Below, in pieces: positions 1 through 40,839 of a stretch of 40,839 nt of DNA. The stretch comes from a virus, in the IMG/VR virus record IMGVR_UViG_3300005511_000870, positions 1 to 40,839 of that record. One strand, 5' to 3'. Every line of letters begins with the position of its first letter. The stretch's first letter is position 1. A model generated the notes under the pieces. It saw only the letters and a program-made list of their open reading frames with translations, did no database searches and was not told where the DNA came from. The translations under genes were made by a program, and so were the position numbers.

Positions 1-492
1 TCATCGGCCTTGGCCTGAAATCTGGCGGATAAGTCGACGGACTGAGCCGATATCAGCCTCCGACAGGTCGGTCTGGAACTGTGAGGCTTTCTGGCGAATC
101 AGGTCGATTCGTTCATGGTCGATGGGGCGGGCCATGGATTGAAACTGTCCGCCGGTAGCCGCGTCATATAAGTCACCCACGTGCGTCTGCGCCCGCTCCA
201 GCAGGGCCGCAGACACCCCGAAGGCGCGCAGTTCATCAACCCTGTCCGGGATCGACTCAAGAATCGTAATTATCCTGCGCTCGATCGGGTCATCCCGGCC
301 TTTTGTTCGCCAGTAGGAGATCGAAAGTGTCTTCAGTTCCTCGACGAGATTCCTGACCGAGTCGATCTTTACGTCCTTCCGCGTCGCCCGTCGATTTAAA
401 TAGTTTGCGACGCAGCTCGCCAGGAAGCCGGCTACGGCACCCGCTAGGGCGCCGGCAACTCCTGCTGGAGTTCCGTCCCAAAAGTCGGCCAT
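1..492 (-). CDS. Membrane-anchored protein of the GHKL/STAS-like module (unknown function)
   Basis: 163 residues from the ATG at 492; the frame is open further upstream, but this start lies one base past the stop of the preceding gene, as expected in a tight operon. A glycine/alanine-rich hydrophobic segment (about residues 9-31, AGALAGAVAGFLASCVANYL) is followed by a basic stretch (NRRATRKD) and then a charged, helical, probably cytoplasmic domain without cysteine motifs. The topology would be one membrane helix with a soluble C-terminal domain. I do not recognise the family. As the last gene of a three-gene operon with an ATPase and a STAS-like protein, it could be the membrane effector or output of that module; this is inference. 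The stop codon is the first three bases of the window. Confidence 0.75.
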   Translation of the reverse strand: MADFWDGTPAGVAGALAGAVAGFLASCVANYLNRRATRKDVKIDSVRNLVEELKTLSISYWRTKGRDDPIERRIITILESIPDRVDELRAFGVSAALLERAQTHVGDLYDAATGGQFQSMARPIDHERIDLIRQKASQFQTDLSEADIGSVRRLIRQISGQGR

Positions 493-493
493 G

Positions 494-862
494 TCACAGC
501 TTATGCTTCGGCTGTGTTGGCTGTGCGGCACCGGCGAGGCGTGCTGCGGTCGCAATGTACTGCACAACCTTGTCACGGTAGCGCGCGCTCGATCGCTTAT
601 TGGCTTCGATCACGAGGTGATCCTTGAGGAATTGGGGTGTCATCCGGTTCTCTCGGATCAGCCCGCCGAAGGCCTCTTCGAGAAACGAAGATCCGAATCC
701 TTCGGTGTTATCCAGAACGACGACTACCCGGTCATGCCGCTGAAGCGCGGGCACCAAGAGCCTCTCGCGGAACTCTTGGCCGCTAAAATCGCCGTCCTCT
801 GGGTGCCTCCCAGCAGGTACGCTGGAGAAATCTCGGCCGATGTCAATCGTGATGCTGTTCAT
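494..862 (-). CDS. STAS-like DUF4325 protein
   Basis: 122 residues from the ATG at 862 (MNSITIDIG). The frame is open upstream to 928, but this start overlaps the preceding ATPase gene by 20 bases and begins directly at a beta strand. The fold pattern is strand, helix, strand VVVVLDN, then the signature GFGSSFLEEAFGGLIREN (about residues 56-73), typical of the DUF4325 STAS-like family. Such domains resemble anti-sigma-factor antagonists (SpoIIAA/RsbV) and often occur beside GHKL ATPases, which fits here. No phosphorylatable serine can be assigned with certainty; the SS pair in the signature is the obvious place to look. Likely a partner or switch protein for the ATPase upstream; its partner has not been shown. 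Confidence 0.8.
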   Translation of the reverse strand: MNSITIDIGRDFSSVPAGRHPEDGDFSGQEFRERLLVPALQRHDRVVVVLDNTEGFGSSFLEEAFGGLIRENRMTPQFLKDHLVIEANKRSSARYRDKVVQYIATAARLAGAAQPTQPKHKL

Positions 863-1970
863 CACCGTAGTCCTGGATGGTCCATTGGATGAATGTGCCG
901 CCGAAACTGGGGTCCACAAGGTCTGCACTCGTCTGCTCCCGCGCTCCGTCTTTGGTGAATCGATACTTTGCGCGGTTGGTTACCACGAGCAGCTCACCCC
1001 GAGAGTGGTGGCTATCCACATATCCCTTGATGTTTTCACGGAGGCCCTTGCCCCGGTGGGGTTGGCCTGTCTGGGACTGATTCCCAGCACCCATGTCAAA
1101 GGCAGCTGCGACAATCCTACCGTCGTTCTTAAGAAGGTCGGAGATGCCGCCTAAGAGTAGCTTGATAAACGGCCAATTATCGCTCCTAGGAAGGGTTCTG
1201 GCGATACCCTCGCCGTGGTCTACCACCATGACGGTCATCGTATTCAGCTCTACGTTAACTGAAGCGGATATCCACCACTTGTGAAGGCCTGGGTTGCCGT
1301 CTCGATACGCGTGCTGGTGCACGTTAGTCATGGCTTCAACCAACCCGTCGTACAACGCGTGTCGATCTGCGATTCGAGGCCCCAATTCCTCGATCCGGCG
1401 CCGGAGGTCCTGCGCGGGTCCACCCGGGCTCCTGTCTCCAGACTGAAAGGGGACGTAACGGTCCTCCCCGGGGCTGAATGGAGCGTCTAGGCGGCCGCGG
1501 GCCCGAAGGATTTCGAAAAAACCCATTTCCCTCAAACAGCGGTATACACCGGGTCTCCATTCCTGAACGTCGACTGCACGAAGTGACTGCATGTTCGTCC
1601 GCAGGCGCCACCGATCGCACTCCGCAACGAGGAGTAGAGCGGCTGCAGGCGAAATCTCTTGGATCGCACTGAAGTCGACAAGGAGCTTCCCTCGCAGAGT
1701 CTCCGAGGCTGCTCTCAGGTCTCGCAGGAAGCTGACTGTTTGCGCATAGTTGACGTCTAAGTCGAGAGACCGTGGCGGTACAAGACGACGGACTCTCCGC
1801 TTTGACGCGGGGAAGTAGGGGTGTTTCGCCTTGGGCGCCACCCGAGCGGCATGCTGTAAGCGAGCCAACCTCACGGGTCGGCGCATCTTCCTTAGGCGAC
1901 GCCTCTTGAATATGCGTCGCTCCTTGCGTCTCAGTTGTGCTTTCGCATCCTTTGCGTGTAAGAGCTTCAT
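843..1970 (-). CDS. GHKL-type ATP-binding protein with basic N-terminus
   Basis: 375 residues from the ATG at 1970, preceded by a G-rich Shine-Dalgarno; an upstream in-frame ATG at 2030 would overlap the predicted promoter. Residues 1-65 are strongly basic (KRRRLRKMRR), possibly nucleic-acid binding. Residues 70-160 resemble a STAS-like region (LLVDFSAIQEISPAAALLLVAE). Residues 205-330 carry GHKL ATPase boxes: N-box E212/N216 with H218/H220, G1 box DHGEGI at 251-256, and G2 box RGKGLRENI at 306-314. No phospho-accepting H-box or receiver domain is seen, so it resembles an anti-sigma-type kinase (RsbW/SpoIIAB) or MORC-like ATPase more than a sensor kinase. It overlaps the DUF4325 gene by 20 bases. 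A function in anti-phage defence or lysogenic conversion is inferred from position only. Confidence 0.85.
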   Translation of the reverse strand: MKLLHAKDAKAQLRRKERRIFKRRRLRKMRRPVRLARLQHAARVAPKAKHPYFPASKRRVRRLVPPRSLDLDVNYAQTVSFLRDLRAASETLRGKLLVDFSAIQEISPAAALLLVAECDRWRLRTNMQSLRAVDVQEWRPGVYRCLREMGFFEILRARGRLDAPFSPGEDRYVPFQSGDRSPGGPAQDLRRRIEELGPRIADRHALYDGLVEAMTNVHQHAYRDGNPGLHKWWISASVNVELNTMTVMVVDHGEGIARTLPRSDNWPFIKLLLGGISDLLKNDGRIVAAAFDMGAGNQSQTGQPHRGKGLRENIKGYVDSHHSRGELLVVTNRAKYRFTKDGAREQTSADLVDPSFGGTFIQWTIQDYGDEQHHD

Positions 1971-2001
1971 CGCCTCCCCCCCCGGTTCCCCTTGGGAGCG
2001 A

Positions 2002-2030
2002 ATTGTAGGGGGCTCAAGAGATCCATCCAA
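2002..2030 (-). promoter_or_regulatory. Predicted sigma70 promoter of the GHKL/DUF4325 module
   Basis: On the minus strand, TTGGAT (2030-2025) and TACAAT (2007-2002) are separated by 17 bases; TACAAT matches the -10 consensus at five of six positions. It lies in the 62-base gap between the integrase stop (2033-2035) and the ATPase start at 1970, giving a leader of about 25 bases. This would let the module be expressed independently of the integrase. Prediction from sequence only. Confidence 0.5.
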
Positions 2031-2032
2031 GA

Positions 2033-3214
2033 TTAGTCTGCGGTGGGAGCGACGACCGGCAGGGAGTGATCGTAGAGGTAAGCCATTGCATCCGTCTTAT
2101 GGCCGCTGGCGGTCTTCTTGTCCCCATTCGTGTCGGTGACCCCGCGGTGTTTCAGTCCGTGCAGGCCAAAACGCTGGCCCTCGGCTAGCACCCCGTCCCG
2201 GATTGCCGCGCGCATCATCCGCTGCCAGGCGGTATTGAAGCCGGACCGGGTGAGCGATTCGCCGTCCTCCCCCACGAGTAGTGGCCGGTCCCCGAGCTGC
2301 AGCGGCACCGGTCGCCGCCTCCTCGTCCACACCAGATCGCGATAGGTGCGCAGCGCGTCGAGCGCGGCGCTGAGCTGCGCTCCCTTTCGGACCAGGTTGT
2401 CCCGGCTGCCCTTGCGGCGATTGGTCTTGAGCTCCTCTCCGAAGTCATGGGCATCGGTGAGGGTCAGTACTTCGATTCCGCGCAGCCGGGCTTGGTAGGC
2501 GAGCTCCATCGCCGCCCACAGGTAGGGCGGTAGCGCACCCTTCTCGCGCGCGCCGCGGGCGCCGCACTCGCGGGCGTAGGCCTGGACGCGGCGGAAAAGT
2601 TCGAGGTCCGGCATCCGGTGGTCGCGCTTCTCGCGCACCTGCTTCACGCCTACCGCGGGGTTCGTCCGCACGTGGTCATGCTCCCGAGCCCAGCCGAACA
2701 CACGGCGCAGGTAGCGCAGCCAGTGGTTCGCCTTGGTGGGGTAGCCCGGGACAGCTTCTTCGCCCGGGCGGTCAGCCGGTCGGCCCTGTGCGATGACGTC
2801 GACCAAGCGGCGCATGACGCCTGGGGTCATACGGTCGACGATGGCCTCGCCCAGCTTGGTGCCGTTCTTGAGTGGATAGGCTTTGATCCCCTTGGCGTAG
2901 TCCTGATAGTGCTTCTTGGTGCTGGGCGCCAGTTGGGCGAACGCCAGGCTCGCCTCGAACAGGTCGATGACGTAGGCCACCGAGCCACGGAACGCCGATC
3001 CGGCGCGCTGCTCGGCGATGACATGGAGATCCGATAGCCGGGCGCTGGCTTGCGCCACGGTCTTGGACCTAACCCCTCTGCCCTCTGGATGCGGCTCGTG
3101 CACAAACCAGCGGCCGTTACCGCTCGAGTCCCAGTAGATGCCCTTGGGCACCTTGCTGTAGTCGATGTGGGCTGGCAGATTGTGGGGGACTTTACGGGGG
3201 CGTCCGCGGGGCAT
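2033..3214 (-). CDS. int: Tyrosine-recombinase phage integrase
   Basis: 393 residues from the ATG at 3214 (MPRGRPRKVP); the frame is open upstream, but this start gives the usual beginning of this integrase group (basic start, then KVPKGIYWD and GNGRWF). Residues 75-185 form the SAM-like core-binding domain and about 195-390 the catalytic domain. Catalytic positions visible are R245 (ARLRGIEVL), H352 and K355 (HGLK, where most relatives have HxLR), H372 (SGHK) and Y381 (YLYDH). It integrates and, with an excisionase, excises the prophage. The gene lies at the left end of the early minus-strand operon, as expected near attL, although the att core was not found. A plus-strand membrane-protein gene separates it from the DUF4224 gene. 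Confidence 0.95.
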   Translation of the reverse strand: MPRGRPRKVPHNLPAHIDYSKVPKGIYWDSSGNGRWFVHEPHPEGRGVRSKTVAQASARLSDLHVIAEQRAGSAFRGSVAYVIDLFEASLAFAQLAPSTKKHYQDYAKGIKAYPLKNGTKLGEAIVDRMTPGVMRRLVDVIAQGRPADRPGEEAVPGYPTKANHWLRYLRRVFGWAREHDHVRTNPAVGVKQVREKRDHRMPDLELFRRVQAYARECGARGAREKGALPPYLWAAMELAYQARLRGIEVLTLTDAHDFGEELKTNRRKGSRDNLVRKGAQLSAALDALRTYRDLVWTRRRRPVPLQLGDRPLLVGEDGESLTRSGFNTAWQRMMRAAIRDGVLAEGQRFGLHGLKHRGVTDTNGDKKTASGHKTDAMAYLYDHSLPVVAPTAD

Positions 3215-3220
3215 AGGGAT

Positions 3221-3655
3221 ATGACAGTGGGTGAGACGGAAGGCGGTAATGACCGCGCCAAGGCGCATTGGTCTGAGCACTTCATCAAAATGGTCGAGGC
3301 ATGGGTCCTCGCGGTGGGTATTACCGCGTTCGCCGCAGTCGCCTATCACGCCCCGATGCTAAAGCCGGGCATCGTGACGAACTGGAAGACCATCACGTGG
3401 ATCTGCTTGCTGCTGGCATTCCTGGTTACCTATGCTTCAATTGATCCTTGGATAGACGCCATCGCTCGGGGCTTGAAGAAGCGCAAGCTCAGTGTCCGAA
3501 TCACAGCCGGCGTCGCCGTCATAGCCATGTACATTCTGTTGGCTTGGTACGTGTTTGCGATCGCGGATGAGTGGGTCACCAATTCGACAATTGCGCAGTG
3601 GTGCAAAGAGCATCCCTCAAGTTCCGAGCCGATTTGCAAGCCGCTGCGCGGCTGA
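3221..3655 (+). CDS. Small three-helix membrane protein, candidate moron
   Basis: 144 residues from the ATG at 3221, six bases from the divergently read integrase start; AGGG just upstream is a weak ribosome site. After a polar N-terminus there are three hydrophobic segments, about residues 28-48, 56-74 and 91-113 (ending ILLAWYVFAIA). A short C-terminal tail has two cysteines. Its stop (3653-3655) abuts the stop of the DUF4224 gene (3656-3658) on the other strand, so it fills exactly the space between int and its usual upstream neighbour. Local GC looks lower than in the flanking early genes. I do not recognise the family. Opposite strand, membrane topology and insertion in the early operon suggest a lysogenic-conversion gene such as superinfection exclusion; this is inference. 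Confidence 0.65.
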   Translation: MTVGETEGGNDRAKAHWSEHFIKMVEAWVLAVGITAFAAVAYHAPMLKPGIVTNWKTITWICLLLAFLVTYASIDPWIDAIARGLKKRKLSVRITAGVAVIAMYILLAWYVFAIADEWVTNSTIAQWCKEHPSSSEPICKPLRG

Positions 3656-3880
3656 CTAGAACAGCTCATCGCTGCTGTAGCTCGCTGAGTCGTTCGCGGC
3701 CGACCGTAACCCCAAGGCCGAATTCAATGCATCGAGGGTGGTCCAGATTCCACCGCGGCCATCGTATTGGAACCTGATGCCCTGCCGGCGTGCCCATGAT
3801 TCGACGGTGGCCAGCCTGGGACGCTTCCCAGGCCGGCACAGTTGCTGCAGGTCCTCGAACTGCAAAATCGACCCGATCAC
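3656..3880 (-). CDS. DUF4224 protein, excisionase-like
   Basis: 74 residues from a GTG at 3880, with GGAG about nine bases upstream. The body (FEDLQQLCRP, RLATVESWARRQGI, YDGRGGIWTTLDALNSALGL) matches the DUF4224 pattern: a short winged-helix-like domain found beside tyrosine integrases in proteobacterial prophages. Most likely a directionality factor/excisionase or regulator of int. The GTG overlaps the stop of an upstream open frame by four bases (GTGA, 3877-3880). It is separated from int by the plus-strand membrane-protein gene, so int may need transcript running through that insertion. Confidence 0.8.
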   Translation of the reverse strand: MIGSILQFEDLQQLCRPGKRPRLATVESWARRQGIRFQYDGRGGIWTTLDALNSALGLRSAANDSASYSSDELF

Positions 3881-4419
3881 GCGCTGGGCTCCGCTGTGAC
3901 TTGCCCGCTAGACGGCACTGACTGAGGCACAGCCTGGTCAGCTGGCGCTCGCCTAGCGGGAGTCGGCATTGAGCCGGTCGCATTCTTCCTGGGCGGCCTG
4001 TTCGCTATCGGCGAACCAGAACACTGGGGACCCATCTCGCCAGCATTCGGCTGTGCAGTGATAGCCGCCAAGCGGGTGGCGAATGGTCCAACCCATGACC
4101 TGCTGTGGTCCCTCCGCGAACAGCGGCACGAGTTCGACCTGAATGTGCCACTTCTGCACGATCGGCTCCCGGTGCGCCGCTTGATCTTGGTCTCTACGTT
4201 TGAACACTGATGTGAAGATCGGTCAACCATGGCGGGCTTTGGTCTGGTTGATGCTGCAGTCCTCGTGATGAGGCGCCGCCACCAGGGCCGGCGCAGGCGT
4301 TCGTTCTCGGTGCGCAGCCGCTCGATCTCGGCGGCCGCGCGCGCCAGCTCGTCGCGCAGGACGTCCTTGCGCGGCTGGCGCATTCGCTTCGCGGGCTTGG
4401 GGAAGAGCTGGGGGTTCAT
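3877..4419 (-). CDS. Coiled-coil early protein with an unusual long C-terminal extension
   Basis: The ATG at 4419 overlaps the preceding gene stop as ATGA. The first 50 or so residues look genuine: MNPQLFPKPAKRM, a heptad-rich helix (RAAAEIERLRTENERLR) and a basic WWRR end, the usual full length of such phage proteins. Here no stop follows and the frame stays open to 3877 (180 residues). The extension is arginine/serine-rich and is out of frame with another credible gene (3953-4159), so part or all of it may be read-through after loss of the original stop. Against pure chance, its stop forms a GTGA overlap with the DUF4224 start. The first 50 residues are confident; the rest is not. Confidence 0.4.
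   Translation of the reverse strand: MNPQLFPKPAKRMRQPRKDVLRDELARAAAEIERLRTENERLRRPWWRRLITRTAASTRPKPAMVDRSSHQCSNVETKIKRRTGSRSCRSGTFRSNSCRCSRRDHSRSWVGPFATRLAAITAQPNAGEMGPQCSGSPIANRPPRKNATGSMPTPARRAPADQAVPQSVPSSGQVTAEPSA
3953..4159 (-). CDS. Small early phage protein of unknown function
   Basis: 68 residues from the GTG at 4159, chosen because GGGAG lies seven bases upstream; a longer version from a GTG at 4207 has no ribosome site. The sequence (VQKWHIQVELVPLF, MGWTIRHPLGGYHCTAECW, SPVFWFADSEQAAQEECDRLN) is compact, aromatic-rich and of natural composition, unlike the arginine/serine-rich frame overlapping it. It contains two cysteines and no recognised motif. It belongs to the string of small PL-operon genes upstream of DUF4224. 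Confidence 0.65.
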   Translation of the reverse strand: MQKWHIQVELVPLFAEGPQQVMGWTIRHPLGGYHCTAECWRDGSPVFWFADSEQAAQEECDRLNADSR

Positions 4420-4724
4420 GCCGGCAGCCCTTCGAAGAGGTCGAGCTGGGCGCCCTGGTCGCAGGTCCTGACGTAGTACACCGGACCCAGATGCGGCGCC
4501 GCCCACGCTGGCGCGGCCCGCCGCCATACGCCTGGGCGGACTGGCACCAGGTCAATGCAGATGTTCGGCTGCGACAGGTAGCCGTCATCAAAGGGAAGTC
4601 CATCGCGCATACCCCAGCGCGAACAGCCGACTCGATTGCCTGAGGCCCATTCGACCTCCAGGCAGTGGAGAAAGCTGGTCGGGCCTACAGGGCGGATGAA
4701 GGTCCCTGGCAACGGCGCGGTCAC
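4416..4724 (-). CDS. Hypothetical early protein
   Basis: 102 residues from a GTG at 4724 that overlaps the upstream stop by four bases (GTGA). The sequence is proline- and tryptophan-rich in the second half (VPVRPGVWRRAAPAW) and ends LDLFEGLPA. No domain recognised. Its stop overlaps the start at 4419 (ATGA). Translational coupling on both sides supports it being a real member of the early operon. Confidence 0.7.
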   Translation of the reverse strand: MTAPLPGTFIRPVGPTSFLHCLEVEWASGNRVGCSRWGMRDGLPFDDGYLSQPNICIDLVPVRPGVWRRAAPAWAAPHLGPVYYVRTCDQGAQLDLFEGLPA

Positions 4725-4918
4725 GCGGCACCGCCAGTGGCATGCGCCATCACCCGCTGCGCTTCGGCCATGTCGCCGGCCGCCAGCGCGATTAGGGCAA
4801 GACCCCGCGCCTCCCACAGGCGGATGGCGGCGGGCCGCGCCGCGGCGACGTCCACCCCGGATAGGGTGGCGAGCTCGCGCCCGACTACACGATGCTCAAC
4901 GGGCAGCAGCTCAGCCAC
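4721..4918 (-). CDS. Small alanine-rich early protein
   Basis: 65 residues from a GTG at 4918, overlapping the preceding gene by eight bases. Almost entirely helical by composition (ARPAAIRLWEARGLALIALAAGDMAEAQRVM). No motif, membrane segment or cysteine pattern. Supported by its place between two overlapping genes in the early minus-strand operon; function unknown. Confidence 0.65.
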   Translation of the reverse strand: MAELLPVEHRVVGRELATLSGVDVAAARPAAIRLWEARGLALIALAAGDMAEAQRVMAHATGGAA

Positions 4919-5069
4919 CGCGCACCTCCTTCAGCACGCGATCGCGCTCGGCCTGCAGGGCCGGCAGCACGTTGAGGCGGACCAGGTCGTCGGTCGGGGC
5001 GGCTTCGCGCGCGCGGGAGACGGCCCAGTCTAGGGCGGCCAGGCGGTCGTTCAGGTGGATGTCGCTCAT
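4911..5069 (-). CDS. Small helical early protein
   Basis: 52 residues from the ATG at 5069 (MSDIHLNDRLAALDW). The open frame extends upstream, but this start leaves the plus-strand gene at 5099 untouched. It appears to be a single amphipathic helical unit ending LKEVRGG. Unknown function. It restarts the early minus-strand operon after the plus-strand insertion, and overlaps the next gene by eight bases. Confidence 0.6.
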   Translation of the reverse strand: MSDIHLNDRLAALDWAVSRAREAAPTDDLVRLNVLPALQAERDRVLKEVRGG

Positions 5070-5098
5070 GGCAGAATGCGCTCCATCAAGGAGGGGGT

Positions 5099-5785
5099 AT
5101 GGCAATCGAGATATGTCCGCTCGCAATGGACTGGGGAAGCTGGGCTGATTGGGCAGCTGTCTTGGTAGCTTTGGCCGGCACTGGCGCCGTCGTGTTGCTG
5201 GGTCTTCGAACCAATGCGCTGGGCAAGGCGGCCAACGAAATTGCTCAGGAAGCGAAGAGGGCGGCGGACGCTGCAGACAATGAACGTGCGCGCATTGCGA
5301 AGGCTGAGCGCGAGCTCCTTCTGATCTACCTGTCTGGCGAAATCGCCGGTGCGATAAGTCGACTTCGTAGACTCAAAATAGACGTCAACGACGACGCGTT
5401 TTGTCAGGAGGTTGCGGTGGATGAAGTGGCCGCACGGAAGATGCTCAGTCGCCTCGACGGGGAAGTATTCCCCCGGACAAACGCATGCCTTAACCGCATG
5501 CACCTCGTTGGAAACCCGGAAGCTGCGAAGTTGGTTCGCGTTATGGGGACGTTGCGCGCGTTGGCTGACACGATTCCACCGGCTGGCATATGGTCTGACG
5601 AGATCGGGAGAATGCACTTGGTTGCGCTGCGAGGACTGCTCAACGTATTGCTTCCTGATCTCGAACAAGTTGGGGATGCATGCAGACGGGCTGTGGCTGA
5701 TTCCGGCATTCCTATTGGCGGAATTTCGGAGAAAGAATTTCGTGATGCCTTGAGCATGGCCGCCGCAGGTGACGCGATTCGGTAG
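5099..5785 (+). CDS. Membrane-anchored coiled-coil protein, candidate moron
   Basis: 228 residues from the ATG at 5099, preceded by a strong AAGGAGG four bases upstream. A transmembrane helix at about residues 17-36 (WAAVLVALAGTGAVVLLGL) is followed by a charged helical stretch (40-75, probable coiled coil, with an alanine-rich EAKRAADAADNERARIAKAE) and a helical C-terminal domain. It sits on the plus strand between two early genes read the other way (5069 and 5803), leaving only 30 and 17 spare bases, which is typical of a later insertion. Base composition is lower in GC than the neighbours. Topology resembles the membrane protein at 1-492, although I see no clear sequence relationship. Family not recognised; possibly a lysogenic-conversion or exclusion protein. 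Confidence 0.75.
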   Translation: MAIEICPLAMDWGSWADWAAVLVALAGTGAVVLLGLRTNALGKAANEIAQEAKRAADAADNERARIAKAERELLLIYLSGEIAGAISRLRRLKIDVNDDAFCQEVAVDEVAARKMLSRLDGEVFPRTNACLNRMHLVGNPEAAKLVRVMGTLRALADTIPPAGIWSDEIGRMHLVALRGLLNVLLPDLEQVGDACRRAVADSGIPIGGISEKEFRDALSMAAAGDAIR

Positions 5786-5802
5786 GTGAGTGGTAAGTTC
5801 CT

Positions 5803-6060
5803 TCACGCCGCTATCCCCATCGCGGCCAGGTCGATCTCGTCGACCTTGTCGCGCAGCTGGTGGCAGGCCCGGCGCAGGCGCTCGGCGATGAAGGCCGGCG
5901 TCTCGGTGGCGGCGAAGGTCGTCTCGCGCATGTGCAGCGCGCCGCGGTGATCGCGCCGGAACAGGCGCCAGATGATGAAGTCGCCATCGGTGGTGGCGAA
6001 CCGGCCCCAGGAGACGCTGCCTTTGCGCTTCGGCGTCCGGCGGGTGGCATGTCGCCTCAT
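5803..6060 (-). CDS. Small basic early protein
   Basis: 85 residues from the ATG at 6060, which overlaps the upstream stop (ATGA). A basic N-terminus (MRRHATRRTPKRKGS) precedes a short beta region (WGRFATTDGDFIIWRLF) and a helical end (IAERLRRACHQLRDKVDEIDLAA). Unknown function; the basic start might contact nucleic acid. Last gene of the left operon before the plus-strand insertion at 5099-5785. Confidence 0.65.
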   Translation of the reverse strand: MRRHATRRTPKRKGSVSWGRFATTDGDFIIWRLFRRDHRGALHMRETTFAATETPAFIAERLRRACHQLRDKVDEIDLAAMGIAA

Positions 6061-6281
6061 GCGACGTTCCTCAGCGTCTCGCGGCACACCGGCCCGAACC
6101 ACAGGTTGAAGTGGTTATTGAGGCGCACCTGCTGCGGGTCGACGCGCACCGGCGCCAGGCGCGCGCGAGCACGCTGGATGTCTGCCTCGCAGAGCAGGCA
6201 TTCGGACCGGCGGCGGCGCGCCGGCGGGAATTGGTCCACCGGCAGCCGGCGGCGGCAGCTGGAGCAGGTGCGGTGCTCCAT
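6057..6281 (-). CDS. Small zinc-ribbon-like early protein
   Basis: 74 residues from the ATG at 6281, sharing one base with the upstream stop (TGATG). Two CxxC pairs are visible (CSSC at residues 5-8 and CLLC at about 28-31), separated by a basic loop, so it probably binds one zinc ion. The remaining part is short and basic. Similar small CxxC proteins are frequent in early phage operons. Its role, whether in nucleic-acid or protein contact, is unknown. Confidence 0.7.
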   Translation of the reverse strand: MEHRTCSSCRRRLPVDQFPPARRRRSECLLCEADIQRARARLAPVRVDPQQVRLNNHFNLWFGPVCRETLRNVA

Positions 6282-6559
6282 CAGGCCGCCCTCTCCGCGA
6301 CCGCCCTGATCGGGGTTACGACCGCCAGCGGAAGTGGGCGTTGGTCGGTGCCAGGAGGCATGGGGTGGCCGTGCATACGGCACCATTCGCGCTCGGCGTC
6401 GATCAGCTCGATCTGCTTGCTGCTGGAACTGCAGGCGCACTCCACGAAGTAGCCGCCGCCGGAGGAACGCCGGCGGGCGTCAAGCATCAGGCGCGCGCTG
6501 TGGCCGTGCTGGCAGCGCGGCAGGGCCTGCGGAGCGGTTATCTGGCGCTGGGTGCTCAT
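6281..6559 (-). CDS. Hypothetical early protein
   Basis: 92 residues from the ATG at 6559, overlapping the upstream stop (ATGA at 6556-6559). Cysteine/histidine residues occur as RCQHGHS near the start, VECACS in the middle and WCRMHGH later, which could form a metal site. No family recognised. Embedded in the overlapping early operon. Confidence 0.65.
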   Translation of the reverse strand: MSTQRQITAPQALPRCQHGHSARLMLDARRRSSGGGYFVECACSSSSKQIELIDAEREWCRMHGHPMPPGTDQRPLPLAVVTPIRAVAERAA

Positions 6560-6735
6560 GCCGCGCGCCTCCGCGCTTCTCGCCACGTCTGCGGCGCCTG
6601 GAAGGCGAGGACGATGGCGACGACCAGCAGCAGAGCGGCCGCTGACCAGGCCGCGCGCTCGGCGCACAGCCTGGAAGCGAACAACAGCATGCCGACTGAG
6701 ATGGCCAGGACGATCAGGGCCCCGTAGCGCTTCAT
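6556..6735 (-). CDS. Two-helix small membrane protein
   Basis: 59 residues from the ATG at 6735. Two hydrophobic segments are clear: residues 5-20 (GALIVLAISVGMLLFA) and 30-46 (WSAAALLLVVAIVLAFQ), joined by a short loop with one cysteine, and a basic C-terminus (REARRRAA). Overlaps its neighbours by four bases on each side. Probably an inner-membrane protein made early in infection; role unknown. Confidence 0.7.
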   Translation of the reverse strand: MKRYGALIVLAISVGMLLFASRLCAERAAWSAAALLLVVAIVLAFQAPQTWREARRRAA

Positions 6736-6890
6736 GCTGGTTCCTTTTCGCCGATTCGCTCGGCTTCGCTGAGTTCGAGATCGCTGTTGCCCTTGAGGAC
6801 GCCCGTGCAGTCCACGACCGCAAGGCCGGACGGCGATGGCAACGGCGGGATGCCGAGGCTCATGGCCGCGATGAAGTCGTCCTCGCTCAC
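6732..6890 (-). CDS. Very small early protein
   Basis: 52 residues from a GTG at 6890 that overlaps the previous stop as GTGA (6887-6890). Sequence VSEDDFIAAMSLGIPPLPSP and an acidic end (ELSEAERIGEKEPA). Supported mainly by the exact coupling with both neighbours. No recognisable motif. Confidence 0.55.
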   Translation of the reverse strand: MSEDDFIAAMSLGIPPLPSPSGLAVVDCTGVLKGNSDLELSEAERIGEKEPA

Positions 6891-7015
6891 TGGGAGACCC
6901 CCAGGAGCAGGTAGCCGGCGCCGATCCCCGCGAGGAAGGCGAGGACGCAGCACACGACGAGGTCGCGGCCATGGGCGCGGTTAATGGCGGCCAGTTGGTC
7001 TTCGAAGGGCTTCAT
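6887..7015 (-). CDS. Single-helix membrane peptide
   Basis: 42 residues from the ATG at 7015 (MKPFEDQLAAINRAHGRD), followed by one transmembrane helix (VVCCVLAFLAGIGAGYLLLGV). Overlaps the upstream stop as ATGA. A short polar head and one helix is a common design for small phage membrane peptides; function unknown. Confidence 0.6.
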   Translation of the reverse strand: MKPFEDQLAAINRAHGRDLVVCCVLAFLAGIGAGYLLLGVSQ

Positions 7016-7242
7016 GCCTTGGACCTCCGCGCGGCGAGCCGGAGCTCGGCGCTCAAGCGCGAGACCACGGACGCCCCGCTGGCTTGGGTCTTGAGCACGT
7101 CCTTGCGCGCCTGCCGTGAAGCGCGCAGGGCCAGGTGGGCGCTGTAACCCATGCGGAGCGCCGCCAGGTACACGGCCTGCGCGGCACCGTCGGCACGCTC
7201 GAAGCGGACTGGGCGGCGGAAGGGGACCACGACGGCGCTCAT
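7012..7242 (-). CDS. Small basic early protein
   Basis: 76 residues from the ATG at 7242, overlapping the previous stop by four bases. Mostly helical and basic (LALRASRQARKDVLK, LAARRSKA). No motif recognised. Part of the left early operon. Confidence 0.6.
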   Translation of the reverse strand: MSAVVVPFRRPVRFERADGAAQAVYLAALRMGYSAHLALRASRQARKDVLKTQASGASVVSRLSAELRLAARRSKA

Positions 7243-7448
7243 CGGGCACCCCCGACGCGGGCGATGGCGGCATGCAGAGCGTCCATCTTCGGCCGGTAGC
7301 TCGGATGCCAGGCGTGCTGACGGTCATCGTTGGCAAACACCTGCGCAGCCTCGATCAGCTCGTCCACGGCGTGGTAGACCTCGTAAGGCAGAACATCGGC
7401 GTCGCATGCGGCGCGGATCTTCTCTCGCACATCGACCGGGCGGCTCAC
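7239..7448 (-). CDS. Small early protein, possibly paralogous to its upstream neighbour
   Basis: 69 residues from a GTG at 7448 that overlaps the upstream stop as GTGA. Helical, with VDELIEAAQVF and the ending LHAAIARVGGAR. The neighbour at 7445-7702 has IAELIEAANWA and ends LRAALARVSGGAL at similar spacing, suggesting an old tandem duplication. No domain recognised. Confidence 0.65.
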   Translation of the reverse strand: MSRPVDVREKIRAACDADVLPYEVYHAVDELIEAAQVFANDDRQHAWHPSYRPKMDALHAAIARVGGAR

Positions 7449-7702
7449 AGGGCACCTCCGGAGACGCGGGCGAGTGCGGCACGCAGCCGCCGCTGCTTTG
7501 CCCGTGCCATGTCGCCGTGGACGCGCATGCGGGATGCCCAGTTCGCCGCTTCGATCAGCTCGGCGATGGCGGCGCGCGCCTCCTTGGCCGTGCCAGGCGT
7601 CAGCTGCATGCTCGCAGGCGCGTTCGTCTCGACAGTGGCGCGGAGTGCATCCATCACCGCCAGCACATCGACCGGGGCGCCGGTCACGCCGGGGGAGGTC
7701 AT
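7445..7702 (-). CDS. Small early protein, possibly paralogous to its downstream neighbour
   Basis: 85 residues from the ATG at 7702, overlapping the upstream stop as ATGA. Helical, with AELIEAANWASRM, a basic helix (MARAKQRRLRAALARV) and the terminal SGGAL. It shares the ELIEAA core and the A-x-ARV-x-G ending with the following gene. Unknown function in the PL-driven operon. Confidence 0.65.
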   Translation of the reverse strand: MTSPGVTGAPVDVLAVMDALRATVETNAPASMQLTPGTAKEARAAIAELIEAANWASRMRVHGDMARAKQRRLRAALARVSGGAL

Positions 7703-8025
7703 GCGGCCTCTCCCAGCTCGGCCAACGCGCGCTGCAGGTCGTACTGCAGCTGCTCAAGGGCGCGCGCGCTGTGCTGACGGCCGGCGATGCCCTGGCCGCG
7801 AAGAACCGCCTCGGCGCGGCGCAGGAGGCCGGGCAGGGCAGAGCAGCGCGCCAGGAAGCGGGCGTTGGCGGCGTTGCCGCCGGGATTGAGGTGGGGCGAC
7901 CGGCATTCAGCGACGAGGATGTCGCCGTTGGCTGACCAGATGGTGGTGGTGCCGGGGCCCGAGTAGAACGGGCCGGGGGTGGGGCTGGCCGGCTGAGCGT
8001 CGGCCGAGCGGGTTGCCAGATCCAT
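7699..8025 (-). CDS. First gene of the left early operon (unknown)
   Basis: 108 residues from the ATG at 8025, with GGAG eight bases upstream and about 50 bases downstream of the predicted PL start. A proline-rich N-terminus (PASPTPGPFYSGPG), a small beta region (TTIWSANGDILVAEC) and a helical end (LEQLQYDLQRALAELGEAA) are seen. Small proteins of this design (WSANGD and NARFLARCS segments) are common in early regions of temperate phages of this host group, from general recall. Its transcription should be controlled directly by the paired operators at 8088-8121. Confidence 0.75.
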   Translation of the reverse strand: MDLATRSADAQPASPTPGPFYSGPGTTTIWSANGDILVAECRSPHLNPGGNAANARFLARCSALPGLLRRAEAVLRGQGIAGRQHSARALEQLQYDLQRALAELGEAA

Positions 8026-8083
8026 TGCCGTCTCCGCGCCACCTGCCGGACGGGATTCCGGGGTTCTTCGTGGCGACGGAGAT

Positions 8084-8112
8084 AGTAAAGCAACGCTTGA
8101 GCTGAAAGTCAA
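8084..8112 (-). promoter_or_regulatory. Predicted left early promoter (PL)
   Basis: On the minus strand, TTGACT (8112-8107), a 17-base spacer and TTTACT (8089-8084). The -35 overlaps one operator (8111-8121) and the -10/spacer overlaps the other (8088-8098). The same arrangement recurs at the right promoter, which makes it more credible. Reads into the gene starting at 8025. Confidence 0.65.
8088..8098. promoter_or_regulatory. Left operator, AAGC-N3-GCTT
   Basis: AAGCAACGCTT, palindromic outer arms of four bases with a three-base centre. One of five such sites, all in the two early control regions. Overlaps the -10 side of the predicted PL promoter. Probable binding site of the CI-like repressor encoded at 9006-9686. 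Confidence 0.7.
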
Positions 8113-8121
8113 GCTATGCTT
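8111..8121. promoter_or_regulatory. Left operator, AAGC-N3-GCTT
   Basis: AAGCTATGCTT. Its centre is 23 bases from the centre of the site at 8088-8098, the same spacing as the pair at 9725-9758. Overlaps the -35 of the predicted PL promoter. Probable repressor operator. Confidence 0.7.
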
Positions 8122-8144
8122 TAGGCCGGCTGGGGTGCTACGGG

Positions 8145-8996
8145 CTAATCGTCCGCCTTGACCACCAAGTTGACAGTTCGGCCGTCGTTGGACGAGGAGA
8201 CCATCGAAACTCGCTTACCGGCTCTCAAAGCTTCCGCGATGCAGGGATTGTCGGCAGCGCTCATGGAAACGACGAGCCTTTGGAAGAAGAGCATGCTTCG
8301 CATGTGGCCCACGATGCGATCAGGGGGGATCAGCTTCAGAGAGACAACTGCCCCAGGCACGCAGTGCTTGGAAATGAAAGCTTTGTCCGCCCACTGAATG
8401 ATGGTCGACGGTTTCGGTGTCGGATTTTCACGTGCAATCGGGGCAGCACCAGGTTGGAATGCTTCTCGATCTAGCAGCCGCTTGTAGTACGTGGAGCTCC
8501 GCTTCGTTTTTCCAGAATGCAAGCTCAGTGCCAGATGCAACGTCGTCGCGTCGTTCAATGCGTGATGTCCGGCGCCAACAGCAATTCCGAAATGTTCGCG
8601 AACAGTTTCAAGCTTCTTGTTGTACATCATTGGCCAGGGCCATTGCCTATAGCTACAGCGCCAGTCAATACGGTGAAGATCAGGGTATACGCTGCCAATC
8701 ATGCGGCGATCGAATGATGCGTTATGCGCGATCACGGTGTCGGCAGGTGATAGAAAACTGCGCAGCCCATCTAAGTCAAAAGATGCGCCGCGCAGAGATT
8801 CAAGCGTCCTGCCATGGACCGCAAATGCACCTGGGCTAATGGATACGGTTGGCTCCTGTTCGCCGTACCACTTCCCTTCCATTGCTGAGATGCCGCTGTC
8901 TTCAACAGATACAAGGATCGCCCCAATACTGATGGGCTGATCGGCCTCTAATAGACCAGTGCTCTCGCAATCAACGATTGCGACGATCCTTGGCAT
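8145..8996 (-). CDS. DEDDh-type 3'-5' exonuclease, cotranscribed with the repressor
   Basis: 283 residues from the ATG at 8996, nine bases after the repressor stop. The exonuclease domain (residues 1-160) has ExoI D9/E11 (VDCESTGL), ExoII D96 (AHNASFD) and ExoIII H144-D149 (HHALND), all DnaQ/RNase T-superfamily residues. Residues 170-283 form an extra domain I do not recognise (WADKAFISKHCVPGAVVSLKLI and onward, ending VNLVVKADD). GC is lower than in the flanking early genes. Because it follows cI directly on the same strand, it is probably made in the lysogen. That suggests degradation of nucleic acid from invaders or another conversion role rather than a lytic function; this is inference. 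Its stop lies just before the PL promoter. Confidence 0.85.
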   Translation of the reverse strand: MPRIVAIVDCESTGLLEADQPISIGAILVSVEDSGISAMEGKWYGEQEPTVSISPGAFAVHGRTLESLRGASFDLDGLRSFLSPADTVIAHNASFDRRMIGSVYPDLHRIDWRCSYRQWPWPMMYNKKLETVREHFGIAVGAGHHALNDATTLHLALSLHSGKTKRSSTYYKRLLDREAFQPGAAPIARENPTPKPSTIIQWADKAFISKHCVPGAVVSLKLIPPDRIVGHMRSMLFFQRLVVSMSAADNPCIAEALRAGKRVSMVSSSNDGRTVNLVVKADD

Positions 8997-9005
8997 GAGA
9001 GGCTC

Positions 9006-9686
9006 CTAGTTGAAACGATCGATCCTATTTCTCAGGTAGACCTTGCCGCCGACTATCGCGCCTTGCGGCAACGGGAACGCTGGATACAGCGCCGTGTTGG
9101 CACTCACCACGTAGATGGAATCGCCGCGGTCCTGAAGGCCCTTCACTTGCTGCCCGTTTCCTGTGTTGATCAGGTAAATGCCGTCGCCATCGAAGGCGTT
9201 GACTCCGGTGTCGACTATCAGCGACTCACCCGGCTGGATCACAGGGATCATGGAGTCACCACGGCCGGTGACCAGAATGAGGCGCCCAGGAGGCGGAACA
9301 AAGCCCACAACCGACCGAATGTAGGCCGGAGTGAAGTCCATCGAGCGAACAACCTCAGGGTAGTCCTCGTTTACGCGCCCATCCCCCATATCCGCTTCTC
9401 CGTCCAGTAGCTGCACCCGGACAGAGTCGCGCTTTGCACTCTCAATCTCTGCGACAGCTGAGACGGTTGAGGCCTCCGAGGGGACGTCCATCCCGAAATG
9501 GGACAGGGGCCGCTTGGTGAGCTCAGCCAGACGGGGAATCTTGCGCTTGTCGATCTTGCCGGTCCTCAGCCAACCGGACACGGCTTGTTCGGTCACGCCG
9601 AAAGCGTCGGCGATCTCCTTCTGTGTTTTGCCGGAGCCCTCGATGGCCGACCGGACCGCTGTTGCCATGTCGTGGTTGTCAAGCAT
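9006..9686 (-). CDS. CI-like repressor, helix-turn-helix plus S24 peptidase domain
   Basis: 226 residues from the ATG at 9686; an alternative ATG at 9668 (MATAVRSAI) would leave the operator at 9681-9691 outside the gene. Residues 19-40 are a helix-turn-helix (TQKEIADAFGVTEQAVSGWL). The C-terminal half is a LexA/CI-type S24 domain with S145 (GRGDSM) and K182 (QQVKGL) as the Ser-Lys dyad. It maintains lysogeny, and RecA-stimulated self-cleavage is expected to release the early promoters. No clear Ala-Gly cleavage pair was pinned down in the linker (about 70-115). The gene is divergent from the Cro-like gene, with three operators in between. Confidence 0.93.
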   Translation of the reverse strand: MLDNHDMATAVRSAIEGSGKTQKEIADAFGVTEQAVSGWLRTGKIDKRKIPRLAELTKRPLSHFGMDVPSEASTVSAVAEIESAKRDSVRVQLLDGEADMGDGRVNEDYPEVVRSMDFTPAYIRSVVGFVPPPGRLILVTGRGDSMIPVIQPGESLIVDTGVNAFDGDGIYLINTGNGQQVKGLQDRGDSIYVVSANTALYPAFPLPQGAIVGGKVYLRNRIDRFN

Positions 9687-9691
9687 CGCTT
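9681..9691. promoter_or_regulatory. Operator at the repressor start, AAGC-N3-GCTT
   Basis: AAGCATCGCTT overlapping the ATG of the repressor gene at 9684-9686 (read on the minus strand). Identical to the site at 9725-9735. Its position suggests repressor autoregulation, like OR3 of lambda, or it may block translation or elongation at its own start. Confidence 0.65.
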
Positions 9692-9724
9692 TATTGTCCG
9701 ATGCCCACGAGCCGCAATGTAAGA

Positions 9725-9735
9725 AAGCATCGCTT
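9725..9735. promoter_or_regulatory. Right operator, AAGC-N3-GCTT
   Basis: AAGCATCGCTT overlapping the first bases of the -35 (TTGACT, 9734-9739) of the predicted right promoter. Forms a pair with 9748-9758, centres 23 bases apart, inside a larger near-perfect inverted repeat. Confidence 0.7.
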
Positions 9736-9764
9736 GACTACTGACTCAAGCGATGCTTTAGAAT
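9734..9764 (+). promoter_or_regulatory. Predicted right early promoter (PR)
   Basis: TTGACT (9734-9739), then TTTAGA (9757-9762) at 17 bases or TAGAAT (9759-9764) at 19 bases. A start site six to eight bases later falls at or next to the ATG at 9772, so the Cro-like transcript may have almost no leader. Both operators at 9725-9758 overlap it. Confidence 0.6.
9748..9758. promoter_or_regulatory. Right operator, AAGC-N3-GCTT
   Basis: AAGCGATGCTT, located in the spacer and -10 of the predicted right promoter. Same 23-base pair spacing as at the left promoter, so occupation by the repressor should block RNA polymerase. Confidence 0.7.
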
Positions 9765-9771
9765 GGGTGCC

Positions 9772-10005
9772 ATGACTCCCATCTCTCGCGCGATCCAGAA
9801 CATAGAAGGCGGACAAGCAGCACTTGCCCGTCGACTCGCAGTTTCGCCCCAAGCGGTGAACCAGTGGGTCAACGGCCATCGGCCGGTCCCGCCGAAGCAC
9901 GCCATCGCGATTGAGGCTGCGACGGGCGTCACCCGCCACGAGCTGCGGCCCGACGTCTTCGGCGCCGCGTCGGCCGAAGGGCAGGGGGTGGCCGATGCTG
10001 CCTGA
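9772..10005 (+). CDS. YdaS/Cro-like DNA-binding protein
   Basis: 77 residues from the ATG at 9772. A helix-turn-helix spans about residues 13-37 (GGQAALARRLAVSPQAVNQWVNG), followed by the RPVPPKHAIAIEAATGVTRHELRPDVF pattern typical of YdaS_antitoxin/Cro-like proteins in proteobacterial prophages. It is divergent from cI and is the first gene of the right early transcript, so it should act as Cro and lower repressor synthesis during lytic growth. No good Shine-Dalgarno is present, and the predicted transcript start is very close to the ATG. Confidence 0.88.
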   Translation: MTPISRAIQNIEGGQAALARRLAVSPQAVNQWVNGHRPVPPKHAIAIEAATGVTRHELRPDVFGAASAEGQGVADAA

Positions 10006-10174
10006 CCGACTGAATCCCCGGCTCTGGCTTCGCGACTGGTTGCTCAAGCCCACTGCCGCCGAAGCAGCGGCCTCCGAGCGCATTAGGGCAAAGCAGATGC
10101 AGCGGGTGCGGGAAAACCTCGCCGCCGCGGTCAAGGCAGATGCAGCCGCCCCGCTTGAGGTCAGCTCATCGTGA
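9995..10174 (+). CDS. Small early-right protein
   Basis: 59 residues from the ATG at 9995, overlapping the Cro-like gene by 11 bases. Sequence MLPDRLNPRLWLRDWLLKP followed by a charged alanine-rich helix (ASERIRAKQMQRVRENLAAAVKAD). No motif recognised. Follows Cro in the right operon, and its end overlaps the convergent gene at 10161 by 14 bases. Confidence 0.6.
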   Translation: MLPDRLNPRLWLRDWLLKPTAAEAAASERIRAKQMQRVRENLAAAVKADAAAPLEVSSS

Positions 10175-10355
10175 GCACGATCGCTGCTTGCCTCAGTGCC
10201 TCGGCTTCTTCCGCCGGCAACTCGCTGGCCATTCCGTCGACTTCCTGTCGAACGTGCTGGTGGAACTCCTTGTCGTTGCGCAGCCGCCTCGACAGGACCG
10301 TCACCACTGCCTGCAGTGCCTGCACTTCCGTGATCACTTCCTTCATTGACTTCAT
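10161..10355 (-). CDS. Small helical protein on the opposite strand
   Basis: 64 residues from the ATG at 10355, with AAGGAGG seven bases upstream, a stronger ribosome site than most neighbours have. Helical throughout (MKEVITEVQALQAVVTVLSRRLRND, ELPAEEAEALRQAAIVL). It is transcribed against the right early operon between the Cro and CII genes, in the place where lambda makes the oop antisense RNA. No promoter could be assigned confidently and the function is unknown. Confidence 0.65.
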   Translation of the reverse strand: MKSMKEVITEVQALQAVVTVLSRRLRNDKEFHQHVRQEVDGMASELPAEEAEALRQAAIVLTMS

Positions 10356-10494
10356 GTCGCCCTCCTTGCGGGCTGTGTTGTTGGCACATCCAGCGTACCG
10401 CAAGGCGAGCGGCTCCCATCCGTAAGTCACCGAGGTCCATGGCGCGCAGCCTGCCGGACCCCTTCGCTCCGAACCACGTTCAGGGAACTGCCGC

Positions 10495-10944
10495 ATGAAC
10501 ATCCTCGACGCCGCGCACAAGACCGTGAAGAGCTACCCCGGTGGTAGCGAATCGCTGGCACCCCGCATCGGCATGTCCGCCGCGGTGCTGCGGAACAAGG
10601 TCAATCCGAACAACGACACGCACCACCTGACCTTGGCCGAGGCCAGCGAGATCATGGGGGTGTCGCACGACGACCGAATCCTGCACGCGCTGGCGGCCGA
10701 GCACGGCTACACGCTGCAGCCGATGGAGGCGAGCACCAGCGGCACCGTCATGGGCGCGATGCTCGACCACGGCGCATCGCAGGGTGCGTTCGCCCAGGCG
10801 ATCCACGAAGCGCTCCGCGACGGTCTGATCACCGAGAACGAGATGCGCGCGATCAGCGCCGCTGGCGCCTCGCAGATGAGTGCAGTGGTGGGTCTGCTGG
10901 CGCGCCTGCGCTCGGTCACCGGTGTGCCGGGGGTGGGGGCGTGA
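10495..10944 (+). CDS. CII-family phage regulator (CP76-like)
   Basis: 149 residues from the ATG at 10495. The sequence (MNILDAAHKTVKSYPGGSESLAPRIGMSAAVLRNKVNPNNDTHHL split over residues 1-45, then LTLAEASEIMGVSHDD) matches the phage regulatory CII family (Phage_CP76). The N-terminal half holds a helix-turn-helix and the C-terminal half is helical and probably oligomerises. Such proteins influence the choice between lysis and lysogeny by activating repressor or integrase promoters. It starts the long run of overlapping replication genes; its stop overlaps a GTG at 10941. Confidence 0.85.
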   Translation: MNILDAAHKTVKSYPGGSESLAPRIGMSAAVLRNKVNPNNDTHHLTLAEASEIMGVSHDDRILHALAAEHGYTLQPMEASTSGTVMGAMLDHGASQGAFAQAIHEALRDGLITENEMRAISAAGASQMSAVVGLLARLRSVTGVPGVGA

Positions 10945-11045
10945 GCCTGATCCAGACCGACGCGACCGCTCGCGCGCTGTGCATTGTCCGCCGCCGGTGG
11001 CTATGGGCCGGCTTGGTTCGCCGCCTGAAAGAGTGGGGTGCCTGA
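10941..11045 (+). CDS. Very small basic peptide gene
   Basis: 34 codons from a GTG at 10941 that overlaps the CII stop (GTGA) and ending in TGATG with the next gene. Sequence VSLIQTDATARALCIVRRRW, then WAGLVRRLKEWGA. Only the exact coupling on both sides supports it; it may instead simply be a translational bridge. Confidence 0.45.
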   Translation: MSLIQTDATARALCIVRRRWLWAGLVRRLKEWGA

Positions 11046-11290
11046 TGCGACCCGGTGACTTTCAGAGGTTCGTGGTCGGCCCGCCAATGGCGCCGCGTGA
11101 GCCGAGCCCGCCCAAGACCGATCTGGAGATGCGGCTGGAGGCGGCCATTGCCGCGCTTGAGGATCTGGCCGCCCGGTACGCCTCGTGCACGATCGAGTGG
11201 CGCCGCGGTCGGCTCGCCAACGAGCTGGCATTCCAGCGCCGGACGGTGGAACGCCTGGAAGCCGAGAGGGCGGCCGAGGTGACGAAGTGA
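11045..11290 (+). CDS. Small coiled-coil phage protein
   Basis: 81 residues from the ATG at 11045. After a short N-terminus it is helical (LEMRLEAAIAALEDLAARYA; LANELAFQRRTVERLEAERAAEV), probably a dimeric coiled coil. Coupled by overlap to both neighbours. Unknown role in the replication block. Confidence 0.65.
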   Translation: MRPGDFQRFVVGPPMAPREPSPPKTDLEMRLEAAIAALEDLAARYASCTIEWRRGRLANELAFQRRTVERLEAERAAEVTK

Positions 11291-11508
11291 GCCGCGCCGC
11301 GCAGATCCGCGCACTCGCCGCTGAGCGTTGCAGCGAAGCAGAGATCGCCTTGGGGCTGGCGGCCTCGTTGGCGCAGGTCCGAGAAGTCCTGGTCGCCGAT
11401 GCGCGCTTCCAAGGCAGGCCCCATTCCCAGCGTCGCATCGCGCGCGCGTTCAACCGTTGGTGCAGCCAACGTTTCGACGCACCTTCCATAGGGGGGCGCG
11501 GGCAGTGA
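11287..11508 (+). CDS. Small helix-turn-helix-like protein
   Basis: 73 residues from a GTG overlapping the previous stop (GTGA). RALAAERCSEAEIALGLAASLAQVREVLVAD resembles a helix-turn-helix of the kind that scans 'A-E-R-x-S-E-x-E-I-A-x-x-L'. A basic tail follows (RRIARAFNRWCSQRF). Probably DNA binding; target unknown. Confidence 0.6.
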   Translation: MSRAAQIRALAAERCSEAEIALGLAASLAQVREVLVADARFQGRPHSQRRIARAFNRWCSQRFDAPSIGGRGQ

Positions 11509-12425
11509 GCGTCGAGGCAATCACCTGGGCGCTGAAGCAGCCCATCCGCCAGTCGTCGGCGAAGTTCGTGCTCGTTGTCCTGGCCAACTGCGCCAGCGGT
11601 GACAGCTGGCTCGCGTTCCCGTCCACAGCTTACTTGGCTGAGGCCACGGGGCAGGATCGGAAGACGGTCGTGTCGAACCTGGCCAAGCTCCGCGAATGGG
11701 GGCTCATCGAGGACAGCGGCAAGCGGCAGGGCGACACCAAGCAGGTGATCGTCTATCGGCTCCGCGGCCCCGAATTCATGTGGTCGGAAGGGCCGGAAAA
11801 GGATAGGGAAAAACGGAACAGTTCCGAAAACGGAACAGTTCCGAAAACGGAGGCAAACAGTACCGTTTTTCCCTCGAAACAGTCCCGTTTTTCCCGTGAA
11901 GAGTCCCAAAAACGGGACACGGAACCGTCATTAACCGTAAGGAACCGCAAGGAACCGTCATCTGCGCGTGCGCGCGACGACGACGGCCGCCTGTCCCCCG
12001 ATGCGATCGAGCGGGAGCTCGCCGGCCTGACCCGGATCCCGGCCAGCCTGGACCCCGAGGTACTGGCGAGCTTCATCCGCCACCGGCGAGTCAGCCGGCG
12101 GACGTGGTCGATCAGCTCCTGGCTGGAACTGCTGCCCCGCTTCGCGGAGCTCGAAGCGCAGGGCCACGACCTCAACGAATCCCTGCGGCAGACGATGCGC
12201 GCAGGCCTGCACCTGCCGGTGACGCCGGCGCCCAGTACCAGCACCCACGGAAACCACCATGGCGAATCCCTTGCAGACCGCGCTGCCCGGCAGCACGACC
12301 ACCAGCGCCGCGACGCCGGAGCTGGCCCGGGCCGACGTGCAGGCGTGGGCGGCAGCGATCACTCCGGAGAACTTGTCGGCGCCGTCGTCGACGTCGAGTG
12401 GCGAGCAGTCGGCGCGACTCCATGA
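11505..12425 (+). CDS. Helix-turn-helix replication protein (O-like)
   Basis: 306 residues from a GTG at 11505 overlapping the previous stop. An N-terminal winged helix (about residues 5-80: ITWALKQPIRQSSAKFVLVVLA, then FPSTAYLAEATGQDRKTVVSNLAKLREWGLIED) is followed by a low-complexity polar linker and a second helical domain (about 165-245: RIPASLDPEVLASFIRHRR). This architecture and position match phage replication initiators acting at an origin inside or near the gene. The repetitive ACGGAACAGTTCC-like and AAACGG-rich stretch at about 11805-11950 might be that origin. The final 55 or so residues overlap the next gene out of frame and look like an unselected extension. Confidence 0.8.
   Translation: MSVEAITWALKQPIRQSSAKFVLVVLANCASGDSWLAFPSTAYLAEATGQDRKTVVSNLAKLREWGLIEDSGKRQGDTKQVIVYRLRGPEFMWSEGPEKDREKRNSSENGTVPKTEANSTVFPSKQSRFSREESQKRDTEPSLTVRNRKEPSSARARDDDGRLSPDAIERELAGLTRIPASLDPEVLASFIRHRRVSRRTWSISSWLELLPRFAELEAQGHDLNESLRQTMRAGLHLPVTPAPSTSTHGNHHGESLADRAARQHDHQRRDAGAGPGRRAGVGGSDHSGELVGAVVDVEWRAVGATP
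11805..11955. other. Repeat-rich stretch inside the O-like gene, possible replication origin
   Basis: Within the linker-coding part of the O-like gene, short units recur: GGAACAGTTCCGAAAACGG, AACGGAACAGTTCCG and several AAACGG/CCGTTTTTCCC copies in both orientations, followed by three GGAACCG(C/T)-type units near 11924-11958. The region is visibly richer in A and T than its surroundings. Lambdoid phages place the origin iterons inside the O gene, so this is a plausible ori. No experiment or comparison supports it here. Confidence 0.45.
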
Positions 12426-12981
12426 CGCGCTGCGCGCGCTGTGGGAGGCGATGCTCGGGATCTACGGAAACACCTGGGCCAGCCAGTACGGCCTGAGCCC
12501 CCTACGCGAGGGGGAGCTGTCCCAGGCAGGCAAGGCCTGGGGAGAGGCGATCTCTGGCCTCACGCCGCGGCACGTCATTGCCGGCATCACTGCGGCCCAA
12601 CGGTCCGGCCACGAGTTCCCGCCCAATGCGGCGCGCTTTCGGATCCTTGCGCTCGGCCTGCCCAGCCTGGCTCAGGTGGAGGCCGAGTTGGGACCCGGGC
12701 AGGACCGCTCGCCGTTCTCGGTGCTGGTGTGGTCGAAGCTGGACCTGCACCGCTACCGGACCGGCGATGGCCGCGACCAGCACCGGCTCGTGCAGAACGC
12801 CTACGAACAGGCGCTCCGTCTCGTGCAGGCCGGCGAGCCGCTGCCTCCTGCGGTGAAAGCCATCGCCCACGAGCCGATGCGCGCGCCAGTCGTGTCCGAC
12901 AGGGCCAGGGCGCGCGCTGCGATGGAACGGGCCGCCGCCGAGCTCAGTGCGGCGTTCGACGGAGGCAGCGGTGGCGAGTAA
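12259..12981 (+). CDS. Replication protein P-like (helicase loader)
   Basis: 240 residues from the ATG at 12259; 167 bases overlap the end of the preceding gene in another frame. Composition and motifs (ALWEAMLGIYGNTWASQYG, LTPRHVIAGITAAQRSG, EFPPNAARFRILALGLPSL) fit the phage replication protein P group, which in lambda recruits the host DnaB helicase. It follows the O-like gene, as expected. The C-terminal third is alanine/arginine-rich and helical. No ATP-binding motif was found, so an AAA+ loader of the DnaC type is unlikely. Confidence 0.75.
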   Translation: MANPLQTALPGSTTTSAATPELARADVQAWAAAITPENLSAPSSTSSGEQSARLHDALRALWEAMLGIYGNTWASQYGLSPLREGELSQAGKAWGEAISGLTPRHVIAGITAAQRSGHEFPPNAARFRILALGLPSLAQVEAELGPGQDRSPFSVLVWSKLDLHRYRTGDGRDQHRLVQNAYEQALRLVQAGEPLPPAVKAIAHEPMRAPVVSDRARARAAMERAAAELSAAFDGGSGGE

Positions 12982-13153
12982 GGCGCGACAGGGGAAGCTG
13001 ATGATCCCGCTGAAGCCGACACCGGCCGACTTCCGGTTGGCCGCGGTGCGCGCGCTGGAAAACCCGTGGGAGACGCCCGCCGCGTGCCAGCGCCGCCACG
13101 ATCACTACATGGCCGAGGCCGATCGGCTGGAGCGGGAGAGGCGGCGTGCATAG
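12971..13153 (+). CDS. Small basic replication-region protein
   Basis: 60 residues from a GTG at 12971, overlapping the P-like gene by 11 bases. Sequence VASKARQGKLMIPLKPTPAD, then helical and charged (RHDHYMAEADRLERERRRA). Unknown. Overlaps the next gene by eight bases. Confidence 0.6.
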   Translation: MASKARQGKLMIPLKPTPADFRLAAVRALENPWETPAACQRRHDHYMAEADRLERERRRA

Positions 13154-13517
13154 CTCCGCGCCGCGCCCCAGCGCCTCCGAGGCCGAGCGCATCCAGGCTG
13201 CCAAGGTGGGCCCGTGCATGGCGTGCCTGACCTTGCACCTGCGCGGGGTGCTGGCGGCTGAGCACGTGGTGTACGGCTGCGACTACCAGCACTGCAAGAG
13301 CGGGAACATCCGCCGGGGGCATGCCTTCGGGTTCGCCCTGTGCGTCTGGCACCACCGGCACCAGCCGATGGGCGAACTCTCATTCCGCGAGACTGCAGCC
13401 CGCTACGGTCCAAGCCTGATGGACGGGTCCAGGTTGTTCCACGAGATCTACGGCACAGACGACGAGCTGATCGAGCAGCAGACGGTCGTCATCGAAATGA
13501 GGCAGGCAGCAGCATGA
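13146..13517 (+). CDS. Ref-like RecA-dependent nuclease
   Basis: 123 residues from a GTG at 13146. Residues C24-x2-C27, H40, GHAFGFALCVWHHRHQP (H59, C66, H69, H70) and the helical end GSRLFHEIYGTDDELIEQQ match the Ref family (RecA-dependent nuclease, known from phage P1), a zinc-containing HNH-type fold. P1 Ref cuts single-stranded DNA in RecA filaments or D-loops. Here it probably aids recombination during replication. The first 20 residues are not part of the core. Confidence 0.8.
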   Translation: MHSSAPRPSASEAERIQAAKVGPCMACLTLHLRGVLAAEHVVYGCDYQHCKSGNIRRGHAFGFALCVWHHRHQPMGELSFRETAARYGPSLMDGSRLFHEIYGTDDELIEQQTVVIEMRQAAA

Positions 13518-14032
13518 CCACCAGCATCAAGACCGGCATCGGCGCACGGGTTCGCGCCGTGTTCGAGGGCAGCAGCAGCGAGCACACCGTGGCCGAGGTA
13601 TGCGCCACCTTGGGCATCGAGAACGGCATCAATCGCCGCCGGGTCGCCTGGGCCATCCGCGACCTGGTGAAAGCCGGCTACGTCAGCCAGTCCGGCGAGC
13701 GCCTGCACAGCCGCTACCGGTCCACCGGGAAGGTCCGGACCGAACGCCGCCCCCTGACCCCGGACGAGCAGCGCGAGTATTCGCGCCAGGCCACGCGTCG
13801 CTACCGCACCCGGCATCCGGAGCGGGTGCATGAAGCTGAGCGCGCCCGCCGCCGGCCGGCGAAGGCTCGCCCGGCGGCGCAGCAGCCGCGTGTCGTACCC
13901 GTGGGCCTGCGGGCGGCGAACATGCCGGCACCGGCCAGTCTGGCGCCCGCGGCGCGCGCTGAAACGGTTGAGGAGTTCTTGCGGCGCGGTGGGAACGTGC
14001 AGCGGCTGACCGCGTATTGGGAGGCGGCATGA
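13514..14032 (+). CDS. Winged-helix phage protein
   Basis: 172 residues from the ATG at 13514 (ATGA overlap). Residues 8-60 look like a winged helix (RVRAVFEGSSSEHTVAEVCATLG, then RRRVAWAIRDLVKAGYV). An arginine-rich middle and low-complexity alanine/proline linker lead to a short conserved end (AETVEEFLRRGGNVQRLTAYW). The end segment, with GGxVQRL, is common at the C-terminus of small phage proteins. Probably DNA binding; function unknown. Confidence 0.7.
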   Translation: MTTSIKTGIGARVRAVFEGSSSEHTVAEVCATLGIENGINRRRVAWAIRDLVKAGYVSQSGERLHSRYRSTGKVRTERRPLTPDEQREYSRQATRRYRTRHPERVHEAERARRRPAKARPAAQQPRVVPVGLRAANMPAPASLAPAARAETVEEFLRRGGNVQRLTAYWEAA

Positions 14033-14808
14033 AAGCTGCTGAGGCGAAGCATCATTTCCCCACCGAGGCGGCGCTCTGCGAGGTTTTCATTCGCGACATG
14101 CACTCGGTGGAGGGTTGGACGTGTTACCCGGAGACGGCCGGCTTCGACATTCTGGCCACGCACACGACCGGTCGGCAGATCGGCGTGGAGGCCAAGCTGC
14201 AGCTCAATGCGAAGGTCGCGGACCAGATCCTGCCGAGCGACTACGCGGCGGCATATGAGCGCGAAGGGCCTGATCACCGGGTGGTAATCGTGGCCTGCAT
14301 TACCGACGCCAGTGCAGGCATCGCGCGCATGTTGAAGTTGCTCGGCGTCACGGTCTGGGTGCCCCGGTATGGCGTGGACGGGCCGCACTTCGGGCTTGCC
14401 GGCGAACTGCATTGCGAGGCCGCAGCGTCCGACCTAGATCGCCGATGGAGAGATGTCGCGCTGGGCCACGTGCTCTACGACTGGAACCCGGTGCAGCGCT
14501 GCGCATTGCCCGACATGGTGCCCGACGTTCCCGCGGGCGTGCCTGCGCCTGTGCGGTGGACGCCATGGAAGGCTGGAGCGTTACGCGTGCTGGCTCTGCT
14601 GAACCTGCACGGCCGCATTACCGCCAAAGAGATCGCTGCCCAGGGGATCAGCCCAAGCATCTGGACGCAGCAGTGGCTCGCCCGCGCGCCTGAGGCTGGC
14701 TTCTGGCTGCCGACGGCGAAGACTCCCTTCCGGCTGATCGAGCAGCACCCGGCGGAGTACGCCGCCGCGATGTCGGAGGTTGCGGGGACGGAGGGTGCAT
14801 GCTCCTGA
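14029..14808 (+). CDS. PD-(D/E)XK nuclease-like protein with C-terminal helix-turn-helix
   Basis: 259 residues from the ATG at 14029 (ATGA overlap). The N-terminal 130 residues have the PD-(D/E)XK pattern: E16, D40 (TAGFDILATH) and E54-A-K56 (IGVEAKLQLN), with the following VVIVACIT strand. A middle section follows, then a winged-helix-like C-terminus (VLALLNLHGRITAKEIAAQGISPSIW, about 190-225). The combination suggests a DNA nuclease or a nuclease-derived DNA-binding protein. Its place between winged-helix and RusA genes points to recombination or replication. No named family recognised. Confidence 0.7.
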   Translation: MKAAEAKHHFPTEAALCEVFIRDMHSVEGWTCYPETAGFDILATHTTGRQIGVEAKLQLNAKVADQILPSDYAAAYEREGPDHRVVIVACITDASAGIARMLKLLGVTVWVPRYGVDGPHFGLAGELHCEAAASDLDRRWRDVALGHVLYDWNPVQRCALPDMVPDVPAGVPAPVRWTPWKAGALRVLALLNLHGRITAKEIAAQGISPSIWTQQWLARAPEAGFWLPTAKTPFRLIEQHPAEYAAAMSEVAGTEGACS

Positions 14809-15170
14809 CCGTGACGTTGCCGTGGCCGGACCGGCTCCTCCATCCCAACGCCCGCACTCACTGGGGCCGGAAGGCGGGGGCGACGAAGGCGGCCCGCGAA
14901 ATGGCGATGGCGCTCGCCTTGCAGGCCGGCTGGCGGCGCGCGCTGGTGCCGGAGGGGCGGCTGGACCTATGGGTGGACTTCTACCCGCCGGACCGCCGCC
15001 GGCGCGACGACGACGGGATGCTGGCCAGCTTCAAGGCGGCCCGCGATGGTCTGGCCCAGGCCTTGGGGATCGACGACAGCCGGTTCTACAGCCACCCGCG
15101 CCTGCTGGACGAGGTGCGCCCCGGCGGCGAGATCTGCGTGCGGATCACGGCAGCGGGGGATCGCCCATGA
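14799..15170 (+). CDS. rusA: RusA-type Holliday junction resolvase
   Basis: 123 residues from the ATG at 14799, overlapping the previous gene by 10 bases. Typical RusA features: LPWPDRLLHPNARTHWG at the start, then the acidic cluster RRDDDGMLASFKAARDGL (D70-D72 region) and GIDDSRFYSHP carrying the second acidic pair. It should resolve four-way junctions made by recombination or replication fork reversal before packaging. Length is normal for the family. Confidence 0.9.
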   Translation: MLLTVTLPWPDRLLHPNARTHWGRKAGATKAAREMAMALALQAGWRRALVPEGRLDLWVDFYPPDRRRRDDDGMLASFKAARDGLAQALGIDDSRFYSHPRLLDEVRPGGEICVRITAAGDRP

Positions 15171-15385
15171 AACCAGGGTTCATGGGCGAGGTGGGTGGCC
15201 CACGCACGTCCATCATCGCGGGCGCTGAGCTGGCTTTCCGGCTGGCCGACGCCTACCCGGTGCGTGTCCCGGCGCCGCAGGAGCTGATGGATCGGTGGGG
15301 GATGACTAGGTCAACGGCCTACCGCTGGGTGCGAACGATGAAACAGGCCAGAGGGCTGCTGATGGAGGGACGAGGCGATGGCTGA
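15167..15385 (+). CDS. Small helix-turn-helix protein
   Basis: 72 residues from the ATG at 15167 (ATGA overlap). Central helix-turn-helix (VPAPQELMDRWGMTRSTAYRWVRTMKQARG, split at about residues 35-65) with the MTRSTAYRW recognition helix. The N-terminus (GPRTSIIAGAELAFRLADAY) may be a dimer element. Probably a small regulator; target unknown. Confidence 0.7.
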   Translation: MKPGFMGEVGGPRTSIIAGAELAFRLADAYPVRVPAPQELMDRWGMTRSTAYRWVRTMKQARGLLMEGRGDG

Positions 15386-16085
15386 TGTGCGGGAACTGCT
15401 GGCGCGGCTCAACCCGCAGACGATCAAGTTCGACATCGGCATGGGCGGGGGAGCGCCGGCGTTGACCAACCAGGACATCGCGGCGGCGTTAGCCATGGTG
15501 CCACCCGGCCTGGGGCGGGAGGTGATGGAGGCCTGCTGGTGGCCGGACGGTGCCCTGCTCCGTCGCCGCGCACTCAGGGACGCTGTTCTGGCGGCGGTTA
15601 TGCCTGAGCTGATGCGCCAAGCTGAGCGCTTGGCGGAGGCTCACCTGAACCTGCAGCTGGCAGAAGCTGCCGTCACATGGTCCCGGGGGCAAAAGACCGT
15701 GGAGCAGTCCAGGGAGATCGAGAGCTGCCGAGGTCGCCTAGTCTCAATTCGTGCGACCACCTGGCCAAAGAATACGGTCGAGCATCTTCCTTTGCTGGTC
15801 TCGGCGATCATCGCGGAGCTGGCAGGGGACGCTCGATGCCCTTCTTGCGAGGGCAGGACTACCGTAGTGGTGGGTGAGCTCGTGAAGAGCTGCGCAAACT
15901 GCGGTGGGAGTGGCATAGAGCCAAGGCCGGATCGCCGCCGGGCTCTGGCGATCCAGTGTGATCCGTCCGATTACCTCAAGAGGTGGAAGCAGGTGTACGA
16001 ATGGCTGTTTACGACCATGGCCTCCAAAAGCAGCCAGGCCGCAGCGTCACTCGCCAGGGCGCTTGGACGGGACGAGGCAGCATAG
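15378..16085 (+). CDS. Q-like late antitermination protein (zinc ribbon)
   Basis: 235 residues from the ATG at 15378, overlapping the previous gene by eight bases. A helical N-terminal part is followed by a zinc-ribbon CPSC...CANC (C154, C157, C172, C175; DnaJ-like GGSG), then a helical end with DYLKRWKQVYEWLFTTM. Zinc-binding Q proteins of phages 21/82 have a similar pattern, and the gene holds the Q position, just before a terminator and the lysis genes. Assignment is by domain pattern and position; the overall sequence is not obviously similar to a known Q. Confidence 0.6.
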   Translation: MADVRELLARLNPQTIKFDIGMGGGAPALTNQDIAAALAMVPPGLGREVMEACWWPDGALLRRRALRDAVLAAVMPELMRQAERLAEAHLNLQLAEAAVTWSRGQKTVEQSREIESCRGRLVSIRATTWPKNTVEHLPLLVSAIIAELAGDARCPSCEGRTTVVVGELVKSCANCGGSGIEPRPDRRRALAIQCDPSDYLKRWKQVYEWLFTTMASKSSQAAASLARALGRDEAA

Positions 16086-16603
16086 TGGCTGGCCCCGTGC
16101 TAGGCCAGGTCAGATATCGAGCTGATAGGCGGTGGCGTCAGGACCGGCCCTGCGACGTCTATGTCCTATTGGCCCGCGACGGCGATGGGCCCATGTATGT
16201 GAAGGTCGGGATGAGCCGATCGCCCGAATCGCGGCTGCTGAGCATCCAGACAGGTTGCCCGATCAAGCTCGTGCGCGCGCTGGCCTTCACCTGCGGGAAC
16301 GATGCAATCGCGCGCGCTGCAGAGCGCGCATTCCACCTCCACCTGGCCGAACATCGGTCCTCAGGGGAATGGTTTCGTTTCCAGTGGGGGCAGGATGCGA
16401 AGGCGATACTGCAAGACGCGATAGATCAGCTGATGGTGGACGCTCAGGCCTCTGCGTTGCGCGACATTGACCTGGGTGGCCTTCGTCGGGCTGCCGCTAC
16501 GGACGCAGCTGCACGCCAGAAGGCAGTCGAAAAGGAGTTGTTCCGGCGGGCCAATAAGCAGCGAATGAGTGTGGAGTTGCGCGCTCCATATCCTGAGCCC
16601 TAA
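16085..16603 (+). CDS. GIY-YIG-like protein (T5orf172/Mug113 type)
   Basis: 172 residues from a GTG at 16085 sharing one base with the previous stop (TAGTG). Residues 22-110 show the GIY-YIG-like core: DVYVLLARDGDGPMYVKVGM, then SPESRLLSIQTGCP and a helix AIARAAERAFHLHLAEHR, SGEWF. That fits the T5orf172/Mug113 branch. The C-terminal 50 residues are a charged helix. Could be a nuclease or an inactive relative. A terminator follows 25 bases after the stop. Confidence 0.75.
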   Translation: MAGPVLGQVRYRADRRWRQDRPCDVYVLLARDGDGPMYVKVGMSRSPESRLLSIQTGCPIKLVRALAFTCGNDAIARAAERAFHLHLAEHRSSGEWFRFQWGQDAKAILQDAIDQLMVDAQASALRDIDLGGLRRAAATDAAARQKAVEKELFRRANKQRMSVELRAPYPEP

Positions 16604-16627
16604 TTTACTACCATCGCACGCGATCCC

Positions 16628-16658
16628 AGCCCCGGCCGACCAGCCGGGGCTTTTCTTT
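16628..16658 (+). terminator. Rho-independent terminator before the lysis cassette
   Basis: Perfect nine-base stem AGCCCCGGC/GCCGGGGCT (16628-16636 and 16643-16651) with a six-base loop, followed by TTTCTTT. It closes the early-right transcript and is the kind of barrier a Q-type antiterminator would have to overcome before the lysis genes. Confidence 0.85.
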
Positions 16659-16727
16659 GCCCGGTCCCTCGCCAGACCAATCATCGAGTCCGCTGGACCG
16701 TGGACCGGGCGCCTAATGGAGCAATGC

Positions 16728-17213
16728 ATGGCGGCCATCACGCCCGAACAAGCAGGTGGCCGGAACGTCGTGGCGTTCCTGGACATGCTGGCCTGGTCCG
16801 AGGGGACCGACAACGGCAAGCAGCCGACGAACGACCGGGGTTACGACGTCCTTGTCGGTGGCGGGCTGTTCCGCGGCTATGCCGACCATCCGCGCGCGCT
16901 GGTTAACCTGCCGAAGCTCAAGATCCAGTCCACCGCCGCCGGCCGGTACCAGCTGCTGCAGCGCTACTGGGACGCGTACCGGAAGACCTTGCGGCTGGCT
17001 GACTTCTCGCCGCTCAGCCAAGACTTGGTCGCCCTGCAGCAGATCCGAGAGCGCGGCGCGTTGCCCCTGGTCCAAGCCGGAAAGGTCCCGGAGGCCATCT
17101 CGAAGGTGAAGAACATCTGGGCCAGCCTGCCGGGGGCCGGCTATGGCCAGCACGAGCGCGAGCCGGAGGACCTGCTGGCTGTGTACCGGCAGAAGGGAGG
17201 GGAGACCGCATGA
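16728..17213 (+). CDS. Endolysin, lambda R-like lytic transglycosylase
   Basis: 161 residues from the ATG at 16728, chosen because GGAG lies seven bases upstream; an ATG at 16716 is also in frame. The sequence (FLDMLAWSEGTDNGKQPTND, split; KIQSTAAGRYQLLQRYWDAYRK; DFSPLSQDLVALQQI) is that of the lambda R / phage lysozyme-like transglycosylases, with catalytic E25 in AWSEGTD and an intact AAGRYQ motif. No signal peptide, so it should need a holin for release. Normal length for the family (lambda R, 158). Confidence 0.92.
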   Translation: MAAITPEQAGGRNVVAFLDMLAWSEGTDNGKQPTNDRGYDVLVGGGLFRGYADHPRALVNLPKLKIQSTAAGRYQLLQRYWDAYRKTLRLADFSPLSQDLVALQQIRERGALPLVQAGKVPEAISKVKNIWASLPGAGYGQHEREPEDLLAVYRQKGGETA

Positions 17214-17536
17214 GCGACATGCAGGAGACCGCGCCCTGGTGGATGGCCGGCGGCTTGGCCGCCTTCTGGGTGGTCCGGGAGACGTGGGGCGCACTGCTTG
17301 CGCGCAAGAAGGAGCGGACCGAAACCGACGCCAACATCGACCTGCTCACCGGCCTTGTCGAGCGGGTGAAGAGCCTCGAAACCTCGCAGACGGCGCTGGG
17401 CGAGCGCATCGAGGTCGAAGTGAAGCTGCGGATGCAGGCTCAGGAGGAGGCGCACCGCCTCCGCCTGCGCGTGATGTCCCTTGAATCCGCCATGCGCCAA
17501 GTCGGCGCGGTCATCCCACCGGAGCCATCCCCGTGA
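17210..17536 (+). CDS. Single-helix coiled-coil membrane protein of the lysis cassette
   Basis: 108 residues from the ATG at 17210 (ATGA overlap with the endolysin). One hydrophobic segment at residues 10-29 (WWMAGGLAAFWVVRETWGAL), then a basic turn and a long coiled coil (LTGLVERVKSLETSQTALGERIE). It may be a holin regulator or atypical holin, and resembles DUF2730-type proteins of other phages in design only. Function is inferred from its place between endolysin and spanin genes. Confidence 0.7.
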   Translation: MSDMQETAPWWMAGGLAAFWVVRETWGALLARKKERTETDANIDLLTGLVERVKSLETSQTALGERIEVEVKLRMQAQEEAHRLRLRVMSLESAMRQVGAVIPPEPSP

Positions 17537-18009
17537 ACCGAATCCTGATCGCGGTCGTCGCCTTCGCATTGTGGTCCGCGGCTGCCTTCGGGGCCGGCTG
17601 GGCCTGGCGCGGGGACCGCGCCGAGAAGGCAGAGAGCGCCAACCGGGCCGGCCTCGCTGCAGCGGCCGTGGAACAGGTCCAGCAAACCCGGACCGTCGAG
17701 CACAACCAGGCGGCCACCCTGGCCGACATCGGAGCCAAGCATGAAGAAGATCGCCGGGCAGCCGAGGCTGTCCCTGACGCTGTGGTCGCTGACCTGCGCG
17801 CTGGCAATCTCCAGCTGCGCGACGACCTCGCCACCTGCAGCACCGCCCGCCTGTCCGAAGCTGTCGCCGGCACCGTCGAACGTGATGCGGGCGCCCAGCT
17901 CCGAGGCGAGGTTGCGGGAGCTATTGTTCGCGCCGGCCGTGACGCCGACGACCAGCTCCGTGCCTGCCAGGCCGTGGTCCTCGCAGACCGTGCCGAGGTG
18001 AGTCCGTGA
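17533..18009 (+). CDS. Rz-like inner-membrane spanin
   Basis: 158 residues from a GTG at 17533 (overlap with the previous stop). An N-terminal membrane anchor (residues 3-24, ILIAVVAFALWSAAAFGAGWAW) is followed by a long periplasmic helical region rich in alanine, with two cysteines (C108 and C152 region). This is the i-spanin design, which with the nested lipoprotein gene joins the inner and outer membrane in the last step of lysis. Confidence 0.85.
   Translation: MNRILIAVVAFALWSAAAFGAGWAWRGDRAEKAESANRAGLAAAAVEQVQQTRTVEHNQAATLADIGAKHEEDRRAAEAVPDAVVADLRAGNLQLRDDLATCSTARLSEAVAGTVERDAGAQLRGEVAGAIVRAGRDADDQLRACQAVVLADRAEVSP
17741..18001 (+). CDS. Rz1-like outer-membrane lipoprotein spanin, nested in Rz
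   Basis: 86 residues from the ATG at 17741, entirely inside the Rz gene in the +1 frame. Signal peptide and lipobox: LTLWSLTCALAISSC with lipidated C26 (I-S-S-C). Proline-rich mature part (ATTSPPAAPPACPKLSPAP), the hallmark of Rz1. Acts with the Rz-like protein to fuse the envelope. The nested arrangement is classic for lambda-type spanins. Confidence 0.85.
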   Translation: MKKIAGQPRLSLTLWSLTCALAISSCATTSPPAAPPACPKLSPAPSNVMRAPSSEARLRELLFAPAVTPTTSSVPARPWSSQTVPR

Positions 18010-18179
18010 CCCTTGGCCTCCCGCAGTTCATCTACTTGGGCCTGACGCTGGTGGCGCTGGGTATCGAGATCGCCCGGCATGGCGAGCCGAAGAAGCCGGG
18101 CAAGCACAACGCCGTTGCGGCCCTGATCTCAGGCAGCCTGCTGGTCGGCCTGCTGTACTGGGGCGGGTTCTTCGGCTGA
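18006..18179 (+). CDS. Two-helix small membrane protein, holin candidate
   Basis: 57 residues from a GTG at 18006 that overlaps the Rz stop (GTGA). Two transmembrane helices (FIYLGLTLVALGIEIA and AVAALISGSLLVGLLYWGGFF) are joined by a basic loop (RHGEPKKPGKHN). The size and design fit a class II holin, and no other obvious holin is present, although the gene follows the spanins rather than preceding the endolysin. It ends in TGATG with the next start. Confidence 0.65.
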   Translation: MTLGLPQFIYLGLTLVALGIEIARHGEPKKPGKHNAVAALISGSLLVGLLYWGGFFG

Positions 18180-18385
18180 TGGTGCCGCCCCCGCCCAGGA
18201 CCGGCCTCACCGTGGGCACGGTCGCCGCAGCCGATGAGGCGATCCGGCTGCTGAAGCGCATCCGCAAGGAGCGCTGTGCCTCCGTACGCGCTGCCCTGCT
18301 GTCGGCAGTAGAGCAGTTGGTGGATGGGATGGTGTCCGCCGAGCAGCACATGAGCAGCGGCAGCTGGCCGCCCGGTGCGGACTGA
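18179..18385 (+). CDS. Small helical protein between lysis and packaging genes
   Basis: 68 residues from the ATG at 18179 (TGATG). Proline-rich start (MVPPPPRTGL), then helical (AADEAIRLLKRIRKERCASVRAALLSAVEQLVDGM, split). No recognised domain. Coupled to both neighbours by one-base overlaps. Confidence 0.65.
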   Translation: MVPPPPRTGLTVGTVAAADEAIRLLKRIRKERCASVRAALLSAVEQLVDGMVSAEQHMSSGSWPPGAD

Positions 18386-18816
18386 TGGCCCGCCTGCACA
18401 CCGTGCCCTCGCGCTTGGCGCAGGTGCCCAGCCGGTTGGCAACGGTCAACTCGGACAGCTGGAGGGCAGGGAAGCAGGGCAGCACGGCACGTGGCTACGG
18501 CTACCGTTGGCAGCAGTACCGCCTGCGCTACCTGGCGCAGCACCCGCTCTGCGTGATGTGCGAGACCGATGGCCGGGTGGAGGGCGCCGTGGTGGTGGAT
18601 CACATCGTCCCCCATGAGGGAGACCAAGCCCTGTTCTGGGCTGCGGCGAACCACCAAGCCCTCTGCAAGGCATGCCACGACGGCACGAAGCAGCGGCAGG
18701 AGGCAGCAGACCGCGCGACAGGGCGTGCCGCCACGGGCCGCCTGCGGGCAACCAGCACTACCCCGCGAACCCCTACGGGGGGGCGGTCGAAAGTACGGAA
18801 TCCGTCAGAAAGCTAG
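18385..18816 (+). CDS. HNH endonuclease next to the terminase genes
   Basis: 143 residues from the ATG at 18385. Zinc ligands CVMC (C56/C59) and CKAC (C94/C97), catalytic DHI (D72/H73), and N89 and H98 form a complete HNH fold. The sequence GSTARGYGYRWQQYR before it is typical of phage HNH proteins located beside terminase small subunits. In HK97-like phages this nuclease stimulates terminase and is needed for head morphogenesis. The low-complexity C-terminus overlaps a G-rich tract discussed as a possible cos region. Confidence 0.88.
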   Translation: MARLHTVPSRLAQVPSRLATVNSDSWRAGKQGSTARGYGYRWQQYRLRYLAQHPLCVMCETDGRVEGAVVVDHIVPHEGDQALFWAAANHQALCKACHDGTKQRQEAADRATGRAATGRLRATSTTPRTPTGGRSKVRNPSES

Positions 18817-18872
18817 ACCGGCTGTCCTCTCATGCAGAGAAAAAATCCCCATTTCGGTGAGGCAATCAGCAA

Positions 18873-19301
18873 ATGGCAGGCGTGAAGGGCAAGAGCGGTG
18901 GCCCGCGGAAGAACGCAGGTGGCGCAAGGCCCGGCGCCGGTCGAAAGCCCAAAGTGGCGCTCCCCGAAAAGGCCAAGAAATCAGCAAATGCGCCGCGGGC
19001 GCGGAAGAGTCCAGCCGCGGTGCAGGTAACGCTTGAGGCTCAGCCCGCCGGAGGCGCGTTGAAGCGTTCGAAGGCGCATCCGGTCGAGCAGGACGATCAG
19101 GACATGCTCTCGCTGCTGCAGAACATCGCCTTGGGCCGAACCCAGGCGACTGCCATCCAGGTGAAGGCGGCAGTGGCCGCCGTGCAGTACACACACGCCA
19201 AGAAGGGTGAGGGCGGGAAGAAGGAAGAGCGGCAGAAGGCTGCGGAGAAGGTCGGCGGTCGATTCGCGCCCACCGCCCCGCCGCGGATGCGGATGAACTG
19301 A
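18873..19301 (+). CDS. terS: Terminase small subunit
   Basis: 142 residues from the ATG at 18873. Begins with the GPRKNAGGARPGAGRKPK-type basic segment usual in phage small terminases, followed by a low-complexity linker and a helical domain (DMLSLLQNIALGRTQATAIQVKAAVAAVQYTH, split at residues 76-107). It should recognise the packaging site and recruit the large subunit encoded two bases downstream. Confidence 0.88.
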   Translation: MAGVKGKSGGPRKNAGGARPGAGRKPKVALPEKAKKSANAPRARKSPAAVQVTLEAQPAGGALKRSKAHPVEQDDQDMLSLLQNIALGRTQATAIQVKAAVAAVQYTHAKKGEGGKKEERQKAAEKVGGRFAPTAPPRMRMN

Positions 19302-19302
19302 G

Positions 19303-21003
19303 GTGACCCCGGCTTACACCACGGCCTGCCCCGACTGGGCGGCGCGGCTGCGCGCGGGCGCATCGATCATCCCGATGCCGATCTTCCCGGAGCGCGCAGA
19401 GGAAGCGCTCCGGGTGTTCAAGCAGCTTCGGATCGTGGACGCGCCGGGCAGTCCGACCTTCGGCGAGGCCTGCGAGCAGTGGGTCTTCGACTTCGTAGCC
19501 GCCATCTTCGGCGCCTACGACGCCGAGACCGGCCGCCGGCTGATCCGCGAAGTGCTGATGCTGATTCCGAAGAAGAACAGCAAGTCCACGCTCGCGGCCG
19601 GCATCATGGTGACGGCGATGATCCTCAACTGGCGGATGTCCGCCGAGATGATCATCCTGGCGCCGACGATCAAGATCGCCAACAACGCCTTCGCACCGGC
19701 CCGCGACATGATCAAGGCCGACGATGAGCTCGTTGAGCTCTTCCAGGTGCAGGACCACATCCGGACCATCACCCACCGGCTGACGAAGGCGACGCTGACG
19801 GTACTGGCCGCCGACAGCGACACGGTAGGCGGCAACAAAGCCAGCTGGGTGCTAATCGACGAGGAATGGCTGTTCGGCAAGAGGGGCAACAGCGACTCCA
19901 TGTTCCGCGAGGCGGTGGGCGGCCTGACATCGCGGCCGGAAGGAATCGTGATCAAGCTGAGCACCCAGTCGGACGAGCCACCGGCCGGGGTGTTCAAGGC
20001 GGACCTGCAGCGCATGCGCGCGATCCGCGACGGGCTCATCACTGATGCGACCTCGCTTCCTGTCCTGTACGAACATCCACCGGAGATGGTCGAAGCAGGC
20101 GAGCACCTCAAGCTGGAAAATCTGCGCCTGGTGAACCCCAACTACGGGGTCTCAGTAGATGCCGAATACCTGCGTCGCGAGTACGAGAAGGCTGATCAGG
20201 AGGGGGAGCATGCCCTCCGCGGCTTCTTGGCCAAGCATGGCAACGTCGAGGTGGGCCAGAACCTGCGATCGGATCGCTGGGCCGGCGCAGACTTCTGGCA
20301 GGCCCGCGCCGAAGCGGCACTGTCGCTCGACGAACTGATCGAACGCTGCGAAGTAGTCACGGTGGGCATCGACGGCGGCGGCTTGGATGACCTACTCGGA
20401 TTGGCCGCGGTGGGCCGGGAGCGCGAGACGCGCCGCTGGCTTGCCTGGTGCCATGCCTGGGCGCACGAGATCGTGTTGGACCGGCGGAAGGATGTGGTGT
20501 CCAACCTCCGCGATTTTGAGCGAGACGGCGACCTGACCATCGTCAAGTTGCCGGGCCTGGACGTGCAGCAGGTCGCGGACGCGATATCCCAGATCAAGGA
20601 CGCCGGTCTACTGCCTGATGAGCATGCGGTGGGCGTCGACCCGGCGGGCATTGGCGCAATCGTCGACGAGCTCACTACCGAAGACCGCGGGCTAGATATC
20701 AAGCAGATCGTGGCGGTGTCGCAAGGCTGGAAGCTCAACGGCGCGATCAAGACGGCCGAGCGCGCGCTGGCCGGCGGCAGTCTGGTTCACGGCGGCCAGC
20801 CCCTGATGGCCTGGTGTGTCGGCAACGCCAAGGTCGTCGCCACCGGCAATGCCATCACGATCACCAAGCAGGTCAGCGGGTCCGCAAAGATTGACCCGCT
20901 GATGGCGCTGTTCAACGCCGTGTCGCTCATGGCGCTCAACCCTGAAGGACAAGGCTGTATGGACGACTGGCTCAGCAACCCGGTGAGGGCAGGCCGCGCA
21001 TGA
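19303..21003 (+). CDS. terL: Terminase large subunit
   Basis: 566 residues from a GTG at 19303. ATPase part: Walker A-like PKKNSKST (residues 89-96), Walker B LIDEE (184-188), and the coupling motif region (KLSTQSD). Nuclease part with acidic residues in GIDGGGLDDLLGLAAVG and GVDPAGIGAIVDEL. Typical HK97-type (Terminase_1-like) packaging motor that pumps DNA into the prohead and cuts it. It overlaps the portal gene by four bases. Confidence 0.95.
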   Translation: MTPAYTTACPDWAARLRAGASIIPMPIFPERAEEALRVFKQLRIVDAPGSPTFGEACEQWVFDFVAAIFGAYDAETGRRLIREVLMLIPKKNSKSTLAAGIMVTAMILNWRMSAEMIILAPTIKIANNAFAPARDMIKADDELVELFQVQDHIRTITHRLTKATLTVLAADSDTVGGNKASWVLIDEEWLFGKRGNSDSMFREAVGGLTSRPEGIVIKLSTQSDEPPAGVFKADLQRMRAIRDGLITDATSLPVLYEHPPEMVEAGEHLKLENLRLVNPNYGVSVDAEYLRREYEKADQEGEHALRGFLAKHGNVEVGQNLRSDRWAGADFWQARAEAALSLDELIERCEVVTVGIDGGGLDDLLGLAAVGRERETRRWLAWCHAWAHEIVLDRRKDVVSNLRDFERDGDLTIVKLPGLDVQQVADAISQIKDAGLLPDEHAVGVDPAGIGAIVDELTTEDRGLDIKQIVAVSQGWKLNGAIKTAERALAGGSLVHGGQPLMAWCVGNAKVVATGNAITITKQVSGSAKIDPLMALFNAVSLMALNPEGQGCMDDWLSNPVRAGRA

Positions 21004-22283
21004 AGATCAAGCCGACTGGCGGCTTCGTCAGCCGCGTGCGCGCCGCTGTGGATGGCTGGGTGCGTTCCTTCACTCTGCGCGACAGCGAGCTGTACGCGGA
21101 CCGGGTCCTGGCTACCGAAGCGGGCGTGGAGGTCACGGCGAAGACGGTGCTGCAACTCGACGCCGTTTGGTCGTGCGTGCGCCTGATCTCCGAAACCATC
21201 GCCACGCTTCCGCTGTCGATGTACGAGCGCACTTCGGCCGGCAAGCGCGTCGCAAGCCAGCATCCGCTGCACTTCGTCATTCACGACCAGCCAAACGACG
21301 AATCGACGGCGGCGGTGTTCTGGGAGGCTATGGTGGTGGCGATGCTGTTGCGCGGGAACGCGCGCGCCGAGAAGCTGTATGCAGGTACGCGCGTCGTCGG
21401 CCTGCTGTTCCTCGACCCGGATAGGCTGACGGTCAACCGGGACCAGCGCGGGAACAAGATCTATCGGTACCTGAAGCCGGATGGCACGCCGCGCGTGATT
21501 CCCGCTTCGCGCATCTGGACGCTTCCGGGCTTCACCCTGGATGGCCAGCACGGCGTCTCGGTGATCCGGTACGGCGCGAAGGTGTTCGGCAACGCCATGG
21601 CGGCGGACAAGGCCGCGGCTCAGACGTTCCGCAACGGTCTGCTGCAGACGATCTACTACAAGATCAGCGCCTTCCTGACGCCGAAGCAGCGCGCCGAGTT
21701 CAAGACCAACTTGGTCGGATCGATCGAGCGGGGCGAGGCGCCGCTGCTGGAAGGCGGTACCGAGGCCGGCACGCTGGGCGTGAATCCGGCCGACGCGCAG
21801 CTGCTGGAGTCGCGCAGCTTCTCGGTCGAGTCGATCTGCCGCTGGTTCCGGGTGCCGCCCTGGATGGTGGGCCACACCGAGAAGTCCACCAGCTGGGGGA
21901 GCGGCATCGAGCAGCAGATGATCGGCTTCCTGACGTTCACGCTCGGCCCCTGGCTGCGCCGCATCGAGCAGGGCATCAGCAAGGACCTGCTCACGCCCGC
22001 CGAGCGCCAGCGCTACTACCCCAAGTTCAACGTGGAGGGCCTGCTGCGTGCCGACAGCGCCGGCCGCGCTGCCTTCTACACCGCCATGGTCAACAACGGC
22101 ATCCTGACCCGGGACGAGGTCCGCGAGCTCGAGGACCGTGAGGCAATGGGCGGCAACGCTGCCGTGCTCACCGTGCAGTCGGCCATGACCACGCTGGACG
22201 GCATCGGCGCAGCCAGCGACGCCAACCAGGCTCGGGCCGCGATCCGCGCGTTCCTGGGCTTCTCCGACGACCAGAAGGACTGA
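21000..22283 (+). CDS. HK97-family portal protein
   Basis: 427 residues from the ATG at 21000 (ATGA overlap). Matches the HK97 gp3-type portal: VLQLDAVWSCVRLISETIATLPL near residue 40, ALLR...WAWLE-type core replaced by LLRGNARAEK, and the conserved SVESICRWFRVPPWMVGHTEKST and GSGIEQQMIGFLTFTL stretch. Length fits. Forms the dodecameric DNA channel at one capsid vertex. Confidence 0.95.
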   Translation: MKIKPTGGFVSRVRAAVDGWVRSFTLRDSELYADRVLATEAGVEVTAKTVLQLDAVWSCVRLISETIATLPLSMYERTSAGKRVASQHPLHFVIHDQPNDESTAAVFWEAMVVAMLLRGNARAEKLYAGTRVVGLLFLDPDRLTVNRDQRGNKIYRYLKPDGTPRVIPASRIWTLPGFTLDGQHGVSVIRYGAKVFGNAMAADKAAAQTFRNGLLQTIYYKISAFLTPKQRAEFKTNLVGSIERGEAPLLEGGTEAGTLGVNPADAQLLESRSFSVESICRWFRVPPWMVGHTEKSTSWGSGIEQQMIGFLTFTLGPWLRRIEQGISKDLLTPAERQRYYPKFNVEGLLRADSAGRAAFYTAMVNNGILTRDEVRELEDREAMGGNAAVLTVQSAMTTLDGIGAASDANQARAAIRAFLGFSDDQKD

Positions 22284-22287
22284 TCCC

Positions 22288-23160
22288 ATGACCATCAAGA
22301 CGTTGCCGGGCGCTCCGGAGGGGCGGCCGTGCGCCGGCGTGAGCAGCCAGCTGCAGCCGCGCGCCCTGGACCGCTGGAACGCGGGCGTCCGCGCCGCGGC
22401 CGACAGCGAGGGCGACCGCAGCATCAGCATCTACGACGTGATCGGCTACGACTACTGGACCGGCGACGGCGTCACGGCAAAGCGCATCGCCGCCGCTCTG
22501 CGTGGCATGGGTGCTGGTCCGGTCACCGTGAACATCAACTCGCCGGGCGGCGACATGTTCGAAGGCCTGGCGATCTACAACCTGCTGCGCGAGCACGACG
22601 GCGAGGTGACGGTGAAGGTCCTCGGCCTGGCCGCATCCGCGGCTTCGGTCATCGCCATGGCCGGCGACAAGATCCAGATCGCCCGCGCCGCGTTCCTGAT
22701 GATCCACAACGCCTGGGTCATGGCCGTGGGAAATCGGCACGACCTTGAGGAGGTCGCCGCCACGCTGAAGCCCTTCGACGACGCGATGGCCAGCATCTAC
22801 GCGGCGCAGACCGGCGAGGACAGCGCCGCGATGGCAAAGCTCATGGACCGCGAGACCTGGATCGCCGGCGAGGCTGCAGTGGAGGACGGGTTCGCCGACG
22901 AGCTCCTGCCTTCCGACAAGGTCGAGAAGGGCGCCAGCAAGGCCAGCGCTTCGGCGGTGCGCCGCATCGAATCGGCGCTGCGGGCCAGTGGCATGCCCAA
23001 AAGCGAGGCCATGCGCCTCATCAGCGAGATCAAGACCAGCTCGGGCGACCCGGCTGGCAGCGGTGAGGGAGATCCCACCGAACACGGCGACGACGCCGGA
23101 GCAGTACCCAGCGAGGAGGCATTCGCCGCCGCGCTGCGCAGCTTTTCCCTCACCCAATGA
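22288..23160 (+). CDS. ClpP-type head maturation protease
   Basis: 290 residues from the ATG at 22288. ClpP/S14 fold: VNINSPGGDMFEGLAIYN (oxyanion region), S117 in GLAASAASVIAMAG, H140 in MIHNAW and D164 in LKPFDDAMASIY make the catalytic triad. It cleaves the delta domain from the capsid protein during maturation. The C-terminal 80 residues are charged and flexible, and may act as a scaffold-like tail. Confidence 0.93.
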   Translation: MTIKTLPGAPEGRPCAGVSSQLQPRALDRWNAGVRAAADSEGDRSISIYDVIGYDYWTGDGVTAKRIAAALRGMGAGPVTVNINSPGGDMFEGLAIYNLLREHDGEVTVKVLGLAASAASVIAMAGDKIQIARAAFLMIHNAWVMAVGNRHDLEEVAATLKPFDDAMASIYAAQTGEDSAAMAKLMDRETWIAGEAAVEDGFADELLPSDKVEKGASKASASAVRRIESALRASGMPKSEAMRLISEIKTSSGDPAGSGEGDPTEHGDDAGAVPSEEAFAAALRSFSLTQ

Positions 23161-23174
23161 ACAACGGAGACAAC

Positions 23175-24509
23175 ATGAACACCAAGAAATACCTCTATCT
23201 GCTGTCGGTCGCCGCGATCGTCGCGCTGTTCTTCACGTTCGACGCAGGCGCGGCTACCTTGGTGCAGCACCTGCTGCACTCGGATCACGCTGGCCTCGTG
23301 ATGGCCGCCCCGGTCATGGCCGCGCTGCCGGAAGGCATCAAGGCAGAGCTGGAGCGCATCGGCGACCAGGTCAAGTCCATGGCCGAGCAGGCGCAGAGCG
23401 AGATCAAGGCGCACGCGAAGCTGGCAGATGAAACCAAGGCCAAGGTGGACGAACTGCTGATCAAGCAGGGCGAGCTGCAGGCCAACCTGCAGGGTGTCGA
23501 GCAGAAGCTGGCCCGGATCGAGGCCAATGGCGCCGGCGGCGACGTGCAGCACCAGACCTTCGGCGAGCAGTTCATCGGCAGCGACCAGTGGAAGGCCTTC
23601 CGCAGCCAGACCACCCCGCGCGGCCGCGTGGACATGACCTTCCAGGCGGCGATCACCAGCATCACCACGGACACCGACGGCGCGGCCGGTGATCTGGTCC
23701 AGACGACCCGCCTGCCGGGCATCATCGCCCCGCCGGACCGCCGCATGACGGTCCGCGACCTGATCACCCCGGGCCGCATGGACGGCAGCACGCTGGAGTA
23801 CGTGAAGGAGACCGGCTTCACCAACAACGCGGCGCCGGTCGCCGAGGGCGCGAAGAAGCCCGAGTCGACCATGAAGTTCGACCTGGTGAACACCAGCGCC
23901 AAGGTCATCGCGCACTTCGTGAAGGCCTCGCGTCAGATCCTCGACGACGCCTCGCAGCTGCAGAGCTACATCGATGGTCGCCTGCGCTACGGCCTGGCGT
24001 TCAAGGAAGAGCAGCAGCTGCTCAACGGCGACGGCACCGGCCAGAACCTGCTCGGCATCATCCCGCAGGCTACTGCCTACGTCGCGCCGTTCGACCCGGG
24101 TGACGCGACCGTGATCGACCAGATCCGACTGGCCATGCTGCAGGCCGAGCTGGCCGAGTACCCGGCCACCGGCATCGTGCTGAACCCGACGGACTGGGCG
24201 CGCATCGAGCTGCTGAAGGACACCACCGGCCGCTACATCATCGGCAACCCGCAGGGCGTCATCGGCGCCAGCCTGTGGAACCGTCCGGTCGTGGCCACGC
24301 AGGCCATCGCGGTGGACAAGTTCCTCACCGGTGCGTTCCGCCTGGGCGCGCAGGTGTTCGATCGCTGGCAGGCCCGTGTCGAGGTGGCGACGGAGAACGA
24401 GGACGACTTCGTGAAGAACCTGGTCACCATCCTGGCCGAGGAGCGTCTGGCGCTGGCGGTATACCGCCCGCAGGCCTTCATCTACGGCGATCTGGGCAAC
24501 GTGGCCTGA
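23175..24509 (+). CDS. HK97-type major capsid protein with hydrophobic N-terminus
   Basis: 444 residues from the ATG at 23175 (GGAGAC upstream); an ATG at 23157 is also in frame and overlaps the protease stop. About residues 45-125 form the coiled-coil delta domain and 125-444 the HK97 fold (GGAGA-free N-arm, TTRLPGIIAPPDRRMTVRD, EERLALAVYRPQAFIYGDLG). Unusually, residues 1-25 are a hydrophobic, signal-like segment (KKYLYLLSVAAIVALFFTF) before the delta domain. It would be removed with the delta domain, but could tether early proheads to membrane. An 11-base hairpin follows the gene. Confidence 0.93.
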   Translation: MNTKKYLYLLSVAAIVALFFTFDAGAATLVQHLLHSDHAGLVMAAPVMAALPEGIKAELERIGDQVKSMAEQAQSEIKAHAKLADETKAKVDELLIKQGELQANLQGVEQKLARIEANGAGGDVQHQTFGEQFIGSDQWKAFRSQTTPRGRVDMTFQAAITSITTDTDGAAGDLVQTTRLPGIIAPPDRRMTVRDLITPGRMDGSTLEYVKETGFTNNAAPVAEGAKKPESTMKFDLVNTSAKVIAHFVKASRQILDDASQLQSYIDGRLRYGLAFKEEQQLLNGDGTGQNLLGIIPQATAYVAPFDPGDATVIDQIRLAMLQAELAEYPATGIVLNPTDWARIELLKDTTGRYIIGNPQGVIGASLWNRPVVATQAIAVDKFLTGAFRLGAQVFDRWQARVEVATENEDDFVKNLVTILAEERLALAVYRPQAFIYGDLGNVA

Positions 24510-24539
24510 TCGCAGCGCCGCCTGCCCGCAGGTGGCATT

Positions 24540-24573
24540 GAGAGGCGCGCTCCTGCGCGCCTCTCCTCTTTCG
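24540..24573 (+). terminator. Strong hairpin after the capsid gene
   Basis: Perfect 11-base stem GAGAGGCGCGC/GCGCGCCTCTC (24540-24550 and 24555-24565) with loop TCCT, then CTCTTTC. The short pyrimidine tail is weak for termination, so it may be partial, lowering expression of downstream head-joining genes or protecting the capsid message from 3' decay. Confidence 0.7.
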
Positions 24574-24583
24574 GAGGTATCCC

Positions 24584-24928
24584 ATGCTCATCAAGTTCAA
24601 GAAGCCCGATCCGCGCGCCGGCCTGATCGTGCGCATGGACAGCAGCCGCGGGCAGTACTTCGTCGACACTGGCTCCGCGGTATTGGTCAAGGAAGGCGCC
24701 GTCACCGACGTCGAGCCGACCGCGCCGCCCGCCGATGGCCCGACCCCGGCCGAGCACCTGGTCTCGGGTACGGCTGCCGAGGTCATCGGCAGCCTGGACG
24801 CCGTCACCGACGCCGAGCTGGCCCGCGCCGCACTGGCGGCGGAGCAGGCCGAGGCCGGCAAGAAGCGCAAGACGGTGATCGAGGCGTTGACCGCGCGCGT
24901 CGCCGCGCTCGAGCAGTCGCAGGCCTGA
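24584..24928 (+). CDS. Small head protein, possible decoration or joining protein
   Basis: 114 residues from the ATG at 24584, with GGAGG six to eight bases upstream. A beta-rich N-terminal part (LIKFKKPDPRAGLIVRMDSSRGQYFVDTG) and an alanine-rich helical C-terminus are present. It lies between capsid and gp6-type connector genes, where small accessory head proteins occur. Family not recognised. Confidence 0.7.
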   Translation: MLIKFKKPDPRAGLIVRMDSSRGQYFVDTGSAVLVKEGAVTDVEPTAPPADGPTPAEHLVSGTAAEVIGSLDAVTDAELARAALAAEQAEAGKKRKTVIEALTARVAALEQSQA

Positions 24929-24932
24929 TCCC

Positions 24933-25280
24933 GTGGACCTGATCACCCTCGAGCAGGCCCGGCAACATTGCCGGGCCGATGCCGGCGACGACGACATGCT
25001 GGCCGTCTACGCCGACGCCGCGGAGCAGGCCGCGCAGGACTTCCTCAACCGGCGCGTGTTCAAGGACGCGGATACCCTGGCCGACGCGGTGATCGACGAG
25101 GTCGCGGGCGACGATCCCATGGTGGTCGCCAAGCCGGTGATCGCGGCCATTCTGCTGATCCTGGGCCACCTGTACCGCACGCGCGAGGATGTGCAGACCG
25201 GGCAGGGTGCCGCGGCGGTGCAGATCCCGATGGGCGCGCACAGCCTGCTGTGGCCGTACCGCGTCGGGCTAGGGGTCTGA
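24933..25280 (+). CDS. Head-tail connector, HK97 gp6-like
   Basis: 115 residues from a GTG at 24933. Helical, with MDLITLEQARQHCRADAGDDD, AEQAAQDFLNRRVF, PVIAAILLILGHLYRTRED and a closing LLWPYRVG. This is the standard pattern of the gp6/phage_connector family that forms the adaptor ring beneath the portal. Confidence 0.88.
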   Translation: MDLITLEQARQHCRADAGDDDMLAVYADAAEQAAQDFLNRRVFKDADTLADAVIDEVAGDDPMVVAKPVIAAILLILGHLYRTREDVQTGQGAAAVQIPMGAHSLLWPYRVGLGV

Positions 25281-25281
25281 G

Positions 25282-25638
25282 GTGGGCATCGCTGCCGGCG
25301 AGCTGAATCGCCGTATCCGCATCGAGCGGTGCGGCACTGGCACGGATGGCTGGGGGCAACCCGTCGCCGACTGGGTGTTGGTGGGCGAGGTGTGGGCCAG
25401 CATCGCCAACGAGACCGGAATGGGCGCGATCCGGTCGAGCCTGCAGGGCAACGCGCCGGCCTCGATCGCGCGCTACAGCTTCCTCGTGCGCTTCCAGACC
25501 GCGCAGGCGCTCGGCATCGACCAGGGCATGCGCATCGTCCACGACGGGCTGGTGTTCGACGTCAAGGGCCTCACGCGCGACCTGAAGGACCGGGAGCGCG
25601 CGTACGTCCTGGCCGAGCAGGGCGGCAACGATGGCTAG
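25282..25638 (+). CDS. Head closure protein, SPP1 gp16/HK97 gp7-like
   Basis: 118 residues from a GTG at 25282. Beta-barrel type sequence: AAGELNRRIRIERCGTGTDGWGQPVADW at the start, VWASI, RYSFLVRFQTA and GLVFDVKGLTRDLKDRERAYVLAE. Matches phage head closure (head-tail adaptor) proteins that stopper the DNA and bind the tail. Overlaps the next gene by eight bases. Confidence 0.88.
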   Translation: MGIAAGELNRRIRIERCGTGTDGWGQPVADWVLVGEVWASIANETGMGAIRSSLQGNAPASIARYSFLVRFQTAQALGIDQGMRIVHDGLVFDVKGLTRDLKDRERAYVLAEQGGNDG

Positions 25639-26110
25639 CCGGGTGGACCTCTCAGGTGCGCTGGCAGGCCTGGATAGCCTGGCCGAGATGACCACCAGCG
25701 TCGCGCGCTCGATGGGCGTCGCGGCCGGTCAGGCCGTGCGTGATGAGGCGAAGGCCCGGGCGCCGGTGGAAGACGGGACGCTCCGCGATTCCATCTACCT
25801 CGCCTACCGCAATGGTGAGTCGACGGAATCCCTAGTCGTGTACCAAGTCAGCTGGAACAGCAAGAAAGCCCCTCACGGGCACCTGTTGGAGTTCGGCCAT
25901 TGGCGCAGGAACGTGCTGGTCCGCGGCGAGGATGGGAGGTGGCGCGCCACCCAGGAGCTGCTGCCGGCGCCCGTGTGGACCGCGGCGCACCCATTCCTGC
26001 GGCCGGCCTATGAGGCGACGCTGTCGCGCCTCACCGACATTGCCGCGGCGCGCGGGCGCAAACGCCTGGCCGAGCTCATGAGCGGCGGGGGAGAAGACGA
26101 TGCCGTATGA
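25631..26110 (+). CDS. HK97 gp10-type tail-joining protein
   Basis: 159 residues from the ATG at 25631. VRDEAKARAPVEDGTLRDSIYLAYR and HGHLLEFGHWRRN, AHPFLRPAYEA are the conserved elements of the HK97-gp10 family of neck/tail-completion proteins. Overlaps the following gene by 11 bases. Confidence 0.88.
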   Translation: MASRVDLSGALAGLDSLAEMTTSVARSMGVAAGQAVRDEAKARAPVEDGTLRDSIYLAYRNGESTESLVVYQVSWNSKKAPHGHLLEFGHWRRNVLVRGEDGRWRATQELLPAPVWTAAHPFLRPAYEATLSRLTDIAAARGRKRLAELMSGGGEDDAV

Positions 26111-26456
26111 GCCGCTGCTGCACGGATTGGTCGCCCCGCTTCTTGGTGGCCGGTTCTACGCAGACGTGCTGCCGGACAACCCGGCCTATCCCTGCGGCGT
26201 GTACCAGCAGGTGGGCGGCCGCGGCCTGTGGTTCGCCGAGGGCGCGATGCCGGACCACAAGCACGCGCGCCTGCAGATCACCCTCTGGGCGGGAAGCCGC
26301 GCCGAAGCCAACACCCTGATGCGCGCCATCGAGGGCGTACTGTGCGCGCGCCTGCCGAAGTCCGAAGTTATCGGCGCGCTGACCGCGACCTACGAGGACG
26401 CGATCAAGAAGTACGGGGCCCGGCAGGACTTCGGGCTCTGGTACCCCGATCCCTGA
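26100..26456 (+). CDS. DUF3168 tail terminator-like protein
   Basis: 118 residues from the ATG at 26100. MPYEPLLHGLVAPLLGGRFYADVLPDN, YPCGVYQQVGG, HARLQITLWAGSRAEANTL and YEDAIKKYGARQDFGLWY fit the DUF3168/tail-completion family (lambda gpU-like), which caps the tail tube. Followed by a terminator. Confidence 0.85.
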   Translation: MPYEPLLHGLVAPLLGGRFYADVLPDNPAYPCGVYQQVGGRGLWFAEGAMPDHKHARLQITLWAGSRAEANTLMRAIEGVLCARLPKSEVIGALTATYEDAIKKYGARQDFGLWYPDP

Positions 26457-26471
26457 ACAGTTCTATCCACC

Positions 26472-26498
26472 GCCCGGCCTCGCGCCGGGCTTCTTTTT
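26472..26498 (+). terminator. Rho-independent terminator before the tail tube gene
   Basis: Seven-base stem GCCCGGC/GCCGGGC (26472-26478 and 26484-26490), loop CTCGC, then TTCTTTTTG. Separates head-joining genes from the highly expressed tail tube gene. Confidence 0.8.
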
Positions 26499-26519
26499 GA
26501 CCAAAGCGAGGTTTCTCCC

Positions 26520-27179
26520 ATGGCACTGAAGCTCCCCAAGGGCATCCAGTTCGGTTTCGCGTCGGTGCTCTCCAGCGCCATCGCTGCGACCGCTTTCTCC
26601 AAGGCCAATCCGACCGTGGCCACCGTCCCGACCGGCACGGTCGACGAGGGCGAGGTGGTCCTGATTCAGCTGGCAGGCTGGCCGCTGCTGAACAACAAGG
26701 TGGCAGTCGCCGGCGAGGAGACGGCAGGTGCGCTTCCGCTGCTGGGTGCCGACACCACGGACGCGACGCTGTTCCCGGGCGTCAGCGGTCCGGGCACGCT
26801 GCTGGTGGCCGGCGAGTTCGTGGACTACACGCAGCAGGGCGACCCGTCCTCGTCGGGCGGCGACCAGCAGTACTGGCAGGGCACCCTGCTGGAAGACCCC
26901 ACGGGCCGGCAGATCTCGATCCCGACCACGAAGAATGCCAAGACCCTCACCCTGCCGCTCTACTACGACCCCAAGCTGCCCTGGCATGCAGCGTCCAAGG
27001 CGGTGGACGCGCGCGGCGAGCCGATCATCCTGCGCTGCAAGATCCCCGGTGGTGACGTGCTGTACTGGTACGGCTACATGTCCTTCGACGGCGATCCGAC
27101 CATCGCCTCGAACACGCCGATGGGCAACACCATGACCTTCACGGCGCTGAGCGAGTCCACCCTGGTGGAGGCGCCCTGA
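26520..27179 (+). CDS. Major tail tube protein
   Basis: 219 residues from the ATG at 26520. Beta-rich with VPTGTVDEGEVVLIQLAGW, a variable middle and the end GNTMTFTALSESTLVEAP. Located between DUF3168 and the tail chaperones as in lambda-type tails. A central insertion (residues 100-150, WQGTLLEDPTGRQISIPTTKNAKT) looks like tail-tube linkage to an Ig-free domain. Forms the tail tube through which DNA passes. Confidence 0.85.
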   Translation: MALKLPKGIQFGFASVLSSAIAATAFSKANPTVATVPTGTVDEGEVVLIQLAGWPLLNNKVAVAGEETAGALPLLGADTTDATLFPGVSGPGTLLVAGEFVDYTQQGDPSSSGGDQQYWQGTLLEDPTGRQISIPTTKNAKTLTLPLYYDPKLPWHAASKAVDARGEPIILRCKIPGGDVLYWYGYMSFDGDPTIASNTPMGNTMTFTALSESTLVEAP

Positions 27180-27472
27180 TGCCCGTGCGCAAGGGTGAGG
27201 CGCCCAAGCAGCTGCCGGCGGAGCTGAAGTTCAGCTCCACCGCCGAGAAGCTGGTCCTGAACGTGAAGTTCGCCAACCACACCAGCAAGGAATACCGCGA
27301 GCACAAGGGTACCGTGGGCGAGCTGGTGCTGTGGCTGGTCGACGAGTGGGACGCGGACTTCCCGCTGACCGTGGACGGCATTTCCGACTTCGAGGACGAG
27401 CACCCCGGCGTCAGCCAAGGCCTGATCGAAGCCTGGTGGCGCGCGCGCACGGTGGCGCTGGAAAAAAACTGA
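27179..27472 (+). CDS. Tail assembly chaperone G
   Basis: 97 residues from the ATG at 27179, sharing one base with the tube gene stop. Acidic (VGELVLWLVDEWDADFPLT, DFEDEHPGV). It ends VALEKN-stop exactly on an A-AAA-AAC slippery heptamer, so it is the short product of a G/GT pair. Acts as a chaperone loading tail tube subunits on the tape measure and is not in the virion. Confidence 0.88.
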   Translation: MPVRKGEAPKQLPAELKFSSTAEKLVLNVKFANHTSKEYREHKGTVGELVLWLVDEWDADFPLTVDGISDFEDEHPGVSQGLIEAWWRARTVALEKN

Positions 27473-27780
27473 TCGAGGCGGTCGAGGCGCTGTACTTCCG
27501 CGTCCCGACCGCCGCAGAACTCGAAGGTACCGGCTTCAAGCAGAAGCACTACGTGGCGCCGGAGGTGGACCTCTGGCCCGAGAACCAACAGGCCATCGAC
27601 CTGTTTCAGCGAGTTTCCAACCAGTGGCGCTGTGGCGCCGGCGGGCCCATCGGGCTCGACTACAGCGTGGTCTACAGCGAGCTGGCTCACCTGGGCGTCG
27701 CCGGCGAGACGCGCGACGACGTCATGGCGGCCCTGTCCGTCATCGAGGTGGCGGCAATGAAGCACATTAACGAGGGATAG
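27179..27780 (+). CDS. Tail assembly chaperone GT, -1 frameshift product
   Basis: Ribosomes slipping -1 at 27463-27469 read on as KKLIEAVEALYFRVPTA and continue to the stop at 27778-27780, adding about 100 residues (T part: GTGFKQKHYVAPEVDLWPENQQA, FQRVSNQWRCGAGGPIGLDY). The T part has no credible start of its own. In lambda the ratio of G to GT is essential for tail assembly. The coordinates span both frames. Confidence 0.85.
27463..27469 (+). promoter_or_regulatory. -1 ribosomal frameshift site A-AAA-AAC
   Basis: In the zero frame GAA AAA AAC TGA; the heptamer fits the X-XXY-YYZ rule exactly and the zero-frame stop follows directly. Slippage joins G to T. This is one of the commonest tail-chaperone slippery sequences. 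Confidence 0.85.
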
Positions 27781-27786
27781 GCCGAA

Positions 27787-30177
27787 ATGGCAGACCAGAC
27801 AATCGGCACCGCGCGGATCGAGATCGAGATCGACAACAGCAAGGTCGAGCCCGGAGTAAACCGCGCCAAGCAGTCCGTGTCGTCCCTCACCACTGAAGTG
27901 GAGCAGGGCAGCCAGCGGCAGGTGCAGGCGACGAAGCGGCAAACCCAGTCGTGGGAGCGCCAGATTGCCGTCCTCGGCAAGACCAGGGAGGAGACCCTGC
28001 GCTGGAAGATCGCCCAGGGTACCAGCGCATCAGAGGCCGCGCGTCTGACTGCTCTGCTGGACAAGCAGGTCGCGTCGATGAAGACAGCGGCGACTGCCTC
28101 CGGCCAATACCGAGCCGCACTGCGCAGCCTGCCCGCCCAGGGTACGGACATCGTGACCCAGATCGCCGGTGGGCAGAACCTGGGCTTGGTGCTCCTGCAG
28201 CAGGGCGGCCAGATCCGCGACCAGTTCGGAAGCGCCAGCCTGGCCATTCGTAGCGTGGGCACGGCACTCGCCGGCCTAGTCAACCCAGTCACCCTAACCG
28301 TGGGCGCCGTCGCCGCGCTGGCGCTCGCATGGAAGGCGGCCAGCGAGGAACAACAGGCATTTCAGAGCGCGTTAATCCTGACCGGCGATTACGCCGGCAA
28401 GTCGGTCACCGACCTGCAGGCGCTGACCGTGCAGCTGGACAAGCTGGAAGGGGTGACGCGCGGCGGCGCCACGGATGCCGTGCGCGCGGTTGCCGAGTCG
28501 GGCCGCTTCGCCGGGCAGCAGTTCGACCAGGTAGCGGCCGCGGCTGCGCGCATGGAAGCCAGCACCGGCCAGGCCGTCGACACGACGATCGAGCGCTTCA
28601 AGGACATTGCCAACGATCCAGTGAAGGCGCTCCTCAAGCTCAACCAGGCCGAGCATTTCCTGACGCAGGCACAGGTTGATCGCGTCCGTCAGCTCGAGGA
28701 GGAGGGCCGCGCACAGGACGCAGCGTCCGAGGGCATCAGCATCTACGCCGACCACCTCGACGAAGTCGCCCGGCGCTCCGAGGCAGCGCTTCCCGCGACC
28801 ACCCAGCTGTGGCGCCAGGCGACGGACTACGCCAGCCAGCTCGTGGGCGAGGTCAAGACCTACGCTGACCTGCTGGTGCGCATCTCCAGCCTGAGGCTTG
28901 GCGTCAGCGGCGTGAAGGGCCTTACCGACTACCTTCCCCCATCATTTCTTGAGCAGCTGCAGTTCATCAACTCCGTTGGCAGGAAGGCTCTGGACCGGAT
29001 GGACCCCGCCGGCGCCAGCACCGCCGGCCGGGCGCGGCACTCACCCGGGCGAACTGCTGCGGATTCGATCGTCGATTCCGTGGAGATCGAGCGCCAGATG
29101 AAGCTCGAGGATCAGTGGACCCAGGTCACGCAGCAGAACTTGACCAAGCAGCAGCGCAAGCTGGAGGAGATCAACAAGGTCAAGAAGCTCGGCGCCGACC
29201 TCGGGCTGAGCCAGGTCGAGATCGACAAGCAGATCGCGGCTATTGACGAGCGCTACGCGGAGCGTGGCGCGAAGAAGAAGGAGCAGCTCACCGACGAACA
29301 GAAGGCCGCAAAGCAGCTGCAGCAGACCTACGAGTCGATCACCGACCAGCTGGAGCGCCAGGTCACCCTGGCCGGCGATCGCTCCAACTACAGCCGCGTC
29401 CAGTACGAAATCGCGAACGGGTCGCTGCGCGGGCTAGACACGACCAAGCAGGCAGACCTTCTCAACCTAGCCCAGGTCACCGATGCGGTGAACGACTACG
29501 TAGCTATCTATGGCGACGGCTACGACAACATCGTGCACAAGACGGCAGAGTCGAAGGACGCGATGACGGAGTTCGCACGTCAAGCCGCCCGAAACAGCCA
29601 AGACGCGTTCGCGGACTTCCTATTCGATCCGTTCTCGGACGGGATTGACGGAATGGTCGAAGGGTTCGGGAAGGCATTGCAGCGGATGGCCGCCAACGCG
29701 GCCGCGTCGAAGGTGTTCGAGGTGGTCGGGGGCTGGGCTACGGGCTACCAGGGCGGCGGTGCAAGCATTATCAATGCCATTGGTAGTGCAATCACCACGA
29801 AGAATGCGAAAGGCGGGGTTTATGCCTCGCCAGACCTCTCCAAGTATTCCAGCAGCATCGTTCACCAGCCCACCACCTTTGCCTTCGCCCGGGGCGCCGG
29901 TCTGATGGGCGAGGCCGGCCCGGAGGCGATCATGCCGCTGACCCGCGCATCCAACGGGCGCCTGGGTGTGCAAGCCGTAGGGGGTGGAAGCGAGAAAGTG
30001 GCGGTAGAAATCAATAACTACGGAGGCGGCTCTGTCAGCGCCCGACAGAAGACAACTACGATGCCGGACGGCACCCAACTGCGAAAGATCGTCCTCACCA
30101 TCGTTGGTGAAAGCATGAATGGCGGCGAGCTGGCCGAGTTGGGCAAGAGCCGGTTCGGCTGGCAGGAGTCCATCTGA
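27787..30177 (+). CDS. Tail tape measure protein
   Basis: 796 residues from the ATG at 27787. Helical throughout, with coiled-coil regions (about 15-100, 440-530), hydrophobic segments (about 155-185, PVTLTVGAVAALALAWKA) and the lambda-type C-terminal region (GMVEGFGKALQRMAANAAASKVFEVV and GGVYASPDLSKYSSSIV, MGEAGPEAIMPLTR). MGEAGPEAI is a signature of this family's C-terminus. It sets tail length; at roughly 1.5 angstrom per residue the tail should be near 115-120 nm. Not an inserted peptidase or lysozyme domain carrier, as none was seen. Confidence 0.92.
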   Translation: MADQTIGTARIEIEIDNSKVEPGVNRAKQSVSSLTTEVEQGSQRQVQATKRQTQSWERQIAVLGKTREETLRWKIAQGTSASEAARLTALLDKQVASMKTAATASGQYRAALRSLPAQGTDIVTQIAGGQNLGLVLLQQGGQIRDQFGSASLAIRSVGTALAGLVNPVTLTVGAVAALALAWKAASEEQQAFQSALILTGDYAGKSVTDLQALTVQLDKLEGVTRGGATDAVRAVAESGRFAGQQFDQVAAAAARMEASTGQAVDTTIERFKDIANDPVKALLKLNQAEHFLTQAQVDRVRQLEEEGRAQDAASEGISIYADHLDEVARRSEAALPATTQLWRQATDYASQLVGEVKTYADLLVRISSLRLGVSGVKGLTDYLPPSFLEQLQFINSVGRKALDRMDPAGASTAGRARHSPGRTAADSIVDSVEIERQMKLEDQWTQVTQQNLTKQQRKLEEINKVKKLGADLGLSQVEIDKQIAAIDERYAERGAKKKEQLTDEQKAAKQLQQTYESITDQLERQVTLAGDRSNYSRVQYEIANGSLRGLDTTKQADLLNLAQVTDAVNDYVAIYGDGYDNIVHKTAESKDAMTEFARQAARNSQDAFADFLFDPFSDGIDGMVEGFGKALQRMAANAAASKVFEVVGGWATGYQGGGASIINAIGSAITTKNAKGGVYASPDLSKYSSSIVHQPTTFAFARGAGLMGEAGPEAIMPLTRASNGRLGVQAVGGGSEKVAVEINNYGGGSVSARQKTTTMPDGTQLRKIVLTIVGESMNGGELAELGKSRFGWQESI

Positions 30178-30536
30178 TGGCCGTCTGGCCCGCCTACGCG
30201 AAGCTCCTGCTGCCCGGATACGGTGAGGACTTCGACCCCTCTATCGAACGCACGGAGATGGAGCGAGGGGTGCCGAAGGAACGGATCCTCAACACCCAGG
30301 TCATGGCGACGATTGAGGGTACCGTGCTGTTCGCCAGTGGCGCGGACGTCGCGGCGTTCGAAGCCTGGTACTTCGTCGATTTGGGTCGGGTGGGGTGGTT
30401 CGCGTTGACCCACCCGCGGACTCGTGCCCAGATCACTGCCCGATTCCAGGCGGGTCGCCTCGGTCGGCTGAGTCCGATCTCGCCTCGATCTGGCGCTGCC
30501 AGCAGGGACGTTGTGCTGGAGTACCTGCGCGGATGA
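30177..30536 (+). CDS. Minor tail protein (M-like position)
   Basis: 119 residues from the ATG at 30177, sharing a base with the tape measure stop. Sequence MAVWPAYAKLLLPGYGEDFDPSIER, then ATIEGTVLFASGADVAAFEAWYF and a beta-rich end (SRDVVLEYLRG). It holds the position of lambda gpM, between tape measure and the DUF1833 gene. Likely part of the distal tail complex. Confidence 0.75.
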   Translation: MAVWPAYAKLLLPGYGEDFDPSIERTEMERGVPKERILNTQVMATIEGTVLFASGADVAAFEAWYFVDLGRVGWFALTHPRTRAQITARFQAGRLGRLSPISPRSGAASRDVVLEYLRG

Positions 30537-30997
30537 GCACCTTCATCGAGCGCCGTCAGCGCGTCACGGACCCGGCCGGAACGCTGATGCTGCTGGCGAT
30601 CTCGGCGCCTTCGCTGCCCGACACCCTGCGCATCGTCAACGACACCCGCAACTGGATCAGCGGCGGCCAGGAGTTCATCGGCCTGCCGTTCGGCTTCAAG
30701 CTGCCGGACGACGTGAGCGGCCAGACGCCTCGCGCGATCCTGACCATCGACAACGTCGGGCGGGCGATGACCGAGGACCTGGAGCGGCTGCAGCCGGGGG
30801 AGCTGGTCAATGCGGTGCTGCAGATCACCGATCGCGCCGATCCGAACGTGATCGAGGCCAGCTACTACCTGCCCATGACGCAGGTATCGGTGAATGCACA
30901 GGTAGCCACCGCGCAGTGCGGCGTTGACTTCCTGATGCGCCAGCAGGCCGTGCAGCTGCGCGCGAACCCGTTCACGCTGCCGGGGATCTTCAGCTGA
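30533..30997 (+). CDS. DUF1833 minor tail protein (L-like position)
   Basis: 154 residues from the ATG at 30533 (ATGA overlap). ERRQRVTDPAGTLMLLAISAPSLPDTLRIVNDT, FIGLPFGFKLPDDVSGQTPRA and QVATAQCGVDFLMRQQAVQLR match the DUF1833 family of siphophage tail-tip proteins that occupies the gpL position in the hub complex. Confidence 0.88.
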   Translation: MSTFIERRQRVTDPAGTLMLLAISAPSLPDTLRIVNDTRNWISGGQEFIGLPFGFKLPDDVSGQTPRAILTIDNVGRAMTEDLERLQPGELVNAVLQITDRADPNVIEASYYLPMTQVSVNAQVATAQCGVDFLMRQQAVQLRANPFTLPGIFS

Positions 30998-31398
30998 TGC
31001 CGGGCCTGGCCGACATCGAGCGCTACTGCGGCCTGCCGTACGACATCGCGCGCTTCGATTGCGCCGACCTGGTGGCGCTGGTCCAGCGCGAGCTGTTCGG
31101 GCGCGAAGTGGCGCTGCCCAGCGGCCGGCCGCATGGCGCGCCGGGCCAAGCCGCGCTGGGCCGGCTCTCGCAGGCATACGCGCGCCCGCGCGGCGGCGCG
31201 CCCGCCGCGGACGGCGACCTGGTGCTGATGCTGGACCACGGCCAGCGCCGGCCCGGCCACGCGGGCGTCTTCTTCTTCCTGGCCTGCGAGGGCTGGGTGC
31301 TCCATGGAAACGAGCGCAGCGGCTGCAGCGTCCTGCACCGCGTGCGCGAGCTGCCCCAGATGGGGCTGCGCATCGAGGGCTACTACGAATGGGTCTGA
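30997..31398 (+). CDS. NlpC/P60 tail assembly peptidase (K-like)
   Basis: 133 residues from the ATG at 30997, one base shared with the previous stop. NlpC/P60 fold with C22 (RFDCADLVALV), H88 (RPGHAGVFF) and H103 (VLHGNE) as the expected Cys-His-polar triad. It probably trims the cell wall at the entry site or matures tail-tip proteins. The JAB/MPN N-terminal domain of lambda gpK is absent, so it is the short form. Confidence 0.88.
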   Translation: MPGLADIERYCGLPYDIARFDCADLVALVQRELFGREVALPSGRPHGAPGQAALGRLSQAYARPRGGAPAADGDLVLMLDHGQRRPGHAGVFFFLACEGWVLHGNERSGCSVLHRVRELPQMGLRIEGYYEWV

Positions 31399-34300
31399 TG
31401 GAGGACAAGCTGGCCGCCGGCCGGCTGATCGTGACGCCGCACCCGGTGCTGCTGGATGGCCAGCGCAACGTGCCGGCGGACCTGCGCCCGGGCGAAAGCC
31501 TGTACGCGTTCCTGCAGCGGCATGTGGAGGGCCTGGACGGCGAGGAGTGGCACGTGGCCATCGGCGGCCGGGAAGTGCCACGCCACCTCTGGCACCTGGT
31601 CCGCCCGAAGGATGGGCAGGTGATCGAGCTGCGCGGCGCGGTCGCGCGCTCCGCCGTGGCTCTGGTCGCGATCGCTGCGCTGACCTACTTCACCTTCGGC
31701 GCCGGCGCGATCGCCGGGTTCTCGATCGGCACCAGCACGGCGCTCGGCACAACCATCGCGCAGGCGGCGGTCTTCGCCGCGGGCTCGATCCTGATCAACA
31801 AGGTGTTGGCGCCCAAGAAGCCCAAGCAGGCCAGCCAGGGCGAGACGGTCTTCTCGCTGTCGGCGCCGCGCAACCGGGCGCGGCCCTACGAGCCGCTGGG
31901 CCTGCTGCTGGGGTCCGTTCGCATCGCTCCCGATCTCGCCAGCAACCCCTATGCCTTCTACGAGGGCGACGACCAGTACCTGTCGATGGTGCTGACCCCC
32001 GGGGTCAACGTGGCGAGCGTGGATGCGCTCTACAACGGCGATGCGCTGCTGTCCTCGTTCGAGGGCGTGCAGACCTGGTTCAACGGCTTCAGCGCGATGC
32101 CAAGCCAGGACATCCCGCTGTACAGCAATGCCGATGTGGTCGATGGCGGCACCCTGCTGGATACGAGCACCGATCCGAAGCACACCCCCGGAGCTTGGGT
32201 GCAGCGCACCAGCTCGGCCAGCACCATCCGCCTGATGGTGGGGGTGGAGTTCCAGCTGTACGACCGCACCACGAAGGGCGGCGACAAGCAGAACCAGGAG
32301 CAGATCCAGATCCAGTACCGGCTGGCCGGCACCACCAGCTGGCAGGCCTTCGGCAACTACAGCGTCACCGGCAGCACGCCAAAGACCCGGCGCGTGAGCT
32401 ACAGCCTGGACGTGCCGCTGGGGCAGTACGAGGTGCGGGTGCGCGTGGCCGGCCTGAACACCAACGGCAGTGGTGCGCAGGCCTCGTTCACCTGGACCAC
32501 GTTGACCAGCGTCCAGCAGGACACCGCCAGCTACGCCGGGATCCCGCGTATCGGCATCAAGATGAAGGCCACCGGCCAGCTCAACGGCGCGCCGGACGAG
32601 ATCCGGTGCGTCGCGCACTCGGCGCCGGTGCCGGTGTGGAACGGCGCAGCCTGGGTGACGCAGGAGACCTCCAACCCGGGGGCGCAGATCCTGGCCTATG
32701 CGCGCGGCATCACCGATGGCGCCGGCCGCCGGATCGCCGGCATCGGCCTGCCGGACCAGCAGATCGACATCCCCGCGCTGCAGGCCTTCATGCTGCACTG
32801 CTCGGCGAACGGCTTCACTTTCGACAGCTGGATCACCGACGTGCGCAGCCACGACGACGTGCTCTCGTCGATCGCGCTGGCCGGCTTCGGCCAGATCACC
32901 TGGGCGGGCGGGCGCCTGTCAGTCGCCTGGGCCGCCGACGAGCAGCCGCTGTCGGGCGTGGTCAACATGGCCACGATCAAGAAGGGCCAGTTCCAGGTGG
33001 ACTACACCCTGGCGAACGCTGCCGACGGCATCGAGTACTCCTACCTCGATCGCGAGACCTGGGAGGCCAAGACGCTGCGCGTTCCGGCGCCGGGAGTGGA
33101 AACCATGCTCAACCCGGCGCAGGTGACGGGGGAGGGCGTCACCAGCGAGGCGCACGCGGTCATGCTGGCCCGCTGGCACCTGGCCCAGAGCCTGTACCAG
33201 TACAAGGCGATCAGCTACAGCACCGACATCGAGCACCTGTCCTACCGGCGCCTGTCGATGCTGGCGCTGCAGCACGACCTGACCCAGTGGGGCTACGGCG
33301 GCCGGGTGATGGCCGCGACCACCGCCGGCGGCGTCGTGACGCTGACCCTGGACGAGCCCGTGCCGGCGCCGCCGACCGGCAATGCCTTCATCGGCCTGCG
33401 CATCCCTGGCGAGCGGGTCTACCGGGTCATGCAGGTGGTCCCGTTCACCGGCACCAGCAGGGTCCTGCAGCTGGTCGGCGCCTGGCCCAGCGATGCGGCG
33501 CTGCCGGGCAACACGCCCGACAACCCGGCCTGGGACACGCTGTGGATCTACGACTTCAAGCAGACCCCCGGCCTGCGTGTGCGCGTGACCGGCATCCAGC
33601 CGGAGAACGACCTCAAGGGCGCCTCGGTCAGCGTGGTGCAGGAGGGGCCGGAGTTCTGGCACTACGTTCAGACCGGCGAATACATCCCGCCGGCCAACCA
33701 GTCGCTGCTGCGGACCCGACCGGTGGCCAGCAACCTGCGCGTGGTCGAGCGCCAGGTCGTGCAGGGCGACACGGTGTTCACCGAGCTGCAGGCGAGCTGG
33801 GAGATCAGCGGCCCGGTCGGGGAGACGCGGGTGCTCTGCGACACCGACGGCAACGTCGAGCTGGAAGAGGTTGCCCGCACGGTCACCCGCGCCGCCAGCT
33901 GGCGCATCCCGCGCGCCGGCAGCTACCCGATCACCGTGCGGCCCTACAGCCCCGACGGGCTGGCCGGCGTCGCCGTCAGCACCATCTACACCACCGCCGG
34001 CGCCGACGCGCCGCCGGTGCTGGTGGACCTGTTCGACGTGGAAGAGCTGTCCGGGGGCGTGCGTCGCTACAGCTGGGGCTTCTTCACCGACACCATCCAG
34101 TCCGCCGACTTCGCCGGCGTGGAGATCCGCTACACGGAAGGGCTGCAGAGCAACCCGGTCTGGGACGCCATGACCGCCCTCGGCGCCGACGGCTACCACG
34201 CGGCCGCCTTCGAGGCCGTCGTGCCGGCCAGCGGCGCCTGGACGTTTGCCTGCCGCTCGCGCAACACCGCCGGCCTGCTGTCGACCGGCATGCGCGTGCT

Positions 34301-35969
34301 GGCCAAGACGCTCGGGAAGAACCTGGGCGAGATTCAGCAGGAGCAGCAGGGCCAGATCGACGAGAACACTCAGCAGATCATCGACAACTTCAACCAGCTG
34401 GTGGCCGAGCAGCAGGCGCTGCTGGCCGAGCTGAACGCCCAGGCCGCCGAGCTGGCGCAGCAGGCTCAGGACCTCGCCAACCTGCAGGCGGCGATCGACG
34501 CGCCCGACTGGGATGCCGCCACGGCGTACACCCAGGGCCAGCTGGTGAAGGCTGGCGGGCACATCTATGTCGCCCGGCAGGACGTCCCGGCCGGCACGCC
34601 GGTCACCGACACCGCGTTCTGGAGCGACATCGGCGAGTACGCCACCTTGGCCGAGGCGGTCGGCGCCATCAGCGTCAGCGTCAACGACCTGACCAACCAG
34701 GTAACCGTACTGGACGGTCAGGTCGATGCGCTCGCCACCTCGGTCGCCGGCGTGGCCTCGCAGCTGGCTGGCAAGGCCGATGCCAGCACGGTCCAGGCCC
34801 TGACGGCGCGCGTCACCGCGGCGGAGAACCAGATCACCGCCAACTCGCAGGCGATCACCTCGCTGCAGTCGATGGTGGCCGGCAAGGCCGACGCCAGCGC
34901 GCTCAACGCGCTCGCCACGACCGTAACCAACCAGGGGAACTCGATTACGGCGCAGGGCACGGCAATTACCAACGTGCAGGCCTCGCTCACCGGCGGGGCG
35001 AACCTGCTGCGCAATCCTTCCTTCGAAGCGGACACCAGCAGCTGGTCGGGGGCGACGAACAACGCCGGCTACTGGCCCAATGCGATCACCCGGGATCTCG
35101 CCGGTAGCAGCTGGGTCCCCACCGGGGCGCACACGGTCGGCGTGGTGAGCGCGACCGGGGTGATCCCGACGTCGGCCTTCTTCGACATCACGCAGCTGGA
35201 AACGCCCGTCACCGAGGGCAAGCGCTACTGCGTGTCGAGCTATATCGCCGTGCACCGCGGTCGCATGCAACTGATCGCGCAGTTCCTGGACGCCTCCAGC
35301 AACGTCCTGGGCACGATCAACTCGCCACAATCCAACCACGACAACGACGGCAGCACCGGCGGCACCAACCTGGCCAACTGGGAACGGCCGTTCGTGTTCG
35401 GCGTCGCCCCGTCCGGGGCCCGGAAGCTCGCCTGGTACGGCCGCGTGACCGGTGGCGGCGTCGCCGCGCAGACCTACGGCTGGATGGTGCGGCCGATGGT
35501 GGAAGAGGTCTCCTCGTCCCAGACCGTTCCCTCGATCTGGAAGGATTCCAGCGCGGGTCTGGCCACGCAGGCGAGCGCGAACGCTGGCGCCGTTTCCGCG
35601 CTGCAGGTCACGGTCACCCAGCAGGGCAACACCATCGCCGCCCAAGGCAGTGCCATCACGGCGGTGAATGCCCGGGTGGATGGAAAGGCCGACGCCTCGG
35701 CGGTGCAATCGCTCGACACGCGCGTGACGGTCAACGAGCAGGGCGTGCTCAGCTACAAAGCCTCTTGGGTGCTGACGCTGGACGTCAACGGCTACATCAC
35801 CGGCGCGCAGTCGGTGAACAACGGAACGAAGGGCACCTTCACTATCCGGGCCGACGTGTTTCGATTGATCTCGCCGAGCGGATCTGGCGCAAGGACGGAG
35901 TTCAGCGACGGCAACTGGCGGGTCTACGACGGCGGCGGGACGTTGCGAGTTCGCCTGGGGGTCTGGTGA
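31398..35969 (+). CDS. TipJ-family tail tip/host specificity protein (I-J fusion)
   Basis: 1523 residues from the ATG at 31398 (TGATG with the previous gene). Residues 1-140 resemble the lambda gpI-type protein: a small domain then a hydrophobic pair (VARSAVALVAIAALTYFTFGAGAIAGF and TTIAQAAVFAAGSILI), fused to gpJ-like hub domains (about 150-860, PEN...GYGG, YLDRETWEAKTL, RIPGERVYRVMQV). Two fibronectin-like domains (about 770-960) are followed by a coiled coil (LGEIQQEQQGQIDENTQQI, 970-1030) and a CBM5/12-like segment (WDAATAYTQGQLVKAGGHIYVA, 1035-1075). Helical GKADAS repeats, a jelly-roll CBM-like domain (NLLRNPSFEADTSSWSG, about 1200-1380) and a DUF1983-like end (LDVNGYITGAQSVNNG) complete it. 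It should bind the host receptor. Confidence 0.9.
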   Translation: MEDKLAAGRLIVTPHPVLLDGQRNVPADLRPGESLYAFLQRHVEGLDGEEWHVAIGGREVPRHLWHLVRPKDGQVIELRGAVARSAVALVAIAALTYFTFGAGAIAGFSIGTSTALGTTIAQAAVFAAGSILINKVLAPKKPKQASQGETVFSLSAPRNRARPYEPLGLLLGSVRIAPDLASNPYAFYEGDDQYLSMVLTPGVNVASVDALYNGDALLSSFEGVQTWFNGFSAMPSQDIPLYSNADVVDGGTLLDTSTDPKHTPGAWVQRTSSASTIRLMVGVEFQLYDRTTKGGDKQNQEQIQIQYRLAGTTSWQAFGNYSVTGSTPKTRRVSYSLDVPLGQYEVRVRVAGLNTNGSGAQASFTWTTLTSVQQDTASYAGIPRIGIKMKATGQLNGAPDEIRCVAHSAPVPVWNGAAWVTQETSNPGAQILAYARGITDGAGRRIAGIGLPDQQIDIPALQAFMLHCSANGFTFDSWITDVRSHDDVLSSIALAGFGQITWAGGRLSVAWAADEQPLSGVVNMATIKKGQFQVDYTLANAADGIEYSYLDRETWEAKTLRVPAPGVETMLNPAQVTGEGVTSEAHAVMLARWHLAQSLYQYKAISYSTDIEHLSYRRLSMLALQHDLTQWGYGGRVMAATTAGGVVTLTLDEPVPAPPTGNAFIGLRIPGERVYRVMQVVPFTGTSRVLQLVGAWPSDAALPGNTPDNPAWDTLWIYDFKQTPGLRVRVTGIQPENDLKGASVSVVQEGPEFWHYVQTGEYIPPANQSLLRTRPVASNLRVVERQVVQGDTVFTELQASWEISGPVGETRVLCDTDGNVELEEVARTVTRAASWRIPRAGSYPITVRPYSPDGLAGVAVSTIYTTAGADAPPVLVDLFDVEELSGGVRRYSWGFFTDTIQSADFAGVEIRYTEGLQSNPVWDAMTALGADGYHAAAFEAVVPASGAWTFACRSRNTAGLLSTGMRVLAKTLGKNLGEIQQEQQGQIDENTQQIIDNFNQLVAEQQALLAELNAQAAELAQQAQDLANLQAAIDAPDWDAATAYTQGQLVKAGGHIYVARQDVPAGTPVTDTAFWSDIGEYATLAEAVGAISVSVNDLTNQVTVLDGQVDALATSVAGVASQLAGKADASTVQALTARVTAAENQITANSQAITSLQSMVAGKADASALNALATTVTNQGNSITAQGTAITNVQASLTGGANLLRNPSFEADTSSWSGATNNAGYWPNAITRDLAGSSWVPTGAHTVGVVSATGVIPTSAFFDITQLETPVTEGKRYCVSSYIAVHRGRMQLIAQFLDASSNVLGTINSPQSNHDNDGSTGGTNLANWERPFVFGVAPSGARKLAWYGRVTGGGVAAQTYGWMVRPMVEEVSSSQTVPSIWKDSSAGLATQASANAGAVSALQVTVTQQGNTIAAQGSAITAVNARVDGKADASAVQSLDTRVTVNEQGVLSYKASWVLTLDVNGYITGAQSVNNGTKGTFTIRADVFRLISPSGSGARTEFSDGNWRVYDGGGTLRVRLGVW
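34770..35699 (+). repeat. Three copies of a GKADAS-encoding repeat in the tip protein gene
   Basis: Near-identical 18-base units at 34770-34787, 34881-34898 and 35682-35699 (GGCAAGGCCGAYGCCAGC type) mark repeated helical modules: GKADASTVQALTARV, GKADASALNALATTV and GKADASAVQSLDTRV. A jelly-roll domain is inserted between copies two and three. Such repeats support recombination between tip or fibre genes of related phages. Confidence 0.75.
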
Positions 35970-36253
35970 TGGCAGCCGGCCTCCAGGCATGGGATGCATC
36001 CGGCAACCTGACCGTCGATCTCACGACGCGGCTTAGCCGACTCGTCGGCGTGGTGTTCGCCGCGGGCGCTTCCAGCGGCTCAGTGTCCGTTGATGCTTCG
36101 CTCGGCACGCCTTGGGCTATCCCGGTGCCCAGGAACTTCCCTGTCGGCTCGTGCCACAAGATCACGATCAGCGGCAATACGATCTCCTGGGCTCCGAATA
36201 CCTCGGTCACCTCCCAGCAGACGGATGCCGACATCTACTACGGGGTGTACTGA
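35969..36253 (+). CDS. Small distal tail protein
   Basis: 94 residues from the ATG at 35969 (one base shared with the tip gene). Begins MAAGLQAWDASGNLTVDLTT and is beta-rich (LSRLVGVVFAAGASSGSVSVD, HKITISGNTISWAP), ending IYYGVY. It probably sits on or beside the tail tip. The start resembles that of the next gene (M-x-x-GLQ), so the two may share a short anchoring motif. Confidence 0.75.
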   Translation: MAAGLQAWDASGNLTVDLTTRLSRLVGVVFAAGASSGSVSVDASLGTPWAIPVPRNFPVGSCHKITISGNTISWAPNTSVTSQQTDADIYYGVY

Positions 36254-36924
36254 TGCCAGTCGGACTGCAGGTGGTTTGTCAGGACGGTAGCGGCGCGCTT
36301 CAGATCGATGGCAGCTACCAGAACCTGCACCTACGGAGAAAGGGATCGTCAGCGACGACGGCCTACTACCTGATCCTGAGCGGCGCCAACGTCACCTTCG
36401 TCACCGTCAACTTCGGCGGCGGTTTCTCGCGCCGACCGTTGATCGCGCTCAACTGCCCTTCGCTCGCCACGGTCGGGGCCGTCAGCCAGAACAGCGACGG
36501 CACCTGGCAGGCGCAGGTCCTCGTGCGCGGCGAGCTGGGGGCAAGCTTCGACTGGTACGCCTTTGATCTGGTCCAGCCGGCGGAGCGGGGTACATACGGG
36601 CTGCAGGTGATGAACGATGCCGGCCAGGTCGTCTACGACTCGACATGGCTCCCGATGCGGGTGCGAGGGATGCTGATCAGCGACGGCACGGTCGGCCAGA
36701 GCCAGACGCTGCCCGCTGGTCCGAAGTACGCGATGACCTTCAACGCTGGCGGCCGGGCCATTCCAACCGGCACCGCAGCTGGCGTGCTGATGACCTTCGG
36801 TGCCAGCGTGAACGGTGGCGTCGTCGCCCTGAACTACTTCCAGATCGTAACCATCACCGGCGGCGCCGTGACCGCCGTCAACGGGCCGGTCGTCGGCCTC
36901 ATCCTTGACGTCACCAACTACTGA
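36253..36924 (+). CDS. Distal tail or fibre protein
   Basis: 223 residues from the ATG at 36253, coupled to the previous gene. Begins MPVGLQVVCQDGSGALQIDG; beta-rich throughout (TTAYYLILSGANVTFVTVNFGGGF, GTYGLQVMNDAGQVVYDSTW). The GLQV-NDAGQVVYDST phrase is common in small tail proteins of siphophages in this host group, from general recall. Likely an outer tail-tip or short fibre component. Confidence 0.75.
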   Translation: MPVGLQVVCQDGSGALQIDGSYQNLHLRRKGSSATTAYYLILSGANVTFVTVNFGGGFSRRPLIALNCPSLATVGAVSQNSDGTWQAQVLVRGELGASFDWYAFDLVQPAERGTYGLQVMNDAGQVVYDSTWLPMRVRGMLISDGTVGQSQTLPAGPKYAMTFNAGGRAIPTGTAAGVLMTFGASVNGGVVALNYFQIVTITGGAVTAVNGPVVGLILDVTNY

Positions 36925-36934
36925 GTGCCCCCAC

Positions 36935-37282
36935 ATGATTACTCAGCAAGGCCTTGGCACGACCACAGAGCTGGTCGCCCCGAACATCCACGTCCGTTGG
37001 AATCCCACCGCGCAGGTGGCTGCACAGCTGGGCAGCGTCGACTTCGGCATCGAGGAGATCGTTTCGCGTGACGGCAGCGATCCCGTCTACCTGGTGTCGC
37101 GCGCCTTCGTCAGCACCATTTCGGCGGACATCGGCGAGATCCTGGCCGAGGAGTACTCGATCACCGACCCGGAGACGGGCGAGGCGAGCACAGAGCCTGG
37201 CTGGAAGCTGATGGCGATGATCAAGGCCGTGGTGGACCGCCGGCTGCAGCTGGCGGGCCAGCCGGCGGCGGAGACCGCCTAA
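36935..37282 (+). CDS. Small tail-associated protein (unknown)
   Basis: 115 residues from the ATG at 36935; a longer frame opens at 36905 inside the previous gene and is less likely. Mixed alpha/beta with VAPNIHVRWNPTAQVAAQLGSVDFGI and a helical end (GWKLMAMIKAVVDRRLQLAGQ). Last gene of the plus-strand late block; its stop overlaps the stop of the convergent lipoprotein gene by three bases. Confidence 0.7.
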   Translation: MITQQGLGTTTELVAPNIHVRWNPTAQVAAQLGSVDFGIEEIVSRDGSDPVYLVSRAFVSTISADIGEILAEEYSITDPETGEASTEPGWKLMAMIKAVVDRRLQLAGQPAAETA

Positions 37283-37557
37283 AGGCAGGCGGCCAGCTGG
37301 CGGTCGAGCGGCCCGCGCGTGGTGACGACGCTGCCGGTGGCGGTGGCGGCGATCTTCAGGCCCACCGGCTTCTCCGGCCAGCCGCCCTGGACCTCGACAC
37401 CGCCGTAGTAGCGCGGGGTGAAGCGCTCGGCGATGCAGGCGCGGACCTGCTCTGCGGGTGCCTTGCTGGCGTAGGTGTGCAGCGCCTGGCTGGGCGAGCG
37501 GGTGGTAACGCAGCCGGTCATGGCTGCGGCGAGCATGAGCAGTGCGAACGAACGCAT
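37279..37557 (-). CDS. Predicted lipoprotein, convergent to the late operon
   Basis: 92 residues from the ATG at 37557 with GAGGGA upstream. Lipoprotein signal: MRSFALLMLAAAMTGC with lipidated C16 and mature start VTTRSPSQALH. The mature domain has three further cysteines (including RACIAERF and the terminal AACL) and the segment YYGGVEVQGGW. Strand and position, alone on the minus strand at the end of the tail genes, are typical of lysogenic-conversion genes such as superinfection-exclusion lipoproteins. Function is inferred. Confidence 0.8.
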   Translation of the reverse strand: MRSFALLMLAAAMTGCVTTRSPSQALHTYASKAPAEQVRACIAERFTPRYYGGVEVQGGWPEKPVGLKIAATATGSVVTTRGPLDRQLAACL

Positions 37558-37719
37558 GATTCCCTCCTTGAGTTGAGCGGCCACCGTAGCCGCCGGACTT
37601 CCCGGTCCTCGCGCAATTCTGCGCCAGCTGACCGGGCGGGGAGAAGCATCCCGCGGCGGCCGGCGGCGAAACACGTTCGATTGTCCCCGTCGCAGCACAT
37701 GCGACGCCAGCCAGCGACG

Positions 37720-37920
37720 ATGTGCGCCATGATGATCAACAGAGGTAAGGCTCGCTGGGCCGCGCAGCGGGCGAACTCGCTCGAGCAGCAGGCCTCAGCG
37801 CTCGTGGAGGTAGCCGCGGACTGGCGAGTACGGCGCCGCTCGCGCGCCGGGGCCGATCATCTGCGCGCCGAGGCTGCCCGGTTCAGGAAGCTTGCGCAGC
37901 GCTTCGGCGGCGCCGCGTGA
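37720..37920 (+). CDS. Small basic helical protein
   Basis: 66 residues from the ATG at 37720 (MCAMMINRGK; ATGs at 37729 and 37732 are alternatives). Helical and arginine-rich (ANSLEQQASALVEVAADWRVRRRSRAGADHLRAEAARFRKLAQRF, split). The ribosome site is poor. Unknown function. First gene of the right-end accessory strip. Confidence 0.5.
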   Translation: MCAMMINRGKARWAAQRANSLEQQASALVEVAADWRVRRRSRAGADHLRAEAARFRKLAQRFGGAA

Positions 37921-37969
37921 GGCCGGCCCGTAGCGGTGATAGCCTGTCCGCCCGCCCGGAGGCCGCGAA

Positions 37970-38212
37970 ATGGCCATGAGCCGAACCGAACTTGTCGACC
38001 AACTGCGCGAGATCGAGGCACGACTGGTCGATCTCGTGGCCGAGGGCTGCGAGGCTCCTTTCGTCGTGGAGGAGGTCGCATCGCTGGGCGAGGACCTGGC
38101 GCGCGCAGCCGGGCGTGAGGCGCACTGGGTCGACGACCAGATCACCTTCATCCTGGCCAGGCACGGGCTCATCGAAGAGGGTCTGGGCCTCGATGAGGGG
38201 GAGGAGGCCTGA
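37970..38212 (+). CDS. Small acidic protein coupled to the SRAP gene
   Basis: 80 residues from the ATG at 37970 (or 37976). Helical and acidic (SRTELVDQLREIEARLVDLVAEG, LGLDEGEEA). Its stop shares a base with the start of the SRAP gene (TGATG at 38210-38214), so the two are probably translated together. No family recognised; could be a partner or regulator of the SRAP protein. Confidence 0.7.
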   Translation: MAMSRTELVDQLREIEARLVDLVAEGCEAPFVVEEVASLGEDLARAAGREAHWVDDQITFILARHGLIEEGLGLDEGEEA

Positions 38213-39144
38213 TGTGTTACTCCGCCCAGGTCCAGGCTGACTACAAGAAGCTGGTGCGCACCTACGGCGCGATCATGTCGCTGGAGGACTTCGCGAAGCT
38301 CTACTTCCACGATCCCGGGAAGGCGCGGCCCAAGACCCCGAAGGCGATGGACGCGGCGTTCTCCCACTGGGACACGGCCCAGGAGCAGGCGATCTGGAAA
38401 GCGATCACCGGCTGGCGCGGTCTGGAGATGACGGCGCTGGAGCAGGAACTGTTCACCCAGAAGACCCGGCTCAACACCGCTCAACGTGCCCTGCAGAAGA
38501 AGGTCACGAAGAAGGCGGAAAATGACGTGCGGGTGGCCACCAACAAGATCGAGCGCGCCACCCAAAAGCTGGACGACCTGCGCCGCACTGACCTCCTACC
38601 TCGCGACAGCAGGATCTTCCCGGGCATGTACGCCCCGGTGATCGTCGGCGAGGGCGGCCGGCGGGTGATCAAGCCGATGCGCTACCAGTGCAGGGTCGAG
38701 GGCTCGCCGGCCTCCTTCGACCAGAAATACCCGGGCACCTACAACGCCCGGCGCGACAGCTTGGAGAAGTTCTGGCGCGGCACCTTCGGCCGTCGCCACG
38801 GGATCCTGGTGGTGGACACCTTCTACGAGAACGTCGAGGGGCCGGAAGGGAAGAATCAGGTCATCCAGTTCACCCCGCGAACCGGCGAGCCTATGCTGGT
38901 CGCCTGCCTGTGGTCCGCGTGGTCGGACCCGAAGGGCCAGGAGCCCGATCTGCTGAGCTTCGCGGCGATCACCGATGACCCGGAGCCGGAGGTCGCCGCC
39001 GCCGGCCACGACCGGACCATCATCAACATCAAGCCCGAGCACATCGACGCCTGGCTCAACCCCGACCCGAACAACCTGGCTGCCCTGTACGCGATCTTCG
39101 ACGACAAGCGGCACCCGTTCTACGAACACCGCATCGCGGCATAG
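38212..39144 (+). CDS. SRAP (HMCES/YedK) protein with a helical insertion
   Basis: 310 residues from the ATG at 38212, starting MCYSAQ so that C2 becomes the N-terminal nucleophile after methionine removal. The other active-site residues are present: N178 (YNARRDS), E206 (DTFYEN) and H266 (GHDR). The SRAP fold forms a covalent thiazolidine link with abasic sites in single-stranded DNA, protecting them. YedK has about 220 residues; here an extra 80-100 residue helical, partly coiled-coil segment (about 12-125) separates the first strand from the core. It lies in the right-end accessory region after a small coupled gene. Confidence 0.9.
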   Translation: MCYSAQVQADYKKLVRTYGAIMSLEDFAKLYFHDPGKARPKTPKAMDAAFSHWDTAQEQAIWKAITGWRGLEMTALEQELFTQKTRLNTAQRALQKKVTKKAENDVRVATNKIERATQKLDDLRRTDLLPRDSRIFPGMYAPVIVGEGGRRVIKPMRYQCRVEGSPASFDQKYPGTYNARRDSLEKFWRGTFGRRHGILVVDTFYENVEGPEGKNQVIQFTPRTGEPMLVACLWSAWSDPKGQEPDLLSFAAITDDPEPEVAAAGHDRTIINIKPEHIDAWLNPDPNNLAALYAIFDDKRHPFYEHRIAA

Positions 39145-39151
39145 GGGAAGC

Positions 39152-39412
39152 ATGGATCAGCCCGACTCCTCAGAACTCGTGACAGCCCTGGTTGCGCTCG
39201 CCGCACGCGTCGACGCGCTGACATGGGTCTCCGGCGCGCTGCTGCGATCGCATCCGGATCCGGCCGCGGTACTGACCGCATGGCGCGACCGCCGGCTCGA
39301 GGCCGCCGACAGCGGCTTCGAGATCGAATCGCCGGAGTACCGGGACAAGTTCCTGGGTGAACTGCAGCTTTGGACGGGCACGCTCGAGGCTGAGGTTGCT
39401 CGTCGCCGGTAA
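39152..39412 (+). CDS. Small helical protein following SRAP
   Basis: 86 residues from the ATG at 39152 (GGGGAAG upstream), seven bases after the SRAP stop. MDQPDSSELVTALVALAARVDALTWVSGALLR, then AVLTAWRDRRLEAADSG and a helical end. No motif recognised. Likely in one operon with the two genes before it. Confidence 0.65.
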   Translation: MDQPDSSELVTALVALAARVDALTWVSGALLRSHPDPAAVLTAWRDRRLEAADSGFEIESPEYRDKFLGELQLWTGTLEAEVARRR

Positions 39413-39500
39413 AGCGGCCACCGTGGCCCGAGGTAAGTAGAACTACCGTTGCAGGCCGTCGCGGCAAGGCATCTACTGCTCCCATCTCGTGGAGACGGCC

Positions 39501-39809
39501 ATGTCGACGCTGGTCTGGCTGGACGAATCTGCAGAGCAGGCTGCTGCTCGGTTCTGCGATTGGCTAGACCTCCACGTTTCTCCGGCAGATATGAGGCTGA
39601 GCCGAGTCGTGGTGAACTTGGGGCCTGGAATCGTGGCGACCTTCATATGCTGGTTGCCATTGCGGGGAATTAGTGTGGCTGCAGCCGGCGCATTCGCCGT
39701 AGGTCATCCAGTTTCGGCGATCAGATCAATCAGTTCCGCGGAGGTTCGTGTCGAAGTCCGCCATGTCGGCGACCCGTTAAGTTTTGCTTGGCACCGCAGC
39801 GTATTGTGA
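39501..39809 (+). CDS. Hypothetical right-end protein
   Basis: 102 residues from the ATG at 39501, with GGAGAC seven bases upstream; a GTG at 39489 is an alternative. MSTLVWLDESAEQAAARFCDWL, then a hydrophobic middle (GPGIVATFICWLPLRGISVAAAGAFAV) that could be one membrane helix. GC is lower than in the tail genes. Unknown function. Confidence 0.55.
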   Translation: MSTLVWLDESAEQAAARFCDWLDLHVSPADMRLSRVVVNLGPGIVATFICWLPLRGISVAAAGAFAVGHPVSAIRSISSAEVRVEVRHVGDPLSFAWHRSVL

Positions 39810-40048
39810 CGATCACCATGGATCGTGCTCTAGCTACCGCCTTGATCGATCATCTCTGCCGCGAGTTGCCCGGCGGGTGCTCGCCGGGCACGCTCGACTT
39901 CGATTACGGCTGGTTCCGGGAGCGCGTAGCAGAAGTCGCCAGCCACTGTCGGCCGGCGGACGGGATCTATGTCTGGCAGTACGCCCTGTGGCACCTGGAC
40001 CGGGCCGGGCTCATGCCGGACGGGGTTGCACCAATGTTTCACTGTTGA
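39806..40048 (+). CDS. Hypothetical right-end protein
   Basis: 80 residues from a GTG at 39806 overlapping the previous stop (GTGA); an ATG at 39818 (MDRALATAL) is equally possible. ALIDHLCRELPGGCSPGTLDFDYGWFRERVAEVASH, ending GVAPMFHC. Four cysteines. No family recognised. Confidence 0.55.
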   Translation: MTITMDRALATALIDHLCRELPGGCSPGTLDFDYGWFRERVAEVASHCRPADGIYVWQYALWHLDRAGLMPDGVAPMFHC

Positions 40049-40127
40049 CGGCACAAGGCGGGCGGGGCCACGCCATCTTCGAGTCCAAGCGATTCGGCTG
40101 ACAGCGCAGGCCCGTGAAGGCCGCTTC

Positions 40128-40437
40128 ATGTCAGTGGGCGCTATGGGCGTAGCATCGGACCGCCTGGCAATTTCGTTGAGTTCCGAGTGCTTCCAGGTCG
40201 GCGCCCGTTGGAGCGAAGGTGAAAAGTCCTGGTTGGTTGGAGCCACGACGCGGCCGCAATGAGGTCGTGGAGTTTCGTCGTGGGTATCTGATCCACCGGT
40301 ACTGCTACTCCGACAGCACGTTGTGCGATTTTCACATCAGCGGGCCCGGACTCAGGCACGCAATTTATGACGTCGCGCCCGATCAAGTCGATGGGGTTCT
40401 CGCCGAACTGCGTCGAATGGTCGGACCTACCGGGTAG
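40128..40437 (+). pseudogene. Possible frameshifted small gene
   Basis: An ATG at 40128 opens MSVGAMGVASDRLAISLSSE, which ends ATTRPQ-stop at 40262. In the +1 frame from about 40219 a natural-looking sequence continues: NEVVEFRRGYLIHRYCYSDST, CDFHISGPGLRHAIYDVAPDQ and VLAELRRMVGPTG to 40437. Joining them near 40255 would give one protein of about 100 residues. It could be a one-base frameshift, a sequencing error, or two overlapping genes (the second from the GTG at 40219). Function unknown. Confidence 0.4.
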
Positions 40438-40521
40438 CGCCAACAGGAGTCGGCCCCTTGGGCGAGAGCGTTGTGGCTCTCCGTTCTCAGAACGCGCGAC
40501 GCCTCTCAATACACTGCCCCC

Positions 40522-40839
40522 ATGACTCTTCCTGATGGCTTTGACTGGGCCAAGGCGCACCAGTACGACCACGGCACCACGGCGCTCACGCTGGGCGACG
40601 TTGAGCTGGCGCGCATGATGGAAAAGGTGGGCGGGGAATGGTTCGTGCTGGTGGAGCGGCAGAAGATGCCGCCACCGGGAGAGACCTTCGCGCCGTTGGT
40701 GAAGAGGGACTGCAGGAGCTTCGAGCAGGGGCGCCGAGGAACCGAAATCTGGGCGAGCCGGCACGAGGCGAGAATCCGGGAAGAGGTGGCGGCGCGGATC
40801 GCGGCCAGGCCGCGCCACCTCGCCGTTCAGCGGAACTAG
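40522..40839 (+). CDS. Hypothetical right-end protein
   Basis: 105 residues from the ATG at 40522 (MTLPDGFDWAKAHQYDHGTT). Compact alpha/beta sequence with LTLGDVELARMMEKVGGEWFVLVERQ and a basic helical end (EARIREEVAARIAARPRHLAV). Small proteins with this LGDVxLARM-x-x-V pattern occur near the ends of prophages in this host group, from general recall. Its stop is the last codon in the window. Confidence 0.65.
   Translation: MTLPDGFDWAKAHQYDHGTTALTLGDVELARMMEKVGGEWFVLVERQKMPPPGETFAPLVKRDCRSFEQGRRGTEIWASRHEARIREEVAARIAARPRHLAVQRN

What the first reader, a model, noticed from the sequence alone, without database searches (positions are those of the whole stretch)
8145..9686. DnaQ-type exonuclease in the repressor operon
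A complete DEDDh exonuclease with an unknown 110-residue C-terminal domain follows cI by nine bases and ends before PL, so it should be expressed in the lysogen. Lower GC suggests later acquisition. A lysogen-expressed nuclease is a natural candidate for excluding other phages.
Basis: partly seen in the sequence, partly recalled or inferred. Interest (0 to 1): 0.6.

Follow-up and report, generated by a model that had tools for sequence, protein, structure and literature searches.

The report
Exonuclease cargo gene beside phage repressor
A dormant bacterial virus carries a DNA-trimming enzyme gene in the one place that stays switched on while it sleeps, a slot where related viruses each carry a different protective-looking gene, so the enzyme probably guards the host cell against rival viruses, though this has not been tested.

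Summary
A complete DEDDh (DnaQ-type) exonuclease gene of 283 residues starts 9 bases after the cI stop and ends just before the PL operators. I identified the operators as AAGCNNNGCTT: five copies in the window (0.54 expected), two at OL and three at OR. The gene is the lowest-GC stretch of the phage.

The comparison with relatives is the main result. In 75 related prophages with the same CI dimerisation domain, the cI-OL interval is a one-gene cargo slot. Across all 76 loci it holds about 25 unrelated protein families, mostly predicted lipoproteins, secreted or membrane proteins. None of the relatives has the exonuclease. This is the position of lambda rexAB, 434 hex and bstA.

The gene is therefore very likely lysogen-expressed cargo and not a replication factor. 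A 47% homologue sits directly behind an unrelated repressor in another phage. More distant DEDDh exonucleases also sit in repressor operons of other prophages, often with transmembrane segments. Another homologue is a probable integron cassette.

Exclusion of other phages is the best-supported role but is untested. The C-terminal ~100 residues stay unassigned: no homologues and no confident fold. I file it as a new variant of a known kind (repressor-operon moron). Interest is moderate.

The parts
8145..8996 (-). DEDDh (DnaQ-type) 3'-5' exonuclease, 283 aa; residues 1-187 exonuclease domain, about 185-283 orphan C-terminal region
8148..8444 (-). C-terminal region (residues 185-283), no family, no homologue found, low-confidence model
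9006..9686 (-). cI repressor, HTH plus S24 peptidase-type dimerisation domain (226 aa)
8086..8123 (.). OL: two operators AAGCNNNGCTT 23 bases apart, overlapping PL (TTGACT-17-TTTACT on the - strand)
9681..9758 (.). OR: three operators AAGCNNNGCTT between cI and cro
9763..10005 (+). cro-position YdaS/Cro-like HTH protein
10495..10944 (+). CII-like activator (Phage_CP76)

Best explanation
The gene is a cargo ('moron') gene in the rexAB-type slot of a lambdoid prophage. It is read on the cI transcript from PRM and is probably translationally coupled to cI (inferred from the Shine-Dalgarno overlapping the cI stop). It makes an active DEDDh 3'-5' exonuclease in the uninduced lysogen (active site shown, activity inferred). 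Its most likely role is to attack 3' DNA ends of superinfecting phages or of their replication intermediates, protecting the lysogen. The C-terminal region would act as a targeting or recognition module (inferred: homologues keep the nuclease and swap this part, several for membrane segments). Shown: gene, active-site residues, fold, operators, slot variability, recurrence behind other repressors. Inferred: co-transcription, nuclease activity, target, exclusion phenotype.
For: Position between the cI stop and OL/PL, with five operators identified. The slot exists in 73 of 76 loci with the same CI C-terminal domain (the window, 73 virus records, 2 genomes) and holds 25 unrelated families; 67 of 73 slot proteins have a signal-like or membrane segment, and cargo GC is 0.58 against 0.64 for the loci. 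In the 25 loci with these operators, the pair 23 bases apart lies downstream of the cargo. None of the relatives carries the exonuclease. A homologue (47% over 176 aa) follows an unrelated HTH repressor with a 4-base overlap and a divergent YdaS-like gene in L117. DEDDh exonucleases also directly follow HTH repressors in prophages L118/L119 and L123, and lie in the repressor operon of L121. Another homologue is an integron-type cassette flanked by attC-like repeats (L053), so the gene behaves as mobile cargo. Experimentally shown lysogen-expressed exclusion genes sit in the same place: bstA and rexAB (PMC8585504), 434 hex on the PRM mRNA (PMC3564112), RexABpp (PMC12894663).
Against: There is no transcription or infection data. 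This protein lacks the lipoprotein or membrane signature of most slot cargo and of the homologues behind other repressors. It does not match a characterised defence family: the PADLOC PDC-S48 hit covers only the generic exonuclease part and is shared by all DEDDh proteins tested. Two chromosomal homologues are not in recognisable defence islands.
Confidence: 0.55

Rival explanations
1. Lysogen-stabilising factor. The exonuclease trims single-stranded 3' ends, limits RecA filaments and so lowers spontaneous SOS induction of the S24-type CI, doing by another route what 434 Hex does.
For: CI carries the S24 domain with the conserved GDSM serine and a conserved lysine. 434 Hex, encoded at the same position, blocks RecA-stimulated repressor cleavage and also excludes P22 (PMC3564112). 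ExoX is among the closest folds.
Against: The homologue in L117 and the distant ones in L118 and L123 follow repressors in which no S24 domain was found. Other homologues have no repressor beside them, including an integron-type cassette. None of the 75 relatives with the same CI C-terminal domain has it.
Confidence: 0.18
2. General host-fitness or DNA-repair cargo, for example proofreading or degradation of damaged or short DNA, unrelated to other phages.
For: The fold is that of Pol III epsilon, ExoX and TREX-like repair enzymes. A homologue is a solitary chromosomal gene (L052).
Against: The same place in lambda-like phages is known for exclusion genes, and sister slots hold envelope proteins of the exclusion type. 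The gene is rare and scattered: 2 of 395 family genomes carry a homologue of 39% identity or more, at unrelated sites.
Confidence: 0.17
3. Lytic replication or recombination factor that happens to lie next to cI.
For: The best PHROG match is 'DNA polymerase exonuclease subunit'; many lytic phages carry DEDDh exonucleases.
Against: The gene is upstream of PL and not in either early operon. It is absent from all 75 relatives. Its GC is the lowest of the phage.
Confidence: 0.07
4. Silent passenger gene with no selected function.
For: Composition still differs from the phage (GC3 0.60 against 0.74-0.93 for most other genes). The C-terminal region is an orphan.
Against: The frame is intact over 283 codons, all catalytic residues are kept and the ribosome site is well placed.
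Confidence: 0.03

Closest known systems
Lambda rexAB, 434 hex, BTP1 bstA (genes on the cI transcript, between cI and OL/PL or N)
   Same: Identical genomic position, same-strand and short-gap arrangement behind cI; cargo of a mosaic hotspot (PMC8585504, PMC3564112).
   Different: No sequence relation known to me: those are not DEDDh nucleases, and exclusion is shown for them but not here.
DEDDh exonucleases: E. coli Pol III epsilon (DnaQ), ExoX, TREX1/TREX2
   Same: Fold and complete DEDDh active site.
   Different: Orphan C-terminal region; not a replicase subunit by curated profile; encoded in a prophage immunity region.
PADLOC candidate PDC-S48
   Same: N-terminal DEDDh domain (3e-8 over residues 3-181).
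   Different: The 411-residue model is matched only in its exonuclease part, so this is a generic domain match.
diDNases of genomic islands (PMC11706625)
   Same: DEDD-family nucleases on mobile elements and prophages with a proposed immune role.
   Different: A different DEDD subfamily (NrnC homologues) in Actinomycetes and Clostridia; repressor linkage is not described in the passages read.
Superinfection-exclusion lipoproteins such as Ltp of TP-J34 (PMC3952083)
   Same: Lipoproteins involved in superinfection exclusion; they resemble in type most cargo of the sister slots.
   Different: The window's cargo is a predicted cytosolic nuclease.

Membership tests
DEDDh exonuclease (RNase_T / DnaQ-like) | Motifs with D, E, D, H and D catalytic residues | tested here: met
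   D9, E11, D96, H144, D149 present; D9, E11, H144, D149 invariant in 22 homologues, D96 at least 90%
DEDDh exonuclease (RNase_T / DnaQ-like) | Family profile above curated cut-off | tested here: met
   PF00929 30.4 bits, cut-off 24
DEDDh exonuclease (RNase_T / DnaQ-like) | RNase H-like exonuclease fold | tested here: met
   Confident AF2 model of residues 1-187; Foldseek 1.6e-10 to Pol III epsilon
DEDDh exonuclease (RNase_T / DnaQ-like) | 3'-5' exonuclease activity | not testable with these tools
   needs purified protein
Pol III epsilon subunit (dnaQ equivalog) | TIGR01406 / PRK05711 score above cut-off | tested here: not met
   22.3 bits against 222.7, and 23.7 against 196
Repressor-operon cargo (rexAB/hex/bstA position) | Same strand as cI, between the cI stop and OL/PL | tested here: met
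Repressor-operon cargo (rexAB/hex/bstA position) | Content variable among related phages | tested here: met
   25 families in 73 loci
Repressor-operon cargo (rexAB/hex/bstA position) | Co-transcribed with cI in the lysogen | not testable with these tools
   needs RNA-seq or RT-PCR
Superinfection exclusion / anti-phage defence system | Reduces plating of other phages | not testable with these tools
   needs infection assays
PDC-S48 (PADLOC candidate) | Match along the whole 411-residue model | tested here: not met
   only profile positions 4-187 matched

The most novel reading that the evidence does not exclude
Temperate phages of unrelated kinds have repeatedly placed a TREX-like DEDDh exonuclease behind their repressor gene, with an exchangeable anchoring or targeting appendage (a membrane segment in L117, L118/L119, L121 and L123; an orphan domain here). 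This would be an unrecognised class of lysogen-encoded exclusion nuclease that trims incoming DNA at its entry or replication site.
Probability: 0.3. Interest if true: 0.7.

Novelty: new variant of a known kind. Interest (0 to 1): 0.5.

Why it matters
The place behind cI is one of the few that stay active in a dormant prophage, and its known occupants (rexAB, hex, bstA) are exclusion systems. The census gives a defined one-gene slot with about 25 cargo families in one prophage group, each a testable exclusion candidate in an ordinary lysogen. A DEDDh exonuclease as slot cargo, with homologues behind other repressors, points to DNA-end trimming as a possible lysogen defence, which I did not find described.

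Tried and rejected
Replication factor: rejected on position, absence from relatives and composition. PDC-S48 membership: the match is only the generic exonuclease part, and every DEDDh protein I tested hits it. Low GC as a special mark of the exonuclease: rejected, since the slot genes of relatives are low too. C-terminal domain: searches of plasmids and phages with E up to 10 gave only chance matches; NCBIfam gave none; AF2 alone gave pLDDT 48.8, so no fold search was run on it. Close relatives of the whole protein in viral contigs: none on the first scan; an alignment of three homologues was needed to reach L117. Order-wide search at E<=1e-25: nothing, and without a positive control it shows nothing. 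L120 has an exonuclease with an N-terminal membrane segment, but it lies beside the terminase genes and no repressor is next to it, so it is not counted. DEDDh-like genes in the genomes behind L054-L056 lack usual motif residues and are not close relatives. Searches with L123 and L117 proteins returned only themselves.

Full report
WHAT IS THERE. The window is a 40.8 kb virus record of a lambdoid siphophage. Its terminase gene is about 72% identical in DNA to those of Stenotrophomonas phages, and it has an integrase, cI, a cro-position YdaS-like gene, a CII-like gene, an O-like gene and a Q-like gene. ORF 8145-8996 on the minus strand encodes 283 residues and begins 9 bases after the cI stop; its AGGAG overlaps the cI TAG, which suggests translational coupling (inference). 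Residues 1-187 are a DEDDh exonuclease by profile, by a complete catalytic set and by fold. The remaining ~100 residues are an orphan: no family, no homologue even at E 10 in phages or plasmids, no confident model.

OPERATORS. AAGCNNNGCTT occurs exactly five times (expected 0.54; no shuffle of 100 reached five), twice at 8088/8111 and three times at 9681/9725/9748. These are OL and OR. On the minus strand the OL pair, 23 bases apart, overlaps TTGACT-17-TTTACT (my reading of the sequence), the PL core, and the same layout recurs in 24 relatives. The exonuclease therefore lies inside the immunity region, upstream of PL, and can be reached only by the cI transcript or by a promoter of its own. 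None is evident: the simple promoter scan found no sigma-70-like site in 7900-10000, but it found none for PL, PR or PRM either, so that scan carries no weight.

THE SLOT. CI homologues were collected from viral contigs and genomes. The S24 domain is very conserved while the N-terminal DNA-binding domain is exchanged. Taking 76 loci (the window, 73 virus records, 2 genomes), 73 have an ORF starting within about 120 bases of the cI stop. These fall into 25 unrelated clusters; 67 of 73 carry a signal-like or membrane segment by a simple hydropathy rule, 29 with a lipobox; 69 of 73 have lower GC than their locus. Cargo includes YecR-like lipoproteins, LprI-type proteins, PDZ membrane proteins and zinc-ribbon membrane proteins. 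The window is the only locus with an exonuclease. Many relatives show a hairpin and T-run between the cargo gene and OL; the window does not, so how its cI-exonuclease message ends is open.

RECURRENCE BEHIND OTHER REPRESSORS. In L117 (a virus contig) a homologue with 47% identity over residues 5-180 starts four bases inside the end of an HTH repressor gene that is not S24-type, with a divergent YdaS-like gene. In L118/L119 a DEDDh exonuclease lies 43 bases behind an HTH repressor, and in L123 62 bases behind one, followed by a small membrane protein and the integrase; in L121 it lies further down the repressor operon. These are 27-33% identical to the window protein, so they show a shared habit and not orthology. 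A hydropathy comparison gave membrane-like segments outside the exonuclease core in L117, L118/L119, L121 and L123, and otherwise only in L120, among all homologues examined. Fisher's test on hand-counted distinct viral loci, counting the window as a repressor-linked case without such a segment, gave p about 6e-4. It is post hoc and the sequences are related, so this is a lead only. The window's own protein lacks such a segment.

OTHER HOMOLOGUES. Of 395 genomes of the host-type family, five had a match at E 1e-4 and two matched at 39% identity or more: one a solitary chromosomal gene (49% over residues 2-180), the other between 60-base attC-like repeats in a cassette array, most likely an integron cassette. 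The gene thus moves as cargo.

INTERPRETATION. Position, slot behaviour, mobility and intact active site together make lysogen-expressed cargo very likely (my estimate about 0.9 for that part alone). Among possible roles, exclusion of other phages is favoured: the occupants of this place studied so far exclude phages (rexAB and bstA, PMC8585504; RexABpp, PMC12894663; hex, PMC3564112), and most sister cargo are envelope proteins like known exclusion lipoproteins (compare PMC3952083, abstract). The best rival is a Hex-like stabiliser acting on RecA-driven CI cleavage. It is weakened because homologues follow repressors without a detected S24 domain or have no repressor beside them. No experiment bears on either, and the compound statement gets 0.55.

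NOVELTY. The slot type is known; PMC8585504 cites earlier work on the cI-N interval as a mosaic hotspot. A DEDDh exonuclease as its occupant, with similar enzymes behind other repressors, was not found in the literature searched. I file it as a new variant of a known kind.

Noticed in passing
window 9006-9686 and L003-L019, L059-L116: CI is modular: the S24 domain is nearly invariant while the DNA-binding domain is swapped between relatives, and the gene behind cI is swapped as well.
   Followed up: partly
window 8097-8144 compared with L004-L009, L061-L073, L116: Many relatives show a G+C-rich hairpin with a T-run between the cargo gene and OL; the window has none, so its cI-exonuclease message may run into the PL operon.
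   Followed up: partly
L053:7885-8857: A 39%-identical exonuclease gene sits between attC-like 60-base repeats in a cassette array, probably a chromosomal integron.
   Followed up: partly
window 5066-5806 and 843-2030: Two further low-GC leftward ORFs (57% and 58%): the first without family, the second a PHROG 3364 protein with a weak HATPase-like match.
   Followed up: no
L056:4489-7303: A DEDDh-like gene lacking usual motif residues lies behind a gene that reads like an AAA/OLD-type ATPase; possible defence pair in a Xanthomonadaceae-type genome.
   Followed up: no
L093 (slot after cI): A sister slot with an apparently cytosolic cargo of two ORFs, unlike the usual lipoproteins.
   Followed up: no
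L092, L101, L005-L008 (slot after cI): Slot cargo of LprI (lysozyme-inhibitor-like) and YecR-like lipoprotein families; exclusion candidates.
   Followed up: partly
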